Source of the DNA: an uncultured Alphaproteobacteria bacterium | GTDB taxonomy: Bacteria; Pseudomonadota; Alphaproteobacteria; SP197 | DNA: 64,000 bases | Assembly: GCA_943787175.1 (NCBI GenBank) | Contig: CALSLK010000028.1 | Coordinates: 1-64,000, forward strand | Direction of reading: 5' to 3' | Part shown: positions 1 to 64,000 of the stretch, piece after piece | Position numbering within the stretch: the first letter of the stretch is position 1 | Layout of the letters: every line of letters starts with the position of its first letter | The notes under the pieces: model-generated | What the model was told of the DNA's origin: nothing | Databases searched by the model: none | The model's input: the letters and a program-made list of their open reading frames with translations, nothing else | Position numbers and translations under genes: made by a program

Positions 1-1
1 G

Positions 2-286
2 TTCTTCCGGCACGGCAAGGGCATGCCGGATCGCTATCAACGCACATCTTCTCCTGAAGCCATGGCTGCCTTGGTTTCTGGTGGGCTGGGTTTCTCGATT
101 GCTTCGGGGTGGCTCGCGCGTGACCTATGCGCGCGCTACCCCATGGTCGCCGTACCCTTGACGTCTGAAGGTTTGCGCTGTGCCTGGTCCGTCGTCACCA
201 GGAGCGGTGATGCGCCCGATCATCCGGCGGTTCTAGCGGCTACTGGCCTGGCCGATTGGTTGGCAGGTCATAGGCAGGGTTCATGA
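2..286 (+). CDS. LysR-type regulator, C-terminal fragment (cut by window edge)
   Basis: The reading frame is open from the first bases of the window, so the gene starts upstream and only about 95 residues are visible. The piece looks like the end of a LysR substrate-binding domain: an AMAALVSGGLGFSIASGW stretch (the usual repeated-access loop before the last strands), then a hydrophobic strand and an amphipathic C-terminal helix ending ADWLAGHRQGS. The track's ATG at 23 is internal. The DNA-binding half and the target are not visible. The neighbouring osmolyte genes downstream are possible targets by position only. Family assignment is moderately sure. Confidence 0.6.
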   Translation, partial: FFRHGKGMPDRYQRTSSPEAMAALVSGGLGFSIASGWLARDLCARYPMVAVPLTSEGLRCAWSVVTRSGDAPDHPAVLAATGLADWLAGHRQGS

Positions 287-375
287 ACGAGTTTCATGAA
301 GCTGCCTTGAATCATCAATTTGGTCTGAACCTGCGAACAGACGCATGATGCAACTTCACATGAGAGGTCATGACG

Positions 376-1923
376 ATGGCAAGGCGAGCAGGACGTCAGG
401 CGGCTGGCAAACGCAAAGGCGCTGCGGGCAGTGGTCCACGCAAGGTTTCCCAGCTTCCATGGACCGTGGTCCGCAACCGGCTGCCGCCAATCGAGATCGC
501 CAGCGCTGATGAAGTCGAAGCCGTGCACGATGCCTCACTGCGTGTTCTCGAAGAGATCGGCATCAACTTCCTGCTGCCCGAGGCGCGCGACATCCTGAAA
601 GCTGCCGGTGTTGCGGTCACGGACGGAGAGGAGCGGGTTCGCTTTGATCGCGGCTTCATCGAGGAAACCGTGGCCAGGGCTCCCGCTGAATGGACCCTGC
701 ATGCGCGCAACCCTGATCGCAGCCGCGTGTTCGGGGGCAACCACATCAACTTCCTGCCCGTCGCGGGCAATCCCAACATTTCCGATATCGAAGGTGGCCG
801 CCGCAGCGGCAACCTGAAGGACTATCGTGATCTGCTGCGCCTGGCTCAAGTGATCAATGCCGTGCATGGCTGTACCCCCATGTTGGAGCCCATGGATGTG
901 CCGCCCAATGTCCGATATCTCGACATCGTTGGCGAACAGCTTCTGATCACCGACAAAATCGCGTTCGGCTATTCGCTGGGTCGCCGCAAGATTCTCGATG
1001 CCATCGAAATGGTGCGCATCGCGCGCGGCATCGATGAAGAGACCCTGTCGCGGGAGCCCAGCCTCTGGACCGTAGTCAATTGTAACTCACCGCTCCAGCT
1101 CGATATCCCCATGTTGCTTGGCATGATCGAAATGGCACGGCGCAATCAGCCCATCGTGGTGACGCCCTTCACACTGGCTGGCGCCATGGCACCGGTCTCA
1201 ATCGCTGGCGCGCTGACCCAGCAGAATGCCGAAGCCCTGGCGGGGATCGCGTTTTGTCAGACGGTCAATCCCGGTGCGCCTGTGGTATATGGAGGCTTCA
1301 CCAGTAACGTCGATATGAAGTCCGGCGCACCTGCCTTCGGCACGCCGGAATATGTCAAAGCCGTGTTGCTGGGTGGCCAGATGGCCCGCCGTTACAAACT
1401 CCCTTACCGCTCATCGAATGTGAATGCGTCGAACTGGCCCGATGCCCAGGCGACCTATGAAGGCGCCATGTCGCTCTGGGCGACGGTCATGGGTCACACC
1501 AACATGATCATGCACAGCTTTGGCTGGCTTGAAGGCGGTTTGCGCGCTTCCTTCGAGAAGATCGTGATTGACCTTGAAATGGTCCAGACCCTCATGAAGT
1601 CGCTGGAACCCGTCGATTTTTCGGAATCGGAACTGGCCGTGGATGCCATGGCCGATGTTGGCCCCGGTGGACACTTCTTTGGCACACAGCACACCCTGGA
1701 TCGTTACGAAACCGCGTTCTACGAACCCGTGCTGTCAGACTGGCGCAACTTCGAAACCTGGGAACAGGACGGTGCGCGCGATGCCACACAACGCGCCCAC
1801 CTGGTCTACAAGCAGTTGCTGGAAGAATACGAGAAGCCCGCCATGGATCCTGCAATCCATGAGGAACTCACCGGCTTCATCGACCGTCGCAAGGCTGAAG
1901 GCGGAGCCACGGCAGACGACTAG
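376..1923 (+). CDS. Trimethylamine/glycine betaine methyltransferase family protein (non-pyrrolysine MttB superfamily)
   Basis: A corrinoid-dependent methyltransferase homologue of about 515 residues, the usual size for the MttB superfamily. Characterised members move a methyl group from trimethylamine (pyrrolysine form) or glycine betaine (MtgB, non-pyrrolysine form) to a corrinoid protein. The frame has no internal TAG, so this is a non-Pyl member. Family-like stretches include GGFTSNVDMKSGAPAFGTPE and the C-terminal DVGPGGHFFGTQHTLDRYETA. The start at 376 is preferred over 370 because AGAGG lies 8 nt upstream of it but only 2 nt from 370. Choline sulfatase and choline dehydrogenase lie a few kb downstream, suggesting a quaternary-amine substrate. 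No corrinoid protein gene is visible nearby, so substrate and partner remain inferred. Confidence 0.85.
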   Translation: MARRAGRQAAGKRKGAAGSGPRKVSQLPWTVVRNRLPPIEIASADEVEAVHDASLRVLEEIGINFLLPEARDILKAAGVAVTDGEERVRFDRGFIEETVARAPAEWTLHARNPDRSRVFGGNHINFLPVAGNPNISDIEGGRRSGNLKDYRDLLRLAQVINAVHGCTPMLEPMDVPPNVRYLDIVGEQLLITDKIAFGYSLGRRKILDAIEMVRIARGIDEETLSREPSLWTVVNCNSPLQLDIPMLLGMIEMARRNQPIVVTPFTLAGAMAPVSIAGALTQQNAEALAGIAFCQTVNPGAPVVYGGFTSNVDMKSGAPAFGTPEYVKAVLLGGQMARRYKLPYRSSNVNASNWPDAQATYEGAMSLWATVMGHTNMIMHSFGWLEGGLRASFEKIVIDLEMVQTLMKSLEPVDFSESELAVDAMADVGPGGHFFGTQHTLDRYETAFYEPVLSDWRNFETWEQDGARDATQRAHLVYKQLLEEYEKPAMDPAIHEELTGFIDRRKAEGGATADD

Positions 1924-1954
1924 CCATCAGGGCCACTGACTGTCAGGGTTGGTC

Positions 1955-2830
1955 ATGTCTGGTGAAGCTGTCGACTTTTCAAAACATGACGCCATGTCGC
2001 ATCCCGGTGCGCACAGATACGCCATGGCGTCGTGCGGTGATGACGTTGCTGGCCTCTGTGAAGCCGTGCAGGGCCTGCTGCTGCATGACCATTACGGCGG
2101 GCTTCTTTATGGAATTCCGCCGGACGGCTTTCTTGAACGCTCGCGGGTGACCCAGCCGGTCACGACACGGCTTGACGCTGTGCTTTCTCTCGATCCATCG
2201 CCGTTATCACAGGCCCGCAACGTTCACGACCGTGAGGTTGGCACGTGCCGTGACTTTGCCTTGCTGTTGACGTCCCTTTTGCGCGAGCAGGGAATGGCGG
2301 CCCGTGTCCGTTGTGGCTTTGCGTCGTACTTCACGCCGGGTCAGATGGAAGACCATTGGGTGTGCGAGTGCTGGGTTGAAGAGGAGCGCCGGTGGGCACG
2401 TATCGATGCTCAACTCGATGGCGCTCATTGCAGCCACCTCTCCATCGGGTTTGATACCACCGATCTTCCGGCTGATTGTTTCGTCTCGGGCGTTGATGCC
2501 TGGCGACGTGTACGCAGCGATGAGGACTGCGCGGTCTGGGGTAAAGGCGAAATCAGGGAACTCTGGTTTATAGAGGTAAACCTTGTCCGTGATGTGTTGT
2601 GGCTTCTTCGCGCTGATTCCTCAGCCTGGGATACCTGGCGCACATCACCACCTGCCTGCCAGACAATGACGCCGGATCGGCTTGCCGCTGCCGACAACCT
2701 TGCCGCATGGGCCCACAGAGCTGTTCGCGATCCAGCGCTGGAGCATCCTGGAAACGACGTTCTTGAGGCTGTTCAATGCCCGCCCTGGCAATCGGGTTCA
2801 GACACCAGGACTGACATCGCTCAAAAGTAA
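1955..2830 (+). CDS. Transglutaminase-like domain protein
   Basis: A protein of about 291 residues with a transglutaminase-like (papain-fold) core. The candidate triad is Cys in VGTCRDFALLLTSLLRE, His in MEDHWVCECWV, and Asp in RIDAQLD, spaced as in the transglut_core family. There is no signal peptide, so it is probably cytoplasmic. The track begins at a TTG (1949); the ATG at 1955 has AGGG about 7 nt upstream and is preferred. Such proteins act as proteases or amide hydrolases on unknown substrates. It follows the methyltransferase gene by about 30 nt in the same direction, so co-transcription is likely. The C-terminal third has no domain that I recognise. Confidence 0.75.
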   Translation: MSGEAVDFSKHDAMSHPGAHRYAMASCGDDVAGLCEAVQGLLLHDHYGGLLYGIPPDGFLERSRVTQPVTTRLDAVLSLDPSPLSQARNVHDREVGTCRDFALLLTSLLREQGMAARVRCGFASYFTPGQMEDHWVCECWVEEERRWARIDAQLDGAHCSHLSIGFDTTDLPADCFVSGVDAWRRVRSDEDCAVWGKGEIRELWFIEVNLVRDVLWLLRADSSAWDTWRTSPPACQTMTPDRLAAADNLAAWAHRAVRDPALEHPGNDVLEAVQCPPWQSGSDTRTDIAQK

Positions 2831-2831
2831 A

Positions 2832-2857
2832 GGGGCGGCTCATTTCTGAACCGCCCC
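2832..2857 (-). terminator. Intrinsic terminator for the minus-strand small genes
   Basis: A 7-bp perfect stem GGGGCGG/CCGCCCC with a 12-nt loop lies between the convergent ends of the transglutaminase-like gene and the 57-aa gene. Read on the minus strand, the stem is followed by a T-rich run (TTTACTTTT), the classic intrinsic terminator layout. It may also slow plus-strand transcripts, although no T tract follows on that side. Confidence 0.7.
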
Positions 2858-2876
2858 GGATGCCTTGTGTCTGTGA

Positions 2877-3050
2877 TCAGCCCTTTGTCAGCGAGTTCCA
2901 GATGGCACTGACGGACTTGCCGAAGTCACCATGTGCATTGCTGCGTGAGGCAGGCACCGGACGGGCTGCGTTCATGTTGACGCTGGAGCCCCAATAGGCG
3001 CGCTGCGAGGTCGGGTGACCGAGGATGCTTTGATCGAGAATTGTGTTCAT
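2877..3050 (-). CDS. Small 57-aa protein, copy A of a tandem pair
   Basis: This ORF is too short for the supplied track. Read on the minus strand it starts MNTILDQSILGHPTSQR, continues NMNAARPVPASRS and GDFGKSVSAIW, and ends NSLTKG followed by TGA. A strong Shine-Dalgarno sequence (AAGAAGGAG) lies about 7 nt before the ATG. A second gene of identical length lies directly upstream; 52 of 57 residues match. Between the copies I count about 10 synonymous and 5 amino-acid-changing codons, which indicates that the protein is under selection. I recognise no family. It has no signal peptide or membrane segment and is mildly basic. It is followed by a good terminator. Confidence 0.8.
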   Translation of the reverse strand: MNTILDQSILGHPTSQRAYWGSSVNMNAARPVPASRSNAHGDFGKSVSAIWNSLTKG

Positions 3051-3087
3051 GTGCTTGCTCCTTCTTCTTGATGTCTTGTGTTTGAGA

Positions 3088-3261
3088 TCAGCCTTTTGTC
3101 AGTGAGCTCCAGATGGCGCTGACGGACTTGCCAAAATCACCGTGGGCGTGGCTGCGTGAGGCCGGCACCGGACGGGCTGCGTTCATATTGACGCTGGAGC
3201 TCCAATAGGTGCGCTGCGAGGTCGGGTGACCGAGGATTCCTTGATCGAGAATGGTGTTCAT
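3088..3261 (-). CDS. Small 57-aa protein, copy B of a tandem pair
   Basis: The promoter-proximal copy of the duplicated small gene, also too short for the track. It starts MNTILDQGILGHPTSQR and ends WSSLTKG. It differs from copy A at five residues (S8G, A18T, G21S, N38H, N52S). The Shine-Dalgarno AAGAAGGAG is conserved at the same distance, and the leader AGAAGGAGCAAGC is shared, so the duplicated unit includes the ribosome-binding site. The gene is transcribed divergently from a GcvA-like LysR gene across a 127-bp gap, the standard arrangement for a LysR target. Function is unknown; the arrangement suggests a small regulated protein whose dose matters. Confidence 0.8.
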   Translation of the reverse strand: MNTILDQGILGHPTSQRTYWSSSVNMNAARPVPASRSHAHGDFGKSVSAIWSSLTKG

Positions 3262-3388
3262 GCGCTTGCTCCTTCTTGTTGTGACGCTGTGCGTCGTTGT
3301 CTGATAGGAGATTTAGGGTTTCCGGCCCAAATGTTCAAAGGAGATGTTCTAAGCTTTCGCGATAGTTTTTCTCGTGTAAGATCGTGCC
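3262..3388. promoter_or_regulatory. Divergent control region between the 57-aa genes and a LysR gene
   Basis: This 127-bp region separates two divergent start codons and must carry promoters for both sides. On the minus strand TTGAAC and TAAATC are separated by 17 nt (plus-strand gttcaa at 3333-3338 and gattta at 3310-3315), a weak sigma70-like pair that could drive the small genes. The region is locally AT-richer than its surroundings. LysR regulators usually bind in such gaps at T-N11-A sites, but I cannot point to one site with confidence. Confidence 0.4.
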
Positions 3389-4321
3389 ATGTCCATTGCC
3401 AATCTTCCCCTCAATGCCCTGCGGGCCTTTGAAGCGGCCGGACGCCAGCTGAGCTTCAGCAGGGCGGCCGAAGAACTCAGTGTGACCGCGGCTGCGGTCA
3501 GCCATCAGGTGCGCGGCCTCGAGGAACGCCTGGGCCATGAGTTGTTCCGCCGCCGCCATCGCGCTCTTGAACTCACGGCGGCTGGCCACCTGCTCCTGCC
3601 GGGGCTGGCCGAGGGGCTTTCAACGCTGGAATATTCCGTGTCGCGCCTGTCGATGCTCGATAATGAATCACGTCTGGTCATCACTGCCGACCCGACGCTT
3701 GCGGCAAAGTGGCTGCTTCCCAACCTCCAGGCGTTTCAGGATTCCTATCCCGATCTCGATGTGCATCTTTCCAGTTCCTCCAACGTCATCGACCTGCATC
3801 AGCAGAAAGCCGACATCGCCTTGCGCTATGGCGCGGGGAATTACGAGGGCCTGCATGCCGAGGCGCTTTCCCAGGATTACATGACTCCGGTCTGCAATCC
3901 TTCGCTGCTGAAAGGCGAACATCCTCTGCGCAAACCCGAGGATCTTTCTCACCACACGCTCCTGCACGATGAAAGCTGGGGCTACATGGGTGCGGTGCCT
4001 GATTGGTCCATGTGGCTGAAGGCCGCGGGTGTCGAGGGGGTGGATGTTTCGCGCGGTCCCCATTTTGACGTAGCGGTGATGGCACTGGAAGCCGCTGCCA
4101 TGGGCCGGGGCGTTGCCCTCATGCCACGCGCGCTGGTGATCGATGACCTTGCCTGGGGAAGACTAATCGCACCCTTCGACCTCACGCTCCAGCTGGATTG
4201 CCGCGTCTACTTTGTCTGCGTTCCCCAGGCACTCGAACGGCCTGCGGTTGCTGCGTTCCGCGGCTGGGTCAAGGAGATGGCGGCTCGGACCTATCTTCCG
4301 CCCGATAACACCGCAGACTGA
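3389..4321 (+). CDS. GcvA-like LysR family transcriptional regulator
   Basis: A full-length LysR regulator of 310 residues. Residues ~5-64 form the winged HTH (NALRAFEAAGRQLSFSRAAEEL, then VTAAAVSHQVRGLEERLGHELF), followed by a linker helix and a periplasmic-binding-like effector domain (TADPTLAAKWLLPNLQAFQ). The opening LNALRAFEAAGR and the SHQVRGLEE helix are typical of the GcvA/AmpR-like branch. The gene is divergent from the tandem 57-aa genes, so those are the most likely targets along with its own promoter. It converges on the flavoprotein gene with a 9-nt gap. The effector is unknown. Confidence 0.88.
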   Translation: MSIANLPLNALRAFEAAGRQLSFSRAAEELSVTAAAVSHQVRGLEERLGHELFRRRHRALELTAAGHLLLPGLAEGLSTLEYSVSRLSMLDNESRLVITADPTLAAKWLLPNLQAFQDSYPDLDVHLSSSSNVIDLHQQKADIALRYGAGNYEGLHAEALSQDYMTPVCNPSLLKGEHPLRKPEDLSHHTLLHDESWGYMGAVPDWSMWLKAAGVEGVDVSRGPHFDVAVMALEAAAMGRGVALMPRALVIDDLAWGRLIAPFDLTLQLDCRVYFVCVPQALERPAVAAFRGWVKEMAARTYLPPDNTAD

Positions 4322-4330
4322 TTCGACCGT

Positions 4331-5620
4331 TCAGGCAAGTGCTGCCGTGGTGTCGGCAACATCGCGCCGGTCAAGCAGGCCGCTGGTTGCCAGATGCCAT
4401 GTGATGCCCAGCTGTCGGAAGGCGTGGTTGGGCACGATATCGATGGGTTCAATTGGCATATCGGTATCCTCTCCCAGAACCGCGCGGGTCAGCTGGGTGC
4501 CAAACATGGTGCACATCGCCACGCCACGCCCGTTAAAGCCCAGCGCCGCATGCACGTTGTTGGCCAGTTTGAAGAGGCGGGGCGTATGGTCTGGCGTCAC
4601 GGCAACCTGGCCGCCCCACCCGTATTCCCATTCCATGCCCTCAAGTGCGGGAAAGATCTCGCGTGCGGTTCTCTTCAGGTGCTCGGTCGACCCTGGTTCC
4701 TTGAGGTTCGTTAGGTTGCCACGCCCGCCAATTACGAAGCGGTTGTCTCGATCCAGCTTGAAGTAGTGCAGCGCGCGCCGCGTTTCTGCGACCGCATGGC
4801 GACCGGGCAGAATCGTTGCCAACCTGTCTGTGTCCAGGGGTTTCGTTGCCGCAACAAAGGTCGTCACCGGAATGACGGACTTGCGCAGATTTGGCCACAG
4901 CGTGTCTGAATAGGCGTTGGTGCAGATCACGACATGTTCAGCTTCAACCTCACCGCCGTCGGTGGTTACACGCCACCCTGCGCCGGCTTCGTGGATCGCA
5001 TCGACCTTGCTGTTTCCGTGGACGGTGGCACCCTTGGAAATGGCGGTGCGTGCCAGGCCACGGGCAAAGGACAGCGGCTGCAGGTGGCCACCGCGTGGGT
5101 CGCGCATGGCAAAGGGATAGAAATCGGTGCCGATCAGGGTTTTCAGGCTGGCACGGTCATGGCGCTCCACCTTCACGCCCAGTTCGCCCCATTCCCTGAT
5201 CCAGCCATCCAGGAACGCCTTGCCGGTCTGGCCAAACCCGGCATGGACAAAGCCGGGGCGCTCGGCGTCACAGTCGATGGCGTGCCGATCGATCAGGTCG
5301 AAGGCGACATCGCAGGCCTTGTTCAGCATATCAAGCACCGCGGGTCCACGATTGCGGCCATACTTCTGCGTAATCTCGGACGGCAACATGCGCCAGCCCG
5401 GATTGGCCTGACCACCATTGCGCCCCGAAGCGCCCCATCCTGGTTCACCGGCCTCCAGAACCATCACCGATTTCCCGGCTTCAGCCAGATGCAGTGCTGT
5501 AGACAGGCCTGTGAAGCCGCCCCCGATCACCACGACATCAGCACCATGTTTTCCGGTCAGGGCCGGTGTGTCGGCGGGTGGTGTGGCGCTTGTCGCCCAC
5601 AGGCTATCTGGCAGCTTCAT
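4331..5620 (-). CDS. FAD-dependent amine oxidoreductase (PuuB/DAO family)
   Basis: A flavoprotein of about 429 residues with an N-terminal Rossmann FAD site VVVIGGGFTGLSTALHLAEAG (~residues 29-49) and the following GWGASGRNGGQANPGWR, characteristic of gamma-glutamylputrescine oxidase-like DAO enzymes. The C-terminal GFNGRGVAMCTMFG is the usual second FAD contact. These enzymes oxidise secondary or primary amines, releasing H2O2 or passing electrons on. The track starts at 5722, but the ATG at 5620 (MKLPDSLWATS) gives the family N-terminus and avoids overlap with the divergent choline sulfatase. The choline/betaine context suggests an N-methylated or amine substrate, which is inference. Confidence 0.82.
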   Translation of the reverse strand: MKLPDSLWATSATPPADTPALTGKHGADVVVIGGGFTGLSTALHLAEAGKSVMVLEAGEPGWGASGRNGGQANPGWRMLPSEITQKYGRNRGPAVLDMLNKACDVAFDLIDRHAIDCDAERPGFVHAGFGQTGKAFLDGWIREWGELGVKVERHDRASLKTLIGTDFYPFAMRDPRGGHLQPLSFARGLARTAISKGATVHGNSKVDAIHEAGAGWRVTTDGGEVEAEHVVICTNAYSDTLWPNLRKSVIPVTTFVAATKPLDTDRLATILPGRHAVAETRRALHYFKLDRDNRFVIGGRGNLTNLKEPGSTEHLKRTAREIFPALEGMEWEYGWGGQVAVTPDHTPRLFKLANNVHAALGFNGRGVAMCTMFGTQLTRAVLGEDTDMPIEPIDIVPNHAFRQLGITWHLATSGLLDRRDVADTTAALA

Positions 5621-5702
5621 TGTGACACTCGTGTTGTTTCCGGGCAGTTTATTCTGATGGCGCGTCGCGTTACCAGACGTGCGGATCAGCAATGGGGGCA
5701 CC

Positions 5703-7232
5703 ATGGCCAAGAAACCCAACATTCTCTATCTCATGATGGATCAACTGGCGCCTCAGGTGCTTAAACCCTATGGCGGTGGGGTCTGCCGCACACCCAACAT
5801 CGAACGCCTGGCGGGCGAAGGCGTCGTCTTCGAGAACGCCTATTGCAATTACCCGATCTGCGCCCCGGCCCGGTTCAGCCTGATGTCAGGCAGGATGCCC
5901 AGCAAAATTGGTTCCTACGACAACGCCAACGAGTTCCCGTCTGAAATCCCGACCTTCGCGCATTACCTGCGCGACATGGATTATCACACCTGCCTTTCGG
6001 GCAAGATGCACTTCATCGGCGCCGATCAGCTCCACGGTTTCGAGGACCGCGTCACCACCGACGTTTATCCCTCCGATTTTTCCTGGGTCACGGATTGGTC
6101 GCTGGGCGCGACCTATTGGGTGCCCTGGTATCACTCCATGCGCGCGGTGCTCGATGCCGGTCCGTGGCGGCGCAGCGTCAACACGAACTATGACGAGGAA
6201 GTCACGGTCGAAGCCTGCCGTTGGCTCCACGACCATGCCGACCGTGGGGATGGCAAGCCGTTCTTCCTGGCAACCAGCTTCATCTCGCCCCACGACCCCT
6301 ATCTGGCCCCGCCCAGCCACTGGGACCAGTACAGCGATGACGAGATCGACGATCCCCGGGTCGGTGACATTCCGCTCGAGGAACGCGACGCCCACAGCCG
6401 GCGGCTCTACTACACGACCGGCCGTCACATGGATGAGGTTGGACCTGCCGATGTCCGTCGCGCACGCCGTGCCTACTATGCCGTGATGTCCTGGCTGGAC
6501 GACCGGGTCGGGCGCGTTCTCGATACCCTCGAGGCGATTGGCGAAAAGGACAACACCATCATCGTGCTGGCTGCCGACCACGGCGACATGCTGGGTGAGC
6601 GCGGCATGTGGTTCAAGATGAGCTTCCACGAATGGTCCGTGCGTGTGCCCATGATCGTCCATGCGCCCGGCATGTATCAACCGCGCCGTTTGAAAGAGAA
6701 TGTCTCTCTGCTGGATCTCTTCCCGACCTTCCTGGAATGGGCCGGTGATGGCACCATGCCCGAATTGGTCAGCCAGATTGACGGTAACAGCATGACCGGC
6801 CTTGCCGGTGGCAGCACCCAAGGCTGGCCCGATGTTGCCTACAGTGAATACTGCGGTGAAGGCTCTGAATTCCCCCTGATGATGGTCAAACGCGGCCGCT
6901 GGAAATACCTCTATGGCGAGGAGGATCCGCCGGTACTCTTTGATCTCGAAGCCGATCCCGATGAACTCACGAACCTGGCAGGGACGGACGCTGTCAAGGA
7001 GATCGAAGCCGAACTTCTGGCCGAGGTTCTGCGCCAGTGGGACCCCAAGGCGTTCAGGGAGAAGGTGCTGGAAAGCCAGCAGCGAAGGTTGTTTCTCCAT
7101 AAGGCTCTGGCAAAAGGCAAACGTGCAGCCTGGGACTGGAATCCCGGCCGCGACGCCTCACGCGAATACGTCCGCGACGAGGCCGACATCCAGGGCATCT
7201 ACGACACCGAATGGAGCGACCAGAAACGCTGA
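5703..7232 (+). CDS. betC: Choline-sulfatase
   Basis: A type I sulfatase of about 509 residues that hydrolyses choline-O-sulfate to choline and sulfate. The formylglycine motif C-x-P-x-R is present as CAPARFSLMSGR, the metal-binding start is NILYLMMDQ, and LAADHGDMLGERGMW supplies the conserved Asp-His pair. The C-terminal tail (REKVLESQQRRLFLHKAL, then AAWDWNP) is the choline-sulfatase-specific extension, which separates it from aryl sulfatases. There is no signal peptide, in line with cytoplasmic BetC. ATG at 5703 follows GGGGGCACC and is preferred over the track's 5679. A choline dehydrogenase gene follows about 140 nt downstream, giving a two-step path to betaine aldehyde/betaine. Confidence 0.9.
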   Translation: MAKKPNILYLMMDQLAPQVLKPYGGGVCRTPNIERLAGEGVVFENAYCNYPICAPARFSLMSGRMPSKIGSYDNANEFPSEIPTFAHYLRDMDYHTCLSGKMHFIGADQLHGFEDRVTTDVYPSDFSWVTDWSLGATYWVPWYHSMRAVLDAGPWRRSVNTNYDEEVTVEACRWLHDHADRGDGKPFFLATSFISPHDPYLAPPSHWDQYSDDEIDDPRVGDIPLEERDAHSRRLYYTTGRHMDEVGPADVRRARRAYYAVMSWLDDRVGRVLDTLEAIGEKDNTIIVLAADHGDMLGERGMWFKMSFHEWSVRVPMIVHAPGMYQPRRLKENVSLLDLFPTFLEWAGDGTMPELVSQIDGNSMTGLAGGSTQGWPDVAYSEYCGEGSEFPLMMVKRGRWKYLYGEEDPPVLFDLEADPDELTNLAGTDAVKEIEAELLAEVLRQWDPKAFREKVLESQQRRLFLHKALAKGKRAAWDWNPGRDASREYVRDEADIQGIYDTEWSDQKR

Positions 7233-7371
7233 GGCTCTAAGCTCACGTGTTACCCATGCACGGAAATCGGCAAACCCCGACGGCCCACGTCGAACACATA
7301 GGCAATGCAGCGTGTTTGGTGCCACCAATCAGGATGTGGTCTGATACCGCCGTGCTGTGGAGGGCAAGGAT

Positions 7372-8997
7372 GTGGCTGACTACGACTACATCATCATTGG
7401 TGCGGGCTCCGGCGGCGGTTCGCTGGCTGCCCGTTTGACCGAAGAGCCTGATATCCGCGTTCTCCTGCTCGAGGCCGGCGGTGAATCCAACCACTGGTCG
7501 ATCAGGATGCCGGCTGCGTTCGGCATGCATTTTCTGGGCGGCAAGTGGAACTGGTCTTATGAGTCCGTGCCCCAGAAGAACCTTGCCAACCGCAAGATTT
7601 ATCAACCGCGCGGCAAGGGCCTGGGTGGCTCTTCGGCGATCAACGGCATGGCCTATATTCGCGGCCACGCGCTTGATTACGAACGCTGGGCAGAGCAGGG
7701 GGCAACGGGCTGGTCCTACGCCGACGTGCTGCCCTATTTCAAACGGTGTGAAACCAACAGCCGTGGCGAGAATGCCTGGCGTGGCGGTTCTGGACCCGTG
7801 GCAACACAAAGCCTGCCCATCGCCGATCCCCTGAACCGGGCCTTTGTCGAAGCCGGTGTCGAGGCAGGTTATCTGCGTACCGAAGACGTCAACGGTTTCC
7901 AGCAGGAAGGCTTTGGTCCCTACGACATGAATGTCGACAAGGGCGTGCGCGCCAGCACGGCCCATGCCTACATCAACCCCGCCCGCAACCGTCCCAACCT
8001 GACCGTCAGGACCAAGGTCGTGGCGCAGCGCATCGTGATGGAAGGCAAACGTGCGGTCGGTGTCGAGATCAAGGCTGGTACCGGAACGCAAGTCCTGCGT
8101 GCCGAACGCGAGGTCATTGTTGCTGCCAGCGCCTTTTCCTCACCTCATCTGCTGATGCTCTCGGGCATTGGGCCAGCCGATCATCTGCGTCAACATGGTA
8201 TCTCGGTCATCCATGACCTTCCCGGCGTCGGCGGTAACCTGCAGGATCACCTTGAAGTGCATGTTCAGTGGGGCGGCGATATCGCGCATTCGCGCAACCG
8301 CTACGCCCGTCCTGTTCCCAAGGTCATGGCCGGTGCGCGCTGGTTCCTCTCCAGGGACGGGGTCTGTGCCTCCAACCAGGTCGAGGTCGGCGCCTTCACA
8401 CGCTCGACGCCTGACATGCCGCATCCCGATATCCAGTACCATTTCTTCCCGTTTCTGCTTGATGGCTGGGGTGCCAGCACGACACATGGTGGATTCTGCA
8501 TGTGTGTTGGTACCCTGCGCGAACACAGCCGTGGCACCGTGCGCCTGGCCTCGGCTGATCCGTCCGAACGTCCCCTGATCGATTTCAACTTTCTAGATGA
8601 TTCCCGTGACCTCGAAGACCTGCGGGCTTGTGTCCATCAGGCCCGCGACATTGCGTCGCAATCTGCCTTCGATCCCTTCCGTGCCGGAGCCGAAGACCCC
8701 TGGGCATCGGCCAGGAGCGATACCCAGATCGATCAGTTGATCCGCGAAACCGCAGAAAGCGCCTATCACCCTTCGGGAACCTGCAAGATGGGCACCGACC
8801 CCATGGCCGTGGTTGATCCGCAATGCCGGGTCCGCGGCATCGACGGGCTGCGTGTGGTCGACAGTTCCATCATGCCCAGCATCACCAGCGGAAACCTCAA
8901 CGCGCCCTCCATGATGATCGGTGAGAAAGCCGCCGACATCATTCTTGAACGCCCGCCTCTGGCGCCCTCGAACGCTGATTTCTTTGTCAGGGGCTGA
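7372..8997 (+). CDS. betA: Choline dehydrogenase (GMC oxidoreductase)
   Basis: A GMC flavoprotein of about 541 residues that oxidises choline to betaine aldehyde (and often on to betaine). The N-terminal DYDYIIIGAGSGGGSLAARL is the ADP-binding fold; GKGLGGSSAINGMAYIRG is GMC signature 1 and SPHLLMLSGIGPADHL is signature 2. The C-terminal YHPSGTCKMG carries the catalytic His, and SGNLNAPSMMIGEKA ends the FAD site. The GTG at 7372 sits about 8 nt after GGAGGG and is preferred over the GTG at 7357. With choline sulfatase upstream, choline is the expected substrate, though GMC members also use other alcohols. No betB or betI is visible in the window. Confidence 0.87.
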   Translation: MADYDYIIIGAGSGGGSLAARLTEEPDIRVLLLEAGGESNHWSIRMPAAFGMHFLGGKWNWSYESVPQKNLANRKIYQPRGKGLGGSSAINGMAYIRGHALDYERWAEQGATGWSYADVLPYFKRCETNSRGENAWRGGSGPVATQSLPIADPLNRAFVEAGVEAGYLRTEDVNGFQQEGFGPYDMNVDKGVRASTAHAYINPARNRPNLTVRTKVVAQRIVMEGKRAVGVEIKAGTGTQVLRAEREVIVAASAFSSPHLLMLSGIGPADHLRQHGISVIHDLPGVGGNLQDHLEVHVQWGGDIAHSRNRYARPVPKVMAGARWFLSRDGVCASNQVEVGAFTRSTPDMPHPDIQYHFFPFLLDGWGASTTHGGFCMCVGTLREHSRGTVRLASADPSERPLIDFNFLDDSRDLEDLRACVHQARDIASQSAFDPFRAGAEDPWASARSDTQIDQLIRETAESAYHPSGTCKMGTDPMAVVDPQCRVRGIDGLRVVDSSIMPSITSGNLNAPSMMIGEKAADIILERPPLAPSNADFFVRG

Positions 8998-9037
8998 TAG
9001 CGTAAGTTCTGATGCGGTAAGGGGGCACGTTCGGGGC

Positions 9038-9994
9038 ATGGAACTCAAGAAGGCTTGGCCAGCGGACAAGCGTGACGTGGTTCAGCGTGGGGGAGGCTCA
9101 GGCTGGCTTTACGTTGGCCTCGTCATCGGAATGCTGATGATCGGAGGAGGTCTTTTCCTCAACTCTGATCAGGGTAGTGCCTTGATTGCCGGAGCTCCCG
9201 AGATTCTTGCAGACCAACTGCCCGAATTCAGTGAAACGCCGGAAACGTCTGAAGAGATCGATCAAAGGTTCCGCGATGCCTCTGGCTCGGATAACTGGCC
9301 CGAAGCTCTTGAACACGCTACGACCTATGTCGATCGTTGGCCGGACGATTATTACGGTTATGTCATTCGCGGTTATGCGTCCTGGAACCTCGACGATTGC
9401 GGATCTGCGATCGTCGATTTCAACACGGTAAACGACCTCGCACCCAACTATTCTTATGCCTATTGGGCGCAATCCTTTTGTCAGTTGTTCCTTGGCAATG
9501 CGGTCAGCGCCGAAGAGAGCTCGCGGATGGCGTTAGAGACGGCGGGTGACAGCACCGATCGTTACCATGCAGATCTGTTGGCTGGATGGTTCGCGTACCG
9601 CAGCCGGGACTATGCAACGGCTGCCGCCTATTTTGAAAAGGCCGGGCGCTTCGACAACGCAAATTCACAGGCTCTTGTCGGTCAGTGGTTGTCCCTTTCC
9701 ATGGATGGCAAGACCGCCACTCATGTTCTTGATCAGACTCAAAAACAGAGTTCGAATCGCGACTGGTTGCTGGATCTTGCGCTGGATCTGTTCAGCGGAG
9801 ATCTCCCGGCTCACACCTTCCTGGAAGAAGCTGATCATGACCCCGCCGCCTATTTCTACCTTGCCCAATACCACCTGGTGCAGGGGCAAGCGGCAGAGGT
9901 AAGAGAAGCATTGGAGCAGGCCGCACAGGGTGCCTCGGCAACCTTCATCGAAGTTCCCATGGCGCGTCAGATGTTGCGTGATCGCAATGAATGA
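9038..9994 (+). CDS. Membrane-anchored TPR protein, coupled to a histidine kinase
   Basis: About 318 residues. One transmembrane helix near the N-terminus (WLYVGLVIGMLMIGGGLFL, ~residues 21-39) is followed by a region of tetratricopeptide-like helix pairs (WPEALEHATTYVDRWPDDYY; ATAAAYFEKAGRFDNANSQA; EVREALEQAAQGA). The basic N-terminus places most of the protein outside the cytoplasm. The start at 9038 (MELKKAWP) gives this topology; the track start at 8921 lies inside betA. The last codons overlap the kinase start as ATGAATGA, so the two proteins are probably made together. The function is unknown; scaffold or sensor partner of the kinase is inference. Confidence 0.65.
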   Translation: MELKKAWPADKRDVVQRGGGSGWLYVGLVIGMLMIGGGLFLNSDQGSALIAGAPEILADQLPEFSETPETSEEIDQRFRDASGSDNWPEALEHATTYVDRWPDDYYGYVIRGYASWNLDDCGSAIVDFNTVNDLAPNYSYAYWAQSFCQLFLGNAVSAEESSRMALETAGDSTDRYHADLLAGWFAYRSRDYATAAAYFEKAGRFDNANSQALVGQWLSLSMDGKTATHVLDQTQKQSSNRDWLLDLALDLFSGDLPAHTFLEEADHDPAAYFYLAQYHLVQGQAAEVREALEQAAQGASATFIEVPMARQMLRDRNE

Positions 9995-11510
9995 CGTGCC
10001 CGCCACCGATGGTCGTGGAGATATCTTCCAGCAGATTTTCGAATATGCCGGTGTCGGCATCTATCAGACCTCGACGGATGGTCGCTTGCTACGTGCCAAC
10101 CAGAAGGTCGCTGACATGGCCGGATATGCGAGCCCGCAGGAGTTTATCGACGCTATCGATGACGTTGCAGCCCAGATCTATGTTGATCCCACCGCCCGGC
10201 AGCGCTTCCTCGCGTTGATCGAGCGTGACGGTCATGTCAGAAATTTTGTGGCGCGGATTCGCCGCCGTGACGGCACGGAAAGCTGGTGCAGTGAAGCTGC
10301 CATGCCGATCCGTGACGAGGATGGAAACACGCTCTACTTCGTGGGCACATCGGTTGATATCAATGAAATCGTCAGGCTTCAGGAAGCGCTGGATGAAGCC
10401 GGCGGCAGCTATCGCGACATCTTCGAGAATGCCAACATCGGCATCTATCGGTCATCGCCGGATGGCAGGCAGTTGTGCGCCAACCCGGCGTTGGCGCACC
10501 TCAATGGTTATTCGACCGAGCAGGAACAGCTTGATGCCGTGAACGACATTGCTGCGGAATGGTATGTTGATCCTTATCGCCGCGATGCGTTCAAGGAGGT
10601 CCTTGATCGTGACGGGCGTGTCGACAGTTTCGAATCTGAAATCTTCGCGCACAAAACTCGCAAGCGGCTCTGGATCTCCGAGAATGCCTGGGTCGTGCGC
10701 GACGACGCGGGCCAGATTCTCTATTACGAAGGCACCGTTCAGGACATCAGCGAACGCAGGCTTGCTGAACAGGATCTTGAAGTTGCACGCCTTGCAGTGG
10801 AAGCCTCGAGCCTCGCAAAATCAGAGTTTCTGGCCAACATGAGCCACGAATTGCGCACGCCGCTCAATGCCGTCATCGGTTTCTCCGACATCATGTTGCG
10901 CGAGATGTTCGGGCCCATCGGCACCGAGCGTTATCGCGGCTATCTGCGTGACATCAACGACAGCGCGCATCTTCTTTTGCGCCTCATCGAGGATATCCTT
11001 GATGTCGCCAAGGCTGAGTCAGGCAAAATGGAGATCGAAGAGGAAATCATCGACCTCTTCCACATCGCCACCGACAGTATTCGCCTAATCGCTCTGCGCG
11101 CAGAATCAAGTCAGGTGGTCGTGGTCAACGAACTTGAAGAAGGGCGTATCCGGTTACTGGGTGATGCGCGGCGCTTCCGTCAGATCGCACTCAACCTCAT
11201 CTCCAATGCCGTGAAATTCTCCAACAAAAATGGCCAGGTCATCATCGATGCACAAATTGATGATGAGGGCCGCGCCTGTTTCTCGGTCCGTGATAACGGA
11301 ATTGGCATCGTTGAGAAGGATATTCCGCTCGCATTTGAACCTTTCGTGCAACTCGCCGGACCCGGGCGAGCACAGGAAGGCACCGGCCTGGGGCTGTCTC
11401 TGACGCGCACCTTTGCGGAACTGCACGGCGGCACGCTTGAGCTCCAGAGCGAGCCGGGGGAGGGTACCACCGTAACGGTCCGGATTCCTGCCCATCGCGT
11501 TGTGCTCTAG
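9987..11510 (+). CDS. PAS-PAS sensor histidine kinase
   Basis: A soluble histidine kinase of about 507 residues. Two PAS domains (~residues 10-130 and ~135-250) share the same pattern, GVGIYQTSTDGRLLRANQKV and NIGIYRSSPDGRQLCANPAL, each followed by a PAC-type stretch. The HisKA H-box is NMSHELRTPLNAVIGFSDIM. The HATPase has the N-box LNLISNAVKFS, G1 DNGIGI and G2 GTGLGLSL. There are no transmembrane segments. The start ATG at 9987 overlaps the TPR gene stop by 8 nt, implying translational coupling. No response regulator lies next to it, so it may act on an unlinked regulator. The duplicated PAS units look like an internal tandem duplication. Confidence 0.88.
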   Translation: MNDVPATDGRGDIFQQIFEYAGVGIYQTSTDGRLLRANQKVADMAGYASPQEFIDAIDDVAAQIYVDPTARQRFLALIERDGHVRNFVARIRRRDGTESWCSEAAMPIRDEDGNTLYFVGTSVDINEIVRLQEALDEAGGSYRDIFENANIGIYRSSPDGRQLCANPALAHLNGYSTEQEQLDAVNDIAAEWYVDPYRRDAFKEVLDRDGRVDSFESEIFAHKTRKRLWISENAWVVRDDAGQILYYEGTVQDISERRLAEQDLEVARLAVEASSLAKSEFLANMSHELRTPLNAVIGFSDIMLREMFGPIGTERYRGYLRDINDSAHLLLRLIEDILDVAKAESGKMEIEEEIIDLFHIATDSIRLIALRAESSQVVVVNELEEGRIRLLGDARRFRQIALNLISNAVKFSNKNGQVIIDAQIDDEGRACFSVRDNGIGIVEKDIPLAFEPFVQLAGPGRAQEGTGLGLSLTRTFAELHGGTLELQSEPGEGTTVTVRIPAHRVVL

Positions 11511-11518
11511 GCCTCGGC

Positions 11519-13015
11519 ATGCGTGTTCTGCTTGCTGAATTCGCCCATGAAAGCAACAGCTTTGCCACGCCGGTAACGGGTCGCAATCGGTTCGAGCAGA
11601 GCGAACTGATCTATGGCGATGCTGTCATCGAAGCCCATCGCGGCAAGGGAACGGTGTTGGGTGGCATGATCGACGGCCTGCAACAGCATGGTCATCAGCT
11701 CATCCCCGTATTTGCCGCTTCGGCTCCGCCTTCCGGACCGGTCGACGCAGCCTTTTTCGATACCCTTCTTGCCGACCTGGTGCGGGCCGCAGAACAGCAT
11801 AAACCGGATGGGGTCTTGCTGAGCCTGCATGGCGGCATGTCGGTCAGTGAGGACGGCAGGCCCGACGTCATCGATGATCCGGAAGGCGCGATCGCGGCTT
11901 CCCTGCGGCGCGTCCTCGGGCCTGGCGTGCCCCTGAGCGTCGTGATGGACCTTCATTCCGACACAACCGACAGGCTTCTCAAAGCCATCGATATCTCTCT
12001 GGCCTTCAACGAGGAGCCACATCGTGATGGTGCCGAGCGTGGGTACGAGATGGCTGGATTTATCGATGCTCTGGGCCGGGGGACGCTCAAAGCGGCTCAG
12101 GCACGCATCCGTGCGCCGATGTTGTTGCCTGCCATCAACATGGCAACCGATCAGGGGCCCATGGCCGACCTGCACCAGATGCGCCGTGAGCAGGAATGCC
12201 TGCCGGGCGTGCTCGATGTCTCCATTCATGCCGGCTTCTATGGCTCGGACCAGTCGCAGGCAGGTTTCAGCGTGGTTTGCACCACCAACGGCGATCGGGA
12301 ACTGGCGCATAGGGTTGCTGCTGATCTTGCCCGGGAAGCCTGGAACATGCGCGAGGCATTCCTGATGGAGCTCGTGCGACCCGCTGATGGCGTGGCGCGT
12401 GCTCTGTCAGAACAGCGCACGATTGCGCTGGTTGATGAAGCCGATGACCCCGCAGGGGGCGGCGCCTGTGATGGAGTGGAGCTTTTGCGTGCCATGATTG
12501 AGGGCGGCATCACATCGGGCGGCGTTTCCACGGTGTTTGACCCTGAAACCGTCAATCGCATGGCAGAGGTTGGCCTGGGTGCTGAACTGGATGTCACGCT
12601 TGGTGCAAGAACCGATCTGTTTCACGGGAAACCGCTGTCCTGCCGGGGGAGGGTGCGCCTCCTGACTGATCAGCCCGTGCCAAAGGATGGCTGGTCCAGC
12701 CGAATGTCACATGCTGGTCTCATTGGTGTCCTCGATATCGGCGGCATCCTGGTCATTGTGACGCAGCGGCGTCTGGTGTCAGAGAACATCGATCTGTTCG
12801 ACCACCTGGGCTTTGACGTCAGGGTCATGCAAGCCGTTGTTTTCAAAGGCCTAACTCTGCATGTGCGGCAGGCACTCAAGGGCAAGATATCCGTCTTTCT
12901 TCCCGTTGACGGGCTCGGTGTAACCCACCCGGATGTTACCAGGCTGGGTCCTTACCAACGCCTGATACGGCCGTGCTGGCCGTTTGATCCCCAAACGACC
13001 TTCCAAATTCCCTGA
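11519..13015 (+). CDS. M81 family metallopeptidase (MlrC-like)
   Basis: A protein of about 498 residues in the microcystinase C (MlrC)/M81 family. The N-terminal MRVLLAEFAHESNSFATP, the LLSLHGGMSVSEDGRPDVID block and VVMDLHSDTTDR carry the expected His/Asp/Glu zinc-ligand candidates, and the C-terminal domain has the family's DEADDPAGGGACDG loop. MlrC cleaves linearised microcystin products in sphingomonads, but most homologues sit in ordinary alphaproteobacteria and probably act on other small peptides or amides. It starts 8 nt after the kinase stop, so it may be in the same transcript. Substrate is unknown. Confidence 0.85.
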   Translation: MRVLLAEFAHESNSFATPVTGRNRFEQSELIYGDAVIEAHRGKGTVLGGMIDGLQQHGHQLIPVFAASAPPSGPVDAAFFDTLLADLVRAAEQHKPDGVLLSLHGGMSVSEDGRPDVIDDPEGAIAASLRRVLGPGVPLSVVMDLHSDTTDRLLKAIDISLAFNEEPHRDGAERGYEMAGFIDALGRGTLKAAQARIRAPMLLPAINMATDQGPMADLHQMRREQECLPGVLDVSIHAGFYGSDQSQAGFSVVCTTNGDRELAHRVAADLAREAWNMREAFLMELVRPADGVARALSEQRTIALVDEADDPAGGGACDGVELLRAMIEGGITSGGVSTVFDPETVNRMAEVGLGAELDVTLGARTDLFHGKPLSCRGRVRLLTDQPVPKDGWSSRMSHAGLIGVLDIGGILVIVTQRRLVSENIDLFDHLGFDVRVMQAVVFKGLTLHVRQALKGKISVFLPVDGLGVTHPDVTRLGPYQRLIRPCWPFDPQTTFQIP

Positions 13016-13113
13016 AACCGTTGGTCATCATGGCATAGGGGCTTGCACCCAGGCGCTTCCCCGATCAACCTGCGCTCTTCGCCGCCAAGCGTTGTAGCCA
13101 TGCCTGCCTCAGT

Positions 13114-15978
13114 GTGAACGCGGCACTGTTTGATCTGGAGTCCTTTGTGTCGGACGACCAACGCCGCCTGGAACGCCGCATTGCCGAAATGCCACCTGTC
13201 GCCGACGAGATCGTCACGACGACCTGCTATATGTGCGCCTGCCGCTGTGGCATCCGCGTACACAAGAAGGAAGGCAAGCCGGTTTACATCGATGGCAACC
13301 GCGACCACCCCGTGAACAAGGGTGTGTTGTGCGGAAAGGGCGCAGCCGGCTTGATGAGCCATCGCTCACCTGCGCGCCTGACGACCCCGCTCAAACGCGT
13401 CGGTGCACGTGGTGAAAACGCCTTTGAACCGATCTCCTGGGAAGAAGCGCTCGATCTTGCGGTTTCCTGGCTCAAGCCCATCCGTGATGACGATCCGCGC
13501 AAGCTGGCGCTCTTCACCGGCAGGGATCAGAGTCAGGCCTTCACCGGTTGGTGGGCATCACAGTTCGGCACGCCCAATTACGCTGCCCATGGCGGCTTCT
13601 GTTCCGTCAACATGGCAGCCGCCGGGCTTTACACCACCGGCGGTTCGTTCTGGGAGTTCGGTGAGCCCGATTGGGAACGTACCGAATATCTGGTGCTGTT
13701 TGGTGTGGCTGAAGATCACGCCAGCAACCCGCTCAAGATCGGTCTGGGCAAGCTCAAGGAACGCGGGGTCAAGATCCTCTCGATCAATCCTGTCCGTACG
13801 GGTTATTCGGCGATTGCCGATGAATGGGTCGGCATCACGCCGGGCACCGATGGCCAGCTCGTCATGGCAATTTGCCACGAGTTGCTGCGCACGGGGCGCG
13901 TCGATCTCGATTATCTCATTCGCTACACGAACGCGCCCTGGCTGATTATCCAGGATCCCGGTGCTGTTGATGACGGCCTGGCCGCGCGCGACGACAACGG
14001 AACGCCTCTGGTCTGGGATCGCAAGCGCGATAGGGCCGTGCCGTCTGATGACCCGGACGCCGCCCCCGCCATGAAAGGCGAAGTGACGTTGCCTGACGGC
14101 AGGAAGGCGGTACCGGCCTTCGAACTCATCGCACGGCGTTGCCTGGATGATGCCTATACGCCTGAAAAGGCGGCCGAAGGCACAGGCATGGATGCTGCTG
14201 ACATCCGGCGTATTGCCGACGAACTGGCAGAAGCCGCCTTCGAGCGTGAAGTCGTGATCGAGCAGCCCTGGACCGATAGCTGGGGCCGCAAACACGATCG
14301 CATGGTCGGGCGCCCCGTCAGCATGCATGCCATGCGCGGCATCTCGGCACATTCCAACGGCTTCCACACCTGTCGCTCGATCCACATTCTCCAGTTGCTG
14401 TTGGGCAGTGTGGATACCCCCGGCGGTCATCGCTACAAGCCACCATTCCCCCGCCATATCCCGTGCCCTGCCAAGCCGACCGGCAAGCCTGACCAGATCG
14501 TCTCCTGCCAGGCCATGCCCGGCATGCCGCTGGGTTTCCCCGGCGGACCCGAAGATCTGTTGCTGGAAGACGACGGTACGGCGGTGCGTATCGACAAGGC
14601 CTATTCCTGGGATGCGCCGCTTGCCATTCACGGCATGATGCACAGTGTCATTTCCAATGCCTGGAAGGGTGATCCCTATAAGATCGACACGCTCTTCATG
14701 TTCATGGCCAACATGGCCTGGAACTCGGCCATGAACACGCCGGGCACCCTCGACATGCTGACCGATGTCGATCCCGAAACCGGCGATTACAAGATTCCCC
14801 ACATCATCTATTCCGACGCCTATCAGTCCGAGATGGTGGCCTATGCCGATCTGGTCTTTCCCGATACGACCTATCTGGAGCGCTGGGACTGCATCTCGCT
14901 GTTGGATCGTCCCATCAGTGACCCCGACGCCATGGCGGACGCCATCCGCCAGCCCGTGGTGGAGCCCGACCGCAATGTGCGCCCGTTTCAGGATGTCTTG
15001 TTGGAACTGGGCCATCGTCTGGAGCTTCAGGGACTCACGGCAGAAGACGGCTCGGCGAAATATCCCGGCGGTTATTCCGATTACCTCGTCAACCACCTGC
15101 GCAAGCCCAATGTCGGCTCGCTGGCGGGCTTCCGCGGCGAAGACGGAGACCAGGCCGGCAAGGGCGCAGTCAATCCCGACCAGCTCGATGCCTATATCGC
15201 CAATGGTTGCCATTGGCGTCATGAGCTGGGTGAGGGGCACCGGTTCTTCAAGTTCGCGAACGCCGGTTATCTCGAGGAAGCCAAGAGCCTGGGCCTGATC
15301 GACAACGCCAGTCCCATCGTCATGCAGATCTACAGTGAGGAACTCCAGAAGTTCCGTCTGGCCGCCCAGGGCCATGGCAAGCAGCAACCGCCCGACAGCG
15401 AACGCAAGCGCATCGAGACCTATTTCGATCCCCTGCCGCTCTGGTATCCGCCGTTCGAGCAGGAAAGCGAAACCTATCCGCTCCACGCCATCACCCAGCG
15501 CCCCATGGCGATGTATCATAGTTGGGGTTCGCAGAACTCCTGGCTGCGTCAGATTCACGGCTGGAACCGTCTCCATATCGGTCGTGCCGTGGCAGAACGT
15601 GAAGGGCTTGCCGAGGACGAATGGGCCTGGGTCGAAAGCCGTCACGGCAAGATCAAGGCGCGCATCGCGATCACCGACGGCGTGAACCCCAATACGATCT
15701 GGACCTGGAACGCCATCGGTAAACGCTCGGGCGCCTGGGCGCTGGCTGCTGATGCCGCAGAAGCCATGGACGGGTTTCTGTTGAACCATCTGATCGATGA
15801 TCTGCTGCCGCCACGCGAAGACGGCTACCGCTATTCGAACTCTGATCCGGTGACAGGGCAGGCGGCCTGGTATGATCTCACGGTCAAGGTGACCCGTGCT
15901 GATCAGGGGCCCTCGGTCAGTGAGCCGCACTTTGTGACGCTCAAGGACGGTGCATCTGTTGTGGGAGAAAAATCATGA
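13114..15978 (+). CDS. soeA: Sulfite dehydrogenase molybdopterin subunit (SoeA-like)
   Basis: A molybdopterin oxidoreductase of about 954 residues, the size of SoeA. The N-terminal [4Fe-4S] site is TTCYMCACRCGIRVHK with the fourth Cys in GVLCGKGAAGL. There is no twin-arginine signal, which fits the cytoplasm-facing SoeABC enzyme of Allochromatium and Ruegeria that oxidises sulfite to sulfate and feeds the quinone pool. The C-terminal region (SWGSQNSWLRQIHGWNRLH; ESRHGKIKARIAITDGV) is the MGD-binding end domain. The GTG at 13114 is the first in-frame start after a stop. It is followed by a 4Fe-4S subunit overlapping by ATGA and a DmsC-like anchor, the exact soeABC order. The substrate call rests on this architecture; a related polysulfide or DMSO-type reaction cannot be excluded. 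Confidence 0.83.
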   Translation: MNAALFDLESFVSDDQRRLERRIAEMPPVADEIVTTTCYMCACRCGIRVHKKEGKPVYIDGNRDHPVNKGVLCGKGAAGLMSHRSPARLTTPLKRVGARGENAFEPISWEEALDLAVSWLKPIRDDDPRKLALFTGRDQSQAFTGWWASQFGTPNYAAHGGFCSVNMAAAGLYTTGGSFWEFGEPDWERTEYLVLFGVAEDHASNPLKIGLGKLKERGVKILSINPVRTGYSAIADEWVGITPGTDGQLVMAICHELLRTGRVDLDYLIRYTNAPWLIIQDPGAVDDGLAARDDNGTPLVWDRKRDRAVPSDDPDAAPAMKGEVTLPDGRKAVPAFELIARRCLDDAYTPEKAAEGTGMDAADIRRIADELAEAAFEREVVIEQPWTDSWGRKHDRMVGRPVSMHAMRGISAHSNGFHTCRSIHILQLLLGSVDTPGGHRYKPPFPRHIPCPAKPTGKPDQIVSCQAMPGMPLGFPGGPEDLLLEDDGTAVRIDKAYSWDAPLAIHGMMHSVISNAWKGDPYKIDTLFMFMANMAWNSAMNTPGTLDMLTDVDPETGDYKIPHIIYSDAYQSEMVAYADLVFPDTTYLERWDCISLLDRPISDPDAMADAIRQPVVEPDRNVRPFQDVLLELGHRLELQGLTAEDGSAKYPGGYSDYLVNHLRKPNVGSLAGFRGEDGDQAGKGAVNPDQLDAYIANGCHWRHELGEGHRFFKFANAGYLEEAKSLGLIDNASPIVMQIYSEELQKFRLAAQGHGKQQPPDSERKRIETYFDPLPLWYPPFEQESETYPLHAITQRPMAMYHSWGSQNSWLRQIHGWNRLHIGRAVAEREGLAEDEWAWVESRHGKIKARIAITDGVNPNTIWTWNAIGKRSGAWALAADAAEAMDGFLLNHLIDDLLPPREDGYRYSNSDPVTGQAAWYDLTVKVTRADQGPSVSEPHFVTLKDGASVVGEKS

Positions 15979-16712
15979 CAATGTTGCCCGCAAGCACTGA
16001 GAAGAAACTAGGCCTCGTCATTGATCTTGATATCTGCGTGGGCTGTCATGCCTGTGCCGTGGCCTGCAAGTCCTGGAACTCGACCGGGACGGCCGCACCG
16101 CTCAGCGACATCACGCCTTATGGCGCCGAAGCAACCGGTACCTGGCTCAACCGTATCCATTCGTTCGAGGTTGATGACGGAGAGGGCGGCTTTACGCTCC
16201 ATTTTCCGCGTTCATGCCTTCATTGCGACGATGCGCCCTGCGTTCCCGTCTGCCCGACCGGCGCTTCCTACAAGCGTGAGAAGGACGGCATTGTCCTGGT
16301 TGATGAAGACCTGTGCATCGGTTGTGGCCTGTGCGCGTGGTCGTGTCCCTATGGTGCGCGCGAGCTCGACGACGGCACCGGAACCATGAAGAAATGCACG
16401 CTGTGTGTTGACCGCATCGAGAACGACGATCTTGAAGAAATCGATCGCGTGCCTGCCTGTGTGAAGACGTGCCCGACCTCTGCCCGCCATTTTGGCGACC
16501 TTGGTGATCCTAACTCTGAAGTCTCACTGCTGGTTGCCGCGCGCGACGGTGTTGCGTTGATGCCTGAAAGCGGTGCCAAACCGGTCAATCGTTACCTGCC
16601 CCCGCGCAGCCGGCATCCCGAGCGGCCCTCTGCTCCTGCCCGCGCGCGGACCGAAGACACCAGTGGTGCCACCGGATTTCTGGCCTGGCTCGACCAGGCA
16701 TTATCGGACTGA
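15975..16712 (+). CDS. soeB: Sulfite dehydrogenase iron-sulfur subunit (SoeB-like)
   Basis: A DmsB-type electron-transfer subunit of 245 residues with four cysteine clusters: CVGCHACAVACKSWNSTG, CLHCDDAPCVPVCPTGASYK, CIGCGLCAWSCPYGARE and CTLC...CVKTCPTSARHFGD, enough for four [4Fe-4S] centres. It passes electrons from the molybdenum subunit to the membrane anchor. The start codon overlaps the soeA stop (ATGA), showing translational coupling. The C-terminal tail is proline- and arginine-rich and unstructured by eye. Confidence 0.88.
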   Translation: MTMLPASTEKKLGLVIDLDICVGCHACAVACKSWNSTGTAAPLSDITPYGAEATGTWLNRIHSFEVDDGEGGFTLHFPRSCLHCDDAPCVPVCPTGASYKREKDGIVLVDEDLCIGCGLCAWSCPYGARELDDGTGTMKKCTLCVDRIENDDLEEIDRVPACVKTCPTSARHFGDLGDPNSEVSLLVAARDGVALMPESGAKPVNRYLPPRSRHPERPSAPARARTEDTSGATGFLAWLDQALSD

Positions 16713-16716
16713 AGCG

Positions 16717-17676
16717 ATGCATCCAGCAGTTTCCATTGTTCTGTTCACCAGCCTTTCAGGCGCGGGTTATGGCGCCCTGATCTGGCTTGGCCTTCTTCAT
16801 GGTTTCGGTCTCCTGCGCCTGCCGCCCGTTCTGGTCGGCGTCTTTGCGGTCATCGCGATGGTTCTGGTCGCCATGGGACTGGTCAGTTCGACCTTCCATC
16901 TGCGCCACCCCGAACGGGCCTGGCGTGCGCTGTCCCAATGGCGGTCGTCTTGGCTTTCGCGTGAAGGTGTCATGGCGCTGATCACCTACATCCCTGCGGT
17001 TCTGTTCGCGGGCGCTCTTATCTCCTTCGACGAGCCACCGGTCTATGTTCAGATTCTGGGCTATGTGACAGCAGCTTGTGCTGTCGTGACCATCATCTGC
17101 ACCGCCATGATCTACCGTTCGCTCTGGACCATTCCGCAGTGGCACAATGCCTGGACGGCACCGTGTTTCCTGGCCATCGGTCTTGCCGGCGGCGCGCTGA
17201 TCGTCTGTGCCTTTGTCGCAGTCAGCACAGGCGGCAGCGACGTTGCGCCTGCGGCTGGGATTGTGGCGCTGGTGGCTCTGGTTGGTGCCGCACTGCTGAA
17301 AATGGGTGCGTGGCGCGCTTCTGCCAGCGCAACGCCACAAAGCACCATCGCAAGTGCGATCGGCATGCCGCAGAGAGCAAAGTCCGCGCGACTTCTGGAA
17401 TCGCCCAACAGCGCTCAGAACTATCTCCAGAAGGAAATGGCGTTCAAGATTGCCCGCAAACATGCCCTGAAGCTGCGCCGTTTGGTGCTTTTGTTGGGGT
17501 TTGTGGCGCCGGTTCTTCTCCTGACCATCGGCATTCTTCTGGGTTCTTGGTTCGGCACCTTCCTGATCCTCCTTAGCGCTGGTTCAGGTCTTGCCGGCAC
17601 ACTGGTCGAGAGGTGGTTGTTTTTTGCCGAGGCGACCCACAAGGTTTCGCTCTACTACGGCACCGAAGCCGTCTGA
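16717..17676 (+). CDS. soeC: Sulfite dehydrogenase membrane anchor (SoeC-like, DmsC family)
   Basis: A membrane protein of about 319 residues with eight or so hydrophobic segments (for example VLVGVFAVIAMVLVAMGLV and LVLLLGFVAPVLLLTIGILL), matching the DmsC-type quinone-reacting anchor of Soe and DMSO reductase complexes. SSTFHLRHPERAWRALSQWR is a family-typical cytoplasmic loop. The track starts at 16573 within soeB; the ATG at 16717, 4 nt after the soeB stop, gives the expected N-terminus MHPAVSIVLFTSLSGAGYG. It completes the soeABC operon. Confidence 0.86.
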   Translation: MHPAVSIVLFTSLSGAGYGALIWLGLLHGFGLLRLPPVLVGVFAVIAMVLVAMGLVSSTFHLRHPERAWRALSQWRSSWLSREGVMALITYIPAVLFAGALISFDEPPVYVQILGYVTAACAVVTIICTAMIYRSLWTIPQWHNAWTAPCFLAIGLAGGALIVCAFVAVSTGGSDVAPAAGIVALVALVGAALLKMGAWRASASATPQSTIASAIGMPQRAKSARLLESPNSAQNYLQKEMAFKIARKHALKLRRLVLLLGFVAPVLLLTIGILLGSWFGTFLILLSAGSGLAGTLVERWLFFAEATHKVSLYYGTEAV

Positions 17677-17718
17677 CCCTCGTTGCACTGGCCTGTGCGG
17701 CGACACAGGAGAATTTCC

Positions 17719-18456
17719 ATGTATCTGGTGACTGGCGGCACGCACGGTATTGGCCGTGCCTGCGTTGAAAAGCTTGCAGGTGAGGGGCTGCCTGTCCTCT
17801 TTACCGGCCGCGACCATGATGCGGGCACGGAACTTTCCACAGCACTACCCGGAACGATCTTCGTGGCCGGTGATGTTTCCCGTGAAACCGATTGCCGCAC
17901 GATCGTCGACAAGGCACTGGAGCTGGGCAATGGTGCCATCATGGGGCTGGTCAACAACGCTGGAACATCACGGCGGGTGACCTTTGCCCGGTCTGGCATT
18001 GAAGACTGGGATGCCGTTCTCGACGTCAACGCACGCAGCGCCTTTCTGTTCATGCGTTTTGCGCTGGATGGTCTGATTGCAGCGAAGGGTTCGGTGGTCA
18101 ACATCGCGTCGGTCGCCGGCCTGCGGGGCGAAGAGGGGCTTGCGATCTATTGTGCATCCAAGGCCGCCGTCATTGGCATGACGCAGGCCCTGGCCTTGGA
18201 ATACGGGGAAACTGTGCGTTTCAACGTCGTTTGTCCCGGCCAGGTCGACACCCGCATGATGGAACGCATCTCCAGCGATCCGGCTCTGCGCCGTCCGCTT
18301 GAGCTGCGCATCCCGGCAGCCCGATTCGGCCAGCCAGGCGAGATTGCCGACGTCGTCTCGTGGTTGCTTTCCGATGCCGCCTCATACGTTAATGGTGCCG
18401 TCATCCCGGTCGATGGCGGGGAAACGTCGGGGCTCAGAACACCCCGGCAGGTTTAG
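17719..18456 (+). CDS. Short-chain dehydrogenase/reductase
   Basis: A classical SDR of 245 residues. The cofactor site is TGGTHGIGRAC (TGxxxGxG), followed by NNAG in LVNNAGTSRR, the active-site Ser in VVNIASVAGLRG, and YCASKAA (YxxxK). The C-terminal PVDGG motif is typical. The ATG at 17719 follows GGAGAATTTCC and is preferred to the upstream track start, which overlaps no conserved sequence. It heads a run of three redox genes (SDR, DadA-like, hydroxyacid dehydrogenase) in one direction with short gaps, suggesting a small catabolic operon. The substrate is unknown. Confidence 0.85.
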   Translation: MYLVTGGTHGIGRACVEKLAGEGLPVLFTGRDHDAGTELSTALPGTIFVAGDVSRETDCRTIVDKALELGNGAIMGLVNNAGTSRRVTFARSGIEDWDAVLDVNARSAFLFMRFALDGLIAAKGSVVNIASVAGLRGEEGLAIYCASKAAVIGMTQALALEYGETVRFNVVCPGQVDTRMMERISSDPALRRPLELRIPAARFGQPGEIADVVSWLLSDAASYVNGAVIPVDGGETSGLRTPRQV

Positions 18457-18480
18457 TGGATTTGGAGGCAGTGTTTGACC

Positions 18481-19737
18481 ATGGCTGATCAGCATCATGT
18501 GACCATTATCGGGGCGGGCATCGTTGGCGTATGTGCCGGCTTGGCGCTGCTGCGTGACGGTCATGACGTCACCATCGTTGATCGCGACGGCGTTGCCGAG
18601 AACTGCTCATTCGGCAATGCCGGCGTTATCTGCCAGACCGATGGTTCCATGCCGCTGCCTTATCCAGGCATTCTGCGCGATGTCCCCAAAATGCTCATGG
18701 ACCGGCGTCGCTACCTCACCATTCGGTGGGGTTACATGCCTTCGCTTTTGCCCTGGATGCTGGCGTTCCTGAAGAGCGCAAACGCTGAGGTTCGCGAGTC
18801 CAACGCGCGCGCCATGTATGCCCTGCTCGATGGCACCGTCTCCTCATATGAGGCCTTGACGAAAGGCACTCCTGGCGAGCGCCTCATCCGCAAGAACGGG
18901 ACTCTCGTCATCTACAAAACCGATGAGGGTTATGAAGGTGGCGCTGACGACAGAGCCTTCCTGGAAAACCTTGGTGCCAATTCGCAACATCTGGCTTCCG
19001 AAGAGTTGCGTCAGATGGAGCCCTGTCTTTCACCTGACTTGCGCCATGCCACCTACTTTCCGGAATCCTACAGTACGACCAACCCATACAAGCTGACCTG
19101 TGCCATCGGCGATCAATTCGTTGCTGAAGGCGGCAAGATTGAACTTGCCGAGGTGACCGGCATGCGTCACGGCGCCGGGCGCGTCAGCGAGCTCGAGACC
19201 ACGGCCGGTGACCGCAAGGTGGACCGGTTGCTGGTTGCCGCAGGTGCCTGGTCGCATCGCGTCGCAGCCATGATGGGACTCAAGGTTCTGCTCGATACCG
19301 AGCGCGGTTATCATACCGTGTTGCACGGCGTTGACACGGGCCTCACCCGTCCGCTGATCCATGCCGAAGACCATTATGGCCTCAACCAGATGGACGAAGG
19401 TGTGCGGTTTGCCGGCACCGTCGAACTGGCCGGCGTGGATGCTGCGCCAAACTACGATCGCGCCGACATTGTTTACGAGAAGGGCCGTACCGCCTTCCGC
19501 GATTTTGATCCCTCGGGCGCCACCAAGGTTACCAAATGGATGGGCCGACGCCCCACCATGCCTGATTATCTGCCCGCATTGGGCCCGGCCTCGGGCTTTT
19601 CCAATGTCTGGTTCGATTTTGGCCACCAGCATCTGGGCCTCTCGCTTGCCGCACGCTCAGGCATGGTGGTCTCTGACCTGATTTCGGGCCGTGATCCCGG
19701 TCTGGATCTCCATGCATTTCGTCCGGAACGTTTCTGA
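18481..19737 (+). CDS. D-amino acid dehydrogenase-like FAD oxidoreductase (DadA family)
   Basis: A flavoprotein of 418 residues. The FAD site VTIIGAGIVGVCAGLALLRDGHDVTIVD lies at the N-terminus, and CSFGNAGVICQ matches the DadA pattern after it. The C-terminal WFDFGHQHLGLSLAARSG is the DadA/DAO closing motif. Enzymes of this family oxidise D-amino acids or N-substituted glycines to keto acids and pass electrons to the respiratory chain. The gene sits 24 nt after the SDR and 3 nt before a D-2-hydroxyacid dehydrogenase. A pathway from a D-amino acid through a 2-keto acid is plausible but not proved. Confidence 0.83.
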   Translation: MADQHHVTIIGAGIVGVCAGLALLRDGHDVTIVDRDGVAENCSFGNAGVICQTDGSMPLPYPGILRDVPKMLMDRRRYLTIRWGYMPSLLPWMLAFLKSANAEVRESNARAMYALLDGTVSSYEALTKGTPGERLIRKNGTLVIYKTDEGYEGGADDRAFLENLGANSQHLASEELRQMEPCLSPDLRHATYFPESYSTTNPYKLTCAIGDQFVAEGGKIELAEVTGMRHGAGRVSELETTAGDRKVDRLLVAAGAWSHRVAAMMGLKVLLDTERGYHTVLHGVDTGLTRPLIHAEDHYGLNQMDEGVRFAGTVELAGVDAAPNYDRADIVYEKGRTAFRDFDPSGATKVTKWMGRRPTMPDYLPALGPASGFSNVWFDFGHQHLGLSLAARSGMVVSDLISGRDPGLDLHAFRPERF

Positions 19738-19740
19738 TCC

Positions 19741-20754
19741 GTGAGCGTTCCCGTCGTCTTCACGACTGAAAGGTCGACGCGGCACCAGGAGAATGCTCTC
19801 CAGATGGCGCCCGACAGCCTCGCAATCACCATGTTGCGTGAACCCGCCGCGGTGCAACTTCACGCCGCTTTGGCCGATGCCCGCTATCTCATCTCTGAAC
19901 GACGCGGCGAGATCGGTGCCGACCTCTTCGATGCAGCGCCTGAGCTCGCCATGGTCCTGCGCCTTGGCAGCATGATTCATGACATTGATTTTGACGAGGC
20001 GGCCCGGCGCAACATCATCGTGTGTCAGCGCGGACAGGAAGGTGCGATGCGGGTTGCCGAACATCTCATGCTGCAGATTCTGGCTTTGCTCAAGCGCCTG
20101 ATGGAAACCGAAGCAATCGCGCGGGCCGCTGATGACTGGGCCGAACGCCACGCTACCGATGAGAATACCTTTGCCTTCAACTGGTCGCGTCAGGAACGGC
20201 TCTATGGCCTGCACGACAGAACCATCGGCATCCTGGGGTTCGGTGAAATCGGCGCGGAACTCGCCCGGCGTCTGGCGGGCTGGCGCTGCAACATTCTCTA
20301 CCACCGCCGCAAACGTCTTCCTGAGCAGGCAGAAACCCGGCTTGGCATCAGGTTCTGTCCCCGGGACGACCTGGCAGCACAGTCTGATGTCCTTGTCTGC
20401 CTGTTGCCCTTCACCCCGCAAACCCTGGCGTCCGTGAACGCGTCGTTCCTGGCGCGCATGAAACCCGGCGCCCTGCTGGTTTCAGCCGGTAGTGGCGGTG
20501 TGATTGACGAACCTGCACTGGCACAGGCCGTCCTGACTGGGCGTCTGGCTGGCGCTGCGCTCGATACCTTTGCGGTCGAGCCCATCGAAGCCTCCAACCC
20601 CCTGGTTCTGGCTGCGCGAAAGGGAGCAAACGTGCTGCTGACCCCCCATGTTGCAGGCGGTGCGCCCGATGATGCATGGCAGGAGCTTGCTGACATGTTC
20701 GACCCCATCCAGGAACATCTTGCGGGCAAACCGCCAACTGGCCGCCTCGTCTGA
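19741..20754 (+). CDS. D-2-hydroxyacid dehydrogenase family protein
   Basis: About 337 residues. The NAD-binding signature is TIGILGFGEIGAELARRLAG (~residues 160-180) with the later family block LVSAGSGGVIDEPALAQAV, where the usual NxxRG is SAGSG. The catalytic Glu/His region reads DTFAVEPIEASNPL and LLTPHVAGGAPD, with His in TPH. The gene opens with GTG, 3 nt after the DadA-like gene, so it is almost certainly co-transcribed. It would interconvert a 2-keto and a D-2-hydroxy acid. The altered NxxRG motif makes substrate prediction unsafe. Confidence 0.78.
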   Translation: MSVPVVFTTERSTRHQENALQMAPDSLAITMLREPAAVQLHAALADARYLISERRGEIGADLFDAAPELAMVLRLGSMIHDIDFDEAARRNIIVCQRGQEGAMRVAEHLMLQILALLKRLMETEAIARAADDWAERHATDENTFAFNWSRQERLYGLHDRTIGILGFGEIGAELARRLAGWRCNILYHRRKRLPEQAETRLGIRFCPRDDLAAQSDVLVCLLPFTPQTLASVNASFLARMKPGALLVSAGSGGVIDEPALAQAVLTGRLAGAALDTFAVEPIEASNPLVLAARKGANVLLTPHVAGGAPDDAWQELADMFDPIQEHLAGKPPTGRLV

Positions 20755-20877
20755 GCGAGGGTTCACCAGCAAGTTTGCGCTGAATCAATGTGAAACTTGG
20801 CTCGATGAAACAGGATCACCATATGGAAGATAAGGGAAATGCCTGTCGTGTCAGGCGTATCATATGAGGATCATGTC

Positions 20878-21378
20878 ATGAGCAGAGCCTTTGTCAGGGA
20901 ACCCGATGGCGATCAGGTCGAAGATGATCTGCCCGAACTCCCGCAGCAGCCGATTCCCAACCTTGTCACGCCCGAAGGGCTGGCTGACCTGAAGTCATGG
21001 GCCGAGCGCCTGAAGGCCGAGCGGGATGCTCTTGCTGCCAACAAGGATGACATCTCCGACAAGAGCAAACTTGCTCATGTCAAACGCGACCTGCGCTATG
21101 TCGAAGGTCGCCTGGGCCATGCTGTCGAGGTCGACCCTGCCGAACAGCCTGCTGATACCGTCGACTTTGGGGCCTCTGTTGAAGTGAGGAACGAGGAAGG
21201 CAAAAAGCGGACCTGGCGGATCGTCGGTGAGGACCAGTCCGACGTTGAATCTGGCATGGTAAGCTGGGTCAGCCCGCTGGCGCGCGCGCTCAAGGGCGCG
21301 ATGGTCGGTGATGTCGTGACCTGGCGTCGGCCCGCTGGTGATCTGGAGCTTGAAATTTTAGCTATTCGCTATGGCTGA
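20878..21378 (+). CDS. Transcription elongation factor GreA/GreB family
   Basis: About 166 residues. An N-terminal coiled-coil stretch (GLADLKSWAERLKAERDAL; KRDLRYVEGRLGHA) is followed by a C-terminal FKBP-like domain (VDFGASVEVRNEEGKKRTW; GEDQSDVESGMVSWVSPLA; LKGAMVGDVVTWRRP). This is the GreA/GreB layout, in which the coiled coil enters the RNA polymerase secondary channel to trigger transcript cleavage. A GreB-like assignment fits the length. The ATG at 20878 after GAGGATCATGTC is preferred over the track start at 20839. No special genomic link is seen. Confidence 0.8.
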   Translation: MSRAFVREPDGDQVEDDLPELPQQPIPNLVTPEGLADLKSWAERLKAERDALAANKDDISDKSKLAHVKRDLRYVEGRLGHAVEVDPAEQPADTVDFGASVEVRNEEGKKRTWRIVGEDQSDVESGMVSWVSPLARALKGAMVGDVVTWRRPAGDLELEILAIRYG

Positions 21379-21466
21379 CAGCCGTTGACGGGCCGGTGCC
21401 GGGAAAGTATGGTCCGCGCCTTCCCGAAATGCAGGCCACGTGGTCGGCATCACCCGAGGATCGACC

Positions 21467-21593
21467 ATGAAGATCGCCAATTCACTGCGCTCGCTCAAGA
21501 AGCGCCACATGCAATGCCGTGCCGTGCGCCGCAAGGGCCGCGTCTACGTCATCAACAAGCAGAACCCCCCGCTTCAAGGCGCGTCAGGGCTGA
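21467..21593 (+). CDS. rpmJ: Ribosomal protein bL36 (one-base frameshift near the 3' end)
   Basis: This encodes [20 protein letters not shown] and then [13 protein letters not shown], the alphaproteobacterial long form of bL36. The reading frame then runs off into unrelated sequence. Removing one C from the run of six at 21565-21570 restores the family ending PRFKARQG and a stop at 21591, giving 41 residues, exactly the family length. An ATG with CCGAGGATCG upstream fits a start at 21467. The extra C is most simply a homopolymer sequencing error. The protein is part of the large ribosomal subunit; its gene stands alone in most alphaproteobacteria, as here. Confidence 0.85.
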
Positions 21594-21713
21594 TTTGTTG
21601 CTGCCGGCGCCTCGCGTCGGCTGTTTTCTGCGCCGGGGCACGTCCCCGGCGTTGACGTTTCTGGTGGCTGCCATGATGCTGGTTCCCCTTGTCCTCACGG
21701 GAGTCCGCCGCCC

Positions 21714-23213
21714 ATGACCATCTCGATGCCAAAGCCTGATCAGGCCGTCCTGGAAGGCCGTGACGCCTTTCTTGGCTGCGCTGGCCGGCTGCATTCCCTG
21801 CAGACAATCTGATTGCCGATTCGGTCGGGCTCAAGGCCTACGAATGTGATGCCCTGTCGGCCTACCGCACCCTGCCTCTGGCCGTCGTTGCTGCCGGAAA
21901 ACACCGACCAGGTCGCGGATGTCGTGCGCCTCTGCCACGCCAATCAGGTCAAGGTCGTACCCGCGCGGCTCCGGCACCGGCCTGTCCGGGGGGCGCCTTG
22001 CCGCTGGAAGACGGCGTCATTCGTGGGCCTGGGAAAGTTCAACCGCATTCTCGATATCGACTACGCCAACCGCTGCGTCACGGTACAGCCCGGCGTCACC
22101 AACCTTGCGATCTCGCAGGCCGTTTCGGCCGCGGGCTTCTATTACGCGCCCGATCCGTCCAGCCAGATCGCCTGCTCCATCGGCGGCAACGTTGCGGAGA
22201 ACTCCGGTGGCGTGCATTGCCTGAAATACGGCGTGACGACCAACAACCTGCTCGGCCTCGAAATCGTCCTGATGAACGGCGATGTCGTCCGTCTGGGCGG
22301 CAAACACATGGATTCCGACGGCTACGACCTGCTCGGCATCCTGACCGGCTCGGAAGGCCTGCTGGGCGTCATCACCGAGGTCACGGTCCGTATCCTGCCC
22401 AAGCCGGCCACCGTGGGTGCTCAACTCCTGGGCTTTGGCGATCTGCAGTCGGCCGGCGACTGCGTCGCGCGCATCATTGCCGCCGGGATCATCCCTGCCG
22501 GCCTGGAAATGATGGACAAGCCCGCCGTCCACGCCACCGAGGACTACTGCAAGGCCGGCTACCCGCTCGACGTCGAAGCCCTGCTGATCTGCGAGCTTGA
22601 TGGGCCCAGCGCAGAAGTTGATGAACTCTCCGACCGGGTCGAAGAGATTGCCCGTGACTGCGGCGCCACAACGATCCGGCGCGCAACCAGCGAGGATGAA
22701 CGCCAGCGCTTCTGGCTTGGGCGAAAGTCCGCGTTTCCCGCAGTCGGCAAGATCTCGCCTGATTACTACTGCATCGATGGTACGATCCCGCGTGGCAGGC
22801 TCTCTGAAGTCCTCACGCGTATGGGTGAGCTCTCCAAGCAGCACGGCCTGGGCGTCGTCAACGTCTTCCATGCTGGCGACGGCAACCTGCACCCGCTCAT
22901 TATGTACGATGCCGGAAAACCCGGTGACCTCGAAACGACCGAAGCGCTTGCCGCCGACATTCTGCGTCTTTGCGTCGAAGTGGGTGGTGTCCTGAGCGGC
23001 GAACACGGCATCGGCGTCGAGAAACGCGACCTCATGGGTGTCATGTTCACAGAAGACGACATGAAGCAGCAGCAGCGCATCAAGTGCGCCTTTGATCCCG
23101 ACGGCCTGCTCAATCCCGGCAAGGTTTTCCCTCTGCTGCACCGTTGCGCTGAACTGGGCCACATGCATGTGCACCACGGGAAGGTGCCGTTCCCCGACCT
23201 CCCGCGTTTCTGA
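21714..23213 (+). CDS. glcD: Glycolate oxidase FAD subunit GlcD (5' part frameshifted)
   Basis: GlcD oxidises glycolate to glyoxylate together with GlcE and GlcF. From about 22020 on the frame is intact: VGLGKFNRILDIDYANR, VQPGVTNLAISQAV, APDPSSQIACSIGGNVAENS (FAD site), and the C-terminal GVLSGEHGIGVEKRDLM. The N-terminus MTISMPKPDQAVLEGRDAF starts at 21714, but sense sequence then alternates between frames (LPENTDQVADVVRLCHANQ in one, the GSGTGLSGG-type FAD loop in another). At least three indels lie between about 21770 and 22015. With bL36 just upstream also frameshifted, sequence error is likelier than decay. glcE follows after 10 nt. Confidence 0.82.
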
Positions 23214-23223
23214 GTCTGTCTGC

Positions 23224-24438
23224 ATGACCGAAATCCTTAGACCACAGACCGCAGACGACACGCGCGACCTGCTGGCCTGGGCGGTTTCTGAGCAGAAGCC
23301 TCTCGAAATCGTGGGCAACGGGACAAAACGCGGCTTTGGCCATCCCGTTGCAGCTTCGCACAGCCTCGATCTCTCGGGCCTGTCGGGAATTGTCGAATAT
23401 GAGCCGGCCGAACTGGTCCTCACGGCCCGTGCGGCGACACCGATTTCGGAAATCGAAGCACTCCTGCGCCAGTCCAACCAGCAACTGGCCTTCGAGCCGC
23501 CTGATCTGGGCCCGCTTTATGGTGCACAGGCAGAGCGCGCCACGCTGGGCGGCATTGTCGCGGGCAATCTTTCAGGCCCGCGTCGCGTTCAAACCGGTGC
23601 GGCGCGTGATCACACCCTGGGTGTTCAGGTTGCCACGGGCAGAGGCGAGTTGATCAAGGCCGGCGGGCGCGTGGTCAAGAACGTGAGTGGATATGATCTC
23701 ACCAAGCTCATGTGCGGCTCCTGGGGCACGCTCGGCGTACTCACACAGATTTCGATCAAGGTGCTGCCGGCGCCTGAAAAGACCCGTACCGTTTTGATCG
23801 CCGGGCAAGACGCCGCTGATGCCTGCCTTGCCATGACCGCTGCGCTGTCCAGTCCACACGAAGTCTCTGCCGCGGCGTTTCTGCCTGCCCCGATCGCTGC
23901 GCGGTCGCGTGTCAGTTATGTCGCAGGGGCAGGGGCCTCTGTTACGGCTATCCGTATCGAAGGCCCGCCCGTTTCCGTGAGTGTGCGCAACACCGCGCTG
24001 CGTGATCTCCTTTCCGCGTTCGGTGACATCGAGGAACTGCACGGCCACAACTCCGGCGCCCTCTGGCAGGAGGTGCGTGACGCAACCCCGTTCTCCAGTG
24101 GCGATTCCGTGCTCTGGCGTCTCTCGGTTGCTCCGGCTTCAGGTGGTGCCGTGTTGGATGCACTTGGTGACCTGGGTATCGAGGGTTATCTCGACTGGGG
24201 CGGCGGCCTTATCTGGGCATCTTCAGGTGAAGATAACGAACACGCCCATCAGGTCCGCACCCTTTCTGAAAGCGCTGGTGGTCATGCCACCCTGGTGCGT
24301 GCCCCTGAAGTTCTGAAGAGCGCCATTGGCGTGTTTCACCCTCAGCCCGCCACCCGGGACGGTTTGAGTCAGCGCATCAAGGATGGCTTTGACCCCAATG
24401 GCATTCTCAATCCCGGCCGTATGGTCCAGGGAGCCTGA
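23224..24438 (+). CDS. glcE: Glycolate oxidase subunit GlcE
   Basis: A second FAD-binding subunit of about 404 residues. It opens MTEILRPQTADDTRDLLAWA, then EIVGNGTKRGFGHP, LGGIVAGNLSGPRRVQTGAA and KAGGRVVKNVSGYDLTKL, all GlcE signatures, and ends FDPNGILNPGRM. The track start at 23092 lies inside glcD; the ATG at 23224 is 10 nt after the glcD stop. It lies in the order glcD-glcE-glcF, as in Escherichia coli and most alphaproteobacteria. Confidence 0.9.
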   Translation: MTEILRPQTADDTRDLLAWAVSEQKPLEIVGNGTKRGFGHPVAASHSLDLSGLSGIVEYEPAELVLTARAATPISEIEALLRQSNQQLAFEPPDLGPLYGAQAERATLGGIVAGNLSGPRRVQTGAARDHTLGVQVATGRGELIKAGGRVVKNVSGYDLTKLMCGSWGTLGVLTQISIKVLPAPEKTRTVLIAGQDAADACLAMTAALSSPHEVSAAAFLPAPIAARSRVSYVAGAGASVTAIRIEGPPVSVSVRNTALRDLLSAFGDIEELHGHNSGALWQEVRDATPFSSGDSVLWRLSVAPASGGAVLDALGDLGIEGYLDWGGGLIWASSGEDNEHAHQVRTLSESAGGHATLVRAPEVLKSAIGVFHPQPATRDGLSQRIKDGFDPNGILNPGRMVQGA

Positions 24439-24440
24439 TC

Positions 24441-25721
24441 ATGGAAACCCGCTTCGACCTGGTTCGATTGGCTGATCCGCACATCAAGGAAGCTGAACGC
24501 ATCCTCAAGGCCTGCGTGCATTGCGGCTTCTGTCTTGCGACCTGCCCGACCTATCTGCTCCTCGGTGACGAGCGCGACAGCCCCCGCGGGCGTATCTACA
24601 TGATCAAGGACATGCTGGAGGAGGGGCGCCCTGCTGACGCAACGACTACCCGCCATGTTGATCGCTGCCTATCTTGTCTTTCCTGCATGACCACGTGCCC
24701 GTCGGGTGTGAACTACATGCATCTGGTCGATCATGCCCGCGCCCACATTGCAGAAACCCGCCAGCGCCCCTGGATGGAGCGCTTCGTGCGCGGTCTCATC
24801 GCGCGCACCGTGCCCAATCCCGGACTCTTCCGCCTTTCCCTGATCGGCGCCCTGCTGGCGCGGCCCTTGAGTGGCCTGCTGCCCAAACAGCTCGGTGCCA
24901 TGGTGCGTCTTGCACCGCGCCGCATTCCCGAACCATCGTGGTCGGACAAACCTGGGGTTCATCCCGCCCAGGGCGAGACCCGCAAACGTGTCGTGCTGTT
25001 GAACGGCTGTGCCCAACAGGTTCTGACACCCCAGGTCAACGAGGCGACCATCCGTCTGCTGACCCGGCTGGGCTGTGAAGTCGTTGTTGCTCCAGACGGG
25101 GGGTGTTGCGGTTCGCTCGTCCTGCACATGGGCGACCACGACAACGCGCTGGCCTCAGCTCGCGCCAATATTGCGGCCTGGAACAAGACCGGCCCCTTCG
25201 ATGCCGTGATCGCGAATGCCTCTGGCTGCGGTACCCAACTGAAGGAATACGGCTTTCTCCTCAAAGACGATCCCGATTGGTCCGCTGTCGCCGCCGATGT
25301 CTCGGCCAAGGCAAAGGATGTTTCCGAACTGGTGGGCGACCTGCTGGAATCTGGCTCTGCGCCGCCTGATGCGCCCAGCATTGCCTATCACGCGGCCTGT
25401 TCCCTGCAGCACGGTCAGAAGATCGTCGCTGAACCCGCCGATCTGCTGCGGCGCGCCGGATTTTCCGTCTGCGATATTCCTGAAGGCCATATCTGCTGTG
25501 GCTCAGCGGGCACCTACAACATGCTCCAGCCTGAACTCTCGGCAAAACTCCTCGAGCGAAAGGCCGCCAACATTGCCACCACCGGTGCCGATGTCGTCGC
25601 CGCCGGTAATGTCGGCTGCATGGTCCAGATCGCCGGGGGCATCGGTAAACCCGTTGTGCATCCCGTCGAACTGATCGACTGGGCAACCGGCGGCCCACGT
25701 CCCGCATCGCTCAACGATTAG
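24441..25721 (+). CDS. glcF: Glycolate oxidase iron-sulfur subunit GlcF
   Basis: An iron-sulfur subunit of 426 residues. Two ferredoxin motifs are visible, CVHCGFCLATCPTY and CLSCLSCMTTCPSGV, followed by two CCG-type domains (GGCCGSLVLHMGD and ICCGSAGTYNMLQ) typical of GlcF/LutA/HdrB proteins. It carries electrons from the flavin subunits to the quinone pool. The start is 2 nt after the glcE stop, so translation is likely coupled. Confidence 0.92.
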   Translation: METRFDLVRLADPHIKEAERILKACVHCGFCLATCPTYLLLGDERDSPRGRIYMIKDMLEEGRPADATTTRHVDRCLSCLSCMTTCPSGVNYMHLVDHARAHIAETRQRPWMERFVRGLIARTVPNPGLFRLSLIGALLARPLSGLLPKQLGAMVRLAPRRIPEPSWSDKPGVHPAQGETRKRVVLLNGCAQQVLTPQVNEATIRLLTRLGCEVVVAPDGGCCGSLVLHMGDHDNALASARANIAAWNKTGPFDAVIANASGCGTQLKEYGFLLKDDPDWSAVAADVSAKAKDVSELVGDLLESGSAPPDAPSIAYHAACSLQHGQKIVAEPADLLRRAGFSVCDIPEGHICCGSAGTYNMLQPELSAKLLERKAANIATTGADVVAAGNVGCMVQIAGGIGKPVVHPVELIDWATGGPRPASLND

Positions 25722-25730
25722 GAGCCCCCC

Positions 25731-26096
25731 GTGGCTGAACCCAGGGTTACCCAACAGCACTGCGTTCTCGCGGTCCCCGACATTAGAGCGACCGCGGATT
25801 GGTGGGTCGAGATCATGGGCATGGAAATCTGGATGGAGCCGGATGGCTGGATCTTCCTGCGCATGGATTCGTTCTCGCTCATGATCGGTGAATGCCCCGA
25901 TGCCATCCCGCCTCGCGACCTCGGCGATCATCAGTATTTCGCCTATGTCGTGCTCGATGACGTCAATGCCTATCACGCCCAGATCACGGCACACGGCCTG
26001 GACGTCGCCGCGCCCCAGGACAAACCCTGGGGCATGCGCGAGATGCACGTGCAGACACCAGACGGCCATCGCATCATGTTTGGTCAGAACCTCTGA
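25731..26096 (+). CDS. VOC superfamily (glyoxalase-like) protein
   Basis: A one-module vicinal-oxygen-chelate protein of 121 residues. Beta-alpha-beta-beta-beta units are recognisable: VTQQHCVLAVPDIRATADWW at the start and WGMREMHVQTPDGHRIMF at the end. Candidate metal ligands are His in QQHC and Glu in MREMHV. It begins with GTG 9 nt after glcF, so it belongs to the glc transcript. Members act as glyoxalases, dioxygenases or resistance proteins; which applies here is unknown. A role in handling reactive aldehydes linked to glyoxylate metabolism would be inference. Confidence 0.75.
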   Translation: MAEPRVTQQHCVLAVPDIRATADWWVEIMGMEIWMEPDGWIFLRMDSFSLMIGECPDAIPPRDLGDHQYFAYVVLDDVNAYHAQITAHGLDVAAPQDKPWGMREMHVQTPDGHRIMFGQNL

Positions 26097-26165
26097 TCGG
26101 CTTCAACCTTGTCTTTGGCCACCTGTGCGCCTATCTCTCAGGCTCCACCAACCGGAGATATGGTG

Positions 26166-26342
26166 ATGGCTCGTAAACCCCCGCGTGTGCGGCGGCGTTC
26201 GGGTGCTGCCCGGGCGCTTGCCGATCCCCGATACCGCCAGAAGGTTGTCCGCAACCCCAAGGCCTACACAAGAAAGGGCCGTCGCCCCACTGGGCGCGGC
26301 CCTTCTGATTCCGGGGATACAATCACCAGCTTGTGTGCGTGA
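26166..26342 (+). CDS. arfA: ArfA-like alternative ribosome-rescue factor with hairpin inside the ORF
   Basis: A very basic protein of 58 residues. Its middle reads ALADPRYRQKVVRN and AYTRKGRRP, which lines up with the E. coli ArfA core ALLHDPLFRQRVEKN and YMRKGKH in order and spacing. ArfA recruits RF2 to ribosomes stalled on mRNAs without a stop codon, as a backup for tmRNA. GGAG at 26154-26157 is 8 nt before the ATG at 26166, which decides this start over 26160. Directly after the YTRKG codons lies a strong hairpin within the coding region, as in enterobacterial and neisserial arfA, where it yields nonstop mRNA. It follows the VOC gene by about 70 nt. ArfA is described mainly from beta- and gammaproteobacteria. 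Confidence 0.72.
   Translation: MARKPPRVRRRSGAARALADPRYRQKVVRNPKAYTRKGRRPTGRGPSDSGDTITSLCA
26274..26304 (+). promoter_or_regulatory. Strong hairpin inside the arfA-like ORF (terminator or RNase III site)
   Basis: The arms AAGGGCCG and CGGCCCTT enclose a second stem, CGCCC/GGGCG, with a CACT tetraloop and a single bulged T: 13 base pairs in total. It lies in frame right after the YTRKGRR codons and upstream of the stop at 26342. The following TTCTGATT is only moderately T-rich, so transcript ends could come from termination or from RNase III cutting. Either would remove the stop codon and make the message a tmRNA substrate. Confidence 0.7.
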
Positions 26343-26382
26343 CTGCCTTGGCAGCCCACCGGCGTGTTCCTAGACTTGCTGC

Positions 26383-26946
26383 ATGATCAGATCCATCGCC
26401 CTGGCCACTGCGACTGTGGCCCTTTCATGCTGGCTTGCCGGTCAGACACTCCAGGCAGCCCAGGACGACCCACGGCTGGACTCACTCTTCGAGCAACTCC
26501 ATCAAACCAGTGACTCTGCAGAGGCCCAACTGATCCAGAGCTACATCTGGGCGCTTTGGGTTGAAGCCCATGACGATGGCCTGAACCAGCTCATGGATGG
26601 CGGCACACGGGCCATGCAGGTCGGCGATCACAACGAAGCCATCGGCATGTTCGGCCAGCTGATCGAGGTTGCGCCGGACTTTGCCGAAGCATGGAACAAG
26701 CGCGCCACCGTCTACTACATGATCGGCCGCTACGATGATTCCATTGCCGATTGCATGAAGGTTCTGGAACTCGAGCCCCGCCACTTCGGCGCGCTTTCCG
26801 GGCTGGGCCTCATCTATACCTCGATGGATGACAAACCAGCCGCTCTCCATTGGTTCCGCGAAGCCCTCCGGCAAAACCCTCACATGGACAACATTCGCGA
26901 TCGCGTCGAAGACCTTTCCCGCGAAGTCGAGGGCGAAGCGATCTAA
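26383..26946 (+). CDS. Exported TPR-repeat protein
   Basis: About 187 residues with an N-terminal signal peptide (MIRSIALATATVALSCWLAG with likely cleavage after LQA) and two or three TPR units: GDHNEAIGMFGQLIEVAPDF, AEAWNKRATVYYMIGRYDDS and FGALSGLGLIYTSMDDKPAA. It is probably periplasmic; the Cys at position 16 lies too early for a clear lipobox. TPR proteins bind partners; the partner here is unknown. Its stop overlaps the convergent pyruvate kinase stop by 4 bp. Confidence 0.75.
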   Translation: MIRSIALATATVALSCWLAGQTLQAAQDDPRLDSLFEQLHQTSDSAEAQLIQSYIWALWVEAHDDGLNQLMDGGTRAMQVGDHNEAIGMFGQLIEVAPDFAEAWNKRATVYYMIGRYDDSIADCMKVLELEPRHFGALSGLGLIYTSMDDKPAALHWFREALRQNPHMDNIRDRVEDLSREVEGEAI

Positions 26947-28346
26947 TAGACCCGCGCAATACGCAGGGTGTTGGTGCTGCCCGGGGTGCCAAAGGGGACA
27001 CCGGCGGTAATGACGATACGTTCGCCGGGAACCGCAAAGCCTTCATCCTTGGCAAGAGCAACGGCGTGCCTGACCATGTCGACGAAGTCATGAGCGTCTT
27101 GGGTATGGACGGAATGCACGCCCCATACCAGTGCCAGGCGGCGGGCTGATTCAACCTTGGGCGTGAGGCCCAGAATGGGAACCTCGGGGCGCTCACGTGC
27201 GGCGCGCAGTGTTGTGGAGCCGGAGACAGAATAGGCAACAATGGCACTTGCGTTGACGGTCTCCACGACCTGTCTTGCGGCGGCCGAAATGGCATCGGCG
27301 CTGGTCGCTTCGGGTGATGCGATGGTCGGCTCGTAAAGCGTGTCCTGTTCCACAACGACCATGATCCGGTCCATCATGCCCACGGTCTCGGCTGCGTATT
27401 CACCCACGGCGGTTTCGCCCGACAGCATCAACGCATCGGCACCGTCATAGACAGCGGTTGCCACATCGGACGCCTCGGCTCTTGTCGGCGTGGGTGCCGT
27501 GATCATGGATTCCAGCATCTGGGTTGCAACAATCACCGGCTTGCCGGCCTTGCGGCATGCACGGATGATGCGTTTCTGCAGGCCGGGCACTTCCTCGGGC
27601 TTCAGCTCGACGCCCAAATCGCCGCGCGCGACCATGATGCCGTCAGACAGGGCAACAATTTCGTCGAGCTCAACAATCGCTGATGGCTTTTCAAGCTTGG
27701 CCATCACGGCAGCCCGTCCACCGACCAGTTCGTGCGCTTCGATGATGTCTTCAGGGCGTTGTACGAACGAGAGGGCGATCCAATCGGCACCCAGTTCCAG
27801 GGCAAAGTCGAGGTCGGCGCGATCCTTATCGGTAAGTGCGGCAATCGGCAGCGCGACACCCGGCAGGTTGAGACCCTTGTTGTTGGAAAGGCCATCGCCG
27901 GCGATTACCGTTGTCTCGGCGAAATCCTCACCACTGCGCGTTACCTCCAGCACGACACGGCCATCATCCAGGAGAATGCGATGGCCAGCCTTGATCACGG
28001 CGAAGATTTCGGGATGCGGCATACCGACCCGCAAGGTGTCTCCGGGTGCTTCGTCAAGATCCAGCCGGAATGCCTGTCCACGTTCCAGCTCGATCGCATC
28101 GTTGGCAAAACTGCCGATGCGCAGCTTGGGGCCTTGCAGATCGGCCAGGACGCCGATGGGCCGCCCGAACCGGGTCTCCAGTTCACGCAAAATGTCGTAA
28201 TTCTTGCGATGGTCCTCCTGACTGCCGTGGCTCATGTTCAGGCGGAAGACGTCAGCACCGGCCTGGAACAAGGCAGTAATGGTGTCACGGCTGGAGGTTG
28301 CCGGGCCCAGCGTTGCCACGATTTTGGCTTGTCGTTGGCGGCGCAT
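26943..28346 (-). CDS. pyk: Pyruvate kinase
   Basis: Pyruvate kinase, 467 residues, converts phosphoenolpyruvate and ADP to pyruvate and ATP. MRRQRQAKIVATLGPATSS is the usual start, FRLNMSHGSQEDH the first active-site strand, and IMVARGDLGVELKPEEVPGL with ATQMLESMI the PK signature region. The C-terminal allosteric domain (SGSTTLRAARERPEVPILGL) is present. It lies 11 nt downstream of the glycerate kinase gene in the same direction, forming a glycerate-to-pyruvate pair. Confidence 0.95.
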   Translation of the reverse strand: MRRQRQAKIVATLGPATSSRDTITALFQAGADVFRLNMSHGSQEDHRKNYDILRELETRFGRPIGVLADLQGPKLRIGSFANDAIELERGQAFRLDLDEAPGDTLRVGMPHPEIFAVIKAGHRILLDDGRVVLEVTRSGEDFAETTVIAGDGLSNNKGLNLPGVALPIAALTDKDRADLDFALELGADWIALSFVQRPEDIIEAHELVGGRAAVMAKLEKPSAIVELDEIVALSDGIMVARGDLGVELKPEEVPGLQKRIIRACRKAGKPVIVATQMLESMITAPTPTRAEASDVATAVYDGADALMLSGETAVGEYAAETVGMMDRIMVVVEQDTLYEPTIASPEATSADAISAAARQVVETVNASAIVAYSVSGSTTLRAARERPEVPILGLTPKVESARRLALVWGVHSVHTQDAHDFVDMVRHAVALAKDEGFAVPGERIVITAGVPFGTPGSTNTLRIARVY

Positions 28347-28357
28347 GGTTTTGTTTC

Positions 28358-29632
28358 CTACGGTTTTGCGGTGATCAGAATAGCGCGAAAATCATTAACA
28401 TTCGTGCGCGTCGGGCCGGTGATGATGACGTCACCCAGAGCAGTGAAGACACCGCCGCTGTCCTGTCGCTCCAAAGCGTCTCTTAAATTGATCCCCGCAG
28501 ATGCCGCGCGCTCTGGTGTTGAGGGGTCGATGATTGCACCTGCTGCCTTGCTGAACCCGTCGATACCATCGGTATCGCATGCAAGTGCATGAATGCATGG
28601 GGTTCCCAATAGGGCAGACGCCAGGGCCAGCAGGAATTCCTGATTGCGCCCGCCGCTGCCACCTTCGCCACGCAGTGTGACGGTGGTTTCTCCGCCCGAA
28701 AGAATCACAGCCGGTGGCGTTGCCAGCCTGCCGTTCCGGGCAACCTCGCGCGCTACAGCTGCATGGACCAGTGCCACATCGCGGGCTTCGCCCTCTACCG
28801 TATCTCCCAATACCACCGGCGTAACACCGTGCTCACGTGCCATGGCTGCGGCAGCCTGCAGGGAATCCTGCGGCGTGGTGATGACTTCGGCGGTGACACC
28901 AAAAAGGCGCGGGTCGCCGGGCTTGGGTGTTTCGCTCGCGGGGTCCTGCAGATGCTCCAGAACGGATGCGGGTGCTGCAATCTGGTATCGCTCGATCAGC
29001 GCCAGGGCCTCTTCGCGCGTGCTGGGGTCAGCCACGGTGGGCCCCGAAGCGATGACCGAGATGTCATCGCCGGGCACATCCGAGATAGCAAGTGTGACGA
29101 CCCGTGCCGGCGCGGCGGCCACACCAAGGCGCCCGCCCTTGATCGCCGAGAGGTGTTTGCGCACGCAGTTCATCTCGTGAATCGTTGCGCCTGATCGCAG
29201 CAATGCCTTTGTGACGGCCTGCTTGTCTTCCAGCAAAACCCTGGGAGCAGGCAGGGCGAGAAGCGCGGAGCCACCCCCAGAGATCAGGCAAAGCACCAGA
29301 TCATCCTCGGTCAGCCCTTTTACGGCCTCAAGCACGCGCTGGGCGCCGTGTGTTCCTGCCTCGTCAGGCACCGGGTGCGAAGCCTGCACGACCTCGATGT
29401 GGCGGGTGGGTACATCATGGCCATAGGGCGTCACCACAAGGCCCGAAAGCTGGCCCTGCCACTGTGCCTCCACGGCTGCAGCCATGGCTGCGGCAGCCTT
29501 GCCTGCGCCGACCACGACGGTGCGGCCCCTGGGCGGTTCGGGAAGACGTCCGGCCAGACATACATCGGCGCGTGCAGCGTCTACGGCAGCATCGAAAAGC
29601 GCTCTAAGGAACTGGCGTGGATCATCAATCAT
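28358..29632 (-). CDS. Glycerate 2-kinase (MOFRL family, TtuD/GckA type)
   Basis: A kinase of about 424 residues phosphorylating glycerate to 2-phosphoglycerate, the alphaproteobacterial glycerate kinase type. The N-terminal TVVVGAGKAAAAMAAAVE, CLISGGGSALLALP and the C-terminal MOFRL block (VILSGGETTVTLRGEGGSGG; ACDTDGIDGFSKAAGA) are clear. The ATG at 29632 (MIDDPRQFLRALFDAAVDAA) matches the family start; the track's extension to 29818 overlaps the divergent N-formylglutamate gene. Along with GlcDEF upstream and pyruvate kinase downstream it closes a glycolate/glyoxylate-to-pyruvate route. Confidence 0.9.
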   Translation of the reverse strand: MIDDPRQFLRALFDAAVDAARADVCLAGRLPEPPRGRTVVVGAGKAAAAMAAAVEAQWQGQLSGLVVTPYGHDVPTRHIEVVQASHPVPDEAGTHGAQRVLEAVKGLTEDDLVLCLISGGGSALLALPAPRVLLEDKQAVTKALLRSGATIHEMNCVRKHLSAIKGGRLGVAAAPARVVTLAISDVPGDDISVIASGPTVADPSTREEALALIERYQIAAPASVLEHLQDPASETPKPGDPRLFGVTAEVITTPQDSLQAAAAMAREHGVTPVVLGDTVEGEARDVALVHAAVAREVARNGRLATPPAVILSGGETTVTLRGEGGSGGRNQEFLLALASALLGTPCIHALACDTDGIDGFSKAAGAIIDPSTPERAASAGINLRDALERQDSGGVFTALGDVIITGPTRTNVNDFRAILITAKP

Positions 29633-29783
29633 GGAGCATCGTTCTGGCATGGCGCGTCTGGACTGGCAACGCACATCGTGGCCTCTGCGCTTAAATTGGT
29701 GGCGAGATTCGGGGGAATATCCCGCTCGTGTGGCGCTACTGGGTGGTTCCACGAAGCCCTGATCCGCTTTAGGGTCCGGCCCC

Positions 29784-30611
29784 ATGGATACGGTACAACG
29801 AGACTCCTTTACGGACACGCGTGTGGACGGCGACCCCCTGTTGGGTCCCGACGATCCGCCTGCCTATGAAATCCTCAATCCCCGCGGCAAGGCATCGTTC
29901 GTGTTTCTGTGCGATCACGCCAGTAACAAGGTACCTCTGGCGCTGGAAAATCTGGGGCTCCCGGCAGAAGAACTGAACCGTCATATCGGCTGGGATATCG
30001 GTGCTGCTGCGATCACGCGTCGTCTTTCTGCGCATTTTGACGCACCTGGTGTGCTTGCCGGTTATTCGCGTTTGGTTATCGACTGTAACCGCCAGCTAAC
30101 GGATGAGCAGTCGATCGTGCCCATCAGCGACGGCTCGCCTGTTCCGGCTAATCAGGACATCAGTGATCAGGACGCCGCCGATCGGGCCGATGCCTGTTTC
30201 TGGCCCTATCACGAGGCATGTGCCGCCGTGATTGAAGGGGTCGAGGCGCGTGGCAAGGTTCCACCCATCATCATGATGCACAGCTTCACCCCGGTCATGG
30301 GAATAGGCGAGCGGCCCTGGCACATCGGTGTTCTCTGGGATCGTGATGGCCGCATGGCGCACCCCCTCATCGACCACCTGCGCAGTCGCGGCGACCTTTG
30401 TGTCGGCGACAATGAACCCTATTCAGGGGCTTCGCCCCACGGCTACACCATGCCGATGCATGCCGCGCGGTATGGTCGCGCGAACATCCAGATCGAAATC
30501 CGTCAGGATCTGATCGATGATGAAGCAGGGGTGGAACGTTGGACCCAGATAATGATCGAGAGTTTCAGTGCCATCCTGGACAATGAAGCACTCTACCGGC
30601 GGGAGGGTTGA
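29784..30611 (+). CDS. N-formylglutamate amidohydrolase family protein
   Basis: A protein of about 275 residues in the N-formylglutamate deformylase (HutG-type FGase) family. Core motifs are FVFLCDHASNKVPLAL, DIGAAAITRRLSAHFDAP, YSRLVIDCNR, IMMHSFTPVM and HGYTMPMHAARYGRANIQIEIRQDL. In many alphaproteobacteria such genes neighbour DUF1244 and pyk, as here, outside any histidine operon, so the true substrate may be another N-formyl or N-acyl compound. It is divergent from glycerate kinase and followed after 3 nt by a YbdK-like ligase. Confidence 0.85.
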   Translation: MDTVQRDSFTDTRVDGDPLLGPDDPPAYEILNPRGKASFVFLCDHASNKVPLALENLGLPAEELNRHIGWDIGAAAITRRLSAHFDAPGVLAGYSRLVIDCNRQLTDEQSIVPISDGSPVPANQDISDQDAADRADACFWPYHEACAAVIEGVEARGKVPPIIMMHSFTPVMGIGERPWHIGVLWDRDGRMAHPLIDHLRSRGDLCVGDNEPYSGASPHGYTMPMHAARYGRANIQIEIRQDLIDDEAGVERWTQIMIESFSAILDNEALYRREG

Positions 30612-30614
30612 TGC

Positions 30615-31751
30615 ATGGCCTTGCGTGAACCAGCTTTCACCATGGGTGTCGAGGAAGAGTATCTCCTGGTCGACACCCAGACCGGTGATCTCGCCGATAA
30701 CCCGCCTGATTCCCTGATCGATGATTGCGTCAAGGAGCTGGGCGATCAGGTAACGCCGGAATTCCTTCGTGCCCAGGTCGAGATCGGCACGCGGGTCTGC
30801 AAGAATATCAGCGAAGTGCGTGCCGAGCTGATGCGCCTCAGAAGCGGCGTCGCCAGAGTTGCCGGCAAGTACGGCCTTGCCCCCATTGCCGCTTCAACCC
30901 ATCCCTATGGTGACTGGCGCGACCAGAGTTACGTGCCCAAACAGCGTTACGAAGACCTTGCCCGCGATATGCAGGCGGTCGCGCGCCGGTTGCTCATATG
31001 CGGCATGCATGTCCATGTCGGGATCGAGGACGAAGAGCTGCGTATCGACCTGATGAACCAGGCACGTTACTTCCTGCCGCACCTGCTTTGCCTGTCGACC
31101 TCCTCACCGTTCTGGCAGGGCAGGGATACCGGTCTGAAATGCTATCGTCTCACCGTATTCGACAGCCTGCCGCGCACCGGCCTTCCCGAACCCATGGCAA
31201 GCTGGACCGACTATCAGCGCACGATTGAACACATGACCAGTTCCGGACTGGTTCAGGATGGCTCCAAGCTCTGGTGGGATCTGCGTCCAAGCTCCAGTTT
31301 TCCGACACTCGAGATGCGCATCTGCGATGTCTGTCCCAGCATGGAGGATGCGCTGACCATTGCCGCGCTGTTCCAGTGCATCTTGCGCATGCTCTACCGG
31401 CTTCGGGTCGGCAACCAGCGCTGGCGCGAGTATCCCAACATCCTGATTCAAGAGAACCGTTGGCTTGCGCAGCGTTACGGCAGCCAGAGCCAGCTTGTCG
31501 ATTTCGGCAAACGCTCGCTCATTCCCTATAGCGACCTGCTCGAAGAGATCCTGGAACTGGTAGCCGAAGACGCAGAAGCCCTGGGCTGCACCGCTGAAGT
31601 CGAACGCGCACGCGCGATCGTGCGCGACGGCACCGGGGCCGAACATCAGCTTGCGGTCTATGCCGGGGCTGGTGGAGAAGATCAGCACAAGGATGCAATG
31701 CGTGCCGTTGTCGCTGATATCGCGCAACGCACGGTCGCTGGAACATCTTGA
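30615..31751 (+). CDS. ybdK: Carboxylate-amine ligase (YbdK, glutamate-cysteine ligase 2 family)
   Basis: An ATP-dependent carboxylate-amine ligase of 378 residues. The start FTMGVEEEYLLVDTQTGDL, the central CGMHVHVGIEDEELR and WWDLRPSSSFPTLEMRICD are hallmarks of the GCS2/YbdK family. E. coli YbdK has weak gamma-glutamylcysteine synthetase activity; the physiological reaction is unknown. The start is 3 nt after the amidohydrolase stop, so a two-gene operon is likely. The pairing of an N-acylglutamate hydrolase with a gamma-glutamyl ligase-like enzyme suggests linked chemistry, which is inference. Confidence 0.88.
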   Translation: MALREPAFTMGVEEEYLLVDTQTGDLADNPPDSLIDDCVKELGDQVTPEFLRAQVEIGTRVCKNISEVRAELMRLRSGVARVAGKYGLAPIAASTHPYGDWRDQSYVPKQRYEDLARDMQAVARRLLICGMHVHVGIEDEELRIDLMNQARYFLPHLLCLSTSSPFWQGRDTGLKCYRLTVFDSLPRTGLPEPMASWTDYQRTIEHMTSSGLVQDGSKLWWDLRPSSSFPTLEMRICDVCPSMEDALTIAALFQCILRMLYRLRVGNQRWREYPNILIQENRWLAQRYGSQSQLVDFGKRSLIPYSDLLEEILELVAEDAEALGCTAEVERARAIVRDGTGAEHQLAVYAGAGGEDQHKDAMRAVVADIAQRTVAGTS

Positions 31752-31818
31752 GGTTCGCCGCCGCCGATCCCACATGAACAGATGAAACCGACACGCACCA
31801 AGCGACAGGAGAAGCGCC

Positions 31819-32148
31819 ATGGATGATGCCACCCGTACCGAGATCGAAGCTGCCGTCTTCCGGCGTCTGCAGGATCACTTCCAGCGCAAGCCTGATGTGC
31901 AGAACATCGACCTCATGAATCTGGCTGATTTCTGCCGGAACTGCCTGTCAAAATGGTACCGCGCCGAAGCCCAGGAGCGTGGCGTCGAGATCGATTACGA
32001 TGAAGCCCGCGAAGTGATCTACGGCATGCCTTATGGCGACTACAAAACCAAACACCAGGAAAAGGCACCCGCTGAAAAGATCGCCATTTTTGAAGAGGGC
32101 GAAAGGCGCCGCGCCGCTGAAGCCGCGGCCCGCGGCGAGAGCCACTGA
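31819..32148 (+). CDS. DUF1244 family protein
   Basis: A small protein of 109 residues with the DUF1244 core: VFRRLQDHFQRKPDVQNIDL, NLADFCRNCLSKWYRAEAQE and IDYDEAREVIYGMPYGDYKT. Its two conserved cysteines (CRNC) could bind metal. The ATG follows GACAGGAGAAGCGCC, a good ribosome-binding site. The family is widespread in alpha- and gammaproteobacteria and has no established function. Its closeness to pyk and N-formylglutamate amidohydrolase is a recurring neighbourhood. Confidence 0.87.
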   Translation: MDDATRTEIEAAVFRRLQDHFQRKPDVQNIDLMNLADFCRNCLSKWYRAEAQERGVEIDYDEAREVIYGMPYGDYKTKHQEKAPAEKIAIFEEGERRRAAEAAARGESH

Positions 32149-32160
32149 GCCAGACTGTGC

Positions 32161-32262
32161 CGTGTCATCCCGGCCTTGAGCCGGGACCTCGCGATGACGT
32201 GTTTCAGGAGCAATGTGCGGACCGAGATCCCGGATGTCGCGATGCTCCTCTGGAATGACACG
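32161..32262. repeat. ~100-bp palindromic intergenic repeat (MITE-like)
   Basis: The element is bounded by 8-bp inverted ends CGTGTCAT/ATGACACG. Just inside the left end lies a hairpin CCCGGC-CTTGA-GCCGGG. It occupies the gap between DUF1244 and the convergent SDR gene. Its size and build (short terminal inverted repeats and a CCGG/TTGA hairpin) resemble the element at 50118-50227 and the dispersed palindromic repeats common in alphaproteobacterial intergenic DNA. It encodes no protein. Confidence 0.65.
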
Positions 32263-32280
32263 AATACTGGAAAGCCACCG

Positions 32281-33011
32281 TCACCATTTCTCGATCGCGG
32301 GCCGCAGATCGACTTCATGGCTCCAGGCCGTGTGGTGCTGGCGGTGCAGAGCCAGATAGGTCTGGGCGATGGCATCGGGGTCAAGCAGGGCGTCAACGCC
32401 CTTTTCGGCGATCTCGTGGGCGTGATCGGGGCCGTTGATCTCACCATCGATGTTGACGATGGCAACATGCACCCCCTGGGGCCCCAATTCGCGTGCCATG
32501 GATTGCGCCAGCGCGCGCAAGCCGAACTTGCCGACAGCAAACCCTGCGAAGTTCGCTGAACCCTTGTAGCAGGCCGTCGCGCCCGTGAAGAGGAGGCTGC
32601 CGCTGCCGCGTTCGCTCATGCGCCGCGCTGCTTCCCGCCCGACGATGAAGCCCCCCAAGCAGGTCACGTTCCACTGCTGCACCAGCTCGTCGGTCTCGAT
32701 CTCCATGACCGGCTTCATCAGGAATCCGCTGGCGTTGTAGACCACCAGATCGGGCAGGCCCAGCTCTCCGCTCACCCGGTCGAACAGCGCGGCCACGTCG
32801 GTCTCATCGGTCGCGTCGCAGCCATAGCCATGCGCCGGGCCCTCGGTCACCCTGAGTCACATCCCTGGCCAATCCCTTCTGCGTTGTGTGGGATTGCGCG
32901 ACGCAATCGCGACCTCCATGCCCGCAGATGAAAACTGCCGTGCCAATCCCGCAGCCCAGACCACGCGCCGGCGCCGATCACCAATGCTACGCCACTCTCC
33001 TGGTCCGCCAT
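32281..33011 (-). CDS. Short-chain dehydrogenase/reductase (frameshifted near N-terminus)
   Basis: The C-terminal 189 residues are intact (YGCDATDETDVAALFDRVSG, VVYNASGFLMKP, FTGATACYKGSANFAGFAVGKFG). The upstream sequence MADQESGVALVIGAGA begins a normal cofactor site at an ATG at 33011 behind GGAGGGAGAGACGAC. The middle (LARQFSSAGMEVAIASRNPTQ) sits in another frame, so at least two indels lie between about 32855 and 32970. The usual YxxxK is FAVGK (F-A-V-G-K), lacking the catalytic tyrosine, so catalysis may be altered. It follows the indolepyruvate oxidoreductase gene by about 20 nt. Confidence 0.75.
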
Positions 33012-33031
33012 GTCGTCTCTCCCTCCCTGGA

Positions 33032-36000
33032 TTACTGCGCGGCCTGCGCCTGTTCCGGCGGTGCTGCAAACGCTGCCAGCAGCGCACTCGCGCCGCTCGG
33101 CTGCGCGTTGCATCGCCTGCTTCCTTGACCGGCCCGAACCCGCGGATCTCCAATGCGGCAATCGCGCCAGCGCCACGGCAAGGAGCGTGGTTCGCCGGGC
33201 GTCAGGCCTGCCAGCAGTCTGGCAACGTCCTCTTCATACTGGCTGATCAGGCTTGCGTGCGGCGCGGCGCTCCGCCGCTGTAGCCGAAGGGGTCGAGCGC
33301 TGGTGTTCCGCAAACCCTTCACGGCCCGCAAGGCCGCGCAGGAACGGTTTCACCCACGGCCCGAAGCTGATCTTGCGCGGGCGTCCCGTTGCCGGGTCCT
33401 GGCGCGCAAGCAGGGGCGGGGCGAGGTGGAAACGTGCATCGACTCCGCACCGGGCTGAAAGTCGCGGGCGAGCCTGGCCTCGAAGCACAGGGGCCGTCAG
33501 AAGCCGCGCGACTTCGTATTCGTCCTTGATCGCCAGCAGTTTGTGATACCCCGTTGCGACCGGCCTCGGTCAGGTCGGTACGACGCCGGGCATGGCTGGC
33601 CTCTTCGGCCGCACCGTGCACTGCTCCACAAGCGCGCGATAACGCGCGGCCAGCGCCGGGTTCTGGTAGCCCGCCAGGTGCTCGCTTCGCCTGGTCGATC
33701 CGCTCGTCCAGCGTCTCCGAGAGGCTGTTGATCCCCGTGACACCGGGCGAGTGTCTGCACCGCGGCCCGGGCGACCGCGTCGGGGTTCCGCCGCGGCATG
33801 GCGCCCCAGGGCAAAGGCCCGGCGATTGCCCTCGATGGCCACGCCGTTCAGCGCGATCGCCTGATCGATCGCTTCCAGGCGGATGGGCACCAGGCCCTTC
33901 TGCCAGGCCGCCCCCAGCAGCATCATGTTGGCCGCGATGCTGTCGCCGAACAGGGCCGCTGCCTGCTCCGTCATGATCGCTGGCTCCACACATCGCATGG
34001 GTCACCCTGCTCGATCCGCGTCGATCAGGGGCCGCGCTGCGATGGTGGCCTCGACATCGCGCGTGAAGGCGCCCGTCGGAGCGCCGCGTGGCGGTTGACG
34101 ACCGCACGGGTGCGCCCCGCATCGCCGCGCGCCAGCACCTCGGTCGCCGCACACTGGACGAGATCGCAGCCCAGCAGCAGATCGGCCTCGCCAACGCCGA
34201 TTTTGGAGGCATGAAGACCTTCGGGAGATGCCGCGACCCGCACATGGCTCGTCACGCCGCCATACTTCTGGGCGAGGCCGATCTGGTCCAGCACCGCGAT
34301 GCCCCGGCCGTCGATATGGGCGGCCCAGCCAAGAATCTGCGCCAGCGTGACGACGCCGGTGCCCCCGACGCCCTGCAATCACGATGGACCACGGATTTGC
34401 CAGATCAGGCAGTTCGGGTTCGGCAATCTCTTCGCTCAGAAGCGTATCCAGATTGGTCGGTTGGGGCTTTTGGAGTTCCGTGCCTTCAACCGTGACAAAG
34501 CTGGGGCAGAACCCCTTCAGGCAGCTCATGTCCTTGTTGCAGGACGACTGATCGATCCTGCGCTTGAGACCGAATTCGGTTTCCATCGGCACGACGGAAA
34601 GGCAGTTGGAAGCCACACCGCAATCTCCGCAGCCTTCGCAGATCGCTTCGTTGATGACAACGCGTTTGGGCGGATCAACCAACGTGCCGCGTTTGCGCCG
34701 CCTCCGTTTCTCGGTGGCACAGACCTGATCGTAGATCAGCGCAGAAACGCCGGGCACATCCCGCAAGCCTCGCTGCACCGCGTCGAGTTCCTCGCGGTCG
34801 TGGATCGTGACGCCCTCGGCAAACCCGGTACCTGCGCCATACTTTCCCGGTTCATCGGTCACGACGGCAATGCGCCGGATGCCCTCACCATAGAGCTGAT
34901 GGCTGATCGCCTGCACGCTGGGCGAACCTTCGAACGGCTGACCGCCGGTCATGGCGACTGCGTCGTTGTAGAGGATCTTGTAGGTCACGTTGACGCCCGC
35001 AGAAACAGCCGCACGGATCGCCAGAAGACCGGAATGAACATAGGTGCCGTCACCGATGTTGACGAACACATGGTTGGTCGCGCGAAACGGTGACAGGCCG
35101 ATCCAGTTGGCACCCTCGGCACCCATCTGGGTGAAGGTGACGATGTTGCGCTCCATGCTCTGGACCAGATAGTGGCAACCAATGCCGGCAAAGGCCTGAC
35201 TGCCCTGGGGAACATGGGTCGAACTGCTGTGCGGACAGCCTGAGCAGAAGTAGGGGATGCGTGAGACCGGCGCGCTGTCCATGGCGGCAAGGTCCAAACG
35301 TTCCTGCAGTGCCGTTGCGCGCTCCGTCAGGTCACCTGCGCCGCCCAGCTTCTCGAGTCTGGCGACCAGAGCGGCAGCAATCATGGCCGGGGAAAGTTCG
35401 TCCCAGGAGGGCAGAAGCGTTTCACCATCCTCGTCCTTTTTGCCGACCACCTGCGGCCTCGCACCATCGGGAAGCGCATAAAGAAGATCGCGAATCTGGG
35501 GTTCGATCAGCCCGCGTTTCTCTTCGATGACAAAGATCTCGTCCAGGTCTTCGGCAAAGGCCTTGATGCCCGTGGGTTCCAGGGGCCATGGCATGGCGAC
35601 TTTGTAGAGGCTGATACCGTGCTTCCTGGTCGCTTCATCATCAAGACCCAGTTGCGCCAGAGCCTGGCGTACGTCCAGATAGGACTTGCCGACCGTAACA
35701 ATACCCAGCCGCGCGCCTGGCGTGTCGATCACGGTCCGGTCCAGGCCGTTGGCCCTGGCATAAACCAGCGCCAGATCGATCTTGTAGCGATGCAGCCGCT
35801 CTTCCTTGGCCAGCGCATCATCGGGCCAGCGGATGTGCACGCCTTCCGGCGGCATGAGTCCATCCTGTGGCAGCACAATTGGGGGCCTGGCCGGATCGAT
35901 CATCACCGACGTTGTCGTATCGACGGTTTCCGACACCAGCTTCATGCCGGCCCAAAGTCCGGAATAGCGCGATAGCGCCCATCCATGCAGGCCGTAGTCC

Positions 36001-36544
36001 AGGAACTCCTGGGCACCGGCGGGATGCAGCACGGGAATCATCGCGTCGACCAGGGCGAACTCGCTCTGATGGGCCGATGTCGAGGACTTGCAGGTGTGGT
36101 CGTCGCCGGCCAGCACAAGGACACCGCCGTTGCGCGACGTCCCGGCTGTGTTGCCGTGTTTCAGGGCGTCCCCGGAGCGATCAATACCCGGCCCCTTGGC
36201 ATAAAGCATGGCAAACACGCCATCGACAGTGGCGTCGGGAAAGAGGTCGGTCTGCTGGCTGCCCCAGACCGACGGTTGCCGCCAGGTCTTCGTTGAGGCC
36301 CGGCGTGAAGTGGATGGCGTGCTTGCTCGGCAAACTGGCGCGCCTGCCAAAGTGCGGAGTCGAGGCCCCCCAGGGGGGAGCCCCGGTAACCCGGTCACGA
36401 AAGCAGGCCGTGTTCAGCCCGGCGGCCTGATCCCTGCGCGTACTGCAGCATGGGCAGGCGCACCAGGGCGTGGGTGCCAGACAGCAGCACGCGGCCTTCC
36501 TGGCGGGCATAGCGATCGTCAAGGGTGACGCTGGCGTGGCTCAC
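33032..36544 (-). CDS. Indolepyruvate ferredoxin oxidoreductase, fused IorA-IorB type (multiply frameshifted)
   Basis: The reconstructed gene spans about 1,170 codons, the length of the fused alphaproteobacterial 2-ketoacid:ferredoxin oxidoreductase. These convert arylpyruvates or branched keto acids with CoA to acyl-CoA. The start GTG at 36544 (VSHASVTLDDRYARQEGRVL) follows GGAG. The intact middle (about 34390-36300) carries the TPP domain (NIGDGTYVHSGLLAIRAAV) and ferredoxin cysteines (CEGCGDCGVASNCLSV). The IorB part continues across frames as GVGGTGVVTLAQILGWAA and SIAANMMLLGAAWQKGL, ending ALLAAFAAPPEQAQAAQ. Multiple indels fall at 33.1-34.4 and 36.2-36.45 kb. The gene lies in a minus-strand block with an acyl-CoA ligase. 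Confidence 0.83.
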
Positions 36545-36652
36545 GTGGATCTCCGTCAGCAAGGCGTCGTCGTGCAGGACATCAACCTACACCCGGCCGA
36601 ACCTCGCAGGCCATGGCTTCATCGGGCAGGGGCGCCCTCGGGCTGCGGGCCG

Positions 36653-38110
36653 TCAGGGATCGTCACCGGCGTCCAGGCCCATGTCGCGAACCTTGCGGTA
36701 AAGCGTCGAGCGGCCGATGCCCAGACGGCGCGCCACGCGCGACATCTGCCCGCGATAATGATCCAGCGCATAGCGGATCACGTCAGCTTCCACCTCGGCC
36801 AGCGCACGGATTTCGCCGTCCTGGCCAAGGACGGGAAGACGTCCGTTCATTTCCTCACTGCCGCTGGGCTGGGGCGCTGCCTTGGTGCCGGCCCCAATCA
36901 GGCCTTCCAGCGGCACGCCCTGGGCGCGCGCAATATGCGGGAAGTCGCTGGTTGAAAGGCGCTCTCCGTCACACAGCACCACCGCGCGGAACACGGCATT
37001 CTCAAGCTGGCGCACATTGCCGGGCCAGGCGTAACCTGAAAGCATCGTCATGGCGGCATCTTCGACCGACGATACCGGCTTGTGCTCGAGTGCGGCAAAG
37101 CGCCGCACGAAATGGTTCACCAGCTCGGGAATGTCCGAATTGCGTTCACGCAGCGGCGGAACATGCAACGGGAACACGTTGATGCGGTAATAGAGATCTT
37201 CGCGGAAGCCGTTTTCGTTCACCATCGCGAAAAGGTCGCGGTTGGTTGCGGCAATCAGGCGCACATCAACATGCACCGTCTTGCGCCCGCCGACCGGGTC
37301 GACCGTGCCTTCCTGCAGGGTGCGCAGCAGCTTGACCTGCATGTCGGGTTTCAGCTCGCCGATCTCGTCCAGGAACAGGGTGCCGCCGTCGGCCTCCTCG
37401 AACTTGCCGATATGCTTGGCCGAGGCGCCGGTGAACGCGCCCTTTTCGTGGCCGAACAGCATGCTCTCGATCAGGTTCTCGGGGATCGCGCCACAGTTCA
37501 CCGTCACGAACGGCTTGCCGACACGCGGGGCCCGTTGCTCTGCACGAACCGCGCGATCAGTTCCTTGCCGACGCCGCTTTCGCCTTCGATCAGCACCGGA
37601 ATCTGCGATTGGGCCGCACGCATCGCCAGATCGATCGTGGCGCGCAGGGCGTCACTGTTGCCGACATGATGTCGTCGGTGCGGATGCCGCCATCGGCCTG
37701 GCGCTGCAGCCGCGAAACCTCGCCCCGCAGCGAACCCAGCTTCATGGCGTTGTCCAGCGTGACCTTCAGCCGCTCAGGGCGCTACCGGCTTCACGATGAA
37801 GTCGGCCGCGCCGGCGCGCATCGCCTTCACCGCTATATCGACGCCGCCATGGCCGGTCAGCACAACCACGGGAAGGTCGGGCAGGGTCGGTGTCAGCTTT
37901 TCCAGCACCGTCATGCCGTCGACACCAGGCATGTTGAGGTCCAGAAGCACGCAATCTGGCCGCAGCGGCTGATTGGCATCCAGCAGCATTTCCAGCGCAA
38001 CACCGCCGTCATCGGCCGTTTCTGCGCGGAATCCCATGGATTCGACGATTTCGCTATATAGGCGACGTTGAACGGGGATCGCCGTCGACGATCAGAAGTT
38101 GCTGCGAAAT
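36653..38110 (-). CDS. Sigma54-dependent response regulator (NtrC family, frameshifted)
   Basis: Receiver, AAA+ and Fis-type HTH domains are all present but in several frames. Receiver: [15 protein letters not shown] (phospho-acceptor Asp), [20 protein letters not shown], and [10 protein letters not shown]+: [20 protein letters not shown] with the sigma54-contacting GAFTGA loop, [12 protein letters not shown] (Walker B), and [37 protein letters not shown]. Near the N-terminus, removing one C from CCCC restores [17 protein letters not shown]. Other indels lie near 37.53, 37.66 and 37.78 kb. The exact start is unresolved; the end given is an in-frame ATT after AGGAACAGGA. It probably controls the adjacent acyl-CoA block with a kinase outside the window. 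Confidence 0.82.
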
Positions 38111-38205
38111 GACGTTTTCCTGTTCCTTAATGGAACACTGTTGCCGGTTCGTATCACATCGGCACAGTTTGGGGCAAGAAAATTGGGGCCATGCCAGACG
38201 GGCGG

Positions 38206-39976
38206 TTAGTAAAGGTTGTTCATCGCCTCGCCATAAACGTCTTTCACAGCGTGCCGCCGTACCTTCATGGTCGGCGTCATCTGACCGTTGTCCACGGTGA
38301 AGGCTTCACTGGCAACCATCACGCGTTTGACCTTTTCGATCGCTGAAAGATGCTGGTTGGCGCGATCAACCGCCGCTCTGATCTCGCTGAGCAATGCAGG
38401 TTCATCGGCAAGGTTGGCAAGGCGCGGCGATGAAAGATTGTGGCGTTTGGCAAACTCCACAAGGTAGCTTTCATCGGGCACGATCAGGGCTGCCAGATAG
38501 GGGCGTTGGTCGCCGATGACCACGGACTGGCCGATCTCGCGCTCCAGGTTCAGAATGCCTTCGACCCGCTGGGGGGCAATGTTGTCGCCGCCGGAATTGA
38601 CGATCAGGTCCTTCTTGCGGTCGGTAATCATGAGATGGCCGTCTTCATCGAAGACACCGATATCACCGGTATGCAGCCAGCCATCCTTCAACGCTTCAGC
38701 TGTTGCTTCGGGATTGTTCCAGTAACCATCCATCAGCAGGCCGCCCCGCACCAGGATCTCCCCGTCCTCGGCAATTCTGACCTCAACTTCGGGCAGAGGC
38801 GGTCCTACCGCATTCATCTTGATGCAGTCAGGCAGGTTGCAGGAAACCACGGGCGCGGATTCTGTCTGCCCGTATCCCTGCAACAGCGTCAGACCCAGTG
38901 CCGTGAAAAACGTCCCGATTTCCGGATTGAGCGGTGCGCCGCCCGATACCAGTGCATTGAGCCTGCCGCCAAACCGGGCCCGCACCTTGTCGCGCACCAG
39001 CTTGTCGAGAACCCGGTCCTGAAGCCGCTCGATCAGGCCAAGTTTCTCTCCGTTGACCTTCTTGGTCCCCAGATAAACCGCCTTTTCGAAGAACTCCTTC
39101 TTCTTGCCTTTCTCGCGATTCACGCCGGCCAGAATGCGCTGTCGCATGACCTCATAGAGCCTGGGCACACACGGCATGATCGTGGGCCGCGCCTCTGGCA
39201 TGTTGGTGATCAGTGTGTCGGCACCCTCGGCATAATAGATTTCGGCACCGATCGAGATCGGGAAATAGAGGCCGCAGGTATGTTCATAGGAATGGGAGAG
39301 CGGCAGGAATGAGAGAAACGTATCGATGTCTGACAGCAGCGGCTTGTAGCCCAGATAGATGCTCTTGATGTTCGACATCACCGCGTGATGGGACAGCACC
39401 ACACCTTTGGGCATGCCGCCGGTTCCTGACGTATAGATGAAGCATGCGGTATCCCTGCGGGTCATCTGGGGCCGCGCGATCTTCGACCGCACCCGGTTCC
39501 CCGCGTGTCATGGCCTCTTTCCAACCAAGCACCGTGATCCCGTCGACGTCTTCCGTCGCTTCCATCGTGATGACCGTGTGGGCATCGGTTGCTGCACAGG
39601 CAGGAAGCAGCCGCTTGGCCAGGGCTGCCGTGGAGACAATGGCGAGTTTGGCCCCGCTGTCGCGCAGGACATGCTCGTGCAGCGCCTGCGTATTGGTGGT
39701 GTAGGCAGGCACCGTGATGCCACCCGCCGCCATGATCGCCAGATCGGCCACCACCCAGTTTGGCCGGTTTTCGGCAACCAGAACGACACGATCGCCCTGT
39801 TCCACACCCAGCTCTGTCAGCCCGGCCGACAGCTTGCGCACTTCATCAGCCACGCTTGCCCAACTCTGGGGCCGGTAGGTGCCATCGTGTTTCGACCACA
39901 GGAATGCACGGTCGCTATGTTGGCGTGCCTTATCAAAGAACATGGTGGCCAGATTTGGCCAGTCGTCATAGGTCAT
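38206..39976 (-). CDS. Long-chain acyl-CoA synthetase, AMP-forming (one frameshift)
   Basis: Two overlapping-frame ORFs together give one FAA1-like ligase of about 590 residues, which activates fatty or aryl acids with ATP and CoA. N-terminal half: MTYDDWPNLATMFFDKARQH and VVLVAENRPNWVVADLAIMA. C-terminal half: CFIYTSGTGGMPKGVVLSHH (the P-loop), LLQGYGQTESAPVV, and GWLHTGDIGVFDEDGHLMIT followed by DRKKDLIV. A single indel lies near 39480-39500 just before the P-loop. The start at 39976 follows GGCGGAGATCC. It is divergent from the M3 peptidase and upstream of the response regulator and keto-acid oxidoreductase. Confidence 0.87.
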
Positions 39977-40114
39977 GGATCTCCGCCCGCAGCTTGCCCC
40001 ATCACTAGATAGTGTGCTCGGACGCCTGAAACAAACGGTGGTGGCGAAGTATCCCCGCCTCACCCATATGAAGGGGCGACAAAGACCGCGTTTTCAACCC
40101 CGATGGAGTTCTAC

Positions 40115-41897
40115 ATGTCAGACGCCGCCAACCTTGGTCATTTGCCCGAATGGGACCTTACAGACCTCTATGCCGGTCCTGACGACAAGGCATTGGAATC
40201 CGATCTCAAGGCTGTCGATGGCCAGGCCGAGCAGTTCGAGAAGGACTTCAAGGGCAACCTTTCCACGCTTTCTCCTGCCGGGTTCCACGAAGCAATCGGG
40301 CGCTATGAGGCGATCGATGACACGTTGGGACGCATTGCCAGCTATTCCCAGCTTCTCTTTGCCGGCGACCAGACCAATCCGGATTTTGCCCAGTTCTACC
40401 AGGACATTCAGGAGCGTCTGACGGTCACGACCAGCCGTTTGATTTTTTTCACCCTGGAGATCAACAAGATCGAAGATGCGGCTATGAAAACCTTGCTGGC
40501 TGACAGCGCCGTGGCACGTTACCAGCCCTGGCTCGATGACATCCGCTCGTTCCGCCCGCATCAGCTCTCTGATGATGCAGAGGCCATGCTGCACGAACTT
40601 TCGGTGGTTCGCGGGCAATCCTGGAGTCGTCTGTTTGATCAGACCATTGCTGGACTGCGGTTCGACATCGATGGCGAGTCGCTTTCGGAAGCCCAGACGC
40701 TCGACCTTCTCTCATCAAGCGATGGTGCCAAACGTGAGGTAGCCGCACGTGAACTCGCACGGGTCTTCAAGGCCAATGAATCTCTCTTTGCCCTGGTCAC
40801 CAACACCCTGGCCAAATCAAAGGCGATCGAAGACGGCTGGCGTCACTTTGCCCGCCCGATCTCGTCGCGCAATCTTGCCAACCAGGTTGAGGACGAAGTG
40901 GTCGATGCCCTGATCACATCCGTCCGTGACGCCTATCCCCGGCTCTCGCACCGATATTACGCCATGAAGGCGCGCTGGATGGGGGTCGAAAAGCTAAACT
41001 GGTGGGATCGCAACGCGCCGTTGCCCAATCAGGACGACCGTGAAATTCCCTGGGATGATGCCCGCGCCACGGTGCTGGGCGCTTATGGCGACTTCGCCCC
41101 GGAGATGGCTGAGATCGCTAAGGTCTTTTTCGACAAGAACTGGATTGATGCTCCGGCACGTCCCGGCAAATCAGGCGGCGCATTCGCGCATCCCACGGTG
41201 CCGTCGGCCCATCCCTTCGTGTTGCTCAACTATCAGGGCAAAAACCCGTGACGTCATGACCCTTGCCCATGAACTGGGCCATGGCGTGCATCAGGTCCTG
41301 GCAGCAGAGCAGGGGCCCCTGCTGGCCGATACGCCGCTTACCCTGGCCGAAACCGCTTCGGTCTTTGGCGAGCAACTCACCTTCCGCCGCCTGCTCGATA
41401 CCGAGAAGGACCCGCAGCGCCGCCGCATGATTCTGGCTTCTAAGGTCGAAGACATGCTCAACACCGTGGTGCGCCAGATCGCCTTCTGCGAGTTCGAGCG
41501 CCGTATCCATGATGCCCGTGCCGATGGTGAACTCACGCCTGACCAGATCGGCGACATCTGGATGGCGGTCCAGCACGAAAGCCTGGGTGATGTCTTCAAC
41601 TTCGATGACGATTACCGCAGCTTCTGGTGTTACATCCCTCACTTCATTCACACGCCGTTTTACGTCTACGCCTATGCCTTCGGTGATTGCCTGGTGAACG
41701 CGCTTTATGCTCACTACCAGAAAGCTGAAGAGGGCTTCCAGGACCGCTTCTTCGACATGCTCAAAGCCGGTGGGACCAAGCGCCACAAGGAACTGCTCGC
41801 CCCCTTCGGCCTTGATGCCTCCGACCCTGCTTTCTGGTCCATGGGTCTCAACGTGATCGAAGGCTTCATCGACGAACTCGATGATGCCGGCGGCTGA
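40115..41897 (+). CDS. M3 family oligoendopeptidase, PepF type (one frameshift)
   Basis: A zinc peptidase of about 594 residues that cleaves oligopeptides in the cytoplasm. The N-terminal region reads LGHLPEWDLTDLYAGPDDKA; the zinc site is MTLAHELGHGVHQVLA with the third ligand in LAETASVFGE. The C-terminal FHTPFY-like stretch is FIHTPFYVYAYAFGDCLVNA. The track splits the gene at 41251 because GGCAAAAACCC carries one A too many; with four A's the frame reads NYQGKTRDVMTLAHELGH without a break. The ATG at 40115 (MSDAANLGHL) is preferred over 40103. Confidence 0.88.
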
Positions 41898-41954
41898 TCC
41901 AACCTCCGGAGTAGCCGCGTAGAATTTAGTGCAATTGGGCGAAAGGCCCGCGCC

Positions 41955-43298
41955 ATGGCCGACAAACCTGCCAACGAATCCAACCGCCTGACAGGGCGCA
42001 TGGCGCGTTACGCCCGTGTCGGTTCCTCCGTGGGCAAGGTCGGCGCGCGTATGGCTGCCGGCCGGTTCCTGGGTGTGCCGACCGATCAGGCCGACATGGC
42101 CAACGACCTGCGGGCAGCACTTGGCGGTCTCAAGGGGCCGTTGATGAAGGTTGCCCAGTTGCTGGCCACCATTCCCGACGCCCTGCCATCCGACTACGCC
42201 GCTGAACTGGCGCAATTGCAATCGAACGCGCCTGCCATGGGCTGGCCCTTCATTCGCCGCCGCATGGCAAGCGAACTGGGGCCTGACTGGCAATCAAAGT
42301 TCGGTTCGTTCGAGCGTGAGGCCGCTGCTGCCGCGTCCCTGGGGCAGGTTCATCGTGCAACCTCGCCCGATGGCAAACCGCTTGCCTGCAAGCTGCAATA
42401 TCCCGACATGCAATCGGCGGTCGAAGCCGACCTGTCGCAACTCAAGCTGATCTTCGGAATCTACCGGCGTTACGACAAGGCGATCGATCCCAGCCAGATC
42501 CATGCCGAGATTGCCGAACGCCTGCGCGAAGAACTCGATTATGAACGCGAAGCCAAACACCAGCAGCTTTACGCCCACATTCTGAAAGATCAGCTACGCG
42601 TTGACGTGCCCCAGGTCGTTCCGGAGCTTTCCACCAGCCGTCTGCTAACCATGGGCTGGCTCGACGGCACGCCGCTCATGGAGGCCGTCGATCGCCCGCT
42701 CGAGGAACGCAACGAGCTTGCCATGTCGATGTTCCACGCCTGGTATCAGCCGTTCTACAACTACGGCGTCATCCACGGTGATCCGCATCTGGGCAACTAC
42801 AAGGTGCGCCCCGACATGGGCGTCAACCTGCTCGATTTCGGCTGCGTGCGCGTCTTCCCGCCCAGCTTCGTCACCGGTGTCATCGATCTTTATCACGCCA
42901 TTCTCAATGACGACCGCGAGCTTGCCGTGCATGCCTATGAAACCTGGGGCTTCACGGGCCTGTCCAATGACGTGATCGACACGCTCCATCTCTGGGCCAG
43001 CTTCGTTTACGCCCCGCTTCTGGAAGACAAACCCCGCGCCATCCAGGATGAAGGCACCATGTATGGCGCCCGTGTCGCCTCACAGGTTCATGGCCGCCTG
43101 CGCGAGTTGGGTGGTGTCACGGTGCCGCGCGAATTCGTCTTTATGGATCGTGCCGCTATCGGTCTGGGCAGTGTCTTCCTGCATCTCAAGGCCGAAGTGA
43201 ACTGGTACCAGATTTTCCACGGCCTGATCGAAGGTTACGAAGAGCAGAAGCTCGCCAAACGCCAGAGCGCAGCACTGAAAAAGGTTGGCCTGACATGA
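41955..43298 (+). CDS. ABC1/AarF (UbiB-like) family protein
   Basis: An atypical kinase-fold protein of 447 residues in the AarF/UbiB/ADCK family. The characteristic segments are LKGPLMKVAQLLATIPDALP (a KxGQ-like motif with A for G), AAAAASLGQVHRATSPDGKP (the alanine-rich loop), LACKLQYPDM, GVIHGDPHLGNY (catalytic loop) and VNLLDFGCVR (DFG). Family members support ubiquinone synthesis as ATPases. It lacks the C-terminal membrane helices of E. coli UbiB, so it is closer to the ADCK3-like branch. The stop overlaps the ureohydrolase ATG (ATGA), which is an unusual coupling. Confidence 0.85.
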   Translation: MADKPANESNRLTGRMARYARVGSSVGKVGARMAAGRFLGVPTDQADMANDLRAALGGLKGPLMKVAQLLATIPDALPSDYAAELAQLQSNAPAMGWPFIRRRMASELGPDWQSKFGSFEREAAAAASLGQVHRATSPDGKPLACKLQYPDMQSAVEADLSQLKLIFGIYRRYDKAIDPSQIHAEIAERLREELDYEREAKHQQLYAHILKDQLRVDVPQVVPELSTSRLLTMGWLDGTPLMEAVDRPLEERNELAMSMFHAWYQPFYNYGVIHGDPHLGNYKVRPDMGVNLLDFGCVRVFPPSFVTGVIDLYHAILNDDRELAVHAYETWGFTGLSNDVIDTLHLWASFVYAPLLEDKPRAIQDEGTMYGARVASQVHGRLRELGGVTVPREFVFMDRAAIGLGSVFLHLKAEVNWYQIFHGLIEGYEEQKLAKRQSAALKKVGLT

Positions 43299-44200
43299 TC
43301 AAGAGCCCGTTTAAGCCGCCGCTTACCTTTCTGAATCTGCCACTCTCGACAGAGTTTTCTTCCGGTGACATCGCCGTGGTCGGCCTGCCGTTTGATTGCG
43401 GCAACTCCAGGACACGGTTCGGTTGCCGGCTTGGGCCCAACGCTGTGCGCCAGGCTTCAATTCTGACCGCTGACCTGCTGACCGATGCAGAACCGTCTCC
43501 GCTCGATAGTCGACGCATCGTCGATGCCGGGGATATCGACTTGCCGCTCGATGACATCCACGCCGCATTTGACGCGATTGAACGGGGTATCCGCGAGATT
43601 GTCGAAGCCGGGGCGACCCCGCTCACCCTTGGTGGTGACGGTTCGGTCAGCCTGCCGGTCCTGCGTGCAATGCACCAGCGCTACCCCGATCTTGCCGTAT
43701 TGCATCTCGACGCTCACACCGATGCCTATCCGCTCGCCGGCAACAACCACTATGACAACGCAACCCAGTTCACCCATGCCTTGAATGAAGGGCTGGTCGA
43801 CGTTGCCCATGCCATCCACATCGGCACCCGTGGTCCCGTCAATGCCATGAAGACGATCCTTCATGTCCGGGACATGGGCTACGAGGTCATTCCCTTCGAT
43901 ATGATGCGCGAATGGGGCGAGAAACGCCTGCTCGAACACCTCCATGCACGTCTCGAAGGCCGTCCGCTCTACCTCTGCTTCGACATGGATGTCTTCGATC
44001 CCTCCGTTGCACCCGGTGTTGCGACGCCGACACCAGGCGGATTGCTGCCGGCTGATGGTATCGCCCTGCTGCGTGGTCTCGCGGGGCTCAACATCGTCTG
44101 TGCCGACGTCAACACACCCACGCCCGTGCATGATCCAAGTGGCGCGACTGCAGGGCTTGCCGCTGCCATTGCCACAGAGTGTCTGGCTCTGCTGAACTGA
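43295..44200 (+). CDS. Ureohydrolase (arginase/agmatinase) family protein with altered metal site
   Basis: A protein of 301 residues. The second and third metal motifs are canonical, VLHLDAHTDAY (DAHxD) and LCFDMDVFDPSVAPG (DxDxxDP), but the first, normally GGDHS, reads LGGDGSVSLP, replacing a metal-binding His with Gly. The substrate loop after DAHTD includes NHYDNATQF. Family enzymes hydrolyse guanidino compounds such as agmatine, guanidinobutyrate or arginine. The missing His could mean a single-metal enzyme, another ligand, or another activity. It is translationally coupled to the AarF-family gene. Confidence 0.85.
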   Translation: MIKSPFKPPLTFLNLPLSTEFSSGDIAVVGLPFDCGNSRTRFGCRLGPNAVRQASILTADLLTDAEPSPLDSRRIVDAGDIDLPLDDIHAAFDAIERGIREIVEAGATPLTLGGDGSVSLPVLRAMHQRYPDLAVLHLDAHTDAYPLAGNNHYDNATQFTHALNEGLVDVAHAIHIGTRGPVNAMKTILHVRDMGYEVIPFDMMREWGEKRLLEHLHARLEGRPLYLCFDMDVFDPSVAPGVATPTPGGLLPADGIALLRGLAGLNIVCADVNTPTPVHDPSGATAGLAAAIATECLALLN

Positions 44201-44277
44201 CCTGGATCAAGATTCCCTCGCGGTTCCGATGTAGGTTGGGTCGATCCAACGCTTTCATTGTTCCGGGAGGATCCTCA

Positions 44278-45774
44278 ATGAAATCCACTCTTTTGCGTAC
44301 TGCGCTCGGCGCTGCCGTCGCCGTTCTTGTTTTCACAGGGCAGGCCAGGGCTCTGACCTATGAAGAGGCCGTGCCGGAGAGCCTGCGAACCCTCGTCACG
44401 CAAGCGGCATTCGATGATGCACGGTCTTCCCTGCAGCCGCTGGTCGATGGCGGCAGCCTGCAAAACAATCTGGCTGCCGGGATCGCCGGATCGCCCTGTG
44501 CGCCCTCAATCAGCCGGTTTGTCCAGGCCGTCTACGCCAACGAACCGCACTACCAGGCCATCTTCGATGAAATCAATGCCGGCTTCACGGACCCGCCTGC
44601 CGCCTACAACCGTGCCAATCCGTGGCGCGTTGATTTCGGTAGCTCCAGCCACCAGCATCTGATCGCCAACCTTGTGGCAAGTTTTGTCGATTGGTGTGTT
44701 TTCCTGCCGCAGATCAATGGCGATCAGGACAACGGCCTGAAGTACATCCAGAACTTTGCCTGGTTCTACTATCGCAACCCGGCCGGCCAGGTCTTCACCC
44801 AGGGCTTCGATCCCATGACCGGTGAGCCCGAGACCGTGTTCCGGGACTTTCTGGAAGATTTCTCGATTCAGCGCGGCGCGTTCATGAACACACCTGAAAG
44901 TGCTGCCTATGTTGCGCAGTGGCTGAACGACCCCCGCATCGAAATTCAGGATTATCAGAGACAGGAAGTTGCCGATTACGATTCCTGGAACGATTTCTTT
45001 GCACGTGAAATCACCATCGATGAGACTACCCAGACGATCCCGTCACGACCCACCACCCTGCCGGATCGCGACTATGTGGTGAGTGCGCCGACCGACTGCA
45101 TCATGAATCCCCTTGTCCAGGTTCTCGATGCCGGCGGTGAGATCGGACAGGTGAGGGCGCTTATCGATAATCCGCTCACTGCCAACACGATTATCGATGT
45201 GAAGTCCTATCCCATTGCCCTCAACCAGCTTCTGGGCAACGCACCCGAATCACTCAAACAGAAGTTTGTCGGCGGTACGGGCGTGGCCTGTGTCCTGATG
45301 CCCAACACCTATCACCACTTCCACACGCCGGTAACGGGCGAGGTTGTACATGCCGAGGTCGTCGAGATCGGCTCCAACGGTGCGCTGGGCACCTATGGCT
45401 ACTTCGATTGGCCCAACTGGGTGCCAAGGGAAGGCAATGTCGGACAGCCTGGAACAGATTTCAGCCAGTTCGAGGTCTTCCAGCGCGGTGTCGTGATTAT
45501 CAAGATCAGCTATGCTGGCGCTGAGCCCGGGGAGGTACTGGAAGGCTACGTTGCTTCCATCCCTGTCGGCCTCGATACCATTGGCTCTGTCGTGCTCGAC
45601 AGCGACATCGTGCCCGGCGCACAGGTAAAGCGCGGCTATACCCGTCTGGGCAACTTTTACTACGGTGGTTCCCTCAACATCCTGCTGTTCTCAAAGGGCA
45701 TCGCTTCGCCGGCCATTCAGGTCCGCCTGGGCAACCAGATTGCGATCCTGAATGCAGGCAACGCGCCGGAGTAA
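44278..45774 (+). CDS. Exported phosphatidylserine decarboxylase-like protein
   Basis: About 498 residues with a clear signal peptide (MKSTLLRTALGAAVAVLVFT, cleaved around QARA). The C-terminal half resembles phosphatidylserine decarboxylase: MPNTYHHFHTPVTGEVV matches the YHRxHxP catalytic His region, and YYGGSLNILLFSKG occupies the place of the LGST/GGST self-cleavage site, keeping the Ser. SWNDFFAREI is also PSD-like. Ordinary Psd is membrane-bound on the cytoplasmic side; a secreted form with a ~270-residue extra N-terminal domain is unusual. The ATG at 44278 follows GGGAGGATCCTCA. A bidirectional terminator follows. Substrate is uncertain. Confidence 0.72.
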   Translation: MKSTLLRTALGAAVAVLVFTGQARALTYEEAVPESLRTLVTQAAFDDARSSLQPLVDGGSLQNNLAAGIAGSPCAPSISRFVQAVYANEPHYQAIFDEINAGFTDPPAAYNRANPWRVDFGSSSHQHLIANLVASFVDWCVFLPQINGDQDNGLKYIQNFAWFYYRNPAGQVFTQGFDPMTGEPETVFRDFLEDFSIQRGAFMNTPESAAYVAQWLNDPRIEIQDYQRQEVADYDSWNDFFAREITIDETTQTIPSRPTTLPDRDYVVSAPTDCIMNPLVQVLDAGGEIGQVRALIDNPLTANTIIDVKSYPIALNQLLGNAPESLKQKFVGGTGVACVLMPNTYHHFHTPVTGEVVHAEVVEIGSNGALGTYGYFDWPNWVPREGNVGQPGTDFSQFEVFQRGVVIIKISYAGAEPGEVLEGYVASIPVGLDTIGSVVLDSDIVPGAQVKRGYTRLGNFYYGGSLNILLFSKGIASPAIQVRLGNQIAILNAGNAPE

Positions 45775-45782
45775 CGACAGAC

Positions 45783-45810
45783 CTGATCCCCGGCCTTCGC
45801 TGGGGATCAG
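45783..45810. terminator. Bidirectional hairpin between convergent genes
   Basis: A perfect 9-bp stem CTGATCCCC/GGGGATCAG with a 10-nt loop lies just after the PSD-like stop and overlaps the stop codon of the convergent kinase gene. There is no T tract on the plus side. The symmetric placement suggests that it ends both transcripts. Confidence 0.55.
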
Positions 45811-46349
45811 CCTGTGCGCTCAGCCTCTTTATCCACGGTTTCGGCAAAGGCGTTCAGTTCGTCGACCGATCCGATCCGCACCACCTTGATTCCGACCGCT
45901 TCCGCTTCGTCCACATTGGCGCGGATCGTGGGCATCCAGTCCTGTTCGGTGTCCCACAGGGTCTCGAACATGGCGCGTGTGCTGATGGGTTCGCTAAGTC
46001 CGGCAATGGGATGTTCCAGCTTTCCCATCTCCTGTTTGATTTGACGTTCGGCGGCGAGCCAGAAGTGTTGCCATAGCACCATGTCGATGAAGATGATCCA
46101 GGTTGCACGCAACAGGCGCGGCCGGATCGAATCCAGCTTGCCCATGCCTTCGATAATCCAGCTCTCGCCTGCGATCAGCGGGCCATGTTCGGCCTCGAAC
46201 GCGTCATCTGATGCTTCAACCCAGCCTGGTTTCCACAACAGCTTGTCGACCTCGGTCAGCGGCAATTCACGCGCCGCAGCAAGCTGCCGTGCCAGGGTCG
46301 ATTTGCCACCGCCCGCATTGCCCAGAATGGCGATGCGTTCGTTGCTCAA
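45807..46349 (-). CDS. P-loop kinase-like protein (AAA/adenylate kinase-like, FlaR-type)
   Basis: A small P-loop protein of 180 residues. Walker A is AILGNAGGGKSTLARQLAA, followed by LTEVDKLLWKPGW and SWIIEGMGKLDSIRPRLLRA, the pattern of 'DNA topology modulation' FlaR-like kinases related to adenylate kinase. The substrate is not known; nucleotides or shikimate-like small molecules are typical for the fold. Its stop lies 4 nt inside the alcohol dehydrogenase end region, as the two minus-strand genes overlap at 46346-46349, so they are likely co-transcribed. Confidence 0.75.
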   Translation of the reverse strand: MSNERIAILGNAGGGKSTLARQLAAARELPLTEVDKLLWKPGWVEASDDAFEAEHGPLIAGESWIIEGMGKLDSIRPRLLRATWIIFIDMVLWQHFWLAAERQIKQEMGKLEHPIAGLSEPISTRAMFETLWDTEQDWMPTIRANVDEAEAVGIKVVRIGSVDELNAFAETVDKEAERTG

Positions 46350-47439
46350 TGATCAAACACGATCACGCTGCGGGCGATCTCGCCACCTTTCATTTCATCG
46401 AAGGCTTCGTTGATCTGGTCCAGCTTGATGCGCCGGCTGATCATGTCGTCGAGTTTGAGTTTGCCGTTGAGGTAGAAGTCCACATAACGCGGCATGTCCC
46501 GGCGGAATGCGTTCGACCCCATGTTCGAACCGCGCAGCACCTTGTCGCTCAGCAGGTCGTCGGCGGGGGATTTCCAGGGTCTCGCCCTCGGGCACCATGC
46601 CGATGATCGTGGCCATGCCTGAGGTGCGCAGCATGCGGAAGGCCTGTTCGCTGGTGGTCTTCATGCCCAGCGCCTCGAACGAATATTCCACACCGCCACC
46701 GGTCAGCTCCTTCACCGCCTCGACAGGGTCGCACTCGGCAGCATTGACCACATCGGTCGCGCCGAAATGTTTGGCCAGGTTCAGCTTGGAACCCTTGATG
46801 TCGACCGCGATGATGCGTCCGGCCCCGGCAATCGCTGCGCCGTTGATACACGAGAGGCCCACACCGCCACAGCCGATCACCGCCACAGTGCTGCCACCTC
46901 GATATCGGCCGTGTTGATGACTGCGCCAAAGCCGGTCGTCACGCCGCAGCCGATCAGGGCGGCGCGATCCAGCGGCATATCCTTGCGGATCTTCACCAGA
47001 GCATGTTCATGGACCAGCATCTGCTCGGCGAAGGAACCCAGGCTGAACCACTGGGTGATGTGCTGCGCCGCTGTCCGACAGGCGGGGTTCCTCGCCCTTC
47101 GCCAGCGGTCCACCTCCGGGTTCTCGCAACTGAACGGCCGCCCGGTCGTGCAGTACTCGCAATGACCGCAGAACACGCTCAGGCAGGTGATGACATGGTC
47201 GCCGGGCTTCACATAGGTCACCTCAGCTGCCGACCTGTTCCACCACCCCGGCTGATTCATGGCCCAGGATCATCGGCATCGGGCCTGCTGTAGCGTGCCT
47301 TCGATGTAGTGCAGGTCGCTGTGGCACACGCCGCAGGCCGCCGTGCGGATCAGCACCTCGTGCGACTTCGGCTTGGAGACCGAAACCTCCTCGATCGAGG
47401 AGCGGCTGTGTTCACTTCACGCAGCACGGCGGCTTTCAT
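46346..47439 (-). CDS. Zinc-dependent alcohol dehydrogenase (frameshifted)
   Basis: A medium-chain dehydrogenase of about 365 codons. It starts MKAAVLREVN at 47439. ACGVCHSDLHYIEG and ILGHESAGVVEQVG carry catalytic zinc ligands, and CGHCEYCTTGRPFSC the structural zinc. AALIGCGVTTGFGAVINTAD and VIGCGGVGLSCINGAAIAGA form the cofactor domain, and the C-terminus SNAFRRDMPRYVDFYLNGKL is intact. These pieces lie in several frames; several indels occur at 46.55, 46.9, 47.07, 47.23, 47.29 and 47.4 kb. The type is class III-like or NDMA-dependent. The product would oxidise primary alcohols or S-hydroxymethyl thiols. Confidence 0.82.
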
Positions 47440-47568
47440 GGCATTTCCCCGAAGTTTGAATGTCGTTGGCGGCAGTCTAACCACGCAGCACCACGAATGT
47501 CAGTTCCGGTTGCCTCGATTGGAGCGTTTCCTTCATGCGGCGGCCGCGTGCCTCGACGGTCTGTTTTT

Positions 47569-47794
47569 GGCACGCAGAGACGCGGAGCCGCAGTGAACCG
47601 AAATAACAAGAAGCGAATGCACACAGAGGCACAGCGACTCGGAGGCTGCGAGACTTTGGTCGGGCATCCGTGTGATACGAAGATCGTTACAACAACGAGG
47701 TTCGCTCTGCGATCCCTTCGGCAAGGCAATCACAGAACCCTCTCTGTGCCTCATGCCTGCGCAAGAGCTCCGCGCCTCTGCGTCTCTGCCTGCC
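47569..47794. repeat. Inverted CAGAG-rich intergenic repeat in a 445-bp non-coding gap
   Basis: The gap 47440-47884 holds no convincing gene. Its left arm GGCACGCAGAGACGCGGAG (47569-) and right arm CTCCGCGCCTCTGCGTCTCTG (about 47768-47790) are inverted copies, with inner arms ACAGAGGCACAG and CTCTGTGCCTC pairing again. The whole can fold into a long imperfect stem of about 225 bp. CAGAGAC/CAGAGGC-rich inverted elements of this type occur as dispersed non-coding repeats in many environmental genomes. The track ORFs here are chance frames. Confidence 0.6.
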
Positions 47795-47884
47795 ACCACT
47801 TTTTTGGTTTTTCCTGTTTCACGAATCCACCTTGTCGCGGCGTTCATGCAGTGATCTAGTTTGGTTCCAAACATGGAGGTCCGC

Positions 47885-48745
47885 ATGGCACAGGCAGAAC
47901 GGTTCCCGGTTTCCCAGGGTGATATTGATACCTTCTGGCGCGATGGCGCGGTGATGCTCAAAAACGTGTTGAGCGACCAGTGGCTGGAGGAACTCCGCCA
48001 TGGTGTCGCCACCAACATGGAACAGCCGACCAAACGCACCGTTGACTGGGTCAACAACAAGGAAACCGGCGAGCGCCTGTTTCACGACCAGCTCACCGTG
48101 CAACACAATCCCCATTTCGAGCGTTACATGCTGGGCTCGCCACTGGGCTCGATCGCGGCCCAGGTCATGGCCTCGCCCACCGCACTCGCGTTTTACGTCA
48201 CTACCTTCGTGCGCAGCCCCGGAACCCAGTCACGCACGCCCTGGCATCAGGATCAGTCCTATTGGTGTGCGGAAGGCCGACAGGCGCTCAGCATCTGGAC
48301 CGCGCTTGATTCCGTGGCCGCCGGTACGGAACTGGAACTGGTGAAGGGTTCCCATCTCTGGGAGCGCCCGCTGGCACAATCCCAGTTCGGCGAAAGCCAG
48401 CTTGGCGGCGTGATCGACGTCGATGGTATGGAAACCATGCCGGTCCCCGATTTTACCGGTGCGGATGCCGACAAGTACGACATGATGCGCTGGCCCATGG
48501 AGCCCGGCGATATTCTCATTTTCCACGGCATGACCGTCCACGGTGGCTCCGGCGCCTTGCCTCCGGGCGTGCAGCGCCGCAGCATCTCCGCGCAGTTCCT
48601 GGGCGAAGACGCCCGCGTCACCGACCGCCCCAGCGGCTGCAATCCTGACTGGCTGCCTGAACTTGCCGAAAACGGCATCGGCCTTGGTGATTATCCCGCC
48701 TGCGCCATGTGCCCTACGATCACCGCCGAAGGTGCCGTACTTTGA
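47885..48745 (+). CDS. Phytanoyl-CoA dioxygenase (PhyH) family protein
   Basis: An Fe(II)/2-oxoglutarate oxygenase of 286 residues. The metal site is TPWHQDQSYW (HxD) with the distal His in FHGMTVHGGSGALP and the 2-oxoglutarate Arg in VQRRSISAQFLG. It opens FPVSQGDIDTFWRDGAVMLK, the usual PhyH N-terminus. The ATG at 47885 (MAQAERFPV) is preferred over the track start. Substrates of bacterial PhyH proteins vary from lipids to osmolytes (EctD belongs here). It lies 18 nt before a degenerate M24 gene, so both likely act in one pathway. Confidence 0.85.
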   Translation: MAQAERFPVSQGDIDTFWRDGAVMLKNVLSDQWLEELRHGVATNMEQPTKRTVDWVNNKETGERLFHDQLTVQHNPHFERYMLGSPLGSIAAQVMASPTALAFYVTTFVRSPGTQSRTPWHQDQSYWCAEGRQALSIWTALDSVAAGTELELVKGSHLWERPLAQSQFGESQLGGVIDVDGMETMPVPDFTGADADKYDMMRWPMEPGDILIFHGMTVHGGSGALPPGVQRRSISAQFLGEDARVTDRPSGCNPDWLPELAENGIGLGDYPACAMCPTITAEGAVL

Positions 48746-48763
48746 CCCCGTAAGGAGCGTTCC

Positions 48764-50017
48764 ATGACCAATGTAGGTTTGCAGCCCGGCCATTTTGATG
48801 CCTCCAAGATGGAAGCCATCGAACTGCCCTTCACGGTGGAAGAATACGACGCAAGGCTCCAACGCCTGCTCGGTATGGCGCGCAAGCAGGGGCTTGATCT
48901 GCTCTGGATTACGTCACCGGAAGGTGTTCGCTTGGACCCACGGATTCTTCGCCTCCTGGTACAAGGGGCAGGGGCCCATGCGGTATCCCCAATGTTACGG
49001 CACCGCGGTCCATGTCGAATCCGGTCGCTTCATCCATTTCGACAACCCGACCGAGGAGCCGGTGCTGGCCCGCACGTCGGTCTCTCAGGGACAACCGCTA
49101 CACGCCCGACCGGGAGGCCGAGCCCAACATCCGGTTCATCATGGACGAGCTTGCCGGCCGAAGGCTGGCTCGGCGGCACCGTGGGCATGGAGTTCTGGAG
49201 TTACGTGCCCAACCGCGCCATCTCCACCATGTTCGAAGGCGCCTTCCTCATGCACGGCTGCCGCCCCGTCGACATGAGCGAGATGGTCCGCACCGCGCGC
49301 CGGCAGAAGTCGCCCCAGGAAATCGCCTATACCGAACAGGCCATGGCCTGCTGCGACATCGGCCACCAGGCGATCATGGAACACCTGCGCCCCGGCATCA
49401 CGGAGCTCGACCTCTTCGGCAAGGTCATGGCCGCCATGATGGAGGCCGGCGGTGAGTTCTCCGCGCTCATCCCCATCTTCAACACCTCGCCCATGGACGG
49501 CGAAATCCCCATGTCGAACGGCCACACCATGGCCTCGCGCAAGGTCATCCAGGCCGGTGAAATCCTCTGCGCCGACCTCTGCGGCGTCTTCAACCGCTAC
49601 CACGCCAATGCGCTGCGCGGTTACTTCGTGGGCGACAACCCGCCGCAAAGCCTGGTCGAACAATACAAGAAGTCGGCGGGCAGCTTCGAGGTCATCACCT
49701 CGGAGGTGAAAGCCGGCATGACCGTCGCCGAAGTCATCCGCCTGCTGCGCGCCTATTACGAAGAGGTCGGCATCTGGACCGAAACCGCAGGCTGGGGTGT
49801 GGGCTATGAACTCGGCTGGTCGCTGCCGCCTGACTGGGTCGGCGACTTCTACTTCCATCTGGGCGACGACAAATACCTCGACCGCGTGTTCGAGGAAAAC
49901 ATGGTCACCAACTTCGAAAGCCTCTTCAACACCCACCTCATCGACACCCTGGTCTATGAGAAGGACCAAACGCGCATTCTCTCCAAGACCCCCCTCGAAC
50001 TCATCGCGGTGGGGTAG
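48764..50017 (+). CDS. M24 (Xaa-Pro peptidase/creatinase-like) family protein, metal site degenerate, frameshifted
   Basis: A pita-bread-fold protein of about 417 codons. The C-terminal domain is intact: ARRQKSPQEIAYTEQAMACC, GEILCADLCGVFNRYHANAL and TETAGWGVGYELGWSLP. Compared with active M24 enzymes the second metal Asp is Asn (YHAN), the GHG His is Val (WGVG) and the last Glu position is Ile, so two-metal catalysis looks lost, as in creatinase-like or other non-peptidase members. Three indels (about 48.93, 49.09 and 49.155 kb) scramble the middle; the true middle reads HGFFASWYKGQGPMRYPQCY and DNRYTPDREAEPNIRFIMDE. A perfect hairpin follows the stop. Confidence 0.78.
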   Translation: MTNVGLQPGHFDASKMEAIELPFTVEEYDARLQRLLGMARKQGLDLLWITSPEGVRLDPRILRLLVQGAGAHAVSPMLRHRGPCRIRSLHPFRQPDRGAGAGPHVGLSGTTATRPTGRPSPTSGSSWTSLPAEGWLGGTVGMEFWSYVPNRAISTMFEGAFLMHGCRPVDMSEMVRTARRQKSPQEIAYTEQAMACCDIGHQAIMEHLRPGITELDLFGKVMAAMMEAGGEFSALIPIFNTSPMDGEIPMSNGHTMASRKVIQAGEILCADLCGVFNRYHANALRGYFVGDNPPQSLVEQYKKSAGSFEVITSEVKAGMTVAEVIRLLRAYYEEVGIWTETAGWGVGYELGWSLPPDWVGDFYFHLGDDKYLDRVFEENMVTNFESLFNTHLIDTLVYEKDQTRILSKTPLELIAVG

Positions 50018-50042
50018 GGGCGGAACCATCTCCAATCCCGTC

Positions 50043-50065
50043 ATGGCCCCACTCGATGGGGCCAT
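50043..50065 (+). terminator. Hairpin after the M24 gene
   Basis: A perfect 9-bp inverted repeat ATGGCCCCA/TGGGGCCAT with a CTCGA loop starts 25 nt after the stop. No T tract follows, so it may be a factor-assisted terminator or part of the palindromic repeat cluster that begins just downstream. Confidence 0.5.
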
Positions 50066-50117
50066 CCATACCGGCGACCCAGCCAACGACCGTGACCAGT
50101 TGATCGCTGCACCAGCA

Positions 50118-50227
50118 GTGCATGGATCGTCGGATCAAGTCCGACGACGACAAGATTTGTGGTGTGACGTGCAACGGTCGCGCCCCCCACAGGGTCATTC
50201 TCGGGCTTGACCGGAGAATCCATGCAC
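50118..50227. repeat. 110-bp palindromic element with 10-bp terminal inverted repeats (MITE-like)
   Basis: The ends GTGCATGGAT and ATCCATGCAC are perfect 10-bp inverted repeats. Inside lie CGTCGGA-TCAAG-TCCGACG and an imperfect TCTCGGGCTTGACCGGAGA hairpin. It cuts into a GNAT acetyltransferase-like reading frame. The size and hairpin style match the element at 32161-32262. No coding capacity is present. Confidence 0.7.
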
Positions 50228-50231
50228 GGAC

Positions 50232-50417
50232 CTCTCTCAGGGCGCTGTCAGCAGCAACCGCAACATGCACCAGCCCGTCATCAATCTGCGTGGCGAAGTC
50301 GGCCACCATCGGCGCGGGCTCGCGCCCGATGCGTTCCACATACTTGGCATAGGCATCGCGTGCGCAGGATTCTATGGCGGCAAAGTCGTTCGGTGTCGCA
50401 AGCCTGATGGTGATCAT
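50232..50417 (-). pseudogene. GNAT acetyltransferase N-terminal remnant, cut by a palindromic repeat
   Basis: The minus strand encodes MITIRLATPNDFAAIESCAR and then AYAKYVERIGREPAPMVADF, the standard opening of a small GNAT acetyltransferase, up to about residue 60 (DDGLVHVAVAADSA). The frame then runs into the 110-bp palindromic element and loses similarity; the acetyl-CoA-binding motif and the C-terminal half are missing. The track's 139-aa ORF is therefore a remnant plus repeat. The gene was probably broken by repeat insertion or by a linked deletion. Confidence 0.65.
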
Positions 50418-50445
50418 CAATCGACCTGTTTCCTCTTGGTGGCCT

Positions 50446-51039
50446 TTACTTCAGGCGATCTCTCAGATCGTCCAGGATCGCCTTGGATTGCCTGCAGTTT
50501 ATCAGGCCGTTTCGGCAGACAAAATACAGAGCCTCCTGTTCGCCAGAGGATGCGCAATGACCAATGGTAATCGCGCTCAACCTGCCAAATGGGCCGTTAC
50601 CAACCCGAACCATGCAGTCGAGCGTGTTATCAAGAAGCAACTCCAGATCATCCGTGCTGCGGGTTTCCCTGACATAGCTGTCGAGTGCCGTTGAATGGCG
50701 CGGCCACTTCAGGGGCAGAAGGCTGGCCGCCCTGGGGCACAGGCCCAGGGTGAATTTCCTGGCATTCAGATCAGGTGCGATGGCTTCGGTCGCATCGGTC
50801 AGATCTTCAAGGGTTCTCGAGATGTTGGGAAAATAGGTTTCGCCTTCTCTGGTCAACAAAAGGCCGTGTGGCAATCGGCGGAACAGCGCGATACCCAAAG
50901 ATGTTTCCAGCTTCTTGACCTGCTGGCTCACCGCACCAGGCGTAACCCCAAGCTCACTTGCAGCGGTCGTGAAACTCAAGTGCCGCGCGGCGGCCTCAAA
51001 CGCGCGTAATCCATTAAGTGCCGGGATTCTGTAGGTCAT
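50446..51039 (-). CDS. Shortened LysR family regulator (effector domain internally deleted)
   Basis: The N-terminal half is a normal GcvA-like HTH and linker (NGLRAFEAAARHLSFTTAAS, VTPGAVSQQVKKLETSLGIALFRR). The effector domain begins (KFTLGLCPRAASLLPLKWPR), but the protein is only 197 residues against about 300. The end (EALYFVCRNGLINCRQSKAI) looks like a true LysR C-terminus, so roughly 100 residues of the middle appear deleted. It might still bind DNA but not sense a ligand normally. It is divergent from an ATC-hydrolase-like gene, its likely target. Confidence 0.7.
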   Translation of the reverse strand: MTYRIPALNGLRAFEAAARHLSFTTAASELGVTPGAVSQQVKKLETSLGIALFRRLPHGLLLTREGETYFPNISRTLEDLTDATEAIAPDLNARKFTLGLCPRAASLLPLKWPRHSTALDSYVRETRSTDDLELLLDNTLDCMVRVGNGPFGRLSAITIGHCASSGEQEALYFVCRNGLINCRQSKAILDDLRDRLK

Positions 51040-51194
51040 CTGTCACCTTGTCTTCGGTGTCGTGATTAGCATGGTTGGCGAATGCGCCAGCACCAGCTTT
51101 TCTAGGCCTCGACGAGAGCTTTTCTGGTTTGCGCAATGGCCCACCGTTCTCCCACTCTCTGGGCCTTGGACCAGTGTAAAACGGAGTGAACACC

Positions 51195-51680
51195 ATGCCT
51201 TGCAAACAATCCAACGCCGAAGTTTACGACGCCATCAAGGAGCGCGGCAGGTTGTTCCTCGTCGTGTTTCGGGAACTCTCGGAGCGGTATGGCAAGGACG
51301 AAGCTGTCAGCGTGATGCGCAGTGCAAGCTATGCCTTCGGCAAAACCATCGGCGAAGCGCTGGCATGTTTCGCTCCTCGCGACTTTGCCGGCATGGCCGA
51401 GGCATTCGCGAAATCGCCAGATGACGGAGCGACCTTTTCTCCAGACATCAGACAGCTCGATGATACCTGCCTTGAAGTTCAGATGATGACCTGCCCGATC
51501 AAGGATTCATGGGTGGAAGCTGGATGCAGCGACGAAGAAATCTGCACCTTGCTGCATTGCGCATCCGCCCTTGATGAAGCCACTCTCGACGCTGCGGGGT
51601 TCGACTACACACTTGAATTGTGGTCACCGGGCAAGAAGGGCTGCTGCCTTACGCGGTTAACAGAGAAATCTCGGCTCTAA
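51195..51680 (+). CDS. ATC hydrolase-like protein (L-2-amino-thiazoline-4-carboxylate hydrolase family)
   Basis: A protein of 161 residues resembling the ATC_hydrolase family: MTCPIKDSWVEAGCSDEEIC, LLHCASALDEATLDAAGFDY and a C-terminal GCCLTRL. The conserved CP(I/L)K.AW.E.G and late cysteines match. In Pseudomonas the family name enzyme opens ATC to N-carbamoyl-cysteine on the way to cysteine; most homologues are uncharacterised. The ATG at 51195 lies 8 nt after CGGAG and is preferred over the GTG at 51186. It faces a shortened LysR gene across about 155 bp. Confidence 0.65.
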   Translation: MPCKQSNAEVYDAIKERGRLFLVVFRELSERYGKDEAVSVMRSASYAFGKTIGEALACFAPRDFAGMAEAFAKSPDDGATFSPDIRQLDDTCLEVQMMTCPIKDSWVEAGCSDEEICTLLHCASALDEATLDAAGFDYTLELWSPGKKGCCLTRLTEKSRL

Positions 51681-51729
51681 GCTGGTGTATGGCCGGCCAC
51701 TGAGCAGGTTCGATCGCTGGAAGCGGCTG

Positions 51730-52968
51730 CTACTCTGCCGCCGCCACCATCATCGAGGCTGGCGGCTTCTGGCGGATCAGGAAGACCATCAGGCCGGCCA
51801 GCACGGCAAGCGCCATGGACGAGAGCCATACCCAGTAATAGGCGCTGTAGAGATCAAACAGGTAACCGCCCAGAAAGGCGCCGATCGCGGCACCAATGGC
51901 ATGACCGGCCGAGATCAGGCCCATGGACAATCCCATGACGTGAAGGCCCAGATGGCTTTTCACCAGGCTTGCGGTGACCGGCACGGTCGAGAAATCGACG
52001 GTGCCAAAGATCACGGCAAACAGGACCAGCGTGCTGTAATCAGCCCCGATATTGAGCAGCAGAATGAACGACAGTCCCCGGATCAGATAGATCATGCCCA
52101 GCAGCAGCGGTCGGTTCATGCGATCGGTCAGCCAGCCCACCAGGATCATGCCGCCCAGATTGGCGACCGACAGCACGCCAAAGGCTGCGGCGCTGGGCAC
52201 GGGGCCGAAGCCGCAGAACGAAGCAAAGGGCAGAAAATGGGTCTCGATCACGCCCGATGTCGTGTAGCCGCAGATGAAAAAACTCCAGAACAACAGATGG
52301 AACGTGGGCGACTTCAGGATGTGAATGAAGTCACGGCGCAGGGTTTTCTCACCTGCAGCCGAAGCATCTGTTGCATCGGCTGGTTTTCCCGGCATGTGGC
52401 GCCACAGGAACGGCACCAGCAGGAAACACAGCAGGCCCGTTGCCGCGAAACACCAGCGCCAGTCGGCATAGACCGCAATGGCAGCGATGATCGGCAGAAT
52501 GAGAAACTGACCCGCCGTCGCGCCCGATGTCGCAATGCCGGTCGCCAAGCCGACTCGCTCATCCGTCGCCTGGGCAATCGATGTGCTCACCACGCTCATC
52601 GCAGCCAGCCCCTGGCCCAGGGCAAAAATCCCGGCAAAGGCAAGAATGAAGAGAACCGCGCCCTGGCTCAGGGCGACCGCGAAACACCCCAGCCCCAGAA
52701 CGGTAACGCCGGTCACCAGCACCAGCCGCGCACCATGTCGGTCGACAAAACGTCCGGCAAAAGGTGCAAGTGCAGCCATCATGACCAGCGAGGCTGCTGC
52801 AATGCTCGACAGGAAGGTCCGCGTCCAGCCCATCTCGGCTTCCAGGTCCGGCATCACCAGACTCAGGGTGGCCCGCCCGGAAAAGCCGACGGCTAGCACC
52901 AGGAAACCCAGGATAATGACCAGCCGCAGTGAGGGGCCAGATTTTGTGGCAGGCGATGGCATCGGCAT
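51730..52968 (-). CDS. Major facilitator superfamily transporter
   Basis: A 12-helix MFS carrier of 412 residues. It has the motif between TM2 and TM3 (APFAGRFVDRHGARLVLV), a central loop (PGKPADATDASAAGEKTLRR), and the matching half-repeat GWLTDRMNRPLLLGMIYLIR. It resembles the monocarboxylate/oxalate-formate type by eye, but the substrate is unknown. It is divergent from a GlxA-type regulator across 55 bp, which probably controls it. Confidence 0.85.
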   Translation of the reverse strand: MPMPSPATKSGPSLRLVIILGFLVLAVGFSGRATLSLVMPDLEAEMGWTRTFLSSIAAASLVMMAALAPFAGRFVDRHGARLVLVTGVTVLGLGCFAVALSQGAVLFILAFAGIFALGQGLAAMSVVSTSIAQATDERVGLATGIATSGATAGQFLILPIIAAIAVYADWRWCFAATGLLCFLLVPFLWRHMPGKPADATDASAAGEKTLRRDFIHILKSPTFHLLFWSFFICGYTTSGVIETHFLPFASFCGFGPVPSAAAFGVLSVANLGGMILVGWLTDRMNRPLLLGMIYLIRGLSFILLLNIGADYSTLVLFAVIFGTVDFSTVPVTASLVKSHLGLHVMGLSMGLISAGHAIGAAIGAFLGGYLFDLYSAYYWVWLSSMALAVLAGLMVFLIRQKPPASMMVAAAE

Positions 52969-53023
52969 ATCCTTGTGAACCGGGTACTGGCTAAGGGGTT
53001 TCGGTTATGGCAGAAAGGACAAT

Positions 53024-54031
53024 ATGACCTCATTTCCTGCCAAACGGGATTCGCCGCCTCGCCGCATTGTTATCGTTGTTTATCACGGTGTCACCCTGTT
53101 GGACGCTACAGGCCCTGCCGAGGTGTTTGGCACTGCGTCGAACGCCGATGCCGGTGGTCCCGCGGCCTATCAGGTCGTGTTGGCCTCAAGGGATGGCGGC
53201 ATCGTCACCACGGATGGTGGCGTTGATCTGGGCACCTGTTCGCTAACCCAAGCCTCCGCCGAACCCATCGATACTCTGCTGGTCGCAGGCGGCAACGGCG
53301 TCTTCGACGTCATGGGCGACAGTACGCTGGTAAACTGGATCGCACGCGAAGCGCAACGTGCCCGCCGTTGCGGTTCGACCTGCATGGGCGCGTTCCTGCT
53401 TGCCGCTGCCGACCTGCTCGATGGGCGCCGCGTCGTCACGCACTGGCGCTGGTGTGACCGTCTACGGTCGGAGTTCCCCGACCTTGCCGTCGAAGACGAT
53501 CCCATCTTCATTCAAGACGGTTCGCTCTGGTCCTCAGCCGGTGTTTCCGCAGGCATCGACATGGCGCTGGCCATGGTCGAGGAGGATGAGGGTCATGCCC
53601 TGGCGCTGGAAGTCGCGCGCCGCCTGGTGGTCTACCTCAAACGCCCTGGCGGTCAGTCACAGTTCAGCGAAACTCTCAAAGCCCAGGGCAGTGACACCAA
53701 CGGCGGCAGCGGCGCACTTGATCAACTCCATGTCTGGATGCGCGACAATCTTTCTGAGGATCTGCGCGTGGAACGTCTTGCAAAGGTCGCGGGCATGAGC
53801 CCGCGCAACTTCGCGCGCGTCTTCACCAGCCGTTTTGACATGACGCCGGCCAAGGCGGTCGAAGCCATGCGCATCGAAGTCTCCAAACAACAGCTCGTCG
53901 CCCAAAAAACCGCCATTGCCCAGATCGCGCGCCAATGCGGCTTCCAGGACGACGAACGCATGCGCCGCGCCTTCCTGCGCCACACCGGCATCGCACCGAT
54001 GGATTACCGCAGGAGGTTTGGTGTTCAGTAA
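53024..54031 (+). CDS. GlxA family transcriptional regulator (DJ-1/PfpI plus AraC HTH)
   Basis: About 335 residues. An N-terminal DJ-1/PfpI-like domain (RRIVIVVYHGVTLLDATGPA; LLVAGGNGVFDVM; CGSTCMGAFLLAAADLLDGR with the nucleophile-elbow Cys) is followed by a C-terminal AraC-type double HTH (LAKVAGMSPRNFARVFTSRF; IAQIARQCGFQDDERMRRAF, then LRHTGIAPMDYRRRFG). GlxA-type regulators control amine and arginine catabolism in several proteobacteria. Its likely target is the divergent MFS gene. The AT-rich orphan follows 64 nt downstream. Confidence 0.9.
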   Translation: MTSFPAKRDSPPRRIVIVVYHGVTLLDATGPAEVFGTASNADAGGPAAYQVVLASRDGGIVTTDGGVDLGTCSLTQASAEPIDTLLVAGGNGVFDVMGDSTLVNWIAREAQRARRCGSTCMGAFLLAAADLLDGRRVVTHWRWCDRLRSEFPDLAVEDDPIFIQDGSLWSSAGVSAGIDMALAMVEEDEGHALALEVARRLVVYLKRPGGQSQFSETLKAQGSDTNGGSGALDQLHVWMRDNLSEDLRVERLAKVAGMSPRNFARVFTSRFDMTPAKAVEAMRIEVSKQQLVAQKTAIAQIARQCGFQDDERMRRAFLRHTGIAPMDYRRRFGVQ

Positions 54032-54095
54032 TCCGTAATTTGGTCAAAATTTGGAGTCAGTCTGTCCTTCTTGGCAGATCAAACATGATGGTTAG

Positions 54096-54563
54096 ATGAA
54101 AATTGAGGGTAGAAATATTTTATTGATTCTTTCAATATTGCTTTTTTCCATCATAATTCTGGGAAATGCATCTGGTGTGTGTTGGGGTTCATTTAGTTAT
54201 AGAGATAATGATAGTGTATTGAGGAATTTTGTTGAGAGAGATATGCTAGGTCCGGAATTTGGTGAAATTCTAGTTTGGAGTGAAGGGGAAATAGTTGAAG
54301 TAAAATACAAAAGAAATAACTTTTCATCATATAATGAATTGTTAAACAAATTTCCAGATTGTTGTAATGTTTCTTTGGTGCAAGGTTTTGAAGGTGTTAC
54401 AGGTTTTATTCTTTTTCTGGGTTTTGGAGTTTCTATGTATAAGTTAACGATCACCTACATGGGAACGCAAGTGACTGGCGAGGTTTTTGAGGGTGCCTTG
54501 AAAGGTTACTGGGAGAGGCCAACGGAGATTCAGTTTCGTGTATATGAGAGCAAGTGTTTATAG
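54096..54563 (+). CDS. AT-rich orphan, membrane-anchored or secreted protein of unknown function
   Basis: About 155 residues with an N-terminal hydrophobic segment ILLILSILLFSIIILG that is a signal anchor or signal peptide. The rest is a mixed soluble domain with several Cys (GVCWGSF, FPDCCNVS, YESKC) and a second hydrophobic stretch GVTGFILFLGFGVSMYKLTI. Base composition is about one third G+C by eye, against about 60% in all neighbours, with A/T-ending codons (AAT, TTT, ATA, AGA) almost absent elsewhere. I recognise no family. Foreign origin is very likely; its flanks show no integrase or clear att repeat. Confidence 0.65.
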   Translation: MKIEGRNILLILSILLFSIIILGNASGVCWGSFSYRDNDSVLRNFVERDMLGPEFGEILVWSEGEIVEVKYKRNNFSSYNELLNKFPDCCNVSLVQGFEGVTGFILFLGFGVSMYKLTITYMGTQVTGEVFEGALKGYWERPTEIQFRVYESKCL

Positions 54564-54932
54564 AAGCGCAATGCGGTAGACGTTGTCTTCGGATGATTCT
54601 CACATCGTCCTGAACTCGCTTCACCGATTTGTCGAACGCATCCCAGCGCTGCATCGTCAATGGAGTGTTTTGGTGACAGTTTACATTTTACCTGCTGGTC
54701 CGTAACGCCCCAGAAAACCCTTGCTATAACCGCCGATCCGGAGAACATCGTGGGGTCATCTGACAGCCCGAAACGTCCGGGCCGATGACCTCTCTCAAAT
54801 CCGGCTTGCGTGGCGTCCACGCGGCCCCGGTAACCCACGTTTTCTACTTTGCATGGGGTTGAACCGGAAAAAACGCGGAAGCCCCCCTGTCATGTTCAGC
54901 AACGGTACGCATTCGGCAGGGCCTGACGTCTC
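54564..54932. other. Intergenic region without a supported gene
   Basis: About 370 bp between the AT-rich orphan and an MFS gene. Composition climbs back to the local high-G+C level from about 54700. The ORFs listed here have no recognisable sequence or ribosome-binding site. GGTGACAGTTTACATTTTACC (54671 on) is AT-rich and could mark the edge of the acquired segment, but I find no matching copy on the other side. Confidence 0.4.
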
Positions 54933-56105
54933 ATGACATCGGCGACACCTGCGCCCACCAGACGTCTGGCTTCGCTCTTTGCCGTCATCGGCAGCATGAC
55001 CGGCATGGCGATGTTCTATGGCTACACCGGCCCGTTGCTGTCCATCGTGCTGGAAGACAACGGGGTCAGCGGCGCACTCATCGGGTTCAACGGTGCCGTC
55101 CAGATGGCGGGCGTCTTCATCATCCTGCCGTTCCTGCCCTTCCTCATCCGCAAGCTGGGTCCCGCGCGTCTGATGATGATCGGAGCCAGCGTGGCGCTGC
55201 TCACCATCCTGCTCATGGCGACCTTCGTCGATGTCTGGCTCTGGTTTCCCCTGCGCTTCATGATGGGCGCGGCCCAGTCGATGATGTGGACCACGGGCGA
55301 GACCTGGATCAACCATTCCAGCGATGACCGCAGCCGTGGGCGCACCATCGGTTATTTCATGAGTGCGGTGGCAGCCGGTTTCGCGACCGGCCCGTTCCTG
55401 CAGGCCGAGTTTGGTTCTGTTGGCTGGCTGCCCTTCCTGGTCGGTGCCTCCATGATCGGGCTCATCATCCTGCCGCTGTTTGCCGGCCTGCGTGATCGTA
55501 TCGAGACCGAAGGCCGCCCGTCGGTGCGCCTGCCGCAATATGTGCGTCTGGCGCCGGTGCCGATGCTCTCCAACCTGTTCTTTGCCATGATCGCCAGTTC
55601 CATGATGGCGCTGCTTGCGGTCTATGGCCTGCGTCTGGAGATGGAGGCGGGTTCTGCCTCGCGCATGGTCGGCTGGATGGGCTGGGGCGGCGTATTCATG
55701 CCGCTGTTGATCGGCTATCTCGCCGACAAGATGGACCGCACCCTGTTGCTCGCCTGTTTTGTCGGCTTCGGCGCTGTCTGTGCCGCGATCCTGCCCTGGG
55801 TCGCCGATATGGGCGCGTGGATGGCGCCGATTTACCTGATGATTTTCGGCGGCTTGCGCGGTGGCCATTACGGCCTGGCAGTCATGCTCATTGGTGAGCG
55901 CTTCCGGGGGGCTGATCTTCCCTCGGCCACGGTGGTCTTTGGTTTCATGTTCGGCATCGGCTCAGTCATGGGCCCGGCGATCTCGGGCCTGGCCATCGAT
56001 ATCTGGGACCCGCACGGCCTGCCGCTGGCCATTGCGGTCTTCTATCTCGTCTTCCTGCCGCTTCCGCTCATCGCGTGGTGGCGCCGCCGTCAAGCCAGCC
56101 TGTAA
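54933..56105 (+). CDS. MFS transporter, YcaD/TCR type
   Basis: A 12-helix MFS protein of 390 residues. The first half has AMFYGYTGPLLSIVLEDNGV and FIILPFLPFLIRKLGPARLM; the TM5 region GETWINHSSDDRSRGRTIGY (ETWIN) is a hallmark of YcaD-like carriers. The second half mirrors it (LIGYLADKMDRTLLLACFVG; RGGHYGLAVMLIGERFRGAD). Substrate is unknown. It converges on an exported-protein gene, with stops overlapping by 16 bp. Confidence 0.83.
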   Translation: MTSATPAPTRRLASLFAVIGSMTGMAMFYGYTGPLLSIVLEDNGVSGALIGFNGAVQMAGVFIILPFLPFLIRKLGPARLMMIGASVALLTILLMATFVDVWLWFPLRFMMGAAQSMMWTTGETWINHSSDDRSRGRTIGYFMSAVAAGFATGPFLQAEFGSVGWLPFLVGASMIGLIILPLFAGLRDRIETEGRPSVRLPQYVRLAPVPMLSNLFFAMIASSMMALLAVYGLRLEMEAGSASRMVGWMGWGGVFMPLLIGYLADKMDRTLLLACFVGFGAVCAAILPWVADMGAWMAPIYLMIFGGLRGGHYGLAVMLIGERFRGADLPSATVVFGFMFGIGSVMGPAISGLAIDIWDPHGLPLAIAVFYLVFLPLPLIAWWRRRQASL

Positions 56106-56803
56106 TCCACCGTGTACCCGCGCTTCTCGAAGGAGCCTTCGACAAACAGATCGCCCAGATAAATCAGGTCACCGACCGCCACAGGGCTTGTTACCCGGTA
56201 ACGCAGCGCCTCGTGTGATGAACCCTGATAGCTCAATGTCGTGGTTGCCGGCGACTGGACTGTCACCTCGACGATCTCGCCCTTCTTGGCATTGAGAAGC
56301 GCGTGTGTTCCCGGTTCCGGCGCAGCCCAGATATCGTTGCTGGTCATGATGTCGTGGGGCGCCAGCGCGTCGGTTTCCTTGATCAGGGCATCGGCATTGT
56401 TTGTGTCTTGCTCGGTGGTGGAGAAGACCAGGCCTTCGGCAGTTGCCGTGCCGGTCACCTCGAACAGGTCGCCGTCATCAAGGGTCGTGCTGGAAAACGC
56501 GGCCATCCTGCCATCGCGCCAGGTCTCTTTGCTGGTGTGGGTAAAGCGCATGACGTCGAACAGGACAAGGTCGACCATCATGTCGACCTGATTGGTGACC
56601 GTGAAGTTGCCGGCACCGCCGTCGTCGGTAACAGAGACGGCGTGATGGCCAACCGGAATGCCGGTCCAGGTCACGTCATAACCCTGCCGTCGCGTGCCCG
56701 GTGTTTCAGGGAGTGACAGCCCATCGGCACCGGCCGTCACAGGCAGGAGTACTGCAGCACCAGCGCCCAATAGCAGGGACCGGCGGTTCGTTTGGAAGGT
56801 CAT
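56090..56803 (-). CDS. Exported protein, DUF6134-like
   Basis: About 237 residues. An N-terminal NRRSLLLGAGAAVLLPVTAG after the start at 56803 (MTFQTNRRS) resembles a Tat-type signal (NRRS in place of strict RRxFL). The mature part is beta-rich: YDVTWTGIPVGHHAVSVTDD, RFTHTSKETWRDGRMAAFSS, then a C-terminal LRYRVTSPVAVGDLIYLGDL. This matches the DUF6134-type beta-barrel-like domain of periplasmic proteins of unknown function. The track start (56839) is not favoured. Confidence 0.65.
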   Translation of the reverse strand: MTFQTNRRSLLLGAGAAVLLPVTAGADGLSLPETPGTRRQGYDVTWTGIPVGHHAVSVTDDGGAGNFTVTNQVDMMVDLVLFDVMRFTHTSKETWRDGRMAAFSSTTLDDGDLFEVTGTATAEGLVFSTTEQDTNNADALIKETDALAPHDIMTSNDIWAAPEPGTHALLNAKKGEIVEVTVQSPATTTLSYQGSSHEALRYRVTSPVAVGDLIYLGDLFVEGSFEKRGYTVDYRLA

Positions 56804-56851
56804 GGCATCAAAAGCTTGTTTCAACATCAGGAATGACACGTGCCAAAGGAT

Positions 56852-57979
56852 CTAACCCGACATTGTGGGCCCTTTGTGGCGACCGAACCGGCCAAGAACA
56901 TCGATCACGGCATCATTTGGCAGCTCAGGCGAGATGTTGCCATCAATGCCGGTCATGGCGGGCGAAGCGATCATGCTGTTGATGACCGCTTCTTCGGCGG
57001 CTTGCACGGCAGCTTCGAACAGCGGGTCGATATGGGCGTCGTGCAGGAACGCGGCCTGGCGCAGGCCATCGGTGTCGGCCCATGTTTCGCGGTTGGCTGT
57101 CGAAAGGGCGACGAACATGTCACCGGAATTGTTGCGCCCGATCGCACCTGTGCGCGCCACACCCAGGCCAACCCGCTGGGCGATGCGTTTCAATTGAGGG
57201 GAGAGCAGGGGCGCATCGGTGATTGCCGTGCCGATGATCGACCCGGATTCGCTGTCCTTCCAGCCGCCGCCCAGCTCACGGCCCACGCGCACGCCGGCAA
57301 TCGTGAGGTCGTCGCGCAGGCCGTGGTTGGCCTGGACAATGACGCCCAGGGTCCAGCGGCCCGGCCCGGCCTCGAACACTCTGCTGGCGGTGCCGATGCC
57401 GGCCTTGAACTCATAGGCCGTCATGCCGGTGCCGCCGCCCACGCTGCCCTCGGCAACCGGCCCGCCACGCGCGCTTTCCAGCGCGGCAATCACATGGTCG
57501 CGTGTCACGTGCTGGCCGACGATGTCGTTGAGATAGCCGTCATGGGTTTCGCCGACCACACGGATCGACTGGCCCATCAGTGCCATCATGCGTTCGTTGT
57601 CATGACCTTCTGTAAGCCAGCGCGCAATCGTATCGCGCACCAGGCCGACCGACATGGAGTTGGTCGTGGCAAGCGGCCCGCCCATCAGGCCTTGCGCCTC
57701 CAGCCGTGCAATCCCGGTCAGTTCGCCCCAGGGATTGAGCCCGTGATAACCGGCAAAACACGGCGCCATGATTCCGTCGCGGCCACGCGGAAAGACCACC
57801 GTCGCGCCTGTTCGCACAGGCCCTTGGCCGGTCACGAGTGGGCCATCGCCGCTGATGATCGTGGTGTGGCCGACTTCGACCCCGGCAACGTCGGTGACCG
57901 TATTCAGGGGGCCAGGTTCGCCGTCGAAGGGAATGCCCAGGTCGCGGGCACGCAGACGGGATGGGGATGGGTTGTTCAT
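56852..57979 (-). CDS. P1 family peptidase (DmpA/BapA-like aminopeptidase)
   Basis: An N-terminal-nucleophile peptidase homologue of 375 residues. It starts RARDLGIPFDGEPGPLNTVT, then DVAGVEVGHTTI, TGATVVFPRGRD, GGPLATTNSMSVG, and the self-cleavage Ser in GAIGRNNSGDMFVALSTANR. DmpA and BapA cleave the precursor before this Ser and then release N-terminal D- or beta-amino acids from peptides. There is no signal peptide. It stands 48 nt upstream of the DUF6134-like gene on the same strand. Confidence 0.9.
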   Translation of the reverse strand: MNNPSPSRLRARDLGIPFDGEPGPLNTVTDVAGVEVGHTTIISGDGPLVTGQGPVRTGATVVFPRGRDGIMAPCFAGYHGLNPWGELTGIARLEAQGLMGGPLATTNSMSVGLVRDTIARWLTEGHDNERMMALMGQSIRVVGETHDGYLNDIVGQHVTRDHVIAALESARGGPVAEGSVGGGTGMTAYEFKAGIGTASRVFEAGPGRWTLGVIVQANHGLRDDLTIAGVRVGRELGGGWKDSESGSIIGTAITDAPLLSPQLKRIAQRVGLGVARTGAIGRNNSGDMFVALSTANRETWADTDGLRQAAFLHDAHIDPLFEAAVQAAEEAVINSMIASPAMTGIDGNISPELPNDAVIDVLGRFGRHKGPTMSG

Positions 57980-58051
57980 GCCCGGACGCTAACGCGCGAG
58001 GCGATCAGGCGCCACAACGCGATCGGGACTGCGTCGCGGCGCCTGGAGTCA

Positions 58052-58675
58052 TCAGCCCATCTGGGGAACGGTCGCTTGCACGCTGGGGCGCTCGTTCATG
58101 CGGTCAAGCCAACCCGAGAGGTTGCCTTGGGCTGCCAGCAGGCCCTGCGTGTCAGGACAAAGCGAGGCGTAGTAGAGAGTGGGCAGCAATTGCCAGTCGG
58201 CCTGGGTCGGCTCGGTGCCACCAAAGTGGCCGCCATCGCCGACAGCTGCGTCCAGAGCTGCGAAGATTCGCTCCACCTTCGGCAGGTTCTCGGCAATCAC
58301 GGCCTCATCGGTTTCCATGCCGAAATGTGGTTTGGCCAGACGTTCGAAAATGACGCCCATGCCAAGTTGGCGCTGCACGGTGTCGTTCATCGTGCTGATC
58401 CATTGCAGGGTGCGCACGCTGGCGGCGCCTTCGGGAATCAGGCGTGGCCCATCAAAATGAGCATCGAGATAGGCGGCGATCGCCAAGGTCTCGAAGATGG
58501 TGTTGTCGCTATGCACCAGCACGGGGATCTTGCCGAAGGGATTGAGCTTGAAGTGTTCTTCGCTGCCCATTTCCAAAGGCATGGAATCGTATTCCAGACC
58601 CTTCTCGTGGAGGCCGATGCGCACGGTGCGCACGAACGTGCTCATGTTGAAGCCATAGAGTTTGAGGTCAGCCAT
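58052..58675 (-). CDS. Glutathione S-transferase family protein
   Basis: A GST of 207 residues with an N-terminal thioredoxin-like domain (LKLYGFNMSTFVRTVRIGLH; PFGKIPVLVHSDNTIFETLA, the cis-Pro and ES/T glutathione loop) and an all-helical C-terminal domain (AALDAAVGDGGHFGGTEPTQ; ADWQLLPTLYYA). The start follows AAGGAGAACACC. It is the last gene of an ArsR-SRPBCC-GST minus-strand set, suggesting regulated detoxification. The substrate is unknown. Confidence 0.87.
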   Translation of the reverse strand: MADLKLYGFNMSTFVRTVRIGLHEKGLEYDSMPLEMGSEEHFKLNPFGKIPVLVHSDNTIFETLAIAAYLDAHFDGPRLIPEGAASVRTLQWISTMNDTVQRQLGMGVIFERLAKPHFGMETDEAVIAENLPKVERIFAALDAAVGDGGHFGGTEPTQADWQLLPTLYYASLCPDTQGLLAAQGNLSGWLDRMNERPSVQATVPQMG

Positions 58676-58699
58676 GGTGTTCTCCTTGCGCGTTGGCGC

Positions 58700-59134
58700 T
58701 TAAGCGTTGAGGTAACGTTCGAGTTTGTTGAACGAGCTGGACCAGCCCTCATTGTGCATCCGGGCCGCTTCGTCGGACGCCATCAGGGTCTGGTGGAGGT
58801 CAAGCACGGTGCCGTCGCCGGCTTGCGTGAAGATCAGTGTCACAAGCATTTCGAGACTGTCAGGGTTGTGAATCCAGCGCCATGTGAAGGCGAGGCGCTC
58901 GTGCCTGGTGATCTCGCGATAAACCCCTGCGACCGTATGGACCTTGCCTTCACTGTTAATGATCGACAGCTCATAGGTCCCGCCAACGGTCGGGTCGACC
59001 TTGGGTTTGGGGCAGGTCATGCTTTCTGGCCCCCACCACTGGCGCAGGGCCTCGGGATCGAGAAAGGCGTTGAAAACCCGTTCTTGCGGGGCAGCAAAGC
59101 GCCGGGTGATCTTGAGTTCGCTTTCCTGGGGCAT
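58700..59134 (-). CDS. SRPBCC (AHSA1-like) family protein
   Basis: About 144 residues of the AHSA1/START-like lipid-binding fold: ELKITRRFAAPQERVFNAFL, QWWGPESMTCPKPKVDPTVG, YREITRHERLAFTWRW and HNEGWSSSFNKLERYL. The ATG at 59134 lies 1 nt after the ArsR stop, so the pair is translationally linked. ArsR-AHSA1 pairs are common in alphaproteobacteria; the SRPBCC protein probably binds a hydrophobic ligand, but the ligand is unknown. The track start at 59299 lies inside the ArsR gene in another frame. Confidence 0.88.
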   Translation of the reverse strand: MPQESELKITRRFAAPQERVFNAFLDPEALRQWWGPESMTCPKPKVDPTVGGTYELSIINSEGKVHTVAGVYREITRHERLAFTWRWIHNPDSLEMLVTLIFTQAGDGTVLDLHQTLMASDEAARMHNEGWSSSFNKLERYLNA

Positions 59135-59135
59135 C

Positions 59136-59504
59136 TCAGGTGTTCTCCTTTTTTGTGTTGTCGGGAGCGTCGGGGCCGCTGGTCTGTTCCAGAAAGCGGG
59201 CCAGACGGTCGAACTGCTGGCGCCAAATCTTTCGGTGTTCCTCGATCCAGCCGTTGGCGGCGTCGAGCGGCTCGGGTGCCAGGCGGCATTGATGGACACG
59301 CCCGTCGATGGTGCGCCGGATCAGCCCGGCGCCTTCCAGAACCTTCAGGTGTTTCGAGATGGCCGGAAGCGACATGGCGAAGGGTTCGGCTAGTGTGCTC
59401 ACGCGCTCTTCGCCCATTGCCAGCCGCGCCAGGATGGCCCGGCGCGTTGGATCAGCAAGCGCATGGAAGGTAGCCGTGAGAGTGTCGTCTTTATAATTAA
59501 CCAT
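59136..59504 (-). CDS. ArsR family transcriptional regulator
   Basis: A winged-helix regulator of 122 residues: FHALADPTRRAILARLAMGE, SLPAISKHLKVLEGAGLIRR and the wing DGRVHQCRLAPEPLDAANGW. No cysteine metal-sensing motif is seen, so it is not a classic arsenic or zinc sensor. It leads the ArsR-SRPBCC-GST operon and probably represses it by binding its own promoter. Just upstream the sequence TAATTAACCATATGGTTAA contains the palindrome TTAACCATATGGTTAA (59499-59514), a good operator candidate. Confidence 0.9.
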   Translation of the reverse strand: MVNYKDDTLTATFHALADPTRRAILARLAMGEERVSTLAEPFAMSLPAISKHLKVLEGAGLIRRTIDGRVHQCRLAPEPLDAANGWIEEHRKIWRQQFDRLARFLEQTSGPDAPDNTKKENT

Positions 59505-59514
59505 ATGGTTAACT
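59499..59514. promoter_or_regulatory. Candidate ArsR operator palindrome
   Basis: TTAACCATATGGTTAA is a perfect 16-bp palindrome that includes the ArsR start codon (CAT on the plus strand). It is AT-rich in otherwise G+C-rich DNA. Its position over the translation start of an autoregulated ArsR-type gene fits an operator, though binding is not shown. Confidence 0.5.
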
Positions 59515-59668
59515 TATTGATCGCTGCGAAGTTTGGCAAGCCGCAGTGCCATCACGACGCCGTGATCCCCGTCGAACGCGAACGTGTCGTTGCCGCGCCC
59601 TTCACAAACGCAATGCCTTGGGTCATGGTGCAGCGCAACATTTCCCGCCAGAAGTCTTTGGAAACCCT

Positions 59669-60820
59669 ATGAAGCTTGCGATTTTGAAGGAACGGCATCC
59701 CGGTGAGACCAGGGTTGCTGCCTCTCCCGACATGGTGAAGAAGCTGGTTGGCATGGGCCTTGAGGTCACCGTGGAAACCGGCTCTGGCGTTGCCTCGGGT
59801 GTCAGCGATGCCGCGTTCTCAGATGCCGGTGCCAGCATCGCGGCTGATCCCGGCCAGACCCTGAGCAACGCTGCCGTTGTCATGAAGGTCCGCCGCCCTG
59901 TTGTCGAAGGTGAGGGCGAAACCGACGAGCTGGCACTCATTCCTGATGGCGCGCTGCTGATCGGCCTGATCAATCCGCTGGGCGACCCAGGGCAGTTTCA
60001 GGCCTATGCCGCCAAGCGCCTGACGGTCCTGGCGATGGAGCTGGTGCCACGCATCAGCCGTGCCCAGTCGATGGATGCGCTGTCATCGCAGGCGAACCTG
60101 GCTGGATACAAGTCGGTCCTGGACGCCTGCATCTATTACAAACGCGCCATGCCCCTGATGATGACGGCTGCAGGCACGCTGGCACCGGCAAAGGTGTTGA
60201 TCCTGGGTGCCGGTGTTGCCGGACTTCAGGCCATTGCAACGGCGCGCCGTCTGGGCGCGGTAGTGACCGCTTCGGACGTGCGCCCGGCGGTCAAGGAACA
60301 GGTCGAGAGCCTGGGTGCGAACTTTCTGGAAGTCGAAGGCGCCGTCGATGCCGAGACTGCTGGTGGCTATGCCAAGGAGATGGATGACGACTATAAGCGC
60401 CGCCAGGCTCAGGCCGTGCACGATGCGCTGAAGAAATCCGATATCTGCATCACCACGGCCCAGATCCTCGGGCGGCCATCGCCCAAGCTGATCACCGCCG
60501 CCATGGTGCATGACATGAAACCCGGCTCCGTCATTGTCGACCTGGCCGCGGAGGGCGGTGGCAACTGCGAGCTCACGCAGGTCGATCAGGTTGTCGTGAC
60601 AGAGGGCGTCACCATTGTCGGTTTTGCCAATGTGGCAGCCCGCATGGCAACCGATGCCTCGTCGCTCTATGCGCGCAACCTGCTCAATCTGGTGCAGCCG
60701 TTCATCGATAAGGAAAGCGGCGATCTTGCCCTCGACTTCGAGGACGAGGTGATTGCCGGTGCCTGCGCTATGCGCGCCGGCGAGCTTGTTCATCCCATGC
60801 TGACCAAAAAGGAGGGCTGA
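59669..60820 (+). CDS. pntAA: NAD(P) transhydrogenase subunit alpha part 1 (PntAA)
   Basis: The NAD(H)-binding subunit (dI), about 383 residues, of the proton-translocating transhydrogenase. It starts [20 protein letters not shown]; the NAD site is [20 protein letters not shown], with [20 protein letters not shown] and the mobile-loop region [11 protein letters not shown]. The ATG at 59669 gives the family start; the track extends upstream without similarity. The split alpha subunit (AA plus AB) is the alphaproteobacterial form (as in Rhodospirillum). It leads the pntAA-pntAB-pntB operon. Confidence 0.95.
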
Positions 60821-60824
60821 GGCC

Positions 60825-61136
60825 ATGGAAGCCGCAGTCGACCCCTTCATCTTCCGTCTTTCGATCTTCGTTCTGGCGATTTTCGTGGGCTATTTCGTCG
60901 TGTGGTCGGTGACCCCGGCACTCCACACCCCTCTGATGGCGGTCACCAACGCCATCTCCAGCGTCATCATCGTGGGCGCGCTGATTGCTGTGGGCCCCGA
61001 AGGCGCTGATCTCTCCAAGATTCTGGGCTTCATTGCCGTGACCCTGGCTGCGGTGAACATCTTTGGCGGGTTTACCGTGACCCATCGCATGCTGCAGATG
61101 TTCAAGAAGAAGGAACGCGCAGGGGGAGACAAGTGA
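60825..61136 (+). CDS. pntAB: NAD(P) transhydrogenase subunit alpha part 2 (PntAB)
   Basis: A small membrane subunit of 103 residues with three hydrophobic helices: [20 protein letters not shown]-like start ([18 protein letters not shown]), [18 protein letters not shown] and [18 protein letters not shown], then [15 protein letters not shown]. It forms part of the proton channel (dII) of the transhydrogenase. It lies 4 nt after pntAA, and its TGA overlaps the ATG of pntB (TGATG). Confidence 0.95.
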
Positions 61137-62524
61137 TGTCGGGTAACCTCGCAGCGCTCGCCTATCTCGTTGCAGCGGTCTGTTTCATTCTGGCGCTGAA
61201 GGGGCTTTCGTCGCCCACGTCTTCGCGCCGGGGCAACATGATCGGCATTATCGGCATGATCATTGCCGTCGCCACGACCGTCGCAGACCCCACGGTTATC
61301 TCCTACACCTGGATCATCGGCGGCCTCGTACTGGGTGGTGCCATCGGCGTGGTCATCGCACTCAAGATCCAGATGACCGCCATGCCCCAGCTGGTCGCGG
61401 CCTTCCACAGTCTGGTCGGCATGGCTGCCGTGCTGGTTGCTGCTTCTGCCTACTACGCGCCGGAGGCCTATGGCATCCTGGGCGAAGACGGCATGATCAA
61501 GACCACCAGTTCGATCGAGATGATCCTGGGCATGGCGATCGGCGCGATCACCTTCTCGGGCTCGGTCATCGCCTTCACCAAGCTTCAGGGCCTTGTTTCC
61601 GGCGCCCCGGTCGTGTTCCCCGGCCAGCACCTGCTCAATCTGGCGCTGGGCATCGTGATTGTCGGTGCGGGCGCATGGTTTGTGACCGGACAGACCGAGA
61701 TCGCCTTCCTGGTGGTTGTGGCTCTGGCCTTCATCATCGGCATCACGTTGATCATCCCCATTGGTGGGGCCGACATGCCGGTCGTGGTTTCCATGCTCAA
61801 CAGCTATTCGGGCTGGGCCGCGGCGGGAATCGGCTTCACGCTGGAGAACGAGCTTCTCATCATCACCGGTGCGCTGGTCGGCTCGTCAGGCGCAATCCTC
61901 TCCTACATCATGTGCAAGGCGATGAACCGCTCGTTCGTCAGCGTCATTCTGGGTGGGTTTGGTGCTGAGGCCGGAGTTATGGCCGATCTGGGTGACCGCA
62001 ACGTCAAGCAGGGCAGTGCTGATGACGCCGCTTTCATCATGCAGAATGCCCGCAAGGTCATCATTGTGCCGGGCTACGGCATGGCCGTGGCCCAGGCACA
62101 GCACGCAGTGCGCGAAATGGCCGATATGCTGAAGGCGGAGGGCGTGGAAGTCTCCTATGCCATCCATCCCGTCGCCGGTCGTATGCCGGGCCACATGAAC
62201 GTGCTGCTGGCCGAAGCCAACGTGCCTTATGACGAGGTCTTTGAGCTCGAAGAGATCAACAGTCAGTTTGCCACGGCTGATGTGGCCTTCGTGATTGGCG
62301 CCAACGATGTCTGCAATCCACTGGCCAAGACCGATCCGGCCAGCCCCATCGCTGGCATGCCGGTTCTCGATACCGAGAAAGCGGGCACCGTGCTGGTCGT
62401 CAAACGCTCGCTGTCGCCCGGATATGCGGGCATCGACAACCCGCTGTTCTACCGCGACAACACCATGATGCTCTTTGCCGACGCCAAGAAGATGGTCGAA
62501 GGCATCGTCAAGGCGCTGGACTGA
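61136..62524 (+). CDS. pntB: NAD(P) transhydrogenase subunit beta (PntB)
   Basis: About 462 residues. The N-terminal two thirds are membrane helices (LAALAYLVAAVCFILALKGL; MIGIIGMIIAVATTVAD), and the C-terminal NADP-binding domain (dIII) shows IVPGYGMAVAQAQHAVREMA, HPVAGRMPGHMNVLLAEANV and VIGANDVCNPLAK. The enzyme uses the proton gradient to make NADPH from NADH. The ATG at 61136 overlaps the pntAB stop, so translation is coupled. Confidence 0.95.
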   Translation: MSGNLAALAYLVAAVCFILALKGLSSPTSSRRGNMIGIIGMIIAVATTVADPTVISYTWIIGGLVLGGAIGVVIALKIQMTAMPQLVAAFHSLVGMAAVLVAASAYYAPEAYGILGEDGMIKTTSSIEMILGMAIGAITFSGSVIAFTKLQGLVSGAPVVFPGQHLLNLALGIVIVGAGAWFVTGQTEIAFLVVVALAFIIGITLIIPIGGADMPVVVSMLNSYSGWAAAGIGFTLENELLIITGALVGSSGAILSYIMCKAMNRSFVSVILGGFGAEAGVMADLGDRNVKQGSADDAAFIMQNARKVIIVPGYGMAVAQAQHAVREMADMLKAEGVEVSYAIHPVAGRMPGHMNVLLAEANVPYDEVFELEEINSQFATADVAFVIGANDVCNPLAKTDPASPIAGMPVLDTEKAGTVLVVKRSLSPGYAGIDNPLFYRDNTMMLFADAKKMVEGIVKALD

Positions 62525-62600
62525 TATTCTCCCCACGAATTTGATGGGTTTGTCATTCGGCTTGGTTCTATCGTTTCGGTCGAACCAGGGATGATCCGCG

Positions 62601-63974
62601 ATGACGCAAGCAAGACCTTCGCTTGAGCACCTTGCCGAGTGGGCAAGCTCGGTTTCCGGCAATGACTTGAGAAAAGGCCACGCGCGCGCGGGCGATGCCA
62701 TCCTCGACACGCTGGCCTGCATGGTTTCCGGCCAGGACTCCGATTCAACCGCCATGGCGCTTGCAGCCGTGGGCCGTTGGGGCGAGGGCGCTGCTACCGT
62801 TGTCGGGCACGGCCGCCAGCTTCCCGCGCCGTTCGCTGCTCTGGTCAATGCCGCTTCGGGCCATTGCCAGGACTGGGACGATCACGAACTTCCCGGACAG
62901 ACCCATCCCAGCGTCGTGCTGGTGCCCGCCGTGCTGGCGATGGGAGAAGAACGCGGGTCGAGCGGCGCTGCCGTGCTGGATGCCTATATCGTCGGTCTGG
63001 AAGCGATCGTCCGGATCGGGGAAGCCTGTGGCATCTCGCTCTACAGCCGTGGCTGGCATGCAACCTCGACCATCGGTGCGGTTGGTGCGGCGGCTGCCTG
63101 TGCCCGCCTGCTGGGTCTCGACAGGGCGGCAACGGCTCATGCATTGGGGCTTTCCATCAGCATGGCCTCGGGCTTCATCAACCAGTTCGGCACGACGGCC
63201 AAACATCTGCACTGCGGCCTGGCGGCAAAGGCCGGCATCATGGCTGCAGGGTTTGCCGAGGCGGGTTTTGATGCTTCCCATGACGGACTTGACGGAACCT
63301 ACAGTCTGCTCACGCGCATGGCCCATGATGACGCGCCGGGATTCGGCGGGTTTGCGGGCAAGCTGGGCAACCCGCTCGCCATCATCGAGCACGGTGTCGT
63401 CGTCAAACGTTACCCAAGTTGCGGTTGTACGCAGCGCATCATGGATGGTGTGGAGGAACTGCGCACCGAATACGGCTTCACGGCAGATGACGTGGTTTCC
63501 GTCACCGGTCGCCTGCCGGCCGAATACATGGCGGTGCTGCAGTACGAACGCCCGGAGAATGCCGCGCAGGCCCGATTCTGCGTGGAATATTGTGTGGCCG
63601 CCCAGCTGGTCGATGGCGCACTGTCGCCAGTGCATTTTCTGCCCGATTCACTGCGGCGCGAAGACCTGGTGGCCATGATGCCACGCATCACCAAGGCGGA
63701 ACTTTGCCAGGCCGATGGACCGACCTATTCCGCGGTGGGGCTGGCAGACGAGATTGTCGAGATTGTCCTGAAGGACCGGCGTGCACTGCGCATTGTCGTG
63801 CGTGATCCCGTCGGGGCGCCGACACGGCCCATGAGCCCTGCGGCCTTTGAAGCCAAGGCCCGGCTCTGCTTCTCTGGCGCACTGCAGGATACCGATCAGG
63901 ATGCCGTCATCGCGCTCTGCGGTGATCTGATGCGTTGCGATCAAATCGGAGAGCTGATGCGGCTGGTGGCCTGA
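62601..63974 (+). CDS. MmgE/PrpD family protein
   Basis: A protein of 457 residues of the MmgE/PrpD fold. RAGDAILDTLACMVSGQDSD, NAASGHCQDWDDHELPGQTH (the DxDD-like active loop), SRGWHATSTIGAVGAAAACA, FGTTAKHLHCGLAAKAGIMA and VKRYPSCGCTQRIMDGVEEL are all typical. PrpD dehydrates 2-methylcitrate, but many family members act on other substrates (aconitate decarboxylase, iminodisuccinate epimerase), and no prp genes are nearby. The start follows GGGATGATCCGCG. The window ends 26 nt after its stop. Confidence 0.87.
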   Translation: MTQARPSLEHLAEWASSVSGNDLRKGHARAGDAILDTLACMVSGQDSDSTAMALAAVGRWGEGAATVVGHGRQLPAPFAALVNAASGHCQDWDDHELPGQTHPSVVLVPAVLAMGEERGSSGAAVLDAYIVGLEAIVRIGEACGISLYSRGWHATSTIGAVGAAAACARLLGLDRAATAHALGLSISMASGFINQFGTTAKHLHCGLAAKAGIMAAGFAEAGFDASHDGLDGTYSLLTRMAHDDAPGFGGFAGKLGNPLAIIEHGVVVKRYPSCGCTQRIMDGVEELRTEYGFTADDVVSVTGRLPAEYMAVLQYERPENAAQARFCVEYCVAAQLVDGALSPVHFLPDSLRREDLVAMMPRITKAELCQADGPTYSAVGLADEIVEIVLKDRRALRIVVRDPVGAPTRPMSPAAFEAKARLCFSGALQDTDQDAVIALCGDLMRCDQIGELMRLVA

Positions 63975-64000
63975 CCAACGGCAAAAGCCGCCGCTCTTCA

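What the first reader, a model, noticed from the sequence alone, without database searches (positions are those of the whole stretch)
54050..54700. Isolated AT-rich island carrying one orphan membrane-anchored protein
The 155-aa ORF and about 50 bp on each side drop to roughly one third G+C, with codons (AGA, ATA, TTA, AAT) hardly used by neighbours. It lies after a GlxA regulator in an accessory zone that also holds a broken GNAT gene and a shortened LysR. No integrase, transposase or att repeat is visible. Single AT-rich cargo genes of this kind often encode effectors, immunity or defence proteins.
Basis: partly seen in the sequence, partly recalled or inferred. Interest (0 to 1): 0.55.

Follow-up and report, generated by a model that had tools for sequence, protein, structure and literature searches.

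The report
Acquired orphan RTX-locus immunity-like gene
A single foreign AT-rich gene has been slipped between two native genes of this alphaproteobacterium; its protein is a distant relative of small membrane-anchored proteins that other bacteria often encode beside secreted RTX toxin-like proteins, so it is probably a stray self-protection (immunity) gene, though that function is untested.

Summary
ORF 54096-54563 (+) is 35% G+C in a 61% G+C window, has the lowest codon adaptation of the 57 ORFs compared, and lies in a ~0.67 kb segment (54025-54700). That segment is missing, to within a few bases, from the same GlxA-MFS junction in the sister genome, and nothing like it lies there in more distant relatives. 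No transposase, integrase, tRNA or attC-like structure was found; a 7-bp repeat (TCCGTAA) at the edges could be chance.

The protein has no database family and no close homologue. It is, however, a remote member of an uncatalogued family that I assembled here: an N-terminal membrane anchor and four fixed cysteines (SGxC, PxCC, C-terminal C). The window protein has exactly those four and no others. A profile built without it scores it above all 4522 comparison ORFs other than family members.

Pasteurellaceae relatives come in 1-3 copies. In three or four of nine loci they sit beside a type I secretion operon and/or an RTX protein; the Nostoc plasmid relative also precedes an RTX protein. The other copies stand alone or in arrays. 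This resembles immunity genes with orphan copies. I read the window gene as a horizontally acquired orphan immunity-like protein. Homology is well supported; function is inferred.

The parts
54025..54700 (.). Inserted segment; in the sister genome only 5 bp (L023 10835-10839) lie between the flanks
   Evidence: blastn of the window against the sister locus: left flank aligns to 54024, right flank from 54701; sequences read
54096..54563 (+). 155-aa ORF, membrane-anchored four-cysteine protein
   Evidence: family profile built without it scores it 17.9 bits, E 5.6e-4 over 4522 ORFs
54117..54173 (+). N-terminal hydrophobic anchor (residues 8-26), positive charges before it, so the rest is predicted periplasmic
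   Evidence: Kyte-Doolittle 19-residue maximum 2.53 at residue 8; helix 5-25 is the best-scoring part of the AF2 model (pLDDT 78-79)
54180..54182 (+). Cys29 of the SGxC motif
   Evidence: invariant column in alignment A4
54360..54365 (+). Cys89-Cys90 of the FPDCC motif, after SSYNEL
   Evidence: invariant columns in alignment A4
54555..54557 (+). C-terminal Cys154
   Evidence: invariant column in alignment A4
54564..54698 (.). Non-coding tail of the insert, 50% G+C, no significant fold, no second copy in the genome
54032..54038 (+). TCCGTAA, left copy of a 7-bp repeat at the insert edge (target duplication, microhomology or chance)
   Evidence: sequence; a shared 7-mer arises in 7.8% of random window pairs of this size
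54699..54705 (+). TCCGTAA, right copy; the sister genome has one TGCGTAA at this place
   Evidence: sequence
53024..54031 (+). Native left neighbour: GlxA-type regulator, stop codon preserved by the insertion
   Evidence: conserved in G013, G004 and G003 next to the same MFS gene
54933..56105 (+). Native right neighbour: MFS transporter
   Evidence: 94% identical protein in the sister genome

Best explanation
A short piece of AT-rich DNA carrying one gene was inserted by horizontal transfer between GlxA and an MFS gene, after this lineage split from its sister species. The gene encodes a small protein held in the inner membrane by one N-terminal helix, with a periplasmic domain probably stabilised by disulfides among four cysteines. 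It is a remote member of a family whose genes often sit beside type I secretion and RTX genes. Most likely it is an orphan immunity protein: from the inner membrane it binds or blocks an RTX-type antibacterial protein made by other cells, without the host carrying the attacking gene beside it. Shown here: the insertion, the composition, the family membership and the RTX linkage of relatives. Inferred: topology, disulfides, toxin binding and immunity.
For: (1) Empty site in the sister genome, and no insert in the same gap of G004 and G003 or beside a GlxA remnant in G007. (2) Family: a profile of 16 members without the window protein gives it 17.9 bits, E 5.6e-4 among 4522 ORFs, next non-member 10.5 bits; 0 of 20000 shuffles reach its score; hhalign E 1e-6, probability 91%; BLASTP with the Nostoc member 9e-6 as a single comparison. 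The only four cysteines (29, 89, 90, 154) fall on the four invariant family cysteines. (3) Context: in two Pasteurellaceae loci the gene lies between HlyD and an RTX protein, after a C39-peptidase ABC transporter (L084, L086); in L089 just before RTX ORFs; in L087 directly after HlyBD, with an RTX ORF further down; on a Nostoc plasmid just before a 1025-aa RTX/VWA protein. (4) Copies are duplicated in tandem and also occur without RTX genes in sight (L085, L088, L090, L091, L092), as immunity genes do (PMC5361080). (5) Family genes are themselves AT-rich (29-38%), matching the insert. Precedents: CdzI, an inner-membrane immunity protein of a type I secreted contact-dependent bacteriocin (PMC5380434); Smlt3025, immunity to an effector homologous to RTX-protein N-termini (PMC6759196).
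Against: No experiment shows immunity for any family member. With Pasteurellaceae members alone in the profile the window score is weak (11.3 bits, 3 of 20000 shuffles reach it), so the link leans on the single Nostoc member, which was found with a query I composed from memory. Identity is only 15-21%, and residues 95-150 align poorly. Five of nine Pasteurellaceae loci have no RTX gene nearby. The AF2 model is poor (pLDDT 43). No strong ribosome-binding site is visible upstream of the start.
Confidence: 0.45

Rival explanations
1. FrpD-like partner: the protein binds an RTX protein to hold or help it at the cell surface (adhesion or retention) rather than to protect the cell. The window copy would then be a stray accessory gene, possibly without a partner.
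For: RTX/T1SS linkage. FrpD is encoded in the same operon as the RTX protein FrpC and binds its N-terminus at the surface (PMC5472700, PMC5233953).
Against: No sequence match of the family to any solved structure. FrpD is an outer-membrane lipoprotein, whereas this family has a plain membrane anchor and no lipobox. Tandem and stand-alone copies are more typical of immunity genes.
Confidence: 0.2
2. The gene is a non-adaptive passenger: foreign AT-rich DNA captured by illegitimate recombination (for example at the 7-bp TCCGTAA repeat), decaying and without function in this host.
For: No visible strong ribosome-binding site, single genome, extreme codon mismatch, no partner RTX family found in the genome (uninformative control).
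Against: The frame is fully open (p about 1e-5 by composition) and all four family cysteines are kept.
Confidence: 0.25
3. The similarity is convergent; the protein is an unrelated AT-rich orphan, for example phage or plasmid cargo.
For: Low identity; weak score against the Pasteurellaceae-only profile.
Against: Profile rank and E-value, exact cysteine pattern, same length and anchor. No phage, plasmid or viral-contig homologue.
Confidence: 0.1

Closest known systems
Unnamed four-cysteine family beside T1SS/RTX loci (Pasteurellaceae; Nostoc WP_224095486.1, annotated hypothetical protein)
   Same: Length 139-162 aa, N-terminal membrane anchor, SGxC, YxS...E, PxCC, C-terminal Cys, AT-rich gene, patchy distribution
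   Different: The window copy has no RTX or T1SS gene beside it, lacks the Gly after the last Cys, and has a longer, divergent C-terminal half
CdzI of Caulobacter (PMC5380434)
   Same: Small inner-membrane immunity protein linked to a type I secreted contact-dependent killing system, in an alphaproteobacterium
   Different: Cdz toxins are glycine-zipper proteins, not RTX; sequence relationship not tested
FrpD of Neisseria meningitidis and Smlt3025 of Stenotrophomonas (PMC5233953, PMC6759196)
   Same: Membrane-associated partner of RTX-type proteins or their homologues; Smlt3025 is an immunity protein
   Different: Lipoprotein (FrpD); no sequence match of the family profile to the PDB
Orphan immunity gene arrays (V. 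cholerae T6SS, PMC5361080; Bacteroidales rAID, PMC12247911)
   Same: Tandem or isolated immunity genes without the attacking gene, spread horizontally
   Different: Those are T6SS-linked; here one isolated gene and no recombinase

Membership tests
Four-cysteine RTX-linked family (assembled here) | Scores on a profile built without it above unrelated ORFs | tested here: met
   17.9 bits, E 5.6e-4; next non-member 10.5 bits. Weaker (11.3 bits) if Nostoc is left out
Four-cysteine RTX-linked family (assembled here) | Four invariant cysteines: GxC, PxCC, C-terminal C | tested here: met
   Cys 29, 89, 90, 154 in aligned columns, no others
Four-cysteine RTX-linked family (assembled here) | Single N-terminal membrane anchor | tested here: met
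   Hydropathy maximum 2.53 at residues 8-26
Four-cysteine RTX-linked family (assembled here) | Neighbouring RTX/T1SS genes (not a defining feature: seen in some members only) | tested here: not met
   Neighbours are GlxA and MFS; 5 of 9 Pasteurellaceae loci also lack RTX neighbours
Immunity protein | Protects cells against a named toxin | not testable with these tools
   Needs a competition or binding assay
FrpD family | Sequence or fold match to FrpD | tested here: inconclusive
   No PDB sequence match; fold model too poor to compare
Integron gene cassette | attC-like structure downstream of the ORF and an integron integrase | tested here: not met
   Fold z-scores 0.15 and 1.21; no integrase over the cut-off
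Known anti-phage defence protein | Match in PADLOC | tested here: not met

The most novel reading that the evidence does not exclude
A wide, uncatalogued family of inner-membrane, disulfide-bonded immunity proteins guards against type I-secreted RTX antibacterial proteins in Pasteurellaceae, cyanobacteria and alphaproteobacteria, and single orphan copies such as this one spread as acquired protection.
Probability: 0.3. Interest if true: 0.65.

Novelty: new member of a known kind. Interest (0 to 1): 0.42.

Why it matters
Many RTX proteins have no known target. A small membrane-protein family that accompanies them, and that also travels alone, would point to bacteria as the targets of some of them and gives a concrete pair of genes to test. 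It also gives a candidate identity for a class of AT-rich single-gene insertions usually left as 'hypothetical'.

Tried and rejected
Pfam, NCBIfam, PHROGs, PADLOC and PDB with the protein alone: nothing (the Csx19 hit at E 0.035 is noise). Plasmids, phages, viral and genome contigs, 385 class and 399 phylum genomes by sequence: no homologue (weak hits L002 and L050-L052 are chance, for example pilins). Integron cassette: rejected. RNA family: none. tRNA target: none in the window. IS/MITE: no second copy of the tail in the genome. Neisseriaceae origin of the relatives: first assumed from gene content, then rejected, since DNA uptake words of that family are absent and Pasteurellaceae uptake words are strongly enriched. 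RTX-family search of the own genome with PF06594: nothing, but the controls did not ring either, so uninformative. Fold search was not run because the model is too poor. The TCCGTAA repeat as a target duplication: not significant.

Full report
OBSERVATION. The ORF at 54096-54563 (+, 155 aa) is 35.0% G+C with GC3 31%, in a window of 60.7%. Only windows lying on it are this low, it has the lowest codon adaptation of the 57 window ORFs compared, and AGA, TTA, ATA and AAT are strongly over-used. An open frame of this length is unlikely by chance at this composition (about 1e-5).

INSERTION. The closest relative with the locus is a MAG of the same genus (G013, contig CALIUG010000149.1; the MFS protein is 94% identical, DNA 84-88%). 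It aligns to the window up to 54024 and again from 54701, with 5 bp in place of 676 bp. G004 and G003 keep GlxA followed by the MFS gene with unrelated short intergenic DNA; G007 keeps only a GlxA end beside the MFS gene; G009 has a GNAT-like gene instead of GlxA. None has the ORF. The simplest history is one insertion in the window's lineage, just behind the GlxA stop codon. TCCGTAA stands at 54032-54038 and 54699-54705, where the sister has a single TGCGTAA. (An earlier notebook entry gave wrong coordinates for the right copy.) A shared 7-mer in stretches of this size occurs in 7.8% of random pairs, so a target duplication is not shown. No integron integrase over the cut-off, attC-like fold, tRNA or second copy of the tail was found.

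THE PROTEIN. No library or collection gave a homologue. The string SxxExxxxxPxCCxV reminded me of small anchored hypothetical proteins, so I composed a consensus from memory as a probe. That probe is a lead only. It found real proteins: WP_224095486.1 on a Nostoc plasmid and two proteins in family f191 of the same phylum. A profile from these plus the window protein found further copies in 10 of 140 genomes of f191. f191 is Pasteurellaceae by its DNA uptake words (Neisserial words absent). An alignment of 15 shows five invariant columns, G and four cysteines. The window protein's only four cysteines are those four.

TESTS OF HOMOLOGY. A profile from 15 Pasteurellaceae copies plus Nostoc, without the window protein, ranks it directly below the members among 4522 ORFs at 17.9 bits, E 5.6e-4; the next is 10.5 bits, E 0.11. 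A similar profile beats all 20000 shuffles that keep the composition of anchor and domain separately (17.8 against a maximum of 13.2). With Pasteurellaceae alone it is 11.3 bits and 3 shuffles reach it; with the anchor removed from the profile members it is 14.0 bits and 2 shuffles reach it. hhalign gives E 1e-6, probability 91%, over residues 1-94. Homology is therefore well supported for the anchor-to-PxCC half and weak for the rest.

CONTEXT OF RELATIVES. In L084 and L086 one or two copies lie between HlyD and a large RTX protein, behind a C39-peptidase ABC transporter; in L084 two more follow the RTX gene. In L089 the copy is followed by ORFs with RTX repeats. In L087 two copies follow HlyBD among other small anchored proteins, with an RTX ORF further down. 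In Nostoc the gene precedes a 1025-aa RTX/VWA/Ig protein on the same strand. In L085, L088, L090, L091 and L092 copies stand without RTX genes, single or in arrays. Copies are AT-rich (29-38%) and rare: 10 of 140 genomes in f191 and, outside the window's genome, 2 of 399 across the phylum.

MECHANISM. Shown: insertion, foreign composition, family, partial RTX/T1SS linkage, tandem and lone copies. Inferred: N-in topology from charges, disulfides, immunity. The closest working analogies are CdzI (PMC5380434; inner membrane, T1SS) and Smlt3025 (PMC6759196; immunity to an effector homologous to RTX-protein N-termini, fold like FrpD). FrpD itself gives the main rival, an RTX surface partner (PMC5472700, PMC5233953). 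Tandem and orphan copies favour immunity (PMC5361080, PMC12247911), but nothing here tests it.

VERDICT. It is not a pure orphan; it is most likely a stray member of an uncatalogued RTX-linked, immunity-like family.

Noticed in passing
window 50237-51731: A second ~1.5 kb segment (short LysR, an ORF at 51186-51680, GNAT remnant) is absent from the sister genome, which has 28 bp there (L023 8511-8538); G004 holds about 3 kb at the same place, so this is an indel hot spot.
   Followed up: partly
L030 2050-2420: G009 has a GNAT-like gene in place of GlxA between the two MFS genes; it is similar in DNA to the window's broken GNAT (50281-50379).
   Followed up: partly
L087 8868-16285; L088 7135-11257: Arrays of several other families of small anchored proteins (for example MLKFLKKHRCCTIS..., MKLIRDFIKEMEIYNK...) next to the four-cysteine genes; those scanned have no Pfam match and may be further immunity families.
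   Followed up: no
L092 1011-6142: Very AT-rich (27-28%) pair of large ORFs behind a small helix-turn-helix gene, looks like a restriction-modification island near a family member.
   Followed up: no
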